Of a stretch of DNA of 64,000 nucleotides, positions 1-64,000 are shown one piece after another. A program made the translations under genes and the position numbers. Position 1 is the first letter of the stretch; every line of letters starts with the position of its first letter. The DNA lies in NCBI RefSeq assembly GCF_963675165.1, contig NC_087386.1:732931-796930 (forward strand), given 5' to 3'. This DNA comes from Halichondria panicea (taxonomy: Eukaryota > Porifera > Demospongiae > Suberitida > Halichondriidae). A model generated the notes under the pieces. It ran no database searches. It was not told where the DNA came from and saw only the letters and a list, made by a program, of their open reading frames with translations.

Positions 1-596
1 CGAACGAAAGTGGATTGAAGGAAGTAGATAGAAAGTTTGATTGAGTTTCTAGCCCATCTGATAGCATTCTCTGATAGCTACTCTTAGCCTGCTATGTTAA
101 CAAAAGACTCACAGCCTGCAACAGTGTGGATGATGATCTTCTGAACGGAGTGAAAGCTGACAAGAACCTATATGGACAGGCCACGCCCGTTTAACACTAA
201 CTTTGGTGAAAGTCTACTATACTACTGCTACTGATTCTATCAGAAGAAAATAGCTGTACAACAAACCTACACAGCTATGTCTCTAGCTAGCTAGCTATAT
301 AGCTCTGTGTATGACTTTTAGGATATTTTCTCTGATGAATCCAGTATTATAGGAAATTTTACGGGAAAAAATATCCAATAATTTGGCGCATGCGCAAGCA
401 GTCGATAGCAGGCCTTCTTTCCTATGAAGGCCGGTGAAGGAGGCTTTACTACGAGTAGATCTACTTGTCTCAATTAAGGAATAATATCACATTCAGTTAT
501 CTGTATGTGCTCTTCTTTACACTGTCTACCTCCTAACAACAAGTGCTCAGAGCACAAGCATGTCAGCTTGGTAGAATGTGATTGCACACAACGTAC

Positions 597-885
597 CTTA
601 ATCAGTGTCTGTTGTCCATCCAGAGAGTGGTACATGTGGAGAGAACAACAACATGAGATAAAATACCTCACACTAACAGGGTAGAGTGTAGGCACTATAC
701 TGTGATGAATGAATGATGCCAAGTGTGTTTATGGGTGGTCAACAAGTACATCTAGGCACTAGGAGAATGCACTGATCATTGAGTATCTATCTATCATGTG
801 AATATCATACCCTATCCAAATCATCTAGCCCATCCTCCATCAACTGTTGGGAACTAGCAGCATTCAGTGTTGTAGATTCAGCCAT
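597..885 (-). CDS. 5' end of a second copy of the MAEST GTPase/Death gene (partial, runs off the left edge)
   Basis: The first exon is 885 down to 811 (25 codons, starts MAESTTLNAASS, donor GTATGA, phase 0) and corresponds to 17132-17058 of the complete gene. Candidate micro-exons follow on the same strand: 672-667 (TGTGAG) and 608-597 (ACACTGATTAAG, reading TLIK; the right copy reads MFIK). A weaker 3-nt candidate is GAG at 532-530 with donor GTAGAC. All are multiples of three. The rest of this gene copy would lie left of the window. The splice sites are seen in the sequence; that they are used is inferred from their conservation in both copies. Confidence 0.55.
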
Positions 886-1047
886 TTCAAGAGAAGGTCT
901 GGAAGGCCCCTTATATTTCTTTGTGGGTGGCTAGAGGCATGAGGGGGTGGGGCTTGTAGCAACACCCACACATTGTTCAATAAAGAAAGGGTTCAAAGGA
1001 CACATAATTATTGTTCCAAATAGAGCACAGAACACACATAAAGCAAG

Positions 1048-1450
1048 TACCGTATATCTTCTAATTTATCGGACACTTCTAATTACCCGGACACTCTTTT
1101 GGGCAATTTTCGTTGTTCTAATACAACGGACACTCCAGTGCTTTAATATTACATTTGTTCTAAATATCCGGACAATACAGTTGAGTTACATTCACCATTC
1201 ACAGACGGCAAGTAAGACAAGACTTAGAGTGCTGCAGTTAGATAGCTTTGAGTAGCTAGTTTTAGATAGCTAGTGCAACTATTCAGTCGCACACTGGTCT
1301 ATTAAACTTAGCTAGCTCTCATGCAGCTGCTTGCTTGTTCTAATTATTCCGGACACTTCGCATGCTGTATAAAAATCTGTTCCAATTATACCCGGACAAT
1401 TTCCAAAATAATTATTTTTTGCTGTCCGATAAATTAGAAGATATACGGTA
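1048..1450. mobile_element. MITE with long terminal inverted repeats, absent from the other copy
   Basis: Begins TACCGTATATCTTCTAATTT and ends with its inverse, AAATTAGAAGATATACGGTA. The interior has several spaced variants of CTAATTA..CGGACAC. It has no coding capacity. The duplicated segment at 17280-17310 lacks it, so the insertion is defined by comparison. Flanking TA suggests a TA target duplication, although the flanks also differ by a few bases. Confidence 0.85.
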
Positions 1451-1493
1451 CATATCAGAAGAAGAAGCACTGAAGAAAGAAGAGCTCAGGAAC

Positions 1494-2545
1494 AATGGCC
1501 CACCTGACACTAATTGCCAGAGCCAGTGATGGACTACCTCTGTCTGCATCCATTGTCAATGAAGAGGTAGAGGAGCTACAGTAGATAATACAGTACAGTC
1601 TGCATTGGTCCCATCAGGACACTGTACTGTATGCAGCTCAGTGACATGAATAGTTGTCAAGTCATGATTCTGTAGACATATAAAGAGAACCTTGCTAGAA
1701 TAATACGTGTGTATTGTGTGCTATCTTTAACAGCTTGAATTGTTGCATTCTCCCTCTGCAGTCTGGCCGGGATTATGCTGAATACCAACCCAAGGCCAAG
1801 CAGATATTCCGCAAGCTGTCGTCAGTCAGCCCCCCTCGATGCTCAATCGAGTGTGACCCGGGTCGTATGGTGTTCCAGTAAGCACTCTCCTGTGAATGTC
1901 ATTATTGCCTCGTGGTGTGTATGATGATTGGTACTCTGTCATGGTATAAACTGATGCAATGGATGGCCTTTTGTTTGTGAGCATTTGCTTAACTGTACCA
2001 TACACATTGTAAGTGGTGTGTGTTATACATAGGTCCCTCTATAGTGATTGTCTAACAAGGAACTACCAGTGTACATGTAGTCTAAGAATAGTTGGAACTT
2101 GGTTGGTGATATTATACTCCAGTTTAATGGTGGATGAGGGGCGATGACTTTGAGCTTGAAGCACACACACTAACATGGACCCCCCACACAGCTACATCCT
2201 TGAGGAGGGGATATGCTACCTCGCCCTGTGTGACCCCACCTATCCTGCCAAGCTGGCCTTTAACTACCTCGAGAATCTACACAAAGACTTCAGTGAGCAA
2301 CATGGCAACGATGTACACAAGGCCAGTCGACCGTACCACTTCATTGAGTTTGGTACGTATTTATATCTGCCATCCATATTTTGTAGACTTAATTATAAGG
2401 TCATGCTTTTTCCTATGTCAGCATTGGACATGCACAGCTGGGCAACACCAGCACTTGCAGTTTCTTGTGTGTGTACTGTTTCAATTCAGTGTTGCTACCA
2501 CTGTTATATATAGTACAGAATGTCCTTCCTCTCACACCCACTCAC

Positions 2546-2585
<40 letters not shown>

Positions 2586-2640
2586 AGATCTCAGTGACAA
2601 AGTGGGGAAGCTGGTCGACCACTCTTGTGCCAGAGGCTAA
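1494..2640 (+). pseudogene. SEC22B: Truncated SEC22B copy, longin domain only
   Basis: Exons at 1494-1565, 1762-1877 and 2192-2352 match exons 1-3 of the intact SEC22B at 17340. Exon 4, with the first part of the SNARE motif, is missing. A shortened exon 5 (2588-2640) follows a (CA)n tract and ends early in TAA after the residues VDHSCARG. Because exon 4 is phase-symmetric, joining exon 3 to the shortened exon 5 stays in frame and gives a 133-residue protein. It would have the longin fold but no complete SNARE helix and no membrane anchor. It is either a pseudogene or a soluble longin-only variant; expression data would decide. Confidence 0.8.
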
Positions 2641-3170
2641 TGGCTGATCAGCTAATGCAGCATGTGAGCATCTCCTGGCTACTGTGGATTGGTTCTTGAC
2701 TGCTAGTTTATGCTCTTGTCTATTGGAGACAATATCTGCCAAGTTTCACCAGAGATGTGTACAAGTATGGTAAGCTGAGGAGTGAGAGTGGCTGGAGCTG
2801 GATCAGCCCTAGTGTGCCCAAGACTCAAGGAGGTCAGTCAGGGTCAATATATACAGTGTATCAGTCTACCTCTTGTAACGAGAACCCCCTACAAGTCTAG
2901 CTTGTAACACCTAGCTAAGTACTGGATTGTGATTTACAATAGTGAGCTCCCTAGCTGAGACTGTCCTGACTTGTAGTTGTTGTAATTGCATTGTCCCAGT
3001 CTAAGGAGGTCTTTATTCCCCTCTGCAGGTGGTTCACCCACTTCTACGTGTGGGGGGTGGTGTGGAACTACTCTGTATTCCTCTACTATACCAGCCACTG
3101 TCTACTGCACACACGACTACCGCTATTGGGACCAACAGCACTGCTGCATTTGAATTCAGGTCTAGTCATA

Positions 3171-3712
3171 TACCGTATAGCGGGTATTTTTCGGGGGACA
3201 AAATATTTGTTGTTCAGCAATATTGAGATATTTCGTGGGTAATATTTTCGTGGTTGGAGCAGGTAACGGTAGGCAAAGTCGCTTCATTCGTGGTTAGAGG
3301 TCCAACCACGAACACCACAAATATTTTAATAAAGGAAGTTTGTGAAATATTGAAGTAAGAGCTACACAATGGTTTTTGTCCCAGAGAGTGTTTGTCAACT
3401 ATCAGTGAGCTAGCTGGTCTTGAAGATACCACAGTAAGTGCAGTATAGTGCAGTAGTAGTAGATCTAAGAGGTAAACTAATGCTCCAAGATGGTGGAATA
3501 TCTCCTCTACACAATTCTGCAGATGCCTACTATGTATATAAGATGTTCCATCATCCTTGAGCATTAGACTACCTCTTAGATCTACTACTGCACTTACTGT
3601 GTGTATAGTAGGTATCTTCAAGACCAGCTAGCTCACTGATAGTTGACAAACACTCTCTGGGACAAAAACCATTGTGTAGCTCTTACTTCAATATTTCACA
3701 AACTTCCTTCAT
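3171..3712. mobile_element. TACCGTATAGCGG element start plus a large foldback (arms 3337-3432 / 3612-3709)
   Basis: At 3171 the sequence TACCGTATAGCGGG starts an element of the family also seen at 12094 and 37575. Directly after it, about 96 bases from 3337 are repeated as their inverse at 3612-3709, almost without mismatch. Inner arms around AGTAGATCTAAGAGGTA pair as well. The whole would fold into a long hairpin. It lies in the intron of the SRD5A3 fragment. Confidence 0.8.
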
Positions 3713-3920
3713 TTAGAATAATAGCGCATGCATTGCAGAATGCAGAGGCTGCAAAAACACATTGATTTTACAATGACTTCAATGTAAAAGGGCGTGCCAG
3801 CTCAGCACAATTTTACTGCGGAAGCTATACAGGAAGTAGTTAGTGGGCGTTCAAATAGCAATCAAAATTCCAGGCTCTTAAACGAATAGGACAATTGCAC
3901 ATACCTTGATTAAGTGTACT

Positions 3921-4143
3921 ACCAAGGGCGTATAAAAGAAGAGAGGGCATGCAACTCCACTATCAGTACACGTAGCTAGCAGAGTTCAAACGTGGGCGGA
4001 GGAATGTGTGCATTTGCATGAAGTGCTAAAAATAGAAATTTTTATTTTTAGCATTTCATGCACTGTCAATCCGCCCACGTTTGAACTCTGCTCATATCGG
4101 AGTTGCATGCCCTCTCTTCTTTTATACGCCCTTGGTACTACTG
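3921..4143. mobile_element. Second foldback element
   Basis: The left part (ACCAAGGGCGTATAAAAGAA, GCATGCAACTCC, GAGTTCAAACGTGGGCGG) returns as the inverse in 4060-4140. The centre is AAAAATAGAAATTTTTATTTTT. It is a non-coding hairpin element next to the previous one, with no obvious family relation to it. Confidence 0.75.
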
Positions 4144-4446
4144 TGTAATTGTTGACTTGTGTGTGGGTTGTTAATTCTTGTTTAGGAGTCTCTATTTGAA
4201 TGTCAGCCTTGATCAATGTTTCATTGCAGACTCACCCCTTGCTGGTCTGATTGTAGCCACTCTGTTGTTCCTCTGGGCCTACACATATCATACTGATGTC
4301 ACGTCATCCTTGCACAACTCAGAGCAGTCAAGAACAAGCCACAGTACGGCGGCTGTCATTGCCAAGCAGACTCACGTTTGCATAGACACAAGTTTGAGGA
4401 CTATCCAAACAATAGACAAATTGTTATGACCATTTGTTTATTAGTT

Positions 4447-4690
4447 GCTAATATAATTTATGCTATGTACATGCAGTACTGTATGGTATCATTCATATTC
4501 TCCAATCAATAATCTATCAAATTAATGATCGAAAAATTGAATTTGCAGTGAATAATAATTGACGCTTCTTATGCTATTATTTGTACATGCAGTACATGGT
4601 ACATTGAATTAGTATGACATCATTTATTGTTCAATCAATAAACCTTCAAATGATCGAAAAAATTAATATTGAATTTGGACAATAATTCAG
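4447..4690. repeat. Two-copy tandem repeat, AT-rich
   Basis: Two diverged copies of about 125 bp, each with TACATGCAGTAC, a run like TCAATCAATAA and ATGATCGAAAAA. No coding signal. It lies between the SRD5A3 fragment and the DUSP12-type exons. Confidence 0.6.
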
Positions 4691-4705
4691 TAATTTGCTA
4701 GCTAG

Positions 4706-4870
4706 CTATACAGTTTTGTCCACTTTTCTCCTAGTGAGTGTTCTGGTTTCGTCTATTTGTGCCTTGTGTATCTGGAAGGAGGGCGTGACCCACTGCCCAC
4801 ACGAGCACTGATCACCTGACCAGTTGAATGACCCCACACGAGCCGAGCACTTGAGACACAGAATCTGCCG

Positions 4871-4906
<36 letters not shown>

Positions 4907-7607
4907 CGAACAGTTGAATTCTAGAAAATAACGCAAGGCTATATAGTCTTGGATTTTGACTAATCACAAGACTAGTACATGTATCTAAGCACACCATTGG
5001 AAAGGTAATTCTGAGAGCTATTGAATGCATCAATTAGTTTGAAATTGGACAATCAGAACACAAAATACGGGCTTTCAAGATACGTATCTATTTTTAGCTA
5101 ATGCACAAGTAGCAGCCTCACCTTCCCCTCCACTTTGCCCAGTAGAGAGCTTTCCATCCACTGTACTGGCTCGATGAACCATGAACTACACACATCATGA
5201 GTGGGCCCCTGCTCGTTATAATCCACCGATGATTGAGTGGGTGGAGTTTGCCCTTGCTTTGTCTCTTATATCATTGACAGCAGCCTCTCCTTTACCCACC
5301 TCGTGAGGGAGGACACTCTCGTCAGTGAACAGGAGACGCCTGTGTGTGTGTATGGGGGGGGGGGGGGTTAGTGATGGAGGTATACAAGTTTGTAAACCAT
5401 CTCCAGACAAATACAGTAGCTACTTAATTCATGGTGTGTGGTGTGTGTGTGTGGATGTGAGGGGGTGTATAATTATAAACAACTACAACTGTGCTGACTA
5501 GACAGGATTATTGGCTACTACTGTACATGGTGTCTAGTGTGTGTTTCAGTGAACCTTTAGTGAAGCTGTCAGCGACTGGTTTGTTCTTTGCTGCCTTCCC
5601 AGAAGAGTCTGGTCCGCTAGTGGTGACAGTGACAGTGCTCATATTCACCAGGTCTGTGTTCTTCACCAGTAACTACACACAGAGAGAACAACACCTGACA
5701 CACTCACACAGCCAGGCTACCATAATCTCATTCAAAAGAAGGTACTCTCTATAAAAGAGCTGCCTTACCCCCCCCCCCCCACAATGTGCAGCTGCACCTA
5801 AAAAATGCATACTGAAGTAGCATAGCCGCTACACTGTGTATGTATTGTACCCACTCACTGCCTCTTGGACGACTCTATTGAGGGTGGTGTTAGCGCTGGC
5901 GAGGGAGAGGGGGAAGAGGTGGGCCTCAGTCGTGAACACAAAGTCATCCATGTTCAAGGGACTGTCCCCCTCGTCAGCAAACAACAAGAACAGATACTTG
6001 AACGTCTCAGCCCCAGTACGAAGGAGTCCATTCTATACAGTATCGAAGATTGCCAATGAAATGATATCGTACTACTAGAATATTAAACCCTTTGTGAATG
6101 AGTTTATTAAGACTTTGCGATCTAACCTTTGCATTCTGGTAAGGATAGTGATGTCATACAAGTACCGATATAGGTTTTTGCGAGATCTATGGGGAACTAA
6201 ATTCTAACTATTAGTACATACACAGACACATGGTTCCCCTGACTCACCTGTCCTCGTGAGCGTTGGTTCTGAGGTCCTTGATGGCAGCGAAGCCACACCT
6301 CACTCTGGCGTACTTGTTCAAGTTGTTCACCACTGATCGACTGACGTCCAGGTAGTATGGATCTCCAGTCGCCTGCAGTAGCAACACAACATAATCGTTC
6401 ATTAACTACTTAGCCATCAAAATAATACAGAGAGTAGAGTAGAGCAGTAGCATCACAAGCTTTGGTCAATTACAGTACTTACAGAAATATTCCAATTACT
6501 GAGATGCTTTCTTCGAAACAACAGAAAGTGATATAATTATACATGTACAGCTAATGCATAGAGTAAACACACTCCCCCACACACACACACACACACCCAC
6601 CCCACACACATACACACACCCACACACACACACACCCCACACACACACACCTACCTCCAAATTAAAATTAACTGCAAGTCTCCCCAATTTATCAGCTGCC
6701 ATAACTTGAATTCCGTGGATCCAATTTCAACGATAATATTATTTTCTGAAAGCTTAGAAACACACCTTTCAAATAGCATCATCAAAATTCTTATTTGAAC
6801 GATAAAAATATTTCCAATTAGGCGATACCATGAATAATAGCCCATGGTCCAAGGCCGAAAAATGACAAATTATGGCCCCGACGAATTTTTGGATTGAAAT
6901 ACATCATTTGAAAGGAAATTTTCTAAGCTTTCCGAAAATCACAAAATTTTGGAGATTCGATCAACGGTACTAAAGTTAATAGCTGTTGAAATTAACTGCA
7001 ACTCTCCCCCCCCCTCAATTTAATTATTCTTTTCAGCTGCCATAACTTGAATTCCGTGGACCCCCACCCACCCCACACACACACACCCACCCACCCCCAT
7101 CCCCCCACACACAAACACCCACACACACATGACGGTGTACCTTGTAGAGGAAGTAAGTGCTCTCAATGAACTCAGGCCTGAGAGGGTGGTTTCCCCAGTG
7201 GACCCTGAAGTCATGAGTGAATGCCTCGGGTAGGAAGTTGTGTCTCTCCATCACATGATAAAGCATGTCGTGAATGTGTATAGCTGTGTCTACATCACCC
7301 CACAGAACCTGGAGATAGATACAACAAACCTCGTCATTTAAACATGAAGGTTAGGTAAGTACAGTATATACAAAAATGTATACTGCAGACTACAATAGAC
7401 GGACGCCTCTAAGAAGTACTTTTCTATGTCAAACTGTTCTAGAGAGGTTCAGAGATATTAAGGCAAAACAGAAAACTACGGCACGAAAAACAATTGTTGA
7501 TCTCAGTCTACCATTTTGTGGTACCTTTATCAAAGAGCTACAAATAAATTGGACACAAGTTACGGCCCCTAAAAGGGAGCTAGTGGTTTCTCTTAGTCAG
7601 TGCATGT

Positions 7608-7643
<36 letters not shown>

Positions 7644-7724
7644 CTGTAGACCAGGCCAGAACGCCAGAAGTGAGTCCATGAAAGATCTAGTCATTCGATG
7701 AGGTGAATTCATGCATTCAGCCAT
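4706..7724 (-). pseudogene. Chimeric gene: captured MAE start + EDEM (GH47) segment + DUSP12 zinc-binding tail
   Basis: Minus-strand exons are 7724-7644, 7308-7141, 6372-6248, 6032-5859, 5672-5555 or 5672-5527, 5339-5300, 5208-5122 and 4864-4706. The start (MAECMNSPHRM) copies the leader and ATG of the MAEST gene. The next exons match EDEM-type alpha-mannosidase-like proteins of ER quality control, EDEM3 best: [85 protein letters not shown]. The last three exons match the C-terminal zinc-binding region of DUSP12 (CSSWFIEPVQWMESSLLG, CLKCSARVGSFNW, CSCGQWVTPSFQIHK). Splice phases agree throughout except for two extra G in exon 4 between MDSFVL and ETFKYL, which break the frame. Either a recently broken chimera, or a working one with a sequence error. 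Confidence 0.7.
6660..7060. repeat. Dispersed repeat (GCCATAACTTGAATTCCGTG family)
   Basis: Contains CTGCCATAACTTGAATTCCG, GATTTTCTGAAAGCTTAGAA-like and CATGGTCCAAGGCCGAAAAA motifs shared with 21120-21375 and with the array at 34376-35975. It is intronic, between EDEM-type exons. GT-rich and CA-rich runs flank it. Confidence 0.8.
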
Positions 7725-8143
7725 TTCAAGAGAAGGTCTGGAAGGCCCCTTGCATATTGCAACTCACCCTGTCAGCTATAACCTGTTCATAGTAGGAGGA
7801 AAGATAAACAAAGCACAGAGTCTCTTTGTCTTGAAGGTTGGATTTCAATATTTCAAGACATGATTATTCCTTTAATTCTACTAACTGCACTTTGACTTTA
7901 GCGGTGTGATGACGGCTTTTTCAATGTGTGGGCGCCTCGATCCCAGGCAGAGTTTTCGCTTTTATAACGGTTAGGCAAACAACTAGTTGTTAGCGAAAAC
8001 TCGGCCTGGGATCGAGGCTAATACTGCACATGCTCAGTTCAACTTCTCACAGAGACTACCAAAAATGTGTTCAGAAAAGCAAAGCATTACAGAAAAAATA
8101 GTATCAATAAAAAACTTTATGATCAAAATCAGTTTTGGTCAGT
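7725..8143. other. Intergenic region with a small hairpin element (7934-8018)
   Basis: Begins with the shared leader AGGCCTTCTCTTGAA-type sequence upstream of the chimera start (7725-7755, minus strand). A hairpin at 7934-8018 pairs CCTCGATCCCAGGCAGAGTT with AACTCGGCCTGGGATCGAGG. I see no gene in it. Confidence 0.7.
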
Positions 8144-11100
8144 TCAACTCGTATTCTCTACAATGAATCTACAAATGTCTGTAGCAGTGTCTCCTCTTCT
8201 CAGTCCTATGGCAATTTCCACCAAGGCCCTGAAGGTAGCCCTGGAAGGATTCACTCTTCGCCACGCTCTCAATGCATGAGCCACTCCAGCTTGATTGCCA
8301 TAACGACGTGTGACATCAGTTACTTCACTGAGGTCGGCTGGGGTGAGGTTGAGTCGATTCAGCAGGTTAGGAGTTGTGACTGAATGCGAAGAAAAAAGCT
8401 AAGATAATGATAGTCTATATCAAGCACTAAAAATGACCCACATGCAGCCAGGCTAATAAAAAAAAAATACGCAAATACTGAAAATAGTTACCTGTGATGC
8501 TATCAGCCAAATTGATGAGCTTCACTGAGGGCTTTTTGAGAGCGCCTGACAGAAGACTCCATGTTACATCTTGCGTACTCAGGAGCTCAGCCAACATTTC
8601 ACGCAAGCACGACACATTATCGCCACGATGCTTGCTATCGATGTTGGTGAGAATGAAATGACTGAGACCTAGAGCCAATCCCAGATTGAACCAGTGAGGG
8701 CTGGCACTTGCATGTGCAGTGTGTAGTTTCTCGTAAACATGTTGCAGATCGTCAATTGTCAAAGCCTGTACAAAAACAGCAATCAACAGGGTTTCATTTG
8801 GTGAGGGTTGCATGTCCCCTCGGAAATACCGTGAGGTTTTGGTGAACAATAATTGTAAATAACTTCTTGAGAAAACTCAATGGGAATACAAATGAGCAAC
8901 AATAATTATTCTTAATAGGGCAGTATAGTAATGGATTCCTGGGGGCAAGCCACGACCCCAGAGGAGGATGGTCAGGGTCAAAGGTCTTCTGTTTTACAGA
9001 GGACTTTAATTGCATTTTGAACATCTATATACTCTTTCAGTAGAAAATTAATGAAGAATGGAGGTACAAAAGAAAGATTAGACGATGGAAATGCAATTTG
9101 TAAGCAGATTCTATCCTCTTCTGCCACGAACCATCTAGATGCATGTACACTGTATGTCACCTTCACCAAATATTTTACATACACCATTTGCTCAATCCCC
9201 TTACCACGATGATATATGTATGTACAGTATAATAATTATGATTTAGAGTACCTTGTGCATGCTCAGCAGCAGGTGGGGACATTTCTCTGACAATAGAATG
9301 ATTTCACTCTCAGGGATTTCTTGATCGAGCTGTTGATGAGTCACTCCAGTCTTCCTGCACACATCTTCCATTACAGAGGATGATTGAAATTTACCTGAAG
9401 AAAAAACATGAAATTCAATATCAGAAAATATCTAAAATGAAAATATACGACACTCTAATAAGTTCTAATACTTGCCATGCATGTGCTTACCAGATTGTTG
9501 CTGCTGGTTACTCAGTGTCTTTTTTGTACACATATCACTCGCAACAGAGGATGATACATCTAATTGAGGGGAAAACAAAATATAAATTTGAATATTAAAA
9601 ATCACTGTACTCACCAGAACCTTCGCTATCGTCCAGCCAGATTCTATCTTCATCACTGAGCTCTCCCCACACACGTGTCTGAAGGGAGCACTTCCAAAAC
9701 TTACAGCCATTTCGTTCGCTCACATCAGCAAGGTGCAATTTGCGGATGCTTCCAGTGCTTTTCTTGCTGCACGGGCAAAAGATGGCTGTCTTGGGTGTGT
9801 CGTTGTTGTAATGCAACATTTCACACGACGATTTAATGCTGATCAAAATTTCGTTTCGAATTGTAGGGCATACTTGTTTGCGAAGAGCAAAAAGCACATC
9901 GATATACACTTCAAGATACGAGAAGGAGTCGATCAGAGCCACGGTGCACGGGAGATTGGGGATTTCAAGCTGGATACAATTTTTAGCTAAAATGCTTGCT
10001 TCTCCTGAAGGAAGCAACACTTTCCAGCCCAGCCTCTTGATCACGTCCACAACTAGACAGCAAAATACCCCAGAGCGAATACACCCACTACTAAAGTAGA
10101 TAGCGAAGGGTGATATTGTGAAGGAGGAACGAATCTTGTCTAGCTCAGCAGGTGGGATCGATGTGAGTAGAGATGGCATGAAGAACTCGGCTTGGTGGGT
10201 AGTGGCTTCCACTAGTGAAATGGGAGCAATCACAAGAAGATCTTTCATGATCAACAGCATATCTTCTGGAGAAAAGATGCCTTCAACGTAATGCTTCTTA
10301 AAGAATCGTAGAAACTTCAAGATCTTTGAGCAAATAACCAAATCGAGTGGCTAATTGGAGACATTCTTCAATGCCTAGAATACCTCGCTCGAGACTGGCA
10401 GATAAACTCTGGAGAAGTGAATCCAAGAATGACCACCAGATGGGCATTTTGACTTGTAGCGGAATAGAGTCCTCAATAGCAATTCTAATCCTATTGGCAG
10501 TGGCCAGTGAATCTTCTTCTCGGCTGATTGTGTTGAGACCAAAAATCAGATTGTTTAATCCAAGATTTTCGTACACCAATAGCTTCTTGATATCGGGTGG
10601 AAGCATGTCGAGAATCTCTTGATTCCTCTTGATAAGTGTATCCGAGCTCTTCAGCTGATCAAAGAATGTGCCCACAAAGATCATCTTCGGCTTCTTGTCT
10701 TGTGAGGTATGGGACTCAATGGATCGAATGAGACTCTGAAGTGTCTCCCCGAGGGTCATGTGAGATGCATGAGGACTACCAACAAGCTGCCCATCCTTGT
10801 AGTACTCGTCAGAAGGGAAACTGGAGAGTTCGTCAATCAAACGCAGAACTATCAACGCCACTGAAATGTGCTTGATGAAGAGAGGGCTGATGTCGTGGAA
10901 TTGCGGCTGGCCGCCACAGTCGGTAACATACACCCAGTTGGAATCAAACAGTTCTCCTTCTTGCTGGTCACTGCTCGACAGTTGGTTAGTTCCCTGTGTG
11001 GGTGGCTTCAGCTCTTCTGCCACACCACTCACTACACTCACTATCACATCATCAATGGCTTTCTTCAACATTCTTGCAGATCCAGAAAGTGTATCGGAAT

Positions 11101-14100
11101 CGTTCCTCAATGGGCTCGAAATGGAATCAGAAATTTGCTCATCGGAACCAGAAAATAGCTCGGTTGTGGTCATCTTCTTTAAGCTCTCGGCAACCCTTGA
11201 TGCTGTGGATGGATCGGCGCTTTCTTTTGGTAACTTAGCGATGATTTCAGCAAGTAGCTTGCGCAGCTTTGGCTGAGACATCTCTTCCCAGCCTCTTCCA
11301 GTTGACTTGAATTTCGTGTTGGACACGGGTCGAATGCGTACTGGCTTTTCCATACAAGGAGTGCTGTCACGCTGTAGCGGAGGGGGCTTGTCGGTTAGCA
11401 GGTGCTTGAGGTTGGTCTTCCCTGTTCCCGCCGGTCCAAACATGAGCATGTTGACAATGTTGACCAAGACATATCCGTGCTTCATCGCCTCATCAAACAA
11501 CCGCTTCGCTGATTCTAAACAAGACGTGTGTATGTGGTGTTAGGAATGTTAACTATGCAATACTTCAGAGCTGGGTGACAAGATGGACTATTATTATGAT
11601 GTCACCATAATTATGATGCATGTGATTAAACCGATCATTACATGAGGAATGTGCTATGCTTGCATTCATGGATGTCACTATTAAGTACACATGTAGTAAG
11701 CACAGTAGAGGGTACGCCCCACAACCCAATGGATATGAAGCAAAACACATAATTAAAAGGATGGTGGTTGTGAGTGGGTGGGGGAATGAACAATGGAAGG
11801 AAAATTACATTGAGGTCTGGAAAACATGTAAACAATATAAAGGCAACAAGTATGTATAAAAGTCATACAGTCCGATCACGTCGCCTCAAAGCATAATTTG
11901 GTGAGGTATAAAACACATAACAATAGCATCATGTTTTATGCAACTCGCCCTCGGGCTCATAAAATGATTGCTAGTCTGCCTAAACTGTACAATACAGTCA
12001 GTTGCCTAGCAACGCAAGCTTAAAAAGGTGGTGGGTGGAGCAAATAGTTGATAAGAACATGATTACATACGTATGGTATATACATGTACATAATACCATA
12101 TAGCGCGACATTTTCGAGGCACTTATATTTCATGGAATGACCTCTAAAGCATTTCGTTGCACACAATGTTTGTGGGTTGACCGCTTACCGGAAGCCATGC
12201 CTTTAATCTTTGCATGTTATAGCAGATAATTAGTACAATTTTCGTGGATTGCTAACCCATGAAATCAGCGAAAATTAAGCCCCTCGAAATATCGCGCTAT
12301 ACACGGTAACTGCTTTAAAATGGATCTAACTGGACACAGCAGCTGTGCGTATACGTAAGAAGCCAATGAAGTGCCAGTGGAAATGAAGGACATGAAGCAG
12401 CTGAACATAAACCACCTTTAAATCGTAAACCTTTAAAGCTTGCTAAGTGTGTGACCCACCAATGACAGGGAATACATGTACTGGGTAATAATGATGTGGC
12501 TGATCACTACAGGAATGTGCTATGCTTGAATTAACATGATGATGTCATAGTTAAGTAACACAGTACAACGTCACGAACCCAAATCATTGAAAGTTGGTAT
12601 TAAAAAGTCCAATAAACCATATCCATACCACCACAGTGTGTAGAGTAGTAACAGGAACAATGCTCTAGTACACTGTAGTGTGCACAATCAGGGGCAGTTG
12701 CCTAGCAACACAACAAATATGATAGGCGAACAAAAAGGTTGTGGGTGGAGCCAACGCTTTTGCAATACACGATTATATAAAGTATGAGGACCTCACAACA
12801 GCTGTAGGTACAGTCTACTAATAACACACTACATGTAAGTTGCTACAGGTACGAGTGATTGCAACTATGAGCATCAACACTCACTGTACTATAAAGTTCC
12901 TTGCTCCCCTCACCTTCCTTTCTCTGCCTCTCCTGTCCTTCTCCTCGTATCTCAGCAATGCTATTCTCGTAGCGATGTATCCACCCCTCACAGTCTTGTA
13001 TCCCTGAGACACACTTCTTGATCTCCCCCTCTACCTCCTCCAGCTCTCCCAGCAGTTGTCTCCGGTCCTGGTCAGTGATGTCACCAGACAGTCTCTGTTG
13101 GAGGGAAGCTCTTCTCTGGGGGAGTAAAAAAATTATTATAAACTTTATATACGACTGAATGAGCATTCCACTAAATAGAACATGCAGCTGATACAAATGT
13201 ACAAAATAATTATCAAAATCAGCAACCACCAACCTTGGCAAGAATATCATAATATCATATTTACCCGCTATACGGTATAACCTCACACAGTCAAACAGTA
13301 AAAGTGGACTTATAAAACATACACAAAGGTAGACAAAAAGCAACCATTCATCATACAATGGACAGTACATGTACACACATTGTCGTTCTGCTAGACTACG
13401 TGTACCACTCTTACCACGAGAGTAGTAAGTGCAACTGTCAACACTCACCGTCTCATGACTAGTCAGTTCACTCTCATTCCTAGCCTTCACCTGGACAAGG
13501 TGAACAAGACAAGAGTGGGTTAGACTGTGTGTTTGTGGTCACACATTATGAGTTGTCTATAGGAGCAACCAGTGTAGCTACTAGCTATAGAGTCTGGTAA
13601 GGAATGAGACTATTACAAACTGAATGCATATGAGGTGTACGGTATGTTTGCCAACATTGTTTGACTCACTTCCTATTGTTCCAGATATTCAGTAACCATG
13701 GAAATGTAGGGAGAGAGAAAAGAATATAATCACAAGCCTGTACACTATGAATGCCAATACACATGTACTCATGCAACTCAAACAATACTGACACAAGTAC
13801 AGTCACAAGTCAGTGCAGTGTCCCGCTCACCTTCTGTTTAGTCCAATGAGACACCAGCGCCAGACACACATGGAAACAGAGAGAGGGGGATGATGGTAGG
13901 AGCAGTGAGTGCATTCATACATGTCTGTATATACTGTAACTTACATTCTGTTGTTCCAGTAATCATTAGCAGTAGTCACATTAACAAGCAGTAGGACACG
14001 GACATGTAGAGAAATGAACATGTTCAAATACACGAATGCATTCACACATGTATACATCAATTATTGCAAGTACACGTCTGTATAGACTGGCGGCGACAGC

Positions 14101-17100
14101 CCCTCGCGTGCGTAGCGCGAGGGACTGGCAAACTGCCTATCAGTCACTCGTCTCAGCTGCAACGAGCATTGCAGCCTATCAGATTGCTCAACGTCATATT
14201 AGCCCTGTAATTGTAACCGCACTTACACTTTAGGGGATTCAGTATTAGTACAGTTGAGCCTCGGTTATCCGAACACCTTTGTCCCCGGGCCCATTCGGGT
14301 AAGTGAAATATTCTGATAATCAAAAGCTGGCTTTTTGCCAGCCACGTGGGCAATTTCCTACTGCGCATGCTCAGATTGCACTATGCTCTAGCATTCGGAT
14401 AATCGAGGATTCGGATAACCGGGATTCGGATAACCGAGGCTCAACTGTAGCTGAATCTCATAGCAAAATTTAACCACATTATCTATAACGATATTCATGT
14501 TTAGTAGTGTCATACGATCTATTACACTTCCGCTGAGACAAGTGACTGATAGGCAGTTTGCCAGTCGCTCTATCGCCGCCAGTCTAACGTCTGTACAGCA
14601 TGAAACTTTCAGTACGTACTAATCCTAAATAAAGTCACGCAAGTTATTCTTTCTGCCTTCATGCAGTAGTACATGTATACAAGTCAGCCTAGTACGCCAT
14701 TATATGTACATGCAATAAACTCACGCTCTGTTGTTGAGTAACAGTCCACAGAGGGTACATGTGAGTAGAGAGGGATATGAACACTGGTAGTACACACACT
14801 GGCTAGTACACACACAGGTACTCGGTACTAGCAATAGCAGATAATGGAAGGGTTAGTGGGTGGGTCAGTGGAAGGGACGATAAACGGTACAACAAGAATC
14901 TTATATGTACAACTTTGATACGTATGATTTTGTTTGTCGTACAATACAACACATGCACACCATGAGACACACACACAATCACAACATACCTCAATAAGAC
15001 CCTGAGACACATCAAATGGTACATGTGAGGGAGAGATTTAATTAACACACATACAAGACATCAGATCAGTTGAACGCTGGTGTGTATGGACTGACTACAC
15101 ATAGCAACAAGTGGCTAGACCTAGTATAGAAAAGCTAAGAAATAAAAAAGTTGGGGAAATATTGAGAAATAGGCAACAAGTTTTAGGTTCAGTAGGCACT
15201 TAATTGGTTGGGGAATTTACATAAACACAAATTTACATGTACACAATGTACACAATGGTGATATTTCGAAATTGTGCCCGTAAAATGGGATTACGAATTA
15301 AGCAAGTTTAAAGCCGTGGTCTACCCTATACGAGGGAGAGGGTCAGCTCTAGAGAACAAGGGACACACGCTAATGATGCTAGGTAACCAGTACATCCGTA
15401 CACATTGCAGCTGAACCATTTTAGTGTGTGGACATTGAGTACTCGTATTAAGCTCACCTCCTACAGTAGTCCAAATCAGTGTGTGGTCCAACATAGGAAT
15501 GAGTGTGTGCATGGGAAGAGACAAACACGATAATGTACGTACCAACTAATGAACTTAGGTGTATATTCTACGAATATTAAAACTACAACCTAATAAGTTG
15601 TGTGGGCCTCGGCTAATACCAAGTTGGCAATATGGAAAGAGACAAAGACAATTTACGAGTTTCTAGTAACCATTAAAATGAGTGTGCACGTGCAAACACA
15701 ACTTACACACTGTTGATCCAGAGAGGGAGAGTCCACAGGGCAAACAGTGGGAAGATAGTAAATGAATGATTACGAGGTTGAATGTGATCATACTAAATAT
15801 TTCCCTATATAACACTATGGCACTGCACACACACAAGAGTAATAATGGGGAAGTAGAAACATCACAGAATATGCAACAGACACTAAATACTCTGACAACA
15901 CACACCAACTTACAGACTTTTGTTTCAGAGGGTCAGTCAAAGGTGAGGTGGAGATACATGAAATGGAAGGAAGAGAACATTAGTGCAGTGATACAGTACA
16001 CTGGTGATTGCATGACACAGGGGAGGGGAAACAATTGTGGACAGCCAAACATGCAGACTGAAACACTTGATTAACCATGCATACTTTCAGGTACTACTAC
16101 GAGTAGCCTCGATCCCAGGCCGCACTTCCCACTTCACTTAGGGAAGTGGGCCTGGTATCGACTGCTTGTGCATGCGCTAATATCCCCCCGGTATCTGGGG
16201 GCTTTGGATAACATCGTATATGCTCAGTAAAACTGTGACATCACAACGAACGAAAGTGGATTGAAGGAAGTGATAGAAAGTTCGATTGAGTTTCTAGCCC
16301 ATCTGATAGCATTCTCTAATAGCTACCCTTAGCCTGCTATGTTAACAAAAGACTCACAGCCTGCAACAGTGTGGATGACGATCGTCTGAACGGAGTGAAA
16401 GCTGACAAGAGCCTATATGGACAGGCCACGCCCATTTAACACTAACTTTGGTGAAAGTCTACTATACTACTGCTACTGATTCTATCAGAAGAAAATAGCT
16501 GTACAACAAACATACACAGCTCTGTCTCTAGCTAGCTAGCTATATAGCTATGTGTATGACTTTTAGGATATTTTCTCTGATGAATCCAGTATTATAGGAA
16601 ATTTTACGGGAAAAAATATCCAATAATTTGGCGCATGCGCAAGCAGTCGATAGCAGGCCTTCTTTTCTATGAAGGCCGGTGAAGGAGGCTATACTACGAG
16701 TAGATCTACTTGTCTCAATTAAGGAATAGTATCACATTCAGTTATCCGTATGTGCTCTTCTTTACACTGTCTACCTCCTAACAACAAGTGCTCAGAGCAC
16801 AAGCATGTCAGCTTGGTAGAATGTGATTGAACACAACGTACCTTAATGAACATCTGTTGTCCATCCAGAGAGAGTGGTACATGTGGAGAGAACAACAACA
16901 TGAGATAAAACACCTCACACTGACAGGGTAGAGTGTAGGCACTATACTGTGATGAATGAATGATGCCAAGTGTGTTTATGGGTGGTCAACAAGTACATCT
17001 AGGCACTAGGAGAATGCACTGATCATTGAGTATCTATCTATCATGTGAATATCATACCCTTTCCCAATGTTGAAGTCCATCCTCCATCAACTGTGGGGAA

Positions 17101-17132
17101 CTAGCAGCATTCAGGGTTGTAGATTCAGCCAT
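8144..17132 (-). CDS. Coiled coil / P-loop GTPase-COR-like / double Death-domain protein with micro-exon region
   Basis: Exons on the minus strand: 17132-17058 (start, MAESTTLNAASS), candidate micro-exons (separate entry), 13490-13449, 13115-12914 (charged coiled coil, LLGELEEVEGEIKK), 11514-9615, 9559-9491, 9394-9252, 8765-8492 and 8379-8144. Phases agree at every junction. The long exon has a Walker A (GPAGTGKT), a switch-type DCGGQPQFHD and a GTFFDQL that may stand in for NKxD. After these comes a region resembling the COR part of Roc-COR proteins. The last two exons look like Death folds (WFNLGLALGL..TWSLLSGAL and RAWRRVNPSRATFRALVEIA). About 980 residues without micro-exons. One extra T near 10305 breaks the frame between LLKDLEV and RFFKKHYVEG. 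Domain order recalls DAPK1-like Roc-COR-Death proteins; a role in innate signalling or cell death is inference. Confidence 0.7.
11640..12760. repeat. Internal duplication within the large intron
   Basis: GGAATGTGCTATGCTTG, followed by a GTCA..TTAAGTA stretch, occurs at about 11645 and 12515. CAGTTGCCTAGCAAC, followed by AAAAAGGT and GTGGGTGGAGC, occurs at about 11999 and 12696. The copies are diverged and in the same order, separated by about 700-870 bp. The rest of the intron (11515-12913) has no exon that I can support. Confidence 0.6.
12094..12308. mobile_element. MITE, TACCATATAGCGCGA family
   Basis: Terminal inverted repeats TACCATATAGCGCGA and TCGCGCTATACACGGTA. The interior shares TTTTCGAGGCACTTATATTT with the copy at 37575-37777. 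About 215 bp, non-coding, TA-like ends. It sits in the intron between the coiled-coil and P-loop exons. Confidence 0.85.
14083..14586. mobile_element. Foldback element interrupted by a nested MITE
   Basis: The left arm (TAGACTGGCGGCGACAGC, then ACTGGCAAACTGCCTATCAG) pairs with the right arm (CTGATAGGCAGTTTGCCAGT, then CGCCGCCAGTCTA). The left arm holds its own small hairpin (CCTCGCG..CGCGAGG). The separate element at 14251-14447 lies between the arms. Confidence 0.8.
14251..14447. mobile_element. pogo/Tigger-like MITE with TA target duplication
   Basis: Terminal inverted repeats CAGTTGAGCCTCGGTTATCC and GGATAACCGAGGCTCAACTG are flanked by TA on both sides (14249-14250, 14448-14449). No transposase. 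The terminal sequence resembles pogo/Tigger ends. A related relic (CGGATAATCGAGGTTCTACTG) lies at about 25130. Confidence 0.85.
16104..16162. mobile_element. Small hairpin element (TAGCCTCGATCCCAGG family)
   Basis: TAGCCTCGATCCCAGGCC pairs with GGCCTGGTATCGACTG around a second stem, CACTTCCC/GGGAAGTG. Related hairpins are at 7934, 38684 and 53898, with a partial match near 23830. Confidence 0.75.
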
Positions 17133-18352
17133 TTCAAGAGAAGGTCTGGAAGGCCCTTATATTTCTTTGTGGGTGGTTAGAGGCATGAGGGGGAGGGGCT
17201 TGTAGCAACACCCACACATTGTTCAATAAAGAATGGGTTCAAAGGACACATAATTATTGTTCCAAATAGAGCACAGAACATACATAAAGCAAATAAGTAT
17301 CAGAAGAAGAAGCACTAAAGAAAGAAGAGCTCAGGAACAATGGCCCACCTGACACTAATTGCCAGAGCCAGTGATGGACTACCTCTGTCTGCATCCATTG
17401 TCAATGAAGAGGTAGAGGAGCTACAGTAGATAATACAGTACAGTCTGCATTGGTCCCATCAGGACACTGTACTGTATGCAGCTCAGTGACATGAATAGTT
17501 GTCAAGTCATGATTCTGTAGACATATAAAGAGAACCTTGCTAGAATAATACGTGTGTAGTGTGTGCTATCTTTAACAGCTTGAATTAACTGAATTGTTGC
17601 ATTCTCCCTCTGCAGTCTGGCCGGGATTATGCTGAATACCAACCCAAGGCCAAGCAGATATTCCGCAAGCTGTCGTCAGTCAGCCCCCCTCGATGCTCAA
17701 TCGAGTGTGACCCGGGTCGTATGGTGTTCCAGTAAGCACTCTCCTGTGAATGTCATTATTGCCTCGTGGTGTGTATGATGATTGGTGCTCTGTCATGGTA
17801 TAAACTGATGCAATGGATGGCCTTTTGTTTGTGAGCATTTGCTTAACTGTACCATACACATTGTAAGTGGTGTGTGTTATACATAGGTCCCTCTATAGTG
17901 ATTGTCTAACAAGGAACTACCAGTGTACATGTAGTCTAAGAATAGTTGGAACTTGGTTGGTGATATTATACTCCAGTTTAATAGTGGATGAGGGCGATGG
18001 CTTTGAGCTTGAAGCACACACACTAACATGGACCCCCCACACAGCTACATCCTTGAGGAGGGGATATGCTACCTCGCCCTGTGTGACCCCACCTATCCTG
18101 CCAAGCTGGCCTTTAACTACCTCGAGAATCTACACAAAGACTTCAGTGAGCAACATGGCAACGATGTACACAAGGCCAGTCGACCGTACCACTTCATTGA
18201 GTTTGGTACGTATTTCTGCCATCCATATTTTGTAGACTTAATTATAAGGTCATGCTTTTTTCCTGTGTCAGCATTGGACATGCACAGCTGGGCAACACCA
18301 GCACTTGCAGTTTCTTGTGTATGTACTGTTTCAATTCAGTGTTGCTACCTGT
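16245..18352. repeat. Right copy of the segmental duplication (matches 1-2510)
   Basis: Direct repeat of the left end of the window, without the 403-bp MITE. Here SEC22B continues into intact exons 4 and 5, and the minus-strand gene continues into its full length, so this is the complete locus. The similarity ends in the SEC22B intron after exon 3. Confidence 0.95.
17133..17339. promoter_or_regulatory. Head-to-head promoter between SEC22B (+) and the MAEST gene (-)
   Basis: Only 207 bp separate the two start codons. The minus-strand leader just upstream of its ATG (AGACCTTCTCTTGAAATG in transcript sense) is also found before the other copy's ATG (near 885) and before the EDEM/DUSP12 chimera (near 7724). 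I see no clear TATA box. Confidence 0.6.
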
Positions 18353-19173
18353 AACTGTGGTAGCTTCTGGAAGCTAGTGTTTAGTCCACTCTTGTCTGTT
18401 GTTTAGCTCAGCTAGTCACAACAACAGTTAACAATGGAGACAATGCAGTCTATACTCTAGCAGTACTATATGTAAAAAAAAAAAGCCCATTGTATGTGCA
18501 ATACTTACTTAGAATTTGAACTACTTAACATCAACTCTTTACTTCAGAGTGGTGGCCCACAATACTAGTAACTCCACCCACCACACACACACACACACAC
18601 ACCCTCTCAGGTGCTGAGATTAACAGAATCAAGAGGAACTATCAAGAGTCTCAGACACGAAGGAGCTCACAGCTGCGTAACCTAGGAGATGAGCTGCAAG
18701 GAGTCCAGAAAATCATGTTTGAAAACATTGACTCGGCCTTACAGAGAGGAGAGCTTATCTCAGGTGTGTGCAGTAGTCATGTGATCCCATGAGGGATAGG
18801 GGATACCATTTCTAGCCTCCTCATTGTTGTGTCTGCTTACTTAGGAGCATACTACTAGTAACTACTGCTACAGTTATAGCATTTTATCACCCGTACTTCA
18901 TTTAGCTTCCTTACAATAATTACAGACTGTCCTTTCTCTCACCCACCCACTCACCCCACCCCTCACACACCCACTCACCCACACACCCACTCACACTCAC
19001 ACTCACACACACGTGCAGATCTCAGTGACAAAGCAGGGAAGCTGGTCGACCACTCTCGTGCCTACAAGAAGGAAGCTCGCTATCTTAACTTGAGACAGTC
19101 ACTAGCCGCCAAAATAGCCATAGGTGTTGTTATATTCCTTATTTTGATTTTTCTTAGGTACCTTCTCTTCTAA
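17340..19173 (+). CDS. SEC22B: SEC22B, ER-Golgi longin R-SNARE
   Basis: Five exons: 17340-17411, 17616-17731, 18045-18205, 18611-18763 and 19019-19173, giving 218 residues (human SEC22B has 215). The N-terminal longin domain spans exons 1-3 ([49 protein letters not shown]). The SNARE motif spans exons 4-5 ([32 protein letters not shown]). A C-terminal membrane anchor of about 20 hydrophobic residues ([14 protein letters not shown]) ends the protein. The family acts as a SNARE in transport vesicles between ER and Golgi. Splice phases agree at all junctions. This is the intact member of the duplicated pair. A (CA)-rich tract precedes exon 5. Confidence 0.95.
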
Positions 19174-19844
19174 TTAGCTGACATGCTACGATTATAGGAC
19201 TCGAAATCATTCACACGCTTTGTCTCAAAATAATTATAGCTATAATTATTGTACCATTATCAGGAGTAATGTCTATATTAAATTATATACATGCAGTGTT
19301 ATTTTATTGTGATTATAAAGATAATTCAACGAACATAATTATTAAAGAGTCATTGTTTCATATAAATTATACACTGAATGAAAAAGTTCTATTTGTAATG
19401 TCTATCTAATAGTGTTTAAATCACCGATAATTAACCTGAGAAAGTTATCTTCTCTGAGAAAAGCCATATCATGGCCCAATTACCAATATTGTTGATATCA
19501 GGAGCAAAATTAAGTTCAATTATTACATTACAAAGCTCATTTTGTACTCTTAGTAATATTACTTATCAATTTGTGAACTGCAGAGGTACGTATACGTGAC
19601 ATGGTTGACACAAACGCAACATTCAATGCCAAATTATATATATTGATGCAAAAAATAACTCGTGATGCTTGAGATTGAGGATCATAATGCAACAGTGACA
19701 CAATTATGAAGTCCATGCAAGAACTACGTCTAAAATAATGTTATAAAGTACTGACAATTATTACACTATCAGTGGTAGTGTGGTGGGTTCTGGTAGCCGG
19801 AGCCAGTAAGTGATGAAATGTGTGGTCATGACAGGAGCAGAAGA
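19174..19844. other. AT-rich region between convergent SEC22B and TUBGCP5
   Basis: The two genes end toward each other here. The stretch should hold both 3' untranslated regions. I see no coding exon, RNA gene or clear repeat in it. Confidence 0.6.
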
Positions 19845-22800
19845 TCAGGAGAACACTCTCTGACCAGTCTTCAGGGTTCGCATTGAGAAAGCAAGAGTTT
19901 CCACTGTGTGTGTGTGTGTGGGTGTGTGTGGGTGTGTGTGTGTGTGTGTGTGTGTGGGCGTGTGATATTCCTTTGTACTGTGTAATGAGAAGTGAAGGAT
20001 CACTGTTATGTATAACACAGAAGACTTACAATGAGGGAAAGTCCCACGCTTGACCGTGTTGTTGAGACAGGAAACAAGAAAATGGCTGCATTTTAGGAAC
20101 TCGTCCTCAATTCTACTAGCGTTCTCTGTGCTGAAGTTGGCCACGCCCATTTCCCAATGACGCTTGAATGTGACGGCAAGATTGAGCACGTTCATGATGG
20201 CCCCCTTCACAATGGATGCCTGCACAAATCACATGTACAGAACGGATTCTACTCAAAACTGAATTGTGTTAATATAATAATAAATGCTGTTGTAGAAATG
20301 CTCACAGCAGATGCACACATTATATTTATACAGCTATGTACGAAGGTCATGTACCTAATACTAATAGGGAGATGCTTCCTAACACGTACATATGCATTAC
20401 ATATGTACCAGTGTGAACCATTAAATTTCTAAAAACTGATGGCTACCAGACGGTGATCAGTAAGGAAAGTTAAACAGAGACTAATAAACAGAGGCAATAA
20501 TTATATAACCTTCTTGTTGAGTAGGCAGCGATCAAACAGTGTCTCTGTGTAGTGTGTGTGGAGCTGCAGTATAGTGTCCACATCAGCGGCACCTCCCACA
20601 CTGCTCTCAAACTCCACCCCCACACTGTGCAATATCTGGAGGGTAACAACGAGTACATAGATCTACATGTACATCACTATAGTCTAATGTAAGGGGACCA
20701 CATACATGTACGTAGTTGGAAACCCCAAACGTTGACGTACAGTTATTCTCTAGTTCCTAAGTTAATTTAACACGTGACCTTTTCCATTGGTCCCTTAGGG
20801 TTTCACAGCTATAGGCACTACTCACTACGTTTTGCAACAACCTAGTCGCCCTTTTGAAAGTATACATGGGAGCAAATAAACTCGCAGTGTGGTGGCACCA
20901 AGCTCTGCTCACCCGAGTCATGAGGTAGTTGGTGAGATTGTTGACAAAGTGCAGTAGTCTTGAGCGCAGTAGCAACAGTAGTCTCACCCTCCCCTGTAAC
21001 TGGGGGGGAGATAGCCTGACAACGTCCACCTGTTTCATGTGTACTGTCTCCAGACTCCACTTGGCCCAGTTCACATTCAGGAGCAGCTGGAACACCTGAG
21101 GGAATGTGAACAACGGTGATGTATATGATTTTCTGAAAGTTTAGAATGAGACCTTTCAAATGGTACCATCAAAGTTTCTATACGAGAGATAAAAGTATTT
21201 GCCAATTTGGCGATACCATGGATAATAGCCCATGGTCCAAGGGCGAAAAATGGCAAATAATGGCACCTCTTTTAGATGCCATAACTTGAATTCTGTTGAT
21301 CCAATTTCAAAAATTTTATGATTTTCTGAAAGCTTTAGAATGACCTTTCAAATGGTACCACTTGTTAAGAATTGAAATGACAATATACAATGCTTGAACG
21401 TACTACCAACCACTCACCTTATTATAAGTGTCCATGAGAGGTGGTGGGAAGACCATTGCTAGAGGCCAGGGAACAGAGTAGTCCAGGGAGATACAGGCGA
21501 GGGGGGACTTGGTGGACGAGGGGACAGGGGGTGGGCTGCACACCACCTTTAGTCTAGGAGGGGGACAAATGAACAAACACTTGATTAGAAACAGGTTTTA
21601 TAAAGTTATGATGGACCATAAAATTTACCACAAAACGAATTGTAGCATTAAGACAATGATCCAAAAGACATAATTTTTACAACTGCGTATGCACATCATG
21701 CGCATAGTGCTTGCCTTTGTTCCAGGTCTGCTGAGTCAGCAAACTGTCCCTGAAGTGCCTCATGCAGAACAGTGTTCAGGTACCCTGCATCCGCCCACTC
21801 TCCATCCTCCTGGATCTACGTAGTGTCACATGATAATCACATGATGAGGCACTTGTAGGTATACCCAGTATTGAGAAAAAAATCATAATTTACGGAACAA
21901 TACTTACAGTGTATAATATACATACATGTAGATGACGTAATGGTATGTACAAAATAATATATGTAGAGTAAGTTTGAAGAATGACTTACCCGTTGAAAGA
22001 TGTCACAGCAGAAGTGATGCATGACAGGTCCATCAGCCATGAGCAGGAACCGCTGAACAGTCCGAAAGTGCTCATTGAGAGAGTACACCTCCGTCAGCAG
22101 TCGCACTAGACAGCTGGAGGACTGTATGGGGACAAAGGTCACTGAGAAGGACAACTAGTACTGTAACAAACTACACGTTTAAAAATGTTCGTGTTAAAAG
22201 TCTACAATCAAGTTAATGGCCAGGGAAACAGCTGCCACATCAAACGAAAGCAGCAGGGGCACAAATCGCCCCATCAAGACTCAGAGTAAGGCCACCTACT
22301 GACGCACATGTAGCTACCAAAACATCTAGCTCAAAAAATACGGCCGGCCTCTCAAAAAAACAATCACGTACGTACACCTGTGTGTACCCACAGTTAAGAG
22401 TGCCGTACCTTGTGACAGTGAGTGGTGATGAGTGTGGAGAGGGTGTGCTGTAGTGTGAGTGGGAGGGACGGAGAGTCCACCCTCAGTGAGGACACCTTGT
22501 CCCACAGCACCTTGTCAGGACTGTAATTATGTATTGGCAGTAGGCATTTTCAAATTGAAACAACGTACATACAGCTGCTGGTACCCTGAGGCTACTAGTG
22601 TAAAACTGTAAGCTACATGTATTGCATACATTATGTACTTTGGACCCCCCCCCCCCCTTAAAACCCTGAATGCTGCGATGGCTATTCAGATGAGAAGACT
22701 ACTATATAACTCAAGCTCACCACTCTGCTGCTGGTTTCTCTAGCTGGACTGGCAGATATGAGAGGTATCTCTGAGCAAGGGGGTCCAGTCTCCAGGTGAG

Positions 22801-25800
22801 GGCTGTCTGGTCAGGTGATCCTTCTGTGCAGTCACGTGACGTCCCAGACAAGTCATGTGATAAGGATGATCTCAGCGAGGCCAGAAACTCTTCATAGAGC
22901 GATGTGGGTGTGTCTAGATTGTCCATTTCCTTTCTCTGCATGTACAGAAATAGGTAAATACAGCGTATAAACTGAAGGAGAATAATAATTACTGCTTTCC
23001 TCATGCATTTAAACAACTGCTATTGTAATTGGGAAGCGTTCGTTAGATGGTGGCCGGTGGCAACAGTTTGGATGGTACATGTGTATCTGTGTACCTGCAG
23101 ACTGTCTGGAGGTACTCACCTTTCCCATAGCTTCAATCACATGCATGGACTTGCCGGCTTGTAGCACCTGTGAACAAGCAATATGTAGCTAACAATATGA
23201 GACAAACAAGCAAGTGGGGCAAGCCAAGCGCAATTCAAGCCCAAGCCAAGCGTGGGGCAAGAGGCATTCAATATTGAGCAGAATGCAACTATGACCACTA
23301 CGTGTACACACCTGATGTAGGACAGGTTGTAGGAACTCCGGTACTGGTTGCCGTAGTGAGAACCCAGAGACCCAACTCCAGTCCTCCCCATCATCACACT
23401 CCTCTCTAGTCAGGGAGAAGAGATTAGTCACGTACATGTACAGTCATGTAGACTGCATGTGCACATGCATGTACATGTAGACTGCATGTGGACATGCATG
23501 TACTTTGCATACCTAAATGATTGAATAATATCCAACGACAGTCTTCATACGTACCTTTGTATGCAAAACTCCTCCCACTTTACGTCCAGTGTCCCCTCCT
23601 TTATCCAGTGCTCGATTAGGTCAAGGTACGGCTGTAATGAGGCCAGCCACAGTGGAAGGAGGGTGGTCAGGGAGGCGTGGCCAGAGGTACTCAGCGCATC
23701 CAGCCGAGAGAGGGAGGTCCACAAGGTCGAGAGGAGGGTTGAAGATAACTGGATGTAGAAATGAAAACAAATCAACGAATCTTCTATTCTAGCGCCTCGT
23801 AAGTTATCTCTTAAAATAACGCTTGAAAAACGGCCTGGGAACGAGACTACTTCAATTCATGCAATTTAACTAGAATGCTCCAGTAATAAATCTGAAGAGA
23901 ACTTTAAGTACAGTTTAGTTTCACTGAGGGAGGGTACTGCTGAAACCCCACTAGTTGTGTGCATGAGAAGTGACATGGGCCCCTTACAGATAATGGAGTT
24001 GGTGGTGATGGCTGCTGGTCCAGGACAGTGCTCACCACGCTGTACAGCTCCTGTACTCGAATGTACACTGAGCTCAGGCTGACCTCCAGAGAGAATAATG
24101 TCACCATGGCAACTGCAGTACGTAGGAATACAGTCCAATCATAAATCTGCTAATCAGGTATTTGGAAAAACTAAAAGGCTACATTTGGAGTTACATGCCT
24201 AGCACAGGACCACATTATTAATTTCATGTACATGCATACATGTATATACTTACGTGTAGCTCAAGCAAAGAGCTAGCACACTTTATATGGTAATGCTCAG
24301 ATTGAAGTAGCTGTGAGTAGTTCTTCTTAAATGTATCATTGACCTGCACTACAGTTAGACTAGTCTAGAAACCTTTGTTGACGACGTCCCTCTCCAGCTC
24401 TCTGATGGTCTCCTCCAGTTGGTTGGTACACACTCTCAAGGCACTGGAGAATGCTTCGTACGTCCTACAGGGGATGGGCTGATTGTCGGGGGTAAAGGTT
24501 ACTCCACGGCAAGTGTTTCTCAGCACACGGAGCATGGAAATGAAGCCAGAGAAATAAGAGAGCTGACGTTGCAAGGACAACTGAAAATAAGATATAAAAA
24601 TAGGAACTATTACACAGCATGTACATGTACATGGTACATGTCAAAAAATAATTTGTTTTCTCGATTGAGTCTCATTATGGTCTCTATAGCTACAGACATG
24701 CAATCCCCAGTATGCTTACAACTCGTACAAGTGAAGGGCCATGAATAAATTCAATATACAATGTTTGTACGCGTGCGATAACATTTAGAGAGTCACTCAC
24801 TGGTGTGAGATGAAGGACTTGAATGTCCTTCCGTGGGATCACTTCTGAGTCACTAATCTCGTACACAAAGCTTGACCCCGCCCCCAGACACGCCCACAGT
24901 GTTTCCCGCACTACTTGCCACTCTGTTAGAGTGACCATATCTCCCAGTGAAGGGCGAAGAGGCTCCATTGACTTGAGATAGGAACTCCTAATGAAGGGGT
25001 GAAGTACACTCAGTACCACTACCAGGCTATAAATAGTAGGTATAACTGCCACATACCATGGCTTGTGGTCAGACTACATGTAGAGCTAGAACTGAATACA
25101 AAAAAAAATTTCTGCACAGCAATCAAGGGCCGGATAATCGAGGTTCTACTGTAACTTTTCACTAGTTGTACAATTTGTAATAACAATAACTTGTTTGCTC
25201 AGCATTAACGAATAGGGTAGTCCTCCTAGGACCATAGCTACTGGACCAGAGAACACGATTGTGACTCACCAGGTGGTTGCTAGGCTGCATGCAGGGTGAG
25301 CAGACGCAGTCAGGCAGTTATCTTGGAGGCTGGAAAGATCGACTTGATGTTGCGGATTGGAGACATCCCAGTATGGAATATGGACGTGCTTTAACAACAT
25401 GGAGTGGGAACTGGAAACAGGAGGGGAAATCCCTTCATCCAAAAGCTCGTCCCCAATTGCTGAGTCGTCTAAACAACGTTTGGTGGGTGTGGTTTCATCT
25501 GATTGAGAAGTGGAGTCGGACCACTAGAAAAAGGAATCAGTTAAGCAAAATAATAAATGACTTATTATGAGGTCATGTGAATAAAACTCACCTCTGACTC
25601 GCTGTCCGAGTTGTATGCCTGGTAGCGAATACCTTCCATGAGATGTGTGTGTGTGTGTGTGTGGGCGTGTGTGTGTGTGTGTGTGTGTGTGTATGCCTGG
25701 TAGCGAATACCTTCCATGAGATGTCTTGTCCAGTCAAAGTCATCACCTGGGACTGCATGATTGGGGGGGGGGGGGGTGTATCAGTATGGTAGGCCATGCG

Positions 25801-26613
25801 TGTACCGTATGTACATGTACACAACGATTGCTGCATTTCGTGCTTTGTATAATTATATACCTCAAAAGTAGGTCCTGGTAGATTGTGTATTTAGAGATAT
25901 ATATAGCTAGCCAGTGTGTACTGAAGAGATATTCAAAGCCCCTTCGCTATATTGGCCATACCCACCTTGTCTCGAGGGGCTCTCGGGACCCCCCACATAG
26001 TCCCTGTTGACGGGGGATTGTGATATGGTGAGCAGGAACAACAGAAAGCCATAGTGAGCGTCGGAGTGAGGGTAGCTCTTCTCAAGATGAAGAGAGAGGA
26101 AGGTATGCGTTAGCTCCTCAAGAGATGCCGCCTTCTCTGGTTGAGAGTGAACTTGGAACTTCTCCTTGAGCCTGTATTGCAAATAACGACATGGTGCCTT
26201 GACACACGTAACAGAGTTCTACAAGATTGGATTCGCTTGCAACAATAAGTTTATTTTTAAATGCAAACAAGTGTGAAGCCCAGAGCTATTAAAACATAAA
26301 ATGGGCATCAGAATTGTGGGTGTGGATTACGTTTTTGTAATGTAGAAGTTACCCAGTGATGGCTCGGTTGACACTGAGATCATTGACATCTAGAAATCGA
26401 TGAAACTTGAAATTCATTTTGGCAAACTCGAAGCACAACTTGAAGTTTTCCTCCTGCGGCTGCAGAAATGGAGTAAAAAGTTCATCAGATATCATGGATT
26501 TATTTTGAGGCTGCATGCCAAGCACTAGTGTGCTTTCTCCTCACCTCAAATCCACTGACTGTTGCTATCAGCTTCTTTGTGAGTGCTCTATGCTCTTTGG
26601 AAAAGACTGCCAT
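19845..26613 (-). CDS. TUBGCP5: TUBGCP5, gamma-tubulin ring complex component 5
   Basis: Twenty exons on the minus strand: 26613-26545, 26453-26353, 26171-25966, 25752-25592, 25523-25270, 24987-24801, 24580-24373, 24112-23988, 23748-23555, 23405-23312, 23167-23120, 22935-22721, 22520-22409, 22121-21990, 21815-21715, 21553-21418, 21095-20913, 20635-20510, 20219-20030, 19903-19845. Phases agree and give about 966 residues (human 1024). Matches to GCP5 run end to end: NFKFHRFLDVN near the N terminus, QVVRETLWACLG, FRTVQRFLLMADG, the GCP C-terminal module (LDYSVPWPLAMVF, VNWAKWSLE, LLHFVNNLTNYLMTR) and FPH..LETLAFSM at the end. The family builds gamma-tubulin complexes that nucleate microtubules. 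Exon 2 could start 6 nt earlier. The intron after 21715 has a GC donor. Exon 4 carries an in-frame repeat insertion. Confidence 0.93.
21120..21375. repeat. Dispersed repeat (GCCATAACTTGAATTC family)
   Basis: Contains GATTTTCTGAAAGCTTTAGA, CCATGGTCCAAGGGCGAAAA and GGCGATACCATGGATAATAG motifs, as at 6660-7060 and 34376-35975. It lies in the TUBGCP5 intron between exons 16 and 17. Confidence 0.85.
25613..25729 (-). repeat. In-exon duplication with (CA)n spacer in TUBGCP5 exon 4
   Basis: The 34-bp stretch encoding HLMEGIRYQAY occurs twice (from 25613 and from 25691), separated by CA/CG-rich repeat. The offset is exactly 78 bp, so the reading frame stays open and the insertion would encode alternating Thr-His residues. 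Without it the exon would be 83 nt, also in frame. Confidence 0.85.
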
Positions 26614-26705
26614 CTTCAACTTTGTTTCTAAGGCGGCTTAATCCCGCGGCCAGATATTGAGGTAAATGTACACGAACTCTGACCTCTCACCCACGTGTAC
26701 CAAAA
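26614..26705. promoter_or_regulatory. 92-bp head-to-head promoter, TUBGCP5 (-) / MRPS2 (+)
   Basis: The two start codons face away from each other only 92 bp apart, so both 5' untranslated regions and core promoters must lie in or overlap this gap. It contains CCGCGG and CACGTG motifs and no TATA box. Confidence 0.75.
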
Positions 26706-27575
26706 ATGGCCTTGCGAAAGTGTTTGAAGTGTTTCTCCTTGCTGCCAACTCATGTACCAAAGCTGCCCGCTGCTACCAGGTGCCTAGCTTCCTTACCATT
26801 GGATGTGGTTGATCCTAAAAATGAGGGTGAGTTGTGTGAAAAGTTTTACCCAAAATAAACTTCACTGTTCGTAGTCGTACGAGAGCCGGATGCTGGAAAG
26901 AGTCCACTGGAGTGCCCTGACTACTTTGGAGTGAACAGCTTGGTGACTATGGAGGATCTACTGAAGGCGCGTGTGCATCTAGGCCACAAGACTGGACTGT
27001 GGAATCCTCTCATGAAACGATTCATCCACGGCTCTCGTGCAGGACTGCATATTCTCGATCTTGACCGCACCCTCCCACTATTACACAAAGCTCTCAACGT
27101 TACTGCCCACGTTGCATATCGTGGAGGCATCATCTTGTTTGTAAACGAGCGGCCACAATTCGAGGGTCTGGTACAAAGAACAGCTAGAGACTGTAGAGAG
27201 TTCTTTATCACTCAGAAATGGAGAGGAGGAACACTTACAAATTCGTACATGCTCCTCGGGACTCTGCGGCTGCCAGATTTAATGATATTCACGAGCGTAC
27301 CCCCGAGTAAAACAGCTGTCAAAGAAACAGCAATGGCGTGTATCCCGTCTATAGGAGTGGTGGACTCTGACTGTAACCCATCTCAGATCATGTATCCTAT
27401 TCCCGGCAACGATGACTCACCATCTGCCCTCAGGCTCTACTGCAGACTGTTCTCAGAGGCCATTCTACTGGGTAAAGAGAAGAGAAAATCTGACTATGCT
27501 GACAAGCCTGAACCTGTTAGTGTTAGAACAGAAGAGTCTACGGAACTCAAATCAAACGCTAATAATAATAGTTAA
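26706..27575 (+). CDS. MRPS2: Mitochondrial small ribosomal subunit protein uS2m
   Basis: Two exons, 26706-26826 and 26875-27575, joined in phase 1 across a 48-bp intron, give 273 residues (human MRPS2 has 296). The body matches the ribosomal S2 family: LLKARVHLGHKTGLWNPLMK, FIHGSRAGLHILDLDRT, ILFVNERPQFEGL, TLTNSYMLLGT, and the late PSIGVVDSDCNPS that fits the conserved VDT(N)-type segment. The N terminus (MALRKCLKCFSLLPTHV) is basic and amphipathic as expected of a mitochondrial targeting peptide. The protein is part of the mitochondrial 28S subunit. The C-terminal tail after LLGKEKRKS is Ser/Glu/Asn-rich. Confidence 0.93.
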
Positions 27576-27907
27576 TTAGTTTCTGTCAAGTCTCATAATT
27601 ATATACAATGTAGTACAGTATCTATGGTTAAGTAATACTTGTAGTGTTTCTAATACAGTCATGTAGGTATGAAAGAAGTACATAACTTGATTTGTGCCCA
27701 GTATAGTACAAGTAAGACACTGCAAAAATCACAAAAAGATTCCTACCAGAACAGAACATAGATTGAACAAGTTTAATAACGATCCGTACCATTTATTCAT
27801 GTGGCTGAGGTCAAAGGTGATCTTACTAAGCCAGGATCTAGGAGGAGAGGAACTGTACAAGTTTATAAGTATATCTAGCTCTGTACTGGGACACTGACAG
27901 TGAAGTC
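27576..27907. other. Intergenic gap between MRPS2 and PNPLA6/7
   Basis: It should hold the MRPS2 3' untranslated region and the PNPLA6/7 promoter. I see no coding exon or repeat in it. Confidence 0.5.
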
Positions 27908-28576
27908 ATGGACTCTACATGGGTGGAAGAGATGGTAGCCTTTGCCACTGAGCATCTCGTTGCCATAGTGTCTACCTCGGTGGCTGTTTCCCTGGCTCTA
28001 ATTTTCTTTTGTGTGTGCCCAAGGAAGTCCAAAGAACCAAGGGAGGCCGGTGAGACACTGTGTCAATAGTAAGGTGGCTAGTATTGAATACATCCACACA
28101 CAGCCCCGGTAATGGGGGAGGAAACGTTGCCGAGGGTACCGTCTGGACGATTGAGAAAGAGAGATTTGGTCCGACACTATTCACGACGAATCTTTAACAA
28201 GGTGATAAACAGACGTTCATCTGAAATTTCATCCCTTACACTCACATTATTTTTGTTCAGGCTGGTGAATTCAGGAGGAAGCCAAGAGAGAGAGTTATCA
28301 ACATAGCCAAGCGGTGAGTCACAACCCACGCCCACACACACTCAGTCACAACCCACACCCACACACACTCAGTCACAACCCACGCCCACACACACTCAGT
28401 CACAACCCACCACCACACACACTCAGTCACAACCCACACCCACACACACTCATGTTATGTGTGCAGGTTTCTGCAAGGCCCAGAGATACCTGAGAGACAG
28501 CTGTACAGAGAACCACCAGACGCCTTTCTAGAGGCTGACCACTTGGAAGTAAGTTTGTAAAAGGCTTGTCCACTGT

Positions 28577-28642
<66 letters not shown>

Positions 28643-31600
28643 GAGGTGATCCCAACGTTCCTTCAGAGGTCCTCTACCTGCTCAAGAGCGTAAGAGCATT
28701 CGGCCATTTTGAGAAGCCTCTCTTCATTGAGCTGTGCAAACATGTCGAGACAAAATTCGTGCCCGCTGGTGCCATTCTGTTCCGGCCTGGACAAATTGAC
28801 GACTCTATCTACGTAGTCAAAAATGGCCGCCTAAAGGTAGGTTATAGGTATATTGTATTCATGACAACTCTTCACTCCGTCTTTTATAAGCTACGAAGTA
28901 AATGATTGTATCCGTGGGACGGTGGTTTTTTGAGGCCTACCACAAGTACAGTGGAAAGTCTGGCATTCTAGGGCTTCTAGTGCACCTCCATGTTTGATCT
29001 TATGTGTCTCTCCTCCCCCCACAGGTGTACATCATGGAGGCTGATGGCTCAGAGCTTCCCCTGAAGGAGGCTGGTACTGGGGACAGTGTACACTCCATGT
29101 TGAGTATCTTGGATGCTGTTATTGGCCACCCAAAGACATTCAAAACAGTGGCTGCCAAAGCCATCAGAGACACCTATGTGCTGCAGTGAGTTCAGAGTTC
29201 ACACTCTACGCTGAACTAACAGAGTACATATACAGTGTACGTACAGTACAATATATGCGACCTTCTAATTGACAAAAATCATGAATGATGTGAAAATGGA
29301 CGAGTACTTACATGTGTATTGTGTATTAGTACTGTTCTGCTATATATACACACAATCATCAGCCCCTCTCTGTACTTTATACATGTAAGTGATGATAAAG
29401 TTAGGGTGTATACATCTCTTCACTTTATTTCTCCCCTTGCCAGAGTGAGGTCCAAAGCTTTTGAAGCATTCTTCAAGGACAATCCCGACTCCCTGCTGAG
29501 GATGGTGCAGATTGTCATGCTCAGACTGCAGAGGGTCACCTTCCTAGCACTCAACCACTTCCTAGGCCTGGGCAGGGAGCTACTCAACCAGGTGTGTGTA
29601 TGTATGAGTTATTGTGTGAAGTATTTGTGTGAATAAAAGCTCACGTAAATTTAATCACACCACAATAAAAGCGTAATAACGTAAAACGTTTTTTACGAGG
29701 ACGGTTCTTGTAACTGCTTAGGCAATACTTATCTTCTAATCAGTACCAAAAGTAGATAAGAGTACTCTTGGCAGTACGCATTCTAGAAAATGTCTCAAGC
29801 TGAAATTGTTACTGTATAATTATGTGTGTGTTCTCTTTCTTTGCCGACAGAAACCGTCCTTGATTGGTGAGTACAGTGTCAAGCAGCTTCCTCGCAGGTT
29901 TAACCATCACAGAGGAGCACACGCCAGCCCTCATGGCTTTAAAGAGCCGTCCTTCCGTACTGTCTCACAGACCTCCCTCGATTCGGACTCTGACACCGAG
30001 CCAAGCAGACCACCCCCCCTAGCGGCCAGCCAACTAAAGCCCCTCCTCAAGTCCACTCTTACTTCAGAGGCTGCAAAGAGCACTGATTCGGAGGTTGACG
30101 ATATGGTGCCAGGCAAGGGAGGTAAGTCTAAGAAGACCGTGGCCATTGATACATCACAGAATGAGCACTTTTCTCATCGGCTGATTCCAGTGAGGTCACC
30201 AGAGTTCGACAATGTTATAGACCAGGTGGGTTGAGCAATGTGACTACCAGTGAGAGCACTGCAGTCCCTATACTTCATGCTAGGTCTACATGCACACACA
30301 TGTATGTGTCTGTACATGTAACGTACCGTATAGCGGGTTATTTTCGGATGGTGAAAATGTTCGTATTATAAAGCATCATCTATAAAATATTAATGTGTAA
30401 TGGGTTTTATGTCATCATTCTGAGCTGTACAAATATTCATACGAAATATTATTATGCACAAGTATACGTGACAACATTTAATGTCCTATTATCTGGTCCC
30501 AGGCTCGAGTTGATCGTCAGCGCTTCTCTTCCGAAGGGATTTACCCCTCAGATGGTGGGGGTGGGGTCCTCCACCAGTCTCAAGGCGACCAATCACCTGT
30601 CTCTGAGGGTGGGGAGGGGAGTAGGAACAGCTCCCTGAAGAGAGGCCTCACTCCTGGGCTCAAGTTCTCCCACTTTGCCTCCATTGAGAGTGCTGAAGTG
30701 TTGAGGGCAGCCACTGAAGACTTGGTCAGGATATTCCAGTTGCAGGCAAGAGTCAGTAGCTATAATAATTATGGGAGTCGGTGTGTACGTGCAATAGATG
30801 TTTCAGTGGCCCATTGGCATCCTAGCCAGGTTATTATAATGTGTTTAGTAGTACACATGTACTTTCCTCTAATATTGCACATGATTGGCAGTAAGTTTTG
30901 AACAGTTTTTGGTCATAAACATTGTACACATGTAGTATCTTAATATCTCAGGCAGTAGTATTAACTTTGTTTTCAGAATGGTTTGTGCATGTAATTCTGT
31001 GATATCATGGTGTTGCATAAAGCCACTCACCTACTTCCCTTTTGCCAGCTAGTGTTACAATAGTCCTCTCCTCCCTTCCCTGCCTCCAGGATGAGTCGCT
31101 ATTGAAGAGTCGTATCCAACTGATTGAGGTGCCATGTGACTCCCTACTGGGGCTGGAGGGAGATCTGGAGAGTTGCGTCTACTTCATTGCCACTGGACGC
31201 CTCAAGGTCTACAGACCTCTGACCAGCTATGACAACGACAGACAAGATCAGGTGAGGGACCGTACATGCAGGCTGTAGTCTCAATCTATGTATGTAGAAT
31301 AAATTTTACTGTAACATTGTATGTACACTGATTCATCTCCTACATGTACTACTATGTACATTGCTTAGATTTCTGTGCTAGTACAGTACATGGATTTGTG
31401 ATTCATACATGTTAAGGATTTCCATGCAGTAGTGCCATGATGTGTTTATACAATCTCTCTTGAGAGTAGGATACATCATTTACCCCGCCCCCTCCGCTCA
31501 TGCAGGACCTGCTCTATATGGCGTGTCCTGGTGAGTTCTGTGGAGTGCTCTCTGCCCTGACAGGGGAGCCATCGTTCATCACTATTAAAGCTGCTACTGA

Positions 31601-31789
31601 CTCACATCTCATTGCCATCACCAAGACCAACCTCTATCAGTGAGTTGCTTAATTACTGGTGTTTGACAGCCATGGATTGCGCCCAGTATGGTACACGTAC
31701 ATTTTAGATTCTGGGGTATTTGGCAAGCTAAATTTGGAGTCTAGTAATCTTGAAGTGCTTCATAGTCTGCCCACTGTATACCACACACG

Positions 31790-31857
<68 letters not shown>

Positions 31858-34800
31858 CACACTCACACTCACACACACTCACTAGCATAATGTCAGAACA
31901 ACCTCTGGCCATCTGTGGGTTGGCCTTTGACATGGTCCAACGTCTCTCCCCTGCATTGCGTCAGATTGACTTTGCTCTGGACTGGATGGAACTGGAGGCG
32001 GGCCGAGCTCTCTATCGTCAAGGAGACGAAGCTAACGCAGCATATATTATCCTGAATGGGCGTGTCCGGTCAGTAGTCAAGAAAATAGACGGGAAAAAAG
32101 AACTAGCGGACGAATTTGGACGAGGGGAGTCCATTGGAATGGTGGGTACAGTACACACATGTACTTGTATGCAGAGCTCTAGTACTGGCTACTATGCAGG
32201 TTGAGGTGATGACTCATTCCCCGTGTGCTACTACAGTGCATGCAATCAGAGACACTGAGTTGGCCTGTCTACCAGTGGGCCTGCTCAACACCATCAAGCT
32301 CAAGCATCCTCAGGTGCAGGGAGACATGTGCAATGTCCACTGTACTCATGTCACAAGTTACTGTGATTTGTTTTGAACCCCCAAATTCACGGGCTGTACA
32401 CTTTTTATTCCACTGCAGGTAGTGTCTCGACTGATCCAGATGCTGGGAGAGCGTATTCTGGGCAGCTACCATAAGCTAGCCTCTCCAGTGTCCAGCACCA
32501 GCCTATCAGGTGAGGCAACACACGTGTCAATGAAGCAAGCGTTTTATTGAGATATGGTACTGTACGAGTATTTCGTTGAGATTGTAGCAAATTTTAAGTG
32601 TAGCTCTAACTATTACAGACTGTTTGGTGCAGTGTACATGTGTGTGTGGTTTACATACTGTAGTTAGCTCTTAGTGCTGGGGTGATTCAATGGTGGTGTG
32701 TTTCTCTACTACATGTTCTGTGATGTCAGGTGACACAACAAAGAAGCACATGGTGTCCAATCGATCCACGGTTGCCATAGTTCCCATTACCAGTGATGTA
32801 CCTCTCTCTGAGTTCACTCAGGAGCTCTGTGCCTCCATCAAATCTATCGGTAATCTATATCTGTAGCTAGTAAAACTGTGCAATGTTGTATGTACATGTA
32901 CTGTACTATAATATTTTAATCATCCATCTGTAAATCATATTACGTATGTCACATTCCTATTTATCATATCCAGGTACATGTTTGACATTAACAAGCTCAC
33001 TAATCGAAGAAGAGTTAGGAAGTACAGCTTTTGAGAGGTAAATTATTCCCTTCCATACACGTACATGTATAGCATTGTGGTGAATGTTTCTGTGTTTCTT
33101 CAGTACACACGAGTACCGACTGAGGACTTGGTTGGGCCACCAGGAAGACAGTCACAGGATTGTTCTCTACCACGCTGATCCAGGTCTCTCTAAATGGACA
33201 GCCAGATGTATCAGACAGGTAAGTTTGTTTGGCATTACCAAGGAGTTTATAAAGATGTTATGTTTACACATAATTATACTCTGCATTACATGTAGCCAAT
33301 TATTATTATTAAATTAAGTTCCTGATAAGCTGTTATCAGATATCCTCGATAGTATAGTGGTAAGTATCTCCGCCTGTCACGCGGAAGACCCGGGTTCGAT
33401 TCCCGGTCGGGGAGCTCTTTTTTGTAAAGTTTCTTTTTTTGTGTTTTTACTCTGTAGTGCAGGTTCAATTCCAATGGTCATAAACTTTTTTTCTTTTTCC
33501 AGGCTGACTGCATTCTCCTGGTAGGACTAGCTCATAAAACTCTCTTAGAATCTACGGAATCTATGAGAAAGGTATCTTTCTATTCATAATAATTATTATG
33601 TATGAAGGAATTTGTTCTTTAGATTGCAAAGCAAGTGGAGTCTATTTCAGCCAGGGTGCAGAAAGAGCTTGTCCTACTTCACAGAAAAAATGTCGGTCAC
33701 CCAAGTGGCACTGTAAAGTGGCTGAATGCTCTGGGATGGCTCTCTGCTCACTTCCATGTAAGTTATCGTAGTGCTAGAAATGTATGCGTGGGCGTGGTAC
33801 TAACTATGCGTGGGCGTGGTACTAACTATGCTATTTGTGCGAGCAGCTACCATGTCGCATAACTTTGCTCCGCAATTAATTCAAGGCCTGTACAATCCCA
33901 TTAAAATCCCAGTGTTTAATCAAAGAAATGTTTTGGGAGTGGGAGCCTTAATGAATTTGGCCAAAACGCTTATAACTTAGTTTGTATTATTATCATTGCT
34001 GGCTTGATTCATATTGGTACAGCTTTGTTGGTCTTAGTATTCATCAGCAGTTTTGACGAATACCTTCTTTAATTACAGGTTCGATGTCCAGACTATTTCT
34101 TTGAACAGACGCACGTAAGTTCTTCTAAATCTCTCTCTTTTTGGTTGACCTCTAAACTCTCTCTCTCTCTCTCTCCAGATTAAGCTCAGTTGTCCTGATA
34201 AGCACTCTGATTTCTCTCGATTGGCTAGACGCCTGACAGGAACATCAGTTGGCCTCGTGTTAGGAGGGGGAGGGGCCAGGGGAATCTCCCACATAGGCAC
34301 TCTGAAGGCCTTCACTGAAGCAGGTACATGTATATACTCATCGTACACAAAATAAATTTCAACTTTTTGTCTGCCCTGACGACATTGGCCCCAACGAAAT
34401 ACATCGGTATTGTTCTAAGCTTTCAGAATATCATAAAATGTGTGACATTGGATCGGCGATATGGCTGTTGAAAGATGTTCAACTACACCTACCCTCCGTA
34501 ATTTAATCGATAGTTTGGGGACTCCTTCAACAGCCATAACTTTTACCGTTGTTCCAGTGTCAACGATTTTATGATTTTCTGAAAGCTTAGAAAAAGACCT
34601 TTCAAATGATGTCATCAAACTTCACATTTGTGAGATAAAAGTATTTGCCAATTTGGCGATACCATGGATAATAAATAGCCCATGGCCCAAGGTCGAAAAA
34701 TGACAAATTAGGGCCCCAATAAAATTTTTGATTGAAACACATTATTTGAAAGGTGTTGTTCTAAGCTTTTAGAATATCATAACATATTTAACGTTGGATC

Positions 34801-37800
34801 GGCGATACTAAAGTTATGGCTGTTTAAAGATGTTCAACTGCACCTCCTTCATAAGATTTAATCATTGGTTTGGGGATTCTTTCAACAGCCATAACTTTTG
34901 TACTGTTGATCCAATGTCAACGATTTTATGATTTTCTGAAAGCTTAGAAAAAGACCTTTCAAATGATGTCATCAAACTTCACATTTGTGAGATAAAAGTA
35001 TTTGCCAATTTGGCGATACCATGGATAATAACCCATGGTCCAAGGCCGAAAAATGACAAATTAGGGCCCCAACAAAATTTTTGATTGAAACACATCATTT
35101 GAAAGGTGTTGTTCTAAGCTTTTAGAATATCATAACATTTTTGACGTTGGATCGGCGATACTAAAGTTATGGCTGTTTAAAGATGTTCAACTGCACCTCC
35201 TTCGTAAGATTTGGTTTGGGGATTCTTTCAACAGCCATAACTTTTGTACTGTTGATCCAATGTCAACGATTTTATGATTTTCTGAAAGCTTAGAAAAAGA
35301 CCTTTCAAATGATGTCATCAAACTTCACATTTGTGAGATAAAAGTATTTGCAAATTTGGCGATACTATGAATAATAGCCCATGGTCCAAGGCCGAAAAAT
35401 GACAAATTAGGCCCCCAACAAAATATTTGATTGAAACACATCATTTGAAAGGTGTTGTTCTAAGCTTTTAGAGTATCATAACATTTTTGACGTTGGATCG
35501 GCGATACTAAAGTTATGGCTGTTTAAAGATGTTCAACTACACCTCCTCTGTAAGATTTAATCATTGGTTTAGGGATTCTTTCAACAGCCATAACTTTTGT
35601 ACTGTCTGTTGATCCAATGTCAACGATTTTATGATTTTCTGAAAGCTTAGAAAAAGACCTTTCAAATGATGTCATCAAACTTCGAGATAAAAGTATTTGC
35701 CAATTTGGCGATACCATGGTCCAAGGCCGAAAAATGACAAATTAGGGCCCCAACAAAATTTTTGATTGAAACACATCATTTGAAAGGTGTTGTTCTAAGC
35801 TTTTAGAATATCATAAAATTTTTGACGTTGGATCGGCGATACTAAATTTATAGCTGTTCAACTACACCTACCCTCTGTATTTTAATCGATGGTTTAGGGA
35901 CTCTTTCAACAGCCATAACTTTTGTACCGTTGATCTAATGTCAACGATTTTACGATTTCTGAAAGCTTAATTTTCCCTGCACAGGGATTCCCATCGACAT
36001 GGTTGGGGGTACCAGTATCGGTGCCTTTATGGGAGCACTTTATTGTGAGGAGAGAGACGCTGGGAAGGTAGAGAAGAGGTCACGACCTTGGGCTCACGGA
36101 ATGGCCAGATACGTCGACAAGATTTTTGACCTCACCTACCCTTCAACTAGTTATTTCACAGGTACATGCTATACCTTTAGTTGGGACATAATCAAGCTTA
36201 TTATTTTACTTTGCAGGAAAGGCTTTCAATAATCTGATCCATAAAGTGTTTGGAGAGAAACAAATTGAGGTGGCATGCTACTTTTTATCATGTGTTATGA
36301 CCTTTTGACCCCTTCCCCCATTATGCAGGACTTGTGGATTCCTTACTTCTGTATTACCACTGACATCACTGAGTCCAAGATGAGAGTACACACTAGTGGT
36401 TCACTGTGGCGGTACGTTCGTGCCAGTATGTCCCTGTCCGGATTCCTACCTCCCCTCTGTGACCCCGTGGACGGACACCTCATTCTGGACGGAGGTTACG
36501 TCAACAACCTCCCAGGTACGTAACTGTACATGTAACCTTGTGTGTTTCTCAGTACGAGGTATATTTAGTTTATTAAGTGGCCATAACTTGAAGATACACA
36601 AATGTACATACATGTATAGAGATAGTACAATACTGCACAGTCGTATACAATACAATGGACAACAAATTTTATTACTTTACAACTTGTGCAAAGTTTCTTA
36701 ATCAAAGATTTTAAGTACATTATTACTTAATAGACATAATAGAGTGTAAGTCACAAGAACACTGTCACTCTTGTGCAATCATGGACAACAATGTGTATAT
36801 GTACATGTATTATATGGCTTTCATTTCCACTCTGTGTAGCTGATGTAATGGCTGACATGGGAGCAGAGAAGATCATCGCTGTGGACGTAGGCTCTCAGGA
36901 CAACAACAACCTCACTAACTATGGAGACCACATCTCAGGGTGGTACATCCTCTGGAACAGGCTCAACCCATTTGCCGAGAAGATTAGGGTAAGGGCATAT
37001 AGACATGAGGGAATACAAGTTAAAGATGTGTCCAGAAACACTTTAGTTCAGGGTGTTACACTGGCTCCCTAAGTATAGTAAATGTACCAGAAGTGAGAAT
37101 TTCTCTGTTTATAACTTTTAACGATTGGGTCCTGCCTTGGGTATGCACTTCAAATACTTCTAGGGAGTACAGTATAATAAAACAAACACGTTCATTCAAA
37201 CAGTTCATTTTTATTATTTGTGGTGGTGAGTGTGACGGCATTGTCTCTTCCTGCAGGTGCCCAACCTCACTGAGATACAGTCACGCCTCGCGTATGTGTC
37301 ATGCATCAGACAGCTAGAGAGAGTGAAACAAGACGGGATGTGCGAATATGTCAGACCACCTATTGACGGGTGAGCGAGTAATAACATACACACACCGTAA
37401 TCCATGTACACGTATGTTATTGTTGTTATTGATCATAATTATTTTGATCCCCCCCCATTCAGGGTTTCTACGCTGCAGTTTGGAAGCTTTGACACTGTTA
37501 TGGTGAGTAGCTCGTGTTGCTTGTGGTGCCTTTTATGTGTATTTGAAGTAGTAAACCTCGAGTGTACTGGGAAATACCGTATAGCGCGAAATTTTCGAGG
37601 CACTTATATTTCGTGGATTAGCCTCTAAAAGCTATTTCGTTGCACAATGTTTCTGCTTACCGGAAGCCACGCCTTTAAATCTATGCATGTTACACCTCAA
37701 TTTTTGTGGACTTAATTTTCGTGTAGGATTCTAACCCGCGAAAATTAAGCCCCGCGAAAATGTTGCGCTATACGGTAATATAGGCTATCTATGATCATGT

Positions 37801-38419
37801 ACTTGCTAATTTTGTTTCATATAAAATTATATACATGTACAGACCAGGTATAGTTTAAGTAATTCGTACAACAATAATATAATGTAGTAATTCAAAGTTC
37901 CAATGTTTCGATGGAGAGGGTCTGCGAATCCATTGTGCCCATCACTGAGGCCGCATTTCCACGCTGTACTGCGACCATTGTATAGGTATTATCAATTATT
38001 GTCTGTTCTTCTCCACCCTCCAGCCATTGGGCTACCAACACTGCAAGCTGGTTGTGAGTGGATGGCAGAAGTCCGAGGAGATGCAGCATCTCTTCTCAAC
38101 ACCTTCTGATGAGGACTTTCAAAAGAAGAGAAGCGTGTCCCGTCAGTTTGATAGCAATGTTCAACGTTCAGATTCCGTGCGCAACCTCGTGGCTTTGACC
38201 GCTCAAATCCCTCGCTACAGCTATCCTGAAGTAGACGAGAGTGAAGATGTAGACGGTGGCGGCTATTGGTCGAGTCCCGAGGATCACGTGACCTACCTAG
38301 AGGGGCGTGGCATGGATGAGGACAGTCCCAATACCGCGGAGCCAAATTCATCCCCAAATGAAATCCAAAGGACAGCCACCGCGACTGTGACAGCTTGGTC
38401 GGACTCAGAAATTATGTAG
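27908..38419 (+). CDS. PNPLA6/7: PNPLA6/7, neuropathy-target-esterase-type lysophospholipase
   Basis: Twenty-eight exons with consistent phases give 1350 residues (human PNPLA6 about 1370). Exon starts: 27908, 28104, 28261, 28467, 28642, 29025, 29444, 29851, 30503, 31090, 31506, 31886, 32200, 32419, 32730, 32974, 33104, 33503, 33623, 34079, 34179, 35985, 36217, 36329, 36840, 37257, 37463, 38024. One N-terminal membrane segment ([18 protein letters not shown]) is followed by three cyclic-nucleotide-binding-like domains (about residues 140-260, 500-600 and 615-730). The patatin domain has the oxyanion loop GGGGARG, the nucleophile motif GTSIG (Ser near 990) and DGG (Asp near 1110). The family hydrolyses (lyso)phosphatidylcholine at the ER. 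Exon 9 has a GC donor (CAG|GCAAGA). The gene is ancestral to, or equally related to, PNPLA6 and PNPLA7. Confidence 0.95.
28314..28455. repeat. 30-bp tandem repeat in PNPLA6/7 intron 3
   Basis: About five copies of AGTCACAACCCACGCC plus CACACACACTC. They fill most of the intron before exon 4. Confidence 0.85.
28581..28640. repeat. (CA)n microsatellite before PNPLA6/7 exon 5
   Basis: About 29 CA units run directly into the 3' splice site (CACACAG|GGAGGT), so the repeat itself replaces the usual pyrimidine tract. Confidence 0.9.
31785..31884. repeat. (CA)n/(CTCA)n microsatellite before PNPLA6/7 exon 12
   Basis: About 100 bp of CA with interspersed TCACAC, ending just upstream of the acceptor CACTAG at 31885. 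Confidence 0.9.
33343..33414 (+). tRNA. tRNA-Asp (GTC)
   Basis: 72 bp with a full cloverleaf. The acceptor stem pairs TCCTCGA with TCGGGGA (one G-T pair). The D-arm box has TAGTATAGTGGTAAG, and the anticodon loop is CTGTCAC with GTC at 33376-33378. The T-arm box is GGGTTCGATTCCC. A T-rich Pol III terminator follows (33418-33423). No intron. It lies in the sense direction in the PNPLA6/7 intron between exons 17 and 18. Confidence 0.97.
34376..35975. repeat. Array of about 350-bp repeats in a PNPLA6/7 intron
   Basis: CAACAGCCATAACTTTT recurs at 34528, 34883, 35229, 35582 and 35907 (spacings 355, 346, 353, 325). Each unit includes GATTTTCTGAAAGCTTAGAA, TTTGCCAATTTGGCGATACC, ATGGTCCAAGGCCGAAAAAT and TTGGATCGGCGATACTAAAG. 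It fills the intron between the oxyanion-loop exon and the catalytic-serine exon. Single copies lie at 6660 and 21120. Confidence 0.95.
37575..37777. mobile_element. MITE, TACCGTATAGCGCGA family
   Basis: Ends TACCGTATAGCGCGAAATTT and GCGCTATACGGTA; the interior matches the copy at 12094-12308. Other traces are at 3171, 13255-13277 and 30324. It is intronic, between PNPLA6/7 exons 27 and 28. Confidence 0.85.
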
Positions 38420-38683
38420 CTAGATATTCATTGTATTCCCCCTGCTTTGTGCAAAACAAACATTGTGAAAACCTCATAAAAGTAAATTTTGCTTGTAAGT
38501 GGGCGTGACGGTCCTTTGGTAAATGGTCACGCCCATTGGAATGAAGTCAACCCTTTGACTGTAATTTGCAAACTTGCTGTGTGTTGTAAATTGATCTGAG
38601 GTCACACTGAGTGAAACAACAGTAGGTTGATCAGCATGCAGTTGTGTTCTAGCTTAGTGGGCTTATAAATTATGCTGTTTCTC

Positions 38684-38748
38684 ACTAGTCTCGAATACCC
38701 GCCTCAACCTAAAAGCTTTTTAGGTTGAGGCTGGTATTCGAGACTAGT
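38684..38748. mobile_element. Perfect small hairpin element downstream of PNPLA6/7
   Basis: ACTAGTCTCGAATACCCGCC pairs with GGCTGGTATTCGAGACTAGT around TCAACCTAAAAGCTTTTTAGGTTGA. It shares layout with the TAGCCTCGATCCCAGG hairpins. GGGCGTG..CACGCCC pairs lie on each side (about 38500 and 38770). Confidence 0.75.
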
Positions 38749-38939
38749 TTCTCACTAACTTTCCAACCACGCCCATCTTTGTCTTAATTGCATGCCTTTG
38801 GCGAAATGGGCGTGGTCTCCAGTCAAGTGCATGAATATAATATTATTGTTCTGTAAATGTTTGCATTTGCAATGCACATAGCAATGGCTGCTTACCATAT
38901 CATAATTATTCCGTCAGATTCCTTAATAATGTGCGACAG

Positions 38940-39275
38940 ACGTGTGCTGTGTGCAACCAATACTACACCCCCATACCTCTGATTGTGTAGCTAGCTATGT
39001 GTGCTGTGTGCAACCAATACTACACCCCCCATACCTCTGATTGTATAGCTAGCTATGTGTGCTGTGTGCAACCAATACTACACCCCCCATACCTCTGATT
39101 GTATAGCTAGCTATGTGTGCTGTGTGCAACCAATACTACACCCCCATACCTCTGATTGTGTAGCTAGCTATGTGTGCTGTGTGCAACCAATACTACACCC
39201 CCATACCTCTGATTGTGTAGCTAGCTATGTGTGCTGTGTGCAACCAATACTACACCCCCATACCTCTGATTGTGT
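38940..39275. repeat. Tandem repeat, 57-60 bp, six copies
   Basis: The unit contains GTGTGCTGTGTGCAACCAAT, ACTACACCCCCATACCTCTG and ATTGTGTAGCTAGCTAT. The copies are nearly identical. No conserved reading frame. Confidence 0.95.
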
Positions 39276-39307
39276 GTGCAATACTGTACTATAGATAATG
39301 CATTTCC

Positions 39308-39510
39308 ATGACAATTGATGAGTTCTGCCGGTTCACCTGCAGATTCAATGGAGGGTGTTCAACTTGCCCCAATTGGGTAGAAATGCTAGGCCAGCTATGG
39401 AGAGCTAGGGTACAGGGAGGCTCATCTCGACCACCTGAGGGACACAGTTGTGGAGGAACCTGGTATTCAATTGCTGGGAGCACATGTCCACAACTTCAGG
39501 AAAGACAGCT
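39308..39510 (+). other. Small Cys-rich open segment, possible exon of unknown gene
   Basis: Reads without stop from ATG (MTIDEFCRFTCRFNGGCSTC, later GHSCGGTWYSIAGSTCPQL). It has acceptor-like (CACCTGCAG at 39343) and donor-like (CTAG|GTAAGG at about 39511) sites. Six cysteines lie within about 60 residues. I do not recognise a domain, and no partner exon is evident. It could be an orphan exon or chance. Confidence 0.25.
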
Positions 39511-39638
39511 AGGTAAGGGAGTGGAGATGCTTTGTGGCTGCGTATTCGTTATATTAAGTCGACAATATTGTAGTAATTTGTACTGATTGTGATGGTGGTT
39601 ACATATATGAGCAGCTGCTCTGCCATGGTGCTTGTATC

Positions 39639-39670
<32 letters not shown>

Positions 39671-40323
39671 TTGGCTTGCATGTGTGCATTGCTATAATTA
39701 TACTGTTGTTAGTGATGAGCTGCTAATGATGACTACCCTAATATGCTAGTCAGTAAGGAGACAGGTTGTTGAGTCCTGCTGCATGGTCCCAGCTACCACT
39801 GAACACAAATGACCTAGCTAGCTAGCTCAGTGAATTGTGTACTGACTTTGCATATGTGTTTCTTATAACCATGACTATGACAGTGTGTGCTTTACTGAAT
39901 AGATTGTAAATAGAAGTTGTAGTCTGGCCCCTGATATAATTATATGCTGCAGGAGGTGCACTCTGCCGGATTGCCAATGCACATGCATATAATCATGCCA
40001 CCAACTCAATTATAAGGATTAATTTGGCAGGCAGAATTATCATACATGTATAATAATTATGTCAGTTATTATACTATAGTCTAGAGGATATATTAATAAA
40101 GGGGAGGTGGACGTGGGGGACGAGGCTACTTAAGGGGATCTATAGATAGCAGCCATGTGAAAGTGCTTTTTATATGGTATGTTAGAGTTGTAAATGGATA
40201 GTACAGCTTAATGTTTAAATGTAGAACTACTCAAGATAAGTAAAACCTGTTTTCCAGGTTGCACTTGCAATATTCAATGAATCTCATCTTGTGCTGTGCA
40301 TTCCGATTGGTCCCTGGGGAAGG

Positions 40324-40331
40324 TATATAAA
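40324..40331 (+). promoter_or_regulatory. TATA box of the collagen-like gene
   Basis: TATATAAA about 250 bp upstream of the start codon, in a stretch free of other features. Transcription would start near 40355. Confidence 0.55.
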
Positions 40332-40573
40332 GGATATGCACATTACCATTCTTCAGTTCATATCTCAAGATTGTTCTAGATTTCACCGCAAGGTTTCCAA
40401 GTTTGTTCCGCAAGGTTTCATCCAAGTTTGTTCTGCAAAGTTCGACCTACTCTCTCACTCAGTTCTCTGATTCGTTACCAGCTATATCTCATCAATTCAA
40501 CCAGCTCTATCTATCTCAACTCAACCCGACTCATCACTCACCACTCACTCACCACTCGATCTACTGCGTCCTG

Positions 40574-41711
40574 ATGGCGGCTCGGCGAGGGGCTGTGTTG
40601 CCACCACCACTGTGTCTGCCACGGCAGCAGTTGACATACGACCGCCACAACAACCCAGTAAGATTTTAAACTACTATTAACTTAATCACACATGCATGTA
40701 CAATATTGGCAATGCATAAGCTTATAATAATGCTGATGGCATGCAGGACACTCATTTACTTGGTATATTTATTTGGTGCAGATTCTCACCAAGAAGATGG
40801 TAGTGGCTGTCCTGCAGTGTTCCAAGCGCCGTCAGATTAATGCTAAACTGTACTGTCTGCAGTGTTACATGAATGCGGCAGGACGAGTTAACGTAAGTAT
40901 AATCATGCAGATACACCTAGTTATAATAATGTTGTATAATTACATATACACAGTAAAATCTTAATTGCTGTCAGTACAATTATTGTGCCATTGCATGGCC
41001 GGGCACATTGATTCATGTACTGGATGAATGGGACAGCGTGTTTGTCAGAGCAGTACTTACTGTTGCAGTGCATGGGTTAGTTAATGGGCTTGTAATTGAA
41101 CATTCATTTTTGTAGTTAACGTCTACGAAAACTGTGAAAATATTGAATTACCCGTTTTAACAGTGTTTCGTTAGATACTTATTTCTGTGTATGATTTCAC
41201 GTTTTTATTTAATTTTACATTGAACGTTAATTTCACCTATACTCATGGCTATAATTATGTACAGGAAATAGGAAGGTAATGTTATGGCATTAATTTAGCT
41301 GTCACAACATCAACATAATTATGATAATTATTACCAAAGGCGTATGTATAAGTCTTTGTTACTACCCTGAACCACATTTTTTACTCTCGCTTGCTAATAA
41401 AGTGAATGTCACCCGTCATATTTTGTTTCTGAAGGGACAAAACGAGTCTTGAAATATTCTTTTTCATAGCTACATGCAACTTCTTTCTGTACACAGATGG
41501 TGTTCTCTTGGAAGGGGGAGGACGTCCCTGTATGGGATTACAAGGATCACTGCGCCCGAGAAGCTTCTCGGTACATGAAGCATATTCAAGACGACCATCG
41601 TAAGCATCATACTTTAAATAATTGTACAAAGCAAAGTTTTCTGCTGAAGAAACTTAGCCAAATAACAAAAATGCGCCCACTTTCTCACTATACAGTACTG
41701 TACAAAGGTAT

Positions 41712-41755
<44 letters not shown>

Positions 41756-43535
41756 ATGGTAAATCAGATGATTAAAGCTGTTAAATATTGATGCACATTC
41801 AAGGTTGCCCATTTTATTTCTGCAGGCCCACTTCGCCCCAATCCACTGAACGTGAAGTTCCTCGCCTGGCAACTGCGGGACTTAGGTTTCTGTCGGTGGA
41901 ACAGGAATCGGGTATTCCCTCTTATTCCCCCCATTCCTCCCATCGGCCCAGTTATTGGTGCTGTAGGTCCACCAGGGGTACCAGGGGTACAGGGCATACA
42001 AGGCTTACCAGGGGCGCAAGGCTTACCAGGGGCGCAAGGTTTACCTGGGGCACAAGGCATACCTGGGGCGCAAGGCTTACCAGGGGCGCAGGGCTTACCA
42101 GGGGCGCAGGGTTTACAAGGCCCACCCGGGGCAAGGGGTATCCAAGGTCCACCTGGAGCCGGAGGTGGAGGAGGTTCAGGAGGAGGAGGAGGACGGGGTC
42201 CACCGGGCCCCCCAGGTGATGACGGGGCACGTGGTCCCAGAGGCGCTCCAGGAATACCTGGAGTGAATGGAGGGATGGGACGTGCGTGCACTGTGGCAGG
42301 GCCACGAGGCCAAAAAGGGCCACGAGGGTACAACGGTCCCAGAGGTCCGCTAGGGCCTATGGGGTACACTGGTTTAACCGGGGATACTGGGGCAACAGGG
42401 CCAATGGGGGCAACAGGAGCAACAGGGCCCCCAGGGACAAGAGGACTCCAAGGGCGAAGAGGACCACCTGGTGCAGATGGCCCATATGGACCAACTGGAG
42501 CTACGGGACAAAAAGGTGACAGGGGGAAGCTCGGTGCCAAGGGTGATAGAGGTCTAGATGGTCCAAGAGGGATGAGAGGAGAGAAAGGAGAAGATGGAGA
42601 CGGCGAAGATTCCAAGCAAAAGATAGTAAGTTTCTAATGCATTAGTCGATTATTTTTCACCGATTGTTTTCCTCTTCTTGCAGTATCTGTTGACTGTGGT
42701 GGTGAGGGAGTTAATGAAGACTCAACCGCTGCCTTTGTCAGATACCCTGACTAATGCCTTGGTCGCTCTAGGAGTTATGGACGACCAGGGAGATAGGCAG
42801 CAAAAACAAACTGCCCCTCTCCGTCGATCCGTGGTGTCGGGATCCTACCCACCTCGGTCGGCGGGTGGGGGTACAAGTCGGGATGGAGGTGGTGTTAGCG
42901 GGGGCAGTGGGACTAGTGGTGGTGGGACTAGTGGTGGTGGGACTAGTGGCGGTGGGACTGGTGGGACTGGTGGTGGTGGGACTAGTGGCAGTGGGACTAG
43001 TGGCGGTGGGACTAGTGGCGGTGGGACTGGTGGGACTAGTGGCGGTGGGACTAGTGGCGGGACTAGTGGGGGTGGGACTAGTGGGACTAGTGGTGGGACT
43101 AGGGGCAGTGGGACTGGTGGGACTAGGGGCAGTGGGACTAGTGGCGGTGGGACTAGGGGCGGAACAAGTGGCGGCGGCGGAGGTGGTGTGACGGGTCGTG
43201 CGGATAGTGGTGGCTCAAGTGGAGAGGAGGAGGGTCTTCTCCCACAATTGGATGGATCGATGGACATGTGAGTCAATGACTTCAGTTTTGTGTAATTATT
43301 ATACATACCTTGCACGCATATGCTGCCAACTTTAAGTTCATCTGTATATCTGTTTCGCACACAGAATTTATAATCGGAAAAGAAAAGCATGCACTATGAG
43401 ACGTAATAATAAAAAAAGGTGAGCAAATGCATTAATAACATTGTGTCCCATGGCCACAACAAAATATGTCGCCAAATTAGAATGTTAATCATGCATCTCT
43501 TTCTTTTCTTCCACGTGCACAGAAGAACTATATGA
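40574..43535 (+). CDS. Collagen-like protein with Ser/Thr/Gly-rich tail
   Basis: Seven exons with consistent phases: 40574-40660, 40782-40892, 41497-41599, 41826-42625, 42684-43267, 43365-43418, 43523-43535, giving 583 residues. The N-terminal region (about 130 residues, CSKRRQINAKLYCLQCYMN) matches nothing I recognise and has no evident signal peptide. Next come about 220 residues of Gly-X-Y, with GAQGLPGAQGLPGAQ repeats and a Gly-rich break (GAGGGGGSGGGGG). A short non-collagen stretch (YLLTVVVRELMKTQPLPLSD) follows, then about 110 residues of GGGTSGG/GGTG repeats and a basic C terminus (RKRKACTMRRNNKKRRTI). Short non-fibrillar collagens are typical of sponges, but this domain order is not one I know. 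An upstream in-frame start would need a non-ATG codon, so I chose ATG at 40574. Confidence 0.85.
41717..41754. repeat. (AT)n microsatellite in collagen-like gene intron 3
   Basis: About 17 AT units, 70 bp upstream of the acceptor of exon 4. Confidence 0.9.
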
Positions 43536-44066
43536 ATCCCCTGTTTTCGACCCATGAAGGGACACACAAGGCAGTGCTCGACATTGGTTGATCAGGTTTT
43601 GTTGATGGGTAGGGGAAGGTTTGGATCATAACGATAAGGGTAGTGGGTGGGTAGGGGGAAGATGGCTGTTGTGAGCATATGGGTCCCAGACAAATTAATT
43701 TCCTTTTCTTATAATTATAATTATAAAACATAGGCATAGACCACACGCAAAATAATTACTCCGAACATATCGCTAGCGCCAATTATAATTCGAGTTGAGG
43801 CAGACCACGTGCGAAAATTAATGCATAAATTATACGTTGTTCTATCACTCAACGCTACTTATAACCACCATGGAATGTTTTGTGTTCATCCTTTGTGCTC
43901 CACATACATCAATTGTTCACTTTTGTGTGCATATCCTCTCAATTTCACCGTTTATTTCGTCTGTTGCATTCGCACTAACATCGATGTTCGGGCGAGATGA
44001 GCCCCAAGGGACTGGACTCCACCTACCATTTACCAAATCAAAGTTTTTTTTCTGTTTCTTTTTTGA

Positions 44067-46390
44067 TAAAGTATGCCATCGCTAATCTCGATGCCAATGA
44101 AGTCTGCCCTCTATTCTGGTGGATAAAGTATGCCATCGCTAATCTCGATGCCAATGAAGTCTGCCCTCTATTCTGGTGGATAAAGTATGCCATCGCTAAT
44201 CTCGATGCCAATGAACTATCTGGTGGATAAAGTATGCCATCGCTAATCGATGCCAATGAACTCTGCAAAGTATGCCATGCATCGCTAATCTCGATGCCAA
44301 TGACGTCTGCCCTCTATCTGGTGGATAAAGTATGCCGCCATCGCTAATCGATGCCAATGAACTCTGCCCTCTATCTGGTGGATAAAGTATGCCATCGCTA
44401 ATCTCGATGCCAATGAAGTCTGCCATCTATCTGGTGGATAAAGTATGCCATCGCTAATCTCGATGCCAATGAAGTCTGCCCTCTATATCTAAAGTATGCC
44501 ATCGCTAATCTTGATGTCAATGAAGTCTGCCCTCTATCTGGTGGATAAAGTATGCCATCGCTAATCTCGATGCCAATGAAGTCTGCCCTCTATCTGGTGG
44601 ATAAAGTATGCCATCGCTAATCTCGATGCCAATGAAGTCTGCCCTCTATCTGGTGGATAAAGTATGCCATCGCTAATCTCGATGCCAGTGAAGTCTGCCC
44701 TGGCCTCTATTCTGGTGGATAAAGTATGCCATCGCTAATATCGATGCCAGTGAAGTCTGCCTCTATCTGGTGGATAAAGTATGCCATCGCTAATCTCTCG
44801 ATGCCAGTGAAGTCTGCCCTCTATTCTGGTGGATAAAGTATGCCATCGCTAATCTCGATGCCAGTGAAGTCTGCCCTCTATCTGGTGGATAAAGTATGCC
44901 ATCGCTAATCTCGATGCCAGTGAAGTCTGCCTCTATCTGGTGGATAAAGTATGCCATCGCTAATCGATGTCAATGAACTCTGCAAAGTATGCCATCGCTA
45001 ATCTCGATGCCAATGAAGTCTGCCCTCTATCTGGTGGATAAAGTATGCCATCGCTAATCGATGCCAATGAACTCTGCAAAGTATGCCATCGCTAATCTCG
45101 ATGCCAATGAAGTCTGCCCTCTATCTGGTGGATAAAGTATGCCATCGCTAATCGATGCCAATGAACTCTGCAAAGTATGCCATCGCTAATCTCGATGCCA
45201 ATGAAGTCTGCCCTCTATCTGGTGGATAAAAGTATGCCATCGCTAATCTCGATGCCAGTGAAGTCTGCCCTGGCCTCTATTCTGGTGGATAAAGTATGCC
45301 ATCGCTAATATCGATCCCAGTGAAGTCTGCCTCTATCTGGTGGATAAAGTATGCCATCGCTAATCTCTCGATGCCAGTGAAGTCTGCCCTCTATTCTGGT
45401 GGATAAAGTATGCCATCGCTAATCTCGATGCCAGTGAAGTCTGCCCTCTATCTGGTGGATAAAGTATGCCATCGCTAATCTCGATGCCAATGAAGTCTGC
45501 CCTCTATCTGGTGGATAAAGTATGACATCGCTAATCGATGCCAATGAACTCTGCAAAGTATGCCATCGCTAATCTCGATGGATAAAGTGTGCCATCGCTA
45601 ATCGATGCCAATGAACTCTGCAAAGTATGCCATCGCTAATCTCAATGCCAATGAAGTTTGCCCTCTATCTGGTGGATAAAGTATGCCATCGCTAATCTCG
45701 ATGCCAATGAAGTCTGCCCTCTATCTGGTGGATAAAGTATGCCATCGCTAATCTCGATGCCAGTGAAGTCTGCCCTCTATTCTGGTGGATAAAGTATGCC
45801 ATCGCTAATCTCGATGCCAGTGAAGTCTGCCTCTATCTGGTGGATAAAGTATGCCATCGCTAATCTCGATGCCAATGAAGTCTGCCCTCTATCTGGTGGA
45901 TAAAGTATGCCATCGCTAATCGATGCAAAGTATGCCATCGCTAATCTCAATGCCAATGAAGTCTGCCCTCTATCTGGTGGATAAAGTATGCCATCGCTAA
46001 TCGATACCAATGAACTCTGCCCTCCATCTGGTGGATAAAGTATGCCATCGCTAATCTCGATGCCAATGAAGTCTGCCCTCTACCTGGTAGATAAAGTATG
46101 CCATCGCTAATCTCAATGCCAATGACGTCTGCCCTCTATTCTGGTGGATAAAGTATGCCATCGCTAATCTCAATGCCAATGAAGTCTGTCCTCCATCTGG
46201 TGGATAAAGCATGCCATCGTTAATCTCGATGCCAATGAAGTCTGCCCTCACCTGGTGGATAAAGAATGCCATCGCTAATCTCGATGCCAATGAAGTCTGC
46301 CCTCTATTCTGGTGGATAAAGTATGCCATCGCTAATCTCGAGCTCAATCCAATGAAGTTTGCCCTCTACCTGGTGGATAAAGCATGGTGT
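44067..46390. repeat. Tandem array, about 56-bp unit, roughly 40 copies
   Basis: The unit contains AAAGTATGCCATCGCTAATC, TCGATGCCAATGAAGTCTGC and CCTCTATCTGGTGGAT. Copies vary by small deletions (CGATGCCAATGAACTCTGCA short forms), and blocks of several units are repeated as higher-order repeats (for example 44690-44900 and 45240-45450). Confidence 0.97.
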
Positions 46391-46749
46391 CGAATTTTTT
46401 TTTTTTTTACTCACCTGAATGTCGTCCAATTTTTTTCACTAATCTGAAGCCACACTTTCTCAATGAAGTATGCCCACCACCTGGTGGACACTGTATGATG
46501 TCTCAATAATATTATGATTACTCATTCTTGATCATCATATCATTTTCACTATTCTGCCATCTACTATTTCAAAGCATAATGCATGTGGTCTGCCAAAATG
46601 CCATAAAAATGTGTGCAAGCCGCCAAGTAGCATGATTAAGATGTTTGTGATTTCTGCGATTGTTGTAAGACTATTATGATGCCCTGTGAAATCTTTAGCT
46701 CTTGGTTAACTGTTACAGCTGGCTTGCGTCTTTCTTAAATGTCTTCAGA

Positions 46750-47295
46750 ACTGGAGCCTTATCCGACTGTAGATCGGTTATCCAACTATAGAGGCCTTAT
46801 CCGACTGTATATGGTTTTATCCAAACTGCATGGCCCTGTAGACGGCCGTATCCCAACTGCTCTATCCGAACTGTTGATGGCCGTATCCCAACTGCTCTAT
46901 CCGAACTGTGGGCGGCTGTATCCGAACTGCTCTATTCAAACTGTTGATGGTCGTATCCCAACTGCTCTATTCGAACTGTGGGCGGCTGTATCTGTATCCG
47001 AACTGTTGATGACCGTATCCCAACTGCTCTATCCGAACTGTGGGCGGCTGTATCTGTATCCGAACTGTTGATGGCCGTATCCCAACTGCTCTATCCGAAC
47101 TGTGGGCGGCTGTATCTGTATCCGAACTGTTGATGGCCGTATCCCAACTGCTCTATCCGAACTGTGGGCGGCTGTATCTGTATCCGAACTGTTGATGACC
47201 GTATCCCAACTGCTCTATCCGAACTGTGGGCGGCTGTATCTGTATCCGAACTGTTGATGACCGTATCCCAACTGCTCTATCCGAACTGTGGGCGG
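46750..47295. repeat. Tandem array, 62-bp unit
   Basis: GGCGGCTGTATCTGTATCCG recurs at exactly 62-bp steps (46981, 47043, 47105, 47167, 47229). Units include CTGTTGATGGCCGTATCCCA and ACTGCTCTATCCGAACTGTG. The first units are shorter and more diverged. Confidence 0.97.
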
Positions 47296-48289
47296 CACTG
47301 TAAGACGGCCCCTGTAAGATGGCTAGCAACCATCAGCCCCACAGCTGGAAGATGTCAACGTTGACCAGTCCCATGCACTCATGGCTCTAGAAAAAATTGT
47401 GTTACTCTGCCGCCATCTTGTCAACCAAGTCTTCTCTCCACCTGGTCGATAAAGCGTGCTGTTTCTTTTTTGATGATGGCTCATTTTTCATTTTTACCTT
47501 TCTGCCATCTAAAAAATAATTTCAAAGCATAATGCGTGCGTGTGGTCTGCCAAAACTATAATAAAATAAAATTGTAAGCATGGAAACTTTGTTGCATGCC
47601 TATTATGATGGCTTGCGTCTCTTTGCCTTGGACTGCTTCCTTCTCTGGATAACCATTTAATGGCCTCTCTTTTTCCTTGGAGAATCAAACTGTTAAGATG
47701 TCCTTCTTCCTTGCCACCTTGGCTGGTCTACTTTGCTGCCCATGACCCAACAAATGACCCAAAACAGTGTTTCCCTTATTTTTTCCCAAACAACTTTTTT
47801 CCCAACAAGCCCTAGGCTAAGCATAATTTATAATGGTAGTGTAATTAATAGGTGTTTAATTTATAATTGTTGCCATAGGTTTGCCATGGGTTGCTAGGGG
47901 GAGCTGGGGAGCGTGGAGTGGGGGTAGGGGTCGATCCTCACTGGTGTGTCGGTGTCGTAGAGCGGGGGGCTGGACTGGCCTTAAATGTGGACTGTAGAAG
48001 TTGCAGGCGTGGCTAGTGGGTACTGACTAGTGGCCATAACCGGATGCTTAAAATGAAACTTAAAGCACCATTTTATGATTGTTGCTTTGCCCATAACCAA
48101 TGAACTATAAACTCATCATAACATGCATGTTGTAAGTATCGTCTTCTAGTCTTAGGATCAGTTAGATTGAATCAGATAGAGAACTAGTTGCATTTTGCAT
48201 CGCTTATAGCTATAGTGGCTTAGCTTGCATGCTCACACCTAGCTATATAATTAGTTTGCATTCGCTATTAAAGTGGCTTAATTTACATG

Positions 48290-48705
48290 CTTATAGCTAG
48301 TGGCTTAGTTAGCATGCTCATAGCTAGTGGCTTAGTTAGCATGCTCATAGCTAGTGGCTTAGTTAGCATGCTCATAGCTAGTGGCTTAGTTAGCATGCTC
48401 ATAGCTAGTGGCTTAGTTAGCATGCTCATAGCTAGTGGCTTAGTTAGCATGCTCATAGCTAGTGGCTTAGTTAGCATGCTCATAGATAGTGGCTTAGTTA
48501 GCATGCTCATAGCTAGTGGCTTAGTTAGCATGCTCATAGCTAGTGGCTTAGTTAGCATGCTCATAGCTAGTGGCTTAGTTAGCATGCTCATAGCTAGTGG
48601 CTTAGTTAGCATGCTCATAGCTAGTGGCTTAGTTAGCATGCTCATAGCTAGTGGCTTAGTTAGCATGCTCATAGCTAGTGGCTTAGTTAGCATGCTCATA
48701 GCTAT
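48290..48705. repeat. Tandem array, 27-bp unit, about 15 copies
   Basis: The unit is GCTAGTGGCTTAGTTAGCAT followed by GCTCATA, nearly invariant, with one unit having ATAGATAG. Because 27 is a multiple of three, frames on both strands stay open and would encode 9-residue repeats (MLIASGLVS or AMSMLTKPL). No start context or splice sites suggest that it is translated. Confidence 0.97.
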
Positions 48706-49559
48706 AGCTAGTAGCTTGTAATTTGCATGCTCATAATAATATAGATCTAGTGGCATAGTAATAATAGCTAGACAAACTGATAGTATAATAATTATAGCTA
48801 GTGGCATAGTAATATAGCTAGTGGCTTAATTTGTATGCTCGTAGCTAGATCTAGTGGCTTATACTCCGGGTTAGCTAGATATATAGATCTTAAATCTAGC
48901 TAGAGTTGAGTGGAATTACAAAACCCTTTGGTAGGTTTGGTTTTGTAGTTCCCTTGTTCGTTGGTTTGGGTGGTAGGCATATTTCATGCATGGTGTCAAA
49001 TGGTTTCTGCGGCTGAAGGATGGCACTAGCTGCTACCTAGGCTGCATATGTGCCTGTAGCTTCACATGAGGTCGTACCAGGTAACCCTGTGACATGCATC
49101 GGTGGGGGGAGACCTGGGTGATGGGGGCTAGGTGGGGGCAGGGGGGCAGGGGGTAGGCGGTTTTTTAATATAGTTGCATGTGGGGGTTACTGCGGGGGGT
49201 AGGCAGTAATATAGTTGCATATGGGGGTTACTGTGGGGGTAGGCAGTTTGAAGTTGCATACTTAACCGATCGAGAGCACTGCCGTGTCCCGGATTACCAC
49301 CAACTCCCCCAAATATAATTACAACACTCGAGTGACATGTGACATGAAGTGAGTGATCAATTTATAATGATGCCATGATCGACGATGGCTGTAACATATC
49401 TTGTTATTGATGATTGTCGTATATCTTCCTCCATCAAAGTATAAGTATTGCTTTGCTGGCAATTCTTGCAAACGTACGTGGTCTTGGTACCATATTCTAT
49501 GATTGTCGATGCCTCCGTCAACTCTATTTCCCCAAATAAGTGCCTTAAGGCAATTTTTG

Positions 49560-49990
49560 CAAACTTACTGTCTTGGTGCCACCTCAATATAAGATTCCTC
49601 CGCTCAGGTGGCTCTATAGGTGCCTTTATAAACACTGCAATTAAGTGGCAATTCTATGATTGTCTTATTGAAGGTATAAGATTCCTCCGCCTAAGGTGGC
49701 GCTAAACGCCTTTATAAACACTGCATTTCCTCAATTAAGTGGCAATTCTATGATTGTCTTATTGAAGGTATAAGATTCATCCGCCTAAGGTGGCGCTAAA
49801 CGCCTTTATAAACACTGCATTTCCTCAATTAAGTGGCAATTCTATGATTGTCATATTGACAGGATGCCTCCTCCGCCTAAGGTGGCTCTATATAGGTGTA
49901 TAAACGCCTTTATAAATACTGCATTTCCGTGGTAATTGATACCGTATTCTATGATTGTCTTATTGACAGTATAATATCCACCAAGGTACC
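49560..49990. repeat. Tandem array, about 94-bp unit, 4-5 diverged copies
   Basis: The unit contains AAGGTATAAGATTCCTCCGC, TAAACGCCTTTATAAACACT and AAGTGGCAATTCTATGATTG. Two nearly identical units start at 49671 and 49765; flanking ones are diverged. Confidence 0.9.
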
Positions 49991-50379
49991 TCTAAACACG
50001 GCATTTCCCCAATTAAGTGGCAATTCTTATTGGTCGGTGATTGATGCTTCAGTCAAGCCTCTAGATGCTTGCCTGGGCAATTGTTAGGCAAATACCACCC
50101 ATTATTGAAATGGCTATATATATGCCTCCTTCATTGAGGTTAAGTTGCCGATTGATTGAACCACCATCATCATTGAACGCTGACATCTGCCGGAAATGAT
50201 CTCTTCTCTCCCGACCGAGGCCACACTCTCACAGCTCTCAAGTTCTAAGTTCTCTCTGGTGGTTTGGAGATCAGATCTACTCCCATTTGAGTAACCACAA
50301 TGATCCTATGTCAATTGGCTCGTGTCCAATGGTCATATATGTAGGTGTGTCTCTCAATGTCCGAAACTGGCTCCGGCCT

Positions 50380-50925
50380 ATAGTGTTCTCTGAAGGCTTC
50401 GGCCTATAGTGTTCTCTGAAGGCTTCGGCCTATAGTGTTCTCTGAAGGCTTCGGCCTATAGTGTTCTCTGAAGGCTTTGGCCTATAGTGTTCTTTGAAGG
50501 CTCCGGCCTATAGTGTTCTCTGAAGGCTCCGGCATATAGTGTTCTCTGAAGGCTTTGGCCTATAGTGTTATCTGAAGGCTCCGGCCTATAGTGTTCTCTG
50601 AAGGCTCCGGCCCATAGTGTTCTCTGAAGGCTTCGGCCTATAGTAGGCTCCAGCCTATAGTGTTCTCTGAAGGCTCCGGCCCATAGTGTTCTCTGAAGGC
50701 TTCGGCCTATAGTAGGCTCCGGCCTATAGTGTTCTCTGAAGGCTTCGGCCTATGGTTTTCTCTCTGAAGGCTTTGGCCTATAGTAGGCTCCGGCTCTCTG
50801 AAGGCTTCGGCCTATAGTAGGCTCCGGCCTATATAGTGTTCTCTGAAGGCTTCGGCCTATAGTGTTCTCTGAAGGCTTCGGCCTATAGTGTTCTCTGAAG
50901 GCTCCGGCCTATAGTGCTCTAGCTG
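50380..50925. repeat. Tandem array, 26-bp unit with shorter variants
   Basis: The unit is GGCTTCGGCCTATAGTGTTC followed by TCTGAA, with GGCTCCGG variants and partial units (TATAGTAGGCTCCGGCC). About 20 copies. The motif GAAGGCTTCGGCC returns in the next array. Confidence 0.97.
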
Positions 50926-51079
50926 TGCTGAGCAGGGCTCTGGCTATGATATATCTCTCAATTGGTCTGAGGTGGTTAGGTGGTGTGAAGTGGCCCTAAC
51001 AACTATGAGGTGGCCCTAACAACGAGGTGGCCCTAACAACAGAGGTGGCCCATTGATTCCAACCACGACAGAAACCTAT

Positions 51080-52070
51080 GTTCCCAGTGTCTCAACGAGG
51101 AGCTGAACGGGATGTGGAGCGGGGCAAGTGGCAGCAGCTGGATCCACCACCATCATCTCTCTCAACCAACTCTGTCTCTGCTGGAATTCCTGTCCATCGT
51201 GTTCATCCCAGCTGAAGAAGGCTTCAGCCTCGCAGCTGAGTCCCCTGTCCATGCACTCATGGCAGGGGCAGGCTCTGTTCACGATGCACTGTTCTCCGAT
51301 GGTCACCCTGAAGGCCAGGTATGTGTTCTTATTGTGTATACTCATGGCAGGGACAGGCTCTGATCGCCCCAAAGGCTTCGGCCTAACAGTTCTCTCCGAT
51401 GTTCACCTGAAGGCTTCGGCCGGGAATGTGTTCTCCCGTGTTCATCCCAGCTGAAGAAGGCTTCGGCCTCGCAGGCTCTGTTCACCCCGACCTGAAGAAG
51501 GCGGCCAGACCATCAGCCCCACAGCAGAAGACGGACCTCTGATCTGCCTCTACCTCTGCTGGAGTTCCTGTCCACTCGGGGGTGTTCATCCCAGCTGAAG
51601 AAGGCTTCGGCCTCGCAGCTGAGTCCCCTGTCCATGCACTCATCATGGCAGGGGCAGGCTCTGTTCACCCCGACCTGAAGGCGGCCAGACCATCGGCCCC
51701 ACAGCAGAAGACGGACCTCTGATCTGCCTCTACCTCTGCTGGAGTTCCTGTCCACTCGGGGGTGTTCATCCCAGCTGAAGAAGGCTTCGGCCTCGCAGCT
51801 GAGTCCCCTGTCCATGCACTCATGGCAGGGGCAGGCTCTGTTCACCCCGACCTGAAGAAGGCGGCCAGACCATCGGCCCCACAGCAGAAGACGGACCTCT
51901 GATCTGCCTCTACCTCTGCTGGAGTTCCTGTTCACTCGGGGGTGTTCATCCCAGCTGAAGAAGGCTTCGGCCTCGCAGCTGAGTCCCTTGTCCATGCACT
52001 CATGGCAGGGGCAGGCTCTGTTCACCCCGACCTGAAGGCGGCCAGACCATCGGCCCCACAGCAGAAGGTG
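51080..52070. repeat. Tandem array, about 180-bp unit, open on the minus strand
   Basis: The motif AAGAAGGCTTCGGCCTCGCA recurs at about 51597, 51778 and 51958; more diverged copies are at 51218 and 51455. On the minus strand 52025-51513 reads openly for 170 codons with a Cys-rich repeat (NRACPCHECMDRGLSCEAEA..). The unit length is divisible by three or nearly so, which alone could explain the open frame. Confidence 0.9.
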
Positions 52071-52144
52071 GACTTAGCCATGGGTTTTACAGACGGGGAA
52101 AGGGAATTGTTCGTATGGTATAGCTATTGGTGTACACAGCGAAT

Positions 52145-52290
52145 ATGTAATAACACAATGCTTAACCGTCTTCTTCTTCTGCCCCCAGGAAATTTTAATG
52201 GATCTTCCTAACGAGCGGACTGATCATATGGACTGGTAAAGAGTTACTTCATTAACGCCTGATACTATGTGCGCATATCATGATAGTATG
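52145..52290. repeat. Segment duplicated at 53065-53230
   Basis: Both places share TGTAATAACA(C/A)AATGCTTAAC, a CTTCT-rich stretch, CTGCCCCC, TGGATCTTCCTAA(C/T)GAGCG, ATGGACTGGTAAAGAGTTA and ATTACTTCATTAACGCCTGA or close forms. The copies are about 920 bp apart. No gene is recognised. Confidence 0.85.
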
Positions 52291-53064
52291 TGATTACCTT
52301 CCAATGGCTATAAAAGTCACTTCTGTTATCACTACAAGATCTCTTAATTTGTAGCTTGGTCTACGTAATATCCATGCATTTAATGATGCGTTTGGCTTAT
52401 TATGTCGTGTGTGTAACCAAGTCTTCATACATTTGGCTTCATGTGCAACATCCCACTCATGTTATAGCTTAGACTATTATAGCTACACAGTGTGCGTGCA
52501 TGTATACTAGTAATGCTGCACAGTGTGCATGCATGTATACTAGTAATGCTGCACAGCTATGACTCTATTTACGCAGACAGATCTGAAGCAGCTCTAAAGA
52601 CAATCGAGACAACGATTATGGTGGGAGGAGTCACTGGCACAACCTATGCTGATCGACCAAAAACTAAATTGTGAGACGTACAAAAAAACACGGTTCTATA
52701 TATATATGTTCAGGACACAAGGGCCTGGTTATAATTCTATATTGAACTCCCATAATTATATTTATCGTGGCAATCAATTATATACACTAGAATCTGCACT
52801 ATATAATAGGATGTCCTCTTCATTTATCTGGTGCTTTGATCTTTATTTCTTTTTCTAGAAGTTGAAGTAGCTAGACGAACCCCATGACGTTATCATGCAG
52901 ATCTCTATACGTCTCTACCTTGTGGTAGAATACAAAAAGGTATTCGGTACAAAAAGATTGCCAGTGTAAGTAAGTATAATTATGTTGTATGGGGGTGTGG
53001 TTAAAACTAACTAATTAAGTGGTGTTGCATGCATCGAACCCTCGGAGTAAATCAAATATCCTTC

Positions 53065-53230
53065 TGTAATAACAAAATGCTTAACTGTTTCTTTTAGCTG
53101 CCCCCATGTAAGAAATGGATCTTCCTAATGAGCGTGGACTGGATTGATGGACTGGTAAAGAGTTAACTTTTTTTAATTACTTCATTAACGCCTGATAACA
53201 TGTGCATACGATCTGTTATGGGATTGCCTT
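53065..53230. repeat. Second copy of the 52145-52290 segment
   Basis: Same order of motifs as the first copy, with small indels (extra T run after AGAGTTAAC). See 52145-52290. Confidence 0.85.
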
Positions 53231-53752
53231 CATAATTATTATGAGTATCTCTTAATTTATAGCTCCGTTTTAGCCTCGTTATGTTCCTAGGCCAATTTTT
53301 CTCGATCAATAGAAGTGTGACCATGCAGAGATTAATCTGTGGTGTGACATTGATGCAAATACAGCATTCATTATGTGGCATAATAATGATCTAGGGACGT
53401 CACAGTTTACTGAACTTAGTATAATTATTGCTATAATTGAATGTTGCAATCTGTGCTGTGCTAATGCCTCTCAGCGTGTTTTACTTTGCTCAAAAAGTAA
53501 TGTGTACTTAGAAATGTGTATACATGTATATAGTGTGTTTAGAATATAATTATGTATGATTATATTCGTTTATAAAATTATGATTGCATTTGAATTCCAT
53601 GCATAGATATAACAAGGCGAGCTTATGGAACAGATCGGATGGTGTTTGATGAATGATATAGATGAATGATAGAAGCAGTATTTTGCATTCCTTGTCTTAT
53701 AAAAAGGGTGGGTACGGGTACAAATGGATCAAGAGTTCACCAGAGAGTTCAC

Positions 53753-53814
53753 AATGAAAGGACAGACACCGTGACAGCTTGGTCGGACTCGGAAATTATG
53801 TAGCTATTCAGTGT
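53753..53814 (+). pseudogene. Duplicated last codons of PNPLA6/7
   Basis: AATGAAAGGACAG, CACCGTGACAGCTTGGTCGG and GAAATTATGTAG match the final codons of PNPLA6/7 (about 38357-38419), with two short deletions that keep the frame to the stop. No other part of the gene is nearby. A hairpin and GGGCGTGG..CACGCCC pairs follow, as they do after the real gene end. Confidence 0.85.
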
Positions 53815-53897
53815 GGTTAAGGCATGCCAAATGATCATATTTGAGATGGTTGCATGAATGATGAAATTTTGTAGGAATGTAGCCTCAAACAAGCTAT

Positions 53898-53957
53898 TAG
53901 CCTCGATCCCAGCCCCTCACTACTTTCGCAATTGAGAGCGGCCTGGAATGGAGGCTA
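53898..53957. mobile_element. Small hairpin element (TAGCCTCGATCCCAGC family)
   Basis: TAGCCTCGATCCCAGCCCCTC pairs imperfectly with GAGAGCGGCCTGGAATGGAGGCTA. Same family as 7934 and 16104. Confidence 0.7.
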
Positions 53958-54025
53958 ACAAGCTACATGCTATGAACAGATGGGCGTGGCCATCATTCAC
54001 TTGAAGGTCACGCCCCCATCATGGA

Positions 54026-54471
54026 ATGGAGTCTCCAAGAAGAATTCTGTAGGGCACTATTGATCAGCTCTTGTTGGAAGTGAGGAGAGAGTCACAGAAT
54101 AATCTAGAGGGTCCATCTCTGCCAGAAAATCTACTGTCTGCACTTCACTCTGTTTTCCAACAGTCTCTTCTTCATGCATTGGACCTTGTGGACAAGAATC
54201 ATGTGATGTGTTTTGTGTGTCTTGCTGGAAGAGAGCTATTCCAAGTTCAAGCAAGTGCTGGGAACAGAGTCTACACTTGTCTGGTGTCCAGTAACTACTG
54301 CAATTGCCCCTCATTTGTGTACAGTGTGATTCTGAAGGAAGACGCTCTCACCTGGCTGTACAGTTGGGACGTGCACTGGATCGTGTTGAAACAAAGGACA
54401 TTTCAGGAGAACAATTTGCCAAACTCCTTTCTGCAGACACATGTAGAAACGTTATTAGCTTAGGATATTGA
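54026..54471 (+). pseudogene. ZSWIM7: ZSWIM7 (SWS1) copy with a stop and a deletion in the SWIM motif
   Basis: Clear match to ZSWIM7, the partner of SWSAP1 in RAD51-mediated recombination: LLHALDLVDKNHV, NRVYTCLVSSNYCNCPSFVY, VILKEDALT, then in another frame LAVQLGRALDRVE and ISGEQFAKLLSADT. The zinc-binding SWIM motif is CxC..CxH. The first CxC (CNC) is present, but the residues CKH expected between ALT and LAV are missing and the frame shifts exactly there (about 54340). This fits loss of 10 bp between CACCTG-like microrepeats. Upstream, the only in-frame ATG (54026) is followed eight codons later by TAG (54050). Two faults argue for a pseudogene; sequence error at both is less likely. Confidence 0.75.
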
Positions 54472-54794
54472 TTCTAGGATATTGTATCATTATTTTTATT
54501 AATACTGAGACGATGTGATTTTATACTTATAATTATTGTTCCCACGGATCAAGAACTCACTCTTAAGAAATTGTTCCCATGTATGGTTGATTAAACAGTC
54601 TGTACGACCAAACATATACAGCATTTATAAGCATAATTATCTTTACAACATAAAGTAAATGAAAATTGCACAAAACAAACACACATGAATGCTTAAAATA
54701 TTCATTCTGATAGTCAATAGTTTGTGTCTGTACAATCACTATAATACATACACTATATTTATAAGAGCTACAATAACGTCCAAGTATCTTGTCT
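54472..54794. other. AT-rich intergenic region
   Basis: Lies between the ZSWIM7 copy and the 3' end of the Munc18-type gene. It should hold the 3' untranslated region of the latter. No gene, RNA or repeat seen. Confidence 0.6.
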
Positions 54795-57321
54795 CTATGT
54801 GGCCACGAGAGGTTGCAGGCTCTTCAGTTGATCCATGAAGCGAGTGGGAGTGACAATGTGGGTGGAGCCAATAATGACCTCACAGTTGGTGGCAGCGGAG
54901 GCCTCGTATGCCGCCCTCATCTCAGAGTAGGTCATCCCTCCCACTACGAAGATGATGATAGTTGGTCCACCTCTCTTGACAGGAGCAGAAGCTGTTGCCT
55001 GTGCACGGACGAGATGAAAAAAACATCATGGCTTTATACATGTAGCTACCGTCCAACACAGTGTGTACCTATAAGTACACACATGCGTATAGTACATGTA
55101 AGCATGGAAAGAACACAGCACACATGTACACTATTCACCAGTGAAATTACTCTAGAGTAAACCCCACAGCGACTGTCAAAGAGGTGACCTGCTACAACAG
55201 TGAACACACGTTTAAACACAAGCTAAATAGACTTAGGAGCCAATTAAATTTACTATACATAATAGACAGGGTTAGACTATACATAATAGACAGGGTTAGA
55301 CACTTACCCCTCCTTTGGAGGGAGAGGCTCCCTCCTGTTTCTGGCCAGGGATCCAGTTCCACCTTTGTCGCACACTGGTGCCGGGAACAGCTCCACTGGC
55401 ACCCCCAACAGAAGTGCCAGACACGGAGCCACCACCAAAGTTGGCCCCAGAGGTAGGGCGAGGTGCTTTCCCACGGAAACAGGGAGCATAGCTCTCATCC
55501 AGCTTACCCTCGGCGGCATACTACGAGGGGAGAGGGGTAGGAGAAGCATTACATTATACTTAAAATAACTGGGATGTGCTTCTCTTGTGTACAATGAACT
55601 GTACTAGCCAACAACGTACACACAGTGTATATATTTGTATACAGAACGCCAAGCTAGTATCGCAGGACAATAACATGATGACAAAGTATGTCCGACTAAG
55701 CTCACCTCTGCAATGTCCTGCAGCAGTGGTGACCATCGTGACACCTCGTACTTCTCTCCTGGTCGCTCCTTGGGCTTGATCCGATGCTTGGGGACACTCA
55801 CTTTCTCCTCAGCCAGTATCTTGTGGCCGAGGTGCATCAGGTTCAAGATCACCTTCCTACCAGAGATTCATCACAGACAGAGAGAGAAACATTATTAAAG
55901 CACATCTGAACAAGCTACATAAGCTTTCAGGAACTAATCCAATCACAGTACTCTCAAGATGTAAGGGACTCAACCATTACTGCACACACACACAGTACAG
56001 TTCATATGAGCAAAGCTGTCAGTCAGTTACCTCTCATTGAGTGGCAGTTCAGAATGCTGCATGAGCTTGGAGAAGTCATCACGGCTAACACCTTTCTTAA
56101 AGAGGATATAAAGAACGAGTAGACGAGCTTTCCTTTGGTATCTGCAAACATCAACAGTTGGTAAGGAACAACATACACTGAAATAGATATTGGGTAAAGA
56201 TCATCAATTCCATTTTTATAAACACAGCTACATGTACAACTTCAACTAACGAGAGATCCTTTGAGAAGAGGAGTGGCATCATGTCAGCCATGGGGTCAGT
56301 GATGGGGTCACCGGCTGCATCAGTCCCAGTGGCAAGGTTCTGCTCAACTTTGGCCACTTTAGACACACTACTATCTCCACCCTGCCGGTAGCGACTCAGC
56401 AATGTGTCCACCATGTTCAGGTGGAGAGAGTACTGTGTGTGGTGTGTGTGTGGGTGTGTAGTGTGTGTGTGGGGGGTGGTGTGGTGTGTGTGTGGGGGGT
56501 GGTGTGGTGTGTGTGTGGGTGTGGTGTGGTGTGGGGTGTGGTGTGGGTGGGTGTGTGTAGTGTGTGGGTGTAGTGTGTGGTTGCATACGTAATGCCGATA
56601 TGTACATACATTTCACTAAATGTCCTATAATCACAGACAGCCTGCACGAGGTGTGCACTGACTCTATTATGAAGGCTCACAACACAGCACTGAGAGACTC
56701 ACCACACTCAGCTCCTTCTGGTACTGGGGGACATTCTTGATGTAGCGAGAGAGGTCCTTGATGGATAGCAGCTACAGGGAGAAGGCAACATACTTCATAC
56801 ACATCCTGAAAATGTACTAAGTAAAAAAAAACTAGAATTCAATGAAAGAAAGTTATTGAGTGTGATGTAAAACCTTAAAGTTTTTGTAGAACACAAATTC
56901 ACCTCTTTGTCTCCATGTTTCTTGAGATGTTTCTTTTCTCCAAACTCCTTGAACTTTTCAGCCACTTCCCTGCGATCATGATTGACATTAGTTAACAACA
57001 ATGAAGTCATCAAAGCATGTAGCCATGGTAATCATGCCAATCGCAATGGATAACATACCTTGAGACATCAGCAATGTGTTCGTGTCTCAGCTGCACCCAA
57101 AGGTCATCATTCTCTGTTAAGAAAAAGAAAATAAGTAGTCAGTAGCAAATTAGCATGGCAGTACAGAAGTGAGAGCATTCGTTGTGTGGGAGGGTTAAGA
57201 AATGAACCAACTGACAGCAGAACATGTATTTGTTTTTAGAACTACAACACATTATTGAGTTTACCATCTAGAATGACATCTCTAGATTTCTGAGCTCCTC
57301 CAACAGTTGCCGCCTTATAGC

Positions 57322-57353
<32 letters not shown>

Positions 57354-59275
57354 TGTGTGGGGTGTGTGTGGGGGGGGGTTGCTTACGTGTAGACATCATT
57401 CTCCACTTTGAGCAGATCGTAGGCCATGGCCTGGTAGGTGAGCTCGTGCAGAATGGGAGACACTACATCAAAACCCCTGAGGAGATAGGGTAATCAATAC
57501 ATATTGGTTTAGAATACAGTACGGATCGGCAAAACCATAACAATACGAGTTTACAATATGGCTTACCTGTCCAAGATGATGAGCTGGGACATAGCTTTGT
57601 CGTGGCCCTGGAGAACAAAGGGCATTGTGGACATAATGAACACTAGGCCACTAGCTGTGGGTACCAGGACACTGAGGCTACTACATGTATATACATTTTA
57701 GTGTACAGGATAGCTGTGCTTACTGTTCCCAAGTCTCTCTTGTCTGCTTTGAAAGCATCTAGTTTGCTCTGCACAGCCTCGGCAATCTCAACCAGGTGAT
57801 CCACATCACTGAAATGTGTAAAAATACCATTAGTGGCCAAAGAGAAGCATTTCAGGAGCAATGAGTGAATCACTGTAACGACCGTGTGTTGCAATGGCTG
57901 TTCACACGCACACAGCACTGCACACACAGCACTGCACACACAGCACTGCACATGTAGTAGAATAAACTGTACAACAACTTCACAAGGTTGTACATAACAT
58001 AAGAGGATAAAGGATGCTTAGACAAGTTCAGATGAAGGTTAGTTATTGTAGAGGTCATCCCACTGACACATACAAGCACGCATGCATGGACCTACGTTGT
58101 TGTACATATACATGTACATGTACAATACCCCCCCCCCCCACCACACGCACACACACATACGCCCACCTACCCACCCACCCACTCACTTGCGGTATCTGAC
58201 GATTGGGTACTCTCCCAACATGGCGCACACGGTGGCCACCTGATCAGCAATCCTCTCGGCCATTTCCTTCTTGCTGGCAGAAGATCCAGGAGAGTAGAAG
58301 TCACCAAAGGCACTAGGATAGTCCAGTGTGAAGACATTGGATTCGTATGGCAGAAAGGCCATGTTGGCTTCTTTGATGGTGGCTATCTCTGCGACCGGGG
58401 AAATGGAGAGGTCAACACAGGAAACTATACGATGTACATACTGTATCAACCAGCATGCTGTTTTTCAGAAGTAAAAACTGAATGCTACTAACATGCATAA
58501 TCCCGTTGTCAAGCAAAAGTAACCAGTACACATACGTAAGTAAGTTTTAACTCACTTTTAGCAGCTTTGCTTGCCCCAAGCTTTGAGAAGAGCGTTGTGG
58601 GAACCTCTGCACAACAAAGGCAACAAGCATTAGTGTAAGCCAAATAGTTAAGACAGAAAGCTGCTGTCTATAGTCTATATACACATACAAGTACAGTAAC
58701 TAGCAAAACAAGGTTTCAGATAATGGTGAATTTTTTTCTGCAAATGGAACTACATGTCACAGATCTTGAATTCATCACTTCAGACATAGATATATGATAC
58801 ATGATACTAAAAAATTACAGCAAAGTTTCAGATAATGACAGGGACTTACTCTCCAAGAAGAAGATGTGAGCTGCCTTGTACATGGGAGAGGTTCCACTGT
58901 AGTCCTTCTTGATGGCCTCGATGTTCTCTTCACTGGGTACCACGACATAGATGGCCTCCAGGTGAGGGAGTGGTTGGCGGGACTTAGACAGACTCTCCAC
59001 CACTGGACAAAGAAATGACTGGATGAATCTACTCTCAATTAAACCTGTACTGTATATACAGCAATGTAGCACCATTGTTCACACTCATACCAGCTATACA
59101 TGTCTCAAACTGCACAGTAGAGGACAGATTACATGTAAGGGACCAGCTTAAGGTGATATTAGAACACAGGTTAGTGGTAGGGGCTGGGCTTACGAGTGAT
59201 TCCTTTGGCCATTACATCGCTCATTTTGCAACAAGCAGAGATAATGCGAGTGGAGAGTGTGTCCAGAATGAGTAC

Positions 59276-59314
<39 letters not shown>

Positions 59315-60280
59315 GGGGAGAAATACAGTAAACTGTCAGACATGAATCAAAGACAATATGCTTGCCGACAGGTAGTAACAAGCAACTATGTATCACAGGT
59401 CACCGACTACTTGACCTTATAAGCAACGCACCGTACGTTATCAACACTATAACCAGTGGGAGGTGTACAATACAGCAGTCAGAGAGGAGACAGCCAATGT
59501 ATATCAGGGGAAGTCTTACAATTATGGGGGAAATGAAAGCTGAATCCATCTCAAATAGATCCACTGCTAGTACCAATGTACTAAAAGTAACAGGGAATAT
59601 TCTGGTCATTGTGTGATTTGCATGATTTGCACAGTTGGCTGACACACTACTAAACTTCCTGAGTGACATACAAGAAGACAGAGTTGGCAAAGTGGGTGAG
59701 GTTCTATTCCGACAAGTTTTCGGACACAGCAACTCTATGCAACTAGCTATAGTTATATAGGATCTGCTCATGTTTGTGTTCTGGTGTTGGGTACACAAGT
59801 TACTATTTACTATAGCTGTTCAGGATATACTCAACACACATGCAGCTGTACTGTACTGCGATATGAATCACCAATGTTGCTTCACAACAACCAACCGACA
59901 CCACACACATCTGTCAATATGGCGAATGATGACACACACCAAAAGTGAAAGTGCATTTATAGGTTTAGGAGACGTAACCAAAAACTTGTTCGTGTATGAA
60001 CAACCACCATGACCCTCAAATAATGGTTAATAGCGATGCCTACCTTCCATTGTCCTTCTTTGCACAGCTTGCCCAGCATCTCATCCAGGACCCCTGGAAA
60101 ATGGTTCTCGTCAATTTTACCACGAATTATTATTATTGTGTGCGTATGCGTCTAGAATAGTGCACTACAACATAACTACAACATAATTATTGTCTACAAC
60201 TGTCAACATTGAATAGCAAGTTATGAATATGAGGAGCTCAGCATAAACTCACTTCTGGCAATGACATCTTTCAAGGCCAT
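54795..60280 (-). CDS. STXBP1/2/3: Munc18-type Sec1 protein (syntaxin-binding)
   Basis: Eighteen exons, minus strand: 60280-60253, 60093-60044, 59275-59194, 59002-58850, 58606-58556, 58388-58187, 57808-57724, 57607-57567, 57476-57387, 57320-57265, 57113-57059, 56969-56903, 56771-56703, 56432-56251, 56141-56031, 55856-55706, 55520-55308, 54998-54795. All phases agree; 629 residues (human STXBP1 about 600). Matches run end to end: [103 protein letters not shown] and [19 protein letters not shown]. The family holds syntaxins and chaperones SNARE assembly in exocytosis. A Gly/Ser-rich stretch ([20 protein letters not shown]) before the last beta-strand region is longer than in vertebrates. Confidence 0.95.
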
Positions 60281-60591
60281 GGCTGGCTACACAGTGTTCT
60301 ACTGAGCTAGTTCTTTTCACCAGGTTCTACCAAGCACACTTTTCACTGTTCGCTCAGTACTATACTTCTAATGGAGAGTAGAGACTAGATCCTTTCAATC
60401 TCTTTTGCTGGGGGAAAATTAAGAGTTTGGGCTGGGTCATTGGATTCTATTTACGCGAAGAACACATCACACGACATGGCTTCCTCAAGAAATATTGAAG
60501 ATTAATTAGCCCACCATTACATTAATTTGTTTGCTGCTGTCTCATGTCCTTGTCATCCTGAGCCCTGCCTGTATCGAGTCCATTGAAGAAA
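60281..60591. promoter_or_regulatory. Head-to-head gap between the Munc18-type gene (-) and UBE2F (+)
   Basis: Start codons are 311 bp apart on opposite strands, so both core promoters should lie here. I see no TATA box in a fitting position. Confidence 0.6.
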
Positions 60592-61134
60592 ATGTTCAAG
60601 CTACAGCAGAAGAGAAAGGAAGAAGCTAGTAGCAAGGAATCTAAACCATCTTATGGCAAGCAAATGAGCATCAGAAGTCGATTGTTGACTAGAGAAGTCT
60701 CAGAGATCGAATCTTGTCTCCCTAAATCGTGCAAAATTGACTTCGAGGATGTAGATGATCTTCGCGAATTCACTCTGACAGTAAAACCAGACGAAGGCTA
60801 CTGGAAAGGAGGAACGTTTGTCTTCAGCATTTGCATCCCACCGGAGTACAATATAGCGCCCCCAAAAGCCCAATGCAAGACGAAACTATGGCATCCAAAC
60901 ATAACAGAAGATGGAAAAATCTGTTTGAGTATCCTACGTGAGCATTCACTGGATGGGAGTGGCTGGCTACCGACGCGGACACTCAAAGATGTTGTGTGGG
61001 GCTTGAATTCACTGTTTACCGATCTCTGCGATTTCGACGACCCACTAAACACTGTTGCAGCTGAGCAACATTCAATAGATAAGAAAGGATTTGTGAGGAA
61101 AGTGAAGGACTTTATATCTTGGTATGCAAAGTAA
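60592..61134 (+). CDS. UBE2F: UBE2F, NEDD8-conjugating E2 enzyme, intronless
   Basis: A single open frame of 180 residues (human UBE2F 185). The E2 core is complete: [30 protein letters not shown], the active-site segment [15 protein letters not shown] (Cys near residue 111) and [20 protein letters not shown], a stretch typical of UBE2F. The N-terminal extension ([17 protein letters not shown]) is basic, as needed for binding the NEDD8 E1. The family passes NEDD8 to CUL5 with RBX2. All neighbours have introns but this gene has none. AATAAA at 61357 is followed about 10 bp later by an A-rich run. Retrocopy origin is possible. I chose the ATG at 60592. Confidence 0.95.
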
Positions 61135-61356
61135 CTAAATCTAGCTAGCTTAGATCAATTTCTCTTTAATAGTGCAGTGTGTGTTATTTTTATCGTTTCT
61201 ATTAATTTTACGTATTTATGGACGACTAATTATCGATTGTGAATTTTGTTGTTGGAGATGTGAATAATATTGAACAAATACATGTACAGGTGCGGACATT
61301 GTCTGTATTCATATAATAGTCATGTGCTATACACTGTAGCAAATATCATGTGCTTT

Positions 61357-61362
61357 AATAAA
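61357..61362 (+). promoter_or_regulatory. Polyadenylation signal of UBE2F
   Basis: AATAAA about 220 bp after the stop, followed by TAGTGTAAACC and an A-rich run (AAAAAAAACAAAG). Confidence 0.6.
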
Positions 61363-61461
61363 TAGTGTAAACCAAAAAAAACAAAGTATCCTAAGAATTT
61401 AACTATTGCATGACACTAGATAAATTAAAAAAGAATGAACTGTTTCAACGTAAGCTATAGA

Positions 61462-63954
61462 TTACCAAAGTAAAGCTGCTGTGTCTGAATTGAGCGCAGA
61501 ATAAAAATCATTTGCTCGGTCATCACTGACTGGCCCCCCATTATACATCGGCTCTTCTTGAACTTGCTTCTTCTTGGCAGGAGAAGTTTTTCGATTTTCA
61601 TACGTCCCAAACCCACTCAAATGGCTTTGCATCATATCATTGTAATTGCCCGTCATGCTCGGCGTATATTGTCCTAGTGCACCAGATTTCATTGGTGATA
61701 TTTTAGAGGGAGAGTATCTGTCGTTTTCATTGGAGGGCAGCAAAGAAGGGTGAATTCGTTGGGATATTCCTGAATTTTCAGTTGACATTTTTGAGCCACT
61801 GTCTGTTCCGTCATTGTCGGAGTTGACCATATCATAATCATCGTAAATGTACTTGGGGTAGAAATGCTCTTCCGTTAGAGCACTGTCGCTGAACGAAACG
61901 CGTCTCAGATTCTGCATGGAAAATAGCAAAAATACATTATCATAATTATAAGTTTTGTATAAATTTATGTGTAGTTAGAAAATTGACTCATGGTGAATAA
62001 ATACTAGAACATGCATGCATACCTTTACACGTTTAACAGGATCCGACAAGATTGACTTTGAATCACTCTTTTTCATTCCGCGAGTAGTTTGTGTAGTTGG
62101 AGTCACCACTGACTTACTCTCTGGTTCACTGGCATATTCGGTATTTGTCACTTTGTAGCCCATAACGACTATACCACCTTTGTCAATCCCGCTATCTTCA
62201 TCAGATAAATCATCAATGTTTGTGAGCGTTACGTCTTCTAGATCTGAGTCACTGTCTTCAGATTCGCTTCCTGCATCAAGAGTTCGATGTTTCCCTTTCT
62301 TGCTAAATGAGAACGAGAACATTGGTTCTTCCTCCTCTGGTGGAGGAGGGGTAGGTGGAGTAGGGGTTGGTGCAGGCCGCGCTGGGGCTTTTCTAATGGG
62401 CTGTATGTTACTTCCAAGTTGCTTGTTTGAACCGTGGGATGTATTCGTTTTCTTGGGTTCAGTTTTCCACGAGGAGGTATCATTATCGGTTTGTTTTTTG
62501 CTCCCATAGCTCGAGGTTGAGGAATTTTGTTGCTTAGCTGATGAAGGTGCTTTAGGTGCCGCGCTTCTTTTTGCATAGTCACTTCGTCTTCTCTTGATCA
62601 AGGCTTGCTTCCACAGTGGCAACTTCTTGAATTGTGGATCATTTTCGCTAACATTAGCCCATTCATCCACCACTTTATAAGCAGGAGGCCTGTGTACTAC
62701 TCCTTCTTGCTCGACTAGCTTAGTTGGAACATCGCTATCAGGTTTGGGCCGGTTGACTACTTCTGGTTGACGTTTGCTGTTTGCGCTGGGCCGAGATGGA
62801 GCTTTCTTTGTGGCTATTGGTTTTGCAGAAGGTGACTTTGACGCAGACGTTGGTTGTGACGCCGTTTTTGGCTTTGCTTCTTTTGATTTTCGAGGAGCTT
62901 CGTTACCTTTGCTAGCTCTCGCAGGCTTTGCATTTCTTACAACAGACGGCTGTACTGGTGTACGTTCAACATGTTCATCTCTCTTTGGAGCCTCAATAGT
63001 GGGTTCGTGGGGTAAATCAACTTCGTCAGTTCCTTCAGTTACATTCAGTTCTGTTTCGACAGGTGGTTCATATGTATCAACCTCAGGCGTGTTTCTTGTA
63101 ATTGTTATCTTGGTACTTTCAGGCTCCTTTTTGGAAACAGTTGCAGTATGTCTTGTTGACCGCAGACTATTCTGTGGAGCTGTTGCTGATCGTTCTCTCA
63201 GGGGTTGAGGCCTGGGCTCCTTGCTCGGCTGTGAAGCAGCTGCTCTTCGTCTCAAGATAATAGCTTTCTTCCATGCTGGCATTGCCGCTAGCTTGGCATC
63301 TTCGTCATCATCTCCTTCAAAAGATCTTCTCTTGTCAGATATGACTGTAGCAGGAGTGTTCTTGTTATGCCTCAATGACACTTCTTTTAAGGAGGGTGGA
63401 CTAGTACTCAAAGTGTCAGAGGAGTTCGGAGTAGTAACAGATCTTCGAGTTGCAGGAGAGGAAGCCGCAGTTACCTTTGTAGTTGCTGCAGGCCTGAAAT
63501 TGCTTGTTGGTTTTACAGTACTTGTTGGTGATGTTGTTTTATTGCTGCTGAAAGCTGACAGAGCACCACTAAAACTGTTTGTCGTTGGTCTTGTTGCTGG
63601 CTTGCTACTACGACCACTGTAGCTCAATGGTGTCTCTTTAGTAGAGGAAACAGGACTAGGTGATTGCTTAGCCCAGGTTTGTCTGTGCGGTAACTTAGGA
63701 GATTCTTTGGCTTTTTCGTGTTGGACAGCAGCCATCCATTTGTTGCTAGGATCAGAAGCATTGGTACTGGTTGGTTTTCCAGTCTCTTTTTTCTCCAAAG
63801 TAGATCCAGGCGATCGCTGTTTCTTGACTAGCGCTCGCTTCCATGGTGGCAGTGAGGCAATAAAAGAAGCCTCTTCTTCTTCCTTTTTTCTTTGCTCTTC
63901 CTCAGCTTTCTTTTTCCTATCAAGGATTGCTTGCTTCCATGCTGGAACTGACAT
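61462..63954 (-). CDS. Scaffold-like protein with WKxA repeats and a PP1-docking motif
   Basis: Two exons, 63954-62023 and 61911-61462, joined in phase 0, give 793 residues. Four short repeats have a P/L-x-W-K-x-A-(I/L)-x-x-(R/K) core: VPAWKQAILDRKK at the start, PPWKRALVKKQ, MPAWKKAIILRRR and LPLWKQALIKRRR. The repeats are separated by long Ser/Thr/Pro/Lys-rich disordered stretches. The splice junction creates VKNLRRVSFSDS, which contains RVSF, a classic RVxF site for protein phosphatase 1. The repeat plus PP1 site recalls vertebrate phostensin (PPP1R18) and taperin, actin-associated PP1 partners. I infer a distant relation but cannot confirm it. A poly-Pro stretch (PTPTPPTPPPPEEEEP) could bind SH3 or WW domains. 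The start is 46 bp from the window end. Confidence 0.75.
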
Positions 63955-64000
63955 TTTTGATTTAATTCGTGTGATTCACACACTCCAAAGAACTTTGTTA

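Follow-up and report, generated by a model that had tools for sequence, protein, structure and literature searches.

In both the zinc fingers of PRDM9 and the variable repeats of NLR proteins a constant scaffold exposes hypervariable residues, which belong to repeated units encoded by ordinary exons. The micro-exon genes (MEGs) of schistosomes contain very small symmetric exons that make up most of their coding region; variation by alternative splicing has been proposed for them and some members show dN/dS values above 1, as described in PMC4350168. That even a single-codon exon can be spliced is described for mouse Ncam (PMC8042270), and RPS24 contains another 3-nt exon capable of splicing. 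Finally, Death/TRADD-N expansions in marine animals, including Amphimedon, have been described as large lineage-specific families with roles in cell death and non-self recognition (PMC8195603).

Here we analyse a gene on the minus strand of a 64,000-nucleotide stretch of the Halichondria panicea genome (the window). From the comparison of its copies it is very likely that this gene is a member of a tandem, germline-diversified family, whose N-terminal helix would be pieced together from ten exons in phase 0, including seven single-codon exons, and would carry a variable recognition face.

Results

The array comprises nine micro-exons (12, 3, 3, 3, 12, 3, 3, 3 and 3 nt) and one 42-nt exon, all in phase 0 (Table 1). 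An array of tiny cassettes on one strand ahead of the main gene, as put forward in the first-pass annotation, is indeed present, and its members are best read as real symmetric micro-exons. All seven 3-nt cassettes that had been named (TCT, TGT, GAG, AGC, AAT, AAG, GAA) were found on the minus strand; of the lengths given there, 3 and 12 nt hold, whereas no 6-nt cassette was confirmed. The anchoring exons are in phase 0 at the array, i.e. E1 measures 75 nt, and phase 0 is likewise found at the start of the exon at 13115, and the acceptors are related, sharing a 21-nt repeat with four copies and a 25-nt repeat with three. The window contains 21 matches to the pattern AGNNNGTRAGY, as against 9.6 expected from shuffles; for a single strand of 3.47 kb this corresponds to an expectation of about 0.26, and the seven cassettes are observed. 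Two further matches in the array are not 3-nt cassettes; one of them marks where the 42-nt exon ends, whereas the other, at 16362-16352, lies in an insertion that is absent from several copies. An intronic column with four alleles near 13861 was considered as an extra cassette and rejected, as its context (CTGGCG/CTTACG/CTCACG/CTAACG) offers no AG/GT frame; it is possibly a branch-point-like site.

Table 1. Exons of the window gene, with the number of genome-wide places at which individual cassettes were found and their variation among copies.
Feature	Position	Strand	Content	Places	Remarks
E1, first coding exon	17058..17132	-	75 nt, MAESTTLNAASSPQLMEDGLQHWER		last codons differ among copies
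c1	16842..16853	-	12 nt, MFIK		codons 1-2 hypervariable; ATT (Ile) invariant in 20 copies
c2	15914..15916	-	3 nt, TCT (Ser)	46	14 different codons
c3	15707..15709	-	3 nt, TGT (Cys)	45	12 codons
c4	15458..15460	-	3 nt, GAG (Glu)	44	core position; 40 GAG, 4 AAG
c5	14990..15001	-	12 nt, GLIE	40	codons 1-2 hypervariable
c6	14725..14727	-	3 nt, AGC (Ser)	39	14 codons
c7	13945..13947	-	3 nt, AAT (Asn)	39	11 codons
c8	13831..13833	-	3 nt, AAG (Lys)		core position; AAG in 18/18 C10 copies and in L029-L031
c9	13670..13672	-	3 nt, GAA		Glu/Lys/Arg among 18 C10 copies; Val in L031
c10	13449..13490	-	42 nt, VKARNESELTSHET		several codons vary
E12	12914..13115	-	202 nt, second helix		variable codons amid regularly spaced Ile/Leu/Val
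GTPase-like exon	9615..11514	-	P-loop GPAGTGKT, DCGGQ		frameshifted in window copy
Exon without convincing family match	8492..8765	-			ends judged by eye
Last exon	8144..8379	-	weak Death-domain match (E 0.033)		ends judged by eye

About 28 copies, among them the window gene, were found on C10, and a second cluster is located on C13. Some copies are truncated, have E1 out of frame (L013 and L027, i.e. 2 of 22) or are frameshifted like the window copy. In 22 of the 23 C10 copies examined, each of the 196 cassettes is flanked by AG and GT and has a length divisible by three; the pattern count, from which three false c10 matches of the regex, all with AA/GT and from truncated copies, were left out, yielded no cassettes for L020, although another comparison shows its c6-c10. 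Three older copies (L029-L031), whose alignable stretches are 79-96%, 71-80% and 73-89% identical, keep length and AG/GT in 29 of 30 cassettes, the 30th not being alignable, so that the pattern is retained even where introns are just 71-80% alike. The multiples of three that had been noticed in the window are thus kept in its relatives, where length-breaking indels were sought and none was found. Genome-wide, c2, c3, c5, c6 and c7 recur with few mismatches in their flanks (Table 1). More distant relatives on C6, with a GTPase-like exon about 42% identical, have an E12-like exon upstream, and simple patterns and blastn recognised no cassette array there. A relative on C1 (L032), whose sequence is mostly N, was left out of the comparison.

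Comparison of the copies reveals hypervariable cassette codons between near-invariant flanks. Eight codons are saturated, with a triplet π of 0.50-0.69 as compared to 0.029 in introns, and rank above all 3292 intronic triplets; c9 is less distinct, as 18 of these 3292 triplets reach its value. At 11 acceptors and 10 donors the splice-site dinucleotides have a π of 0 in 20 copies, and the cassette flanks (25 nt upstream, 8 nt downstream) show 0.0116 versus 0.0293 farther off. Cassettes c4 and c8 serve as internal controls, being 3-nt exons of the same build as the variable ones, yet almost invariant. Thus, exposed codons differ among copies to saturation, in contrast to the splice sites, the flanking intron sequence and the core codons.

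For the exposed codons pN/pS (17 copies) is 2.37 in c2, c3, c6 and c7, 1.73 in the first two codons of c1 and c5, and 2.39 in c10; pS is raised as well in the micro-exon codons (0.26, 0.39), which contain very few synonymous sites. The GTPase-like exon has a value of 0.46 (16 copies) and, judged by this ratio, is under purifying selection. The contrast between 1.7-2.4 at exposed codons and 0.46 elsewhere is what diversifying selection would produce, with the reservation that synonymous sites are few.

The codons used are peculiar. Among 169 single codons, counted genome-wide, there is no stop; their third base is T in 122, C in 26, G in 21 and A in none, and Lys, Glu and Gln are absent. The first two bases are near saturation (π about 0.57-0.74) and the third is often frozen, as in c2 with a π of 0.04 over 46 places; the three codon positions vary by 0.37, 0.32 and 0.17. 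Such restricted third bases are odd and unpredicted by simple diversifying selection. Together with the NNT/NNY-like codon sets and the nearly untouched flanks they might suggest a dedicated process that rewrites the first two bases, by targeted mutagenesis or templated transfer, instead of ordinary mutation and selection. We regard this as very improbable, since c4 and c8 share the build and are not rewritten, and in E12, an ordinary exon, all three bases of the variable codons differ among copies. As the latter observation implies, the frozen third base may rather reflect demands of splicing at the adjacent donor.

When the cassettes are joined in genomic order they yield a 29-residue coiled-coil pattern, i.e. 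a helix called from the residue pattern alone, with near-constant core positions in 4-3 spacing and variable exposed positions. The array contains two blocks of 12+3+3+3 nt and each block is exactly one heptad. None of the 362,880 exon orders exceeds the heptad score of the genomic order and 2,400 equal it (126 of 20,000 in a random-order sample), whereas none of 20,000 residue shuffles did so. Likewise, none of the 511 skip patterns reaches the score of full inclusion, the nearest being the omission of c1 alone (0.611 versus 0.631). The near-invariant residues occupy a 4-3-4-3 core only if all ten cassettes are spliced in, in genomic order or one of few equivalent orders, from which we infer that all cassettes are included and that diversity would arise between paralogs rather than between isoforms.

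This bears on two other readings of the array. The first-pass annotation had likened it to a schistosome-type micro-exon gene, in which tiny symmetric exons allow one gene to produce many in-frame variants. Every cassette is symmetric and in phase 0, and any of them could in principle be skipped in frame; skipping, however, shifts the heptad register, the diversity seen is codon replacement among copies, and the micro-exons form a minor part of the coding region. The register test argues against alternative splicing as the main source of diversity, and we consider a gene of that type improbable. Alternatively, the cassettes might not be exons at all, but repeated intron modules that resemble splice sites, or non-coding positions of extreme variability. 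The spliceosome struggles to define very short exons, and a search for spliced retrocopies, in place of cDNA, found none: 40 of 133 candidates were scored, and each of the 46 matches falls within one exon. Nevertheless, non-exonic elements would be hard to reconcile with lengths that are always multiples of three, invariant AG/GT, lower variability at third positions, the lack of stops, near-invariant c4 and c8, and a heptad register that emerges only once the cassettes are joined, which makes this reading highly unlikely.

The nine micro-exons would contribute 15 residues, followed by E12 and a GTPase-like exon, which in intact copies has about 700 codons. This exon is open over at least 720 codons in 34 other near-full-length relatives. 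Its match to Roc (E 0.026-0.032, 14.9-15.2 bits) is below the curated Pfam cut-off of 27, as is the Death match (14.8 bits, cut-off 22.6), which spans profile positions 21-82 of 86; the P-loop and DCGGQ motifs were identified by eye, and a PDB search with the GTPase-like exon gave no match below E 0.2. The earlier description as an immune-type GTPase/Death gene is retained as to gene type, while its labels 'GTPase' and 'Death' correspond to these by-eye motifs and sub-cut-off Pfam matches.

Discussion

Based on the evolution of these sequences we propose that the ten cassettes are constitutively spliced in genomic order, for which the argument is strong, and that diversifying selection acts on the exposed face of the resulting helix. 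DNA exchange among copies would keep the introns alike, and every paralog would obtain its own recognition face. We further speculate that this face may bind partners that vary, of microbial or allogeneic origin, and that the GTPase-like module and the death-domain-like end might relay the signal. The most likely role would thus be that of a germline-diversified recognition surface of a death-domain-like immune or allorecognition protein. The suggestion that the array is a diversification device next to an immune-type gene finds support in codons that differ from copy to copy.

The single-codon exons might also have evolved as a device that mixes receptor residues singly, so that copies swap individual residues while the helix stays intact. 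Near-identical introns of about 110-930 bases separate the hypervariable codons, linkage of intron variants falls from an r2 of 0.82 (below 50 bases) to 0.15 (500-1000 bases) before rising again to 0.32 beyond 2 kb, and most adjacent cassettes are unassociated across genes (c2-c3, p 0.23; c6-c7, p 0.53), c1 and c2 being associated (p 0.0004). However, the two codons within c1 are equally unassociated (p 0.16), so that the mixing need not be due to the introns, and we consider such a device a tentative and rather doubtful idea.

If spliced as proposed, seven single-codon exons would be joined per transcript in several dozen genes, and these exons would be the site of family diversification. Animals that lack adaptive immunity would thereby have a new route to variable recognition surfaces, and the array could serve to study both the definition of three-base exons and the diversification of germline immune or allorecognition repertoires. 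As 3-nt exons would escape routine gene finders and read mappers, similar arrays may be missed elsewhere; among the open-licence PubMed Central papers searched we found no comparable array.

Taken together, the locus shares features with several known systems. Like schistosome MEGs it contains tiny, symmetric exons (all 196 cassettes being multiples of three), but here ten cassettes precede a long gene whose coding region is mostly not micro-exonic, variation is found among paralogs, and the register favours full inclusion. The 3-nt exons of Ncam and RPS24 are isolated, whereas seven occur per array here, four of them hypervariable among copies. A possible parallel to the Death/TRADD-N expansions lies in large, lineage-specific families with a putative role in non-self recognition; the diversity described for these concerns domain architecture, and micro-exons are not mentioned in the part of that study we draw on (PMC8195603). 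The putative helix resembles PRDM9 and variable NLR repeats in that hypervariable residues are exposed while the scaffold stays constant. In those proteins the residues lie in ordinary exons, whereas here most of them occupy an exon of their own.

Results

The window carries on its minus strand an array of nine micro-exon-like cassettes of 12, 3, 3, 3, 12, 3, 3, 3 and 3 nt, with a tenth of 42 nt (c1 to c10 in gene order), each with AG before and GT after it and all in phase 0. The seven triplets listed in the first-pass annotation are all present on this strand, exactly as given there; its 6-nt class has no confirmed member in the array. AGNNNGTRAGY is enriched in the window, i.e. found 21 times with 9.6 expected.

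Features of the window gene and its surroundings
Feature	Position	Strand	Remark
Upstream anchoring exon (E1)	17132-17058	-	begins MAESTTLNAASSPQLMED
Downstream anchoring coiled-coil exon (E12)	13115-12914	-
GTPase-like exon	9595-11539	-	two overlapping frames splitting near 10,310; other copies open throughout
Insertion, c1-c2 intron	16104-16691		terminal inverted repeats
Second inverted-repeat element, c6-c7 intron	14119-14570
Third element, nested in the second	14249-14449
Column with four alleles, upstream of c8	13861-13860		intronic; branch-point-like context (CTNAC or CTGGC)
Exon pieces, nearly identical to each other, one at each end of the unit	2160-2513; 18013-18354	+
Shared start region, two same-strand genes	7745-7700; 17165-17120		CCTTCCAGACCTTCTCTTGAAATGGCTGAAT

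The array belongs to a family. Relatives of its 3.47 kb amount to at least 144 matching pieces in the same genome, a count based on the 40 scored out of 1124 candidates; those on contig C10 were grouped as 28 copies, the window's among them (13 on the minus, 15 on the plus strand), 23 of which were read, and pattern searches for cassettes gave a second cluster on contig C13 (46 c2 places, 29 on C10 and 17 on C13). That all lengths are multiples of three, as claimed earlier, was borne out: it holds for 196 of 196 AG/GT cassettes from pattern matching in 22 of 23 C10 copies, after removal of three false c10 matches (AA/GT) in truncated copies, and a single c1 of 36 instead of 12 nt keeps the frame. 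In three older copies (L029, L030, L031; blastn piece identity 79-96%, 71-80% and 73-89%) 29 of 30 cassettes have AG/GT and such a length, the missing one being the c1 of L031, which could not be aligned, and the c5 of L030 being taken from a separate analysis. Gap bases in these copies number 1, 34 and 13 near cassettes versus 170, 429 and 341 further out.

Some copies are rearranged. L010 has the 36-nt c1 and lacks c7-c9, and L026 has lost c4-c6 by a deletion starting at the c4 acceptor. L011, L013 and L024 contain E1 to c4 alone; as the frames beyond c4 resemble, we assume, xanthine dehydrogenase, these are truncated duplicates adjoining another gene. The exon pieces flanking the unit, which we take to be SEC22-like, are traces of tandem duplication. 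The shared start region precedes the window gene and a downstream gene, presumably EDEM-like. The insertion between c1 and c2 is a short mobile element, missing in 9 of 22 other C10 copies and with ~95% identical matches on ten other contigs.

Twenty copies, without the three truncated ones, were aligned and have a mean diversity of 0.037 outside exons. With stricter filtering of columns, introns at a distance from cassettes have 0.0293 and the cassette flanks (25 bases before, 8 after) 0.0116. AG is invariant at 11 acceptors and GT at 10 donors. Triplet diversity reaches 0.50-0.69 at c2, c3, c6 and c7 and at codons 1 and 2 of both c1 and c5, the lowest of these values being attained by 0 of 3292 intronic triplets; c9 (0.31) is matched by 18 of 3292. 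The cassettes c4 (0.037; 40 GAG and 4 AAG in 44 places) and c8 (0; AAG in 18 of 18 C10 copies) constitute an internal control, as they are alike in build, encode core residues and are almost unchanged. Among 17 copies, pN and pS are 0.62 and 0.26 for c2+c3+c6+c7, 0.68 and 0.39 for codons 1 and 2 of both c1 and c5, and 0.20 and 0.08 for c10, versus 0.060 and 0.131 for the GTPase-like exon (16 copies); since each pair has about two synonymous sites in the micro-exons, whose pS lies far above intron diversity, the ratio alone blurs or understates the contrast, and the comparison of micro-exon codons with introns is the firmer one.

The 169 single codons at c2, c3, c6 and c7 end in T (122), C (26) or G (21), never in A, and include no stop and no Lys, Glu or Gln; in the variable codons of E12 all three bases vary. 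The simplest reading of this bias is a constraint on the donor-adjacent base, a bolder one a rewriting process limited to the first two bases. Donor positions +3 to +6 vary no more than slightly, at c1 (one position, 0.10) and c3 (0.28). The rarer c3 donor, GTTAGT (5 of 45 places), always accompanies the codon TGG and never another, which fits an exon-end G compensating for a weaker donor; the pairing may instead reflect common descent.

Joined in the 17 copies with all ten cassettes, the stretch comprises 29 residues, of which 3, 7, 10, 14, 17, 21, 24 and 28 show little or no variation (mean diversity 0.03), most of the others being variable; this 4-3 spacing marks a coiled-coil core. Each of the two blocks accounts for one heptad: xxI[KE]-x-x-E for the first (12+3+3+3 nt) and, directly after it, xxI[EK]-x-x-K for the second. 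Among the 362,880 orders of c1-c9, 2,400 (0.7%) equal the genomic register and none improves on it, none of 511 skip patterns reaches the score of full inclusion, and 0 of 20,000 residue-shuffled stretches match it. E12 shows weaker 4-3 spacing, its score being reached by 417 of 20,000 shuffles. Because of these tests of order, skipping and shuffling we believe, from sequence, that every cassette is present in the mRNA.

Intronic linkage (135 variants, 19 copies) falls from an r2 of 0.82 to 0.15 within 1 kb and rises again to 0.32 beyond 2 kb, the shuffled baseline being 0.06. Across genes, codons are not associated for c2-c3, c3-c6, c6-c7 and c2-c7, nor are the two codons within c1 (p 0.16); those of c1 and c2 are (p 0.0004). 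Copies sharing a codon have closer flanks at c6 and slightly at c3, with no clear effect at c2, c5 and c7. Taken together, these results make DNA exchange between copies likely. That introns enable codon-by-codon exchange is a candidate role, going beyond what linkage and association establish.

E12 is followed by a long, weakly Roc-like exon, in which inspection by eye finds a P-loop and the motif DCGGQ, and by two further exons, the last weakly Death domain-like. With a query of 404 residues, 34 near-full-length relatives besides the window's were found, at least 79% identical and with open frames of at least 720 codons. The window's exon is open for only 413 codons and apparently has an out-of-frame loss of ~65-70 codons' worth, which makes a broken copy, or an assembly error, probable. 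On C13, E12 of the same type precedes GTPase-like exons of only ~42% identity, so that the variable N-terminus is common to two lineages of signalling part. In the distant relatives L033 and L034 (contig C6), several kb separate the GTPase-like exon from an upstream exon resembling E12; simple pattern searches and blastn recognised no array of cassettes there.

Discussion

Most likely, each gene would yield one protein, whose N-terminal helical hairpin presents a face set by its own micro-exon codons; paralogs would diverge at this face by diversifying selection, with DNA exchange keeping the remainder alike. The family's build suggests that recognition of microbes or non-self cells might be followed by a death-type signal.

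We know of no parallel for a single-codon exon as unit of diversification, the role that these cassettes would have if they are spliced. Isolated exons of one codon are already on record (PMC8042270); the comparison literature also includes PMC8195603 and PMC13149111. RPS24 is reportedly a further case of such an isolated exon. No parallel to the array was found in the open-licence literature of PubMed Central, judged from listings. The layout had been likened to the micro-exon genes of schistosomes, but the window gene is not one of these: their coding region is mostly micro-exonic and they are proposed to vary by alternative splicing (PMC4350168), whereas here micro-exons do not make up most of the coding region and alternative splicing is argued against.
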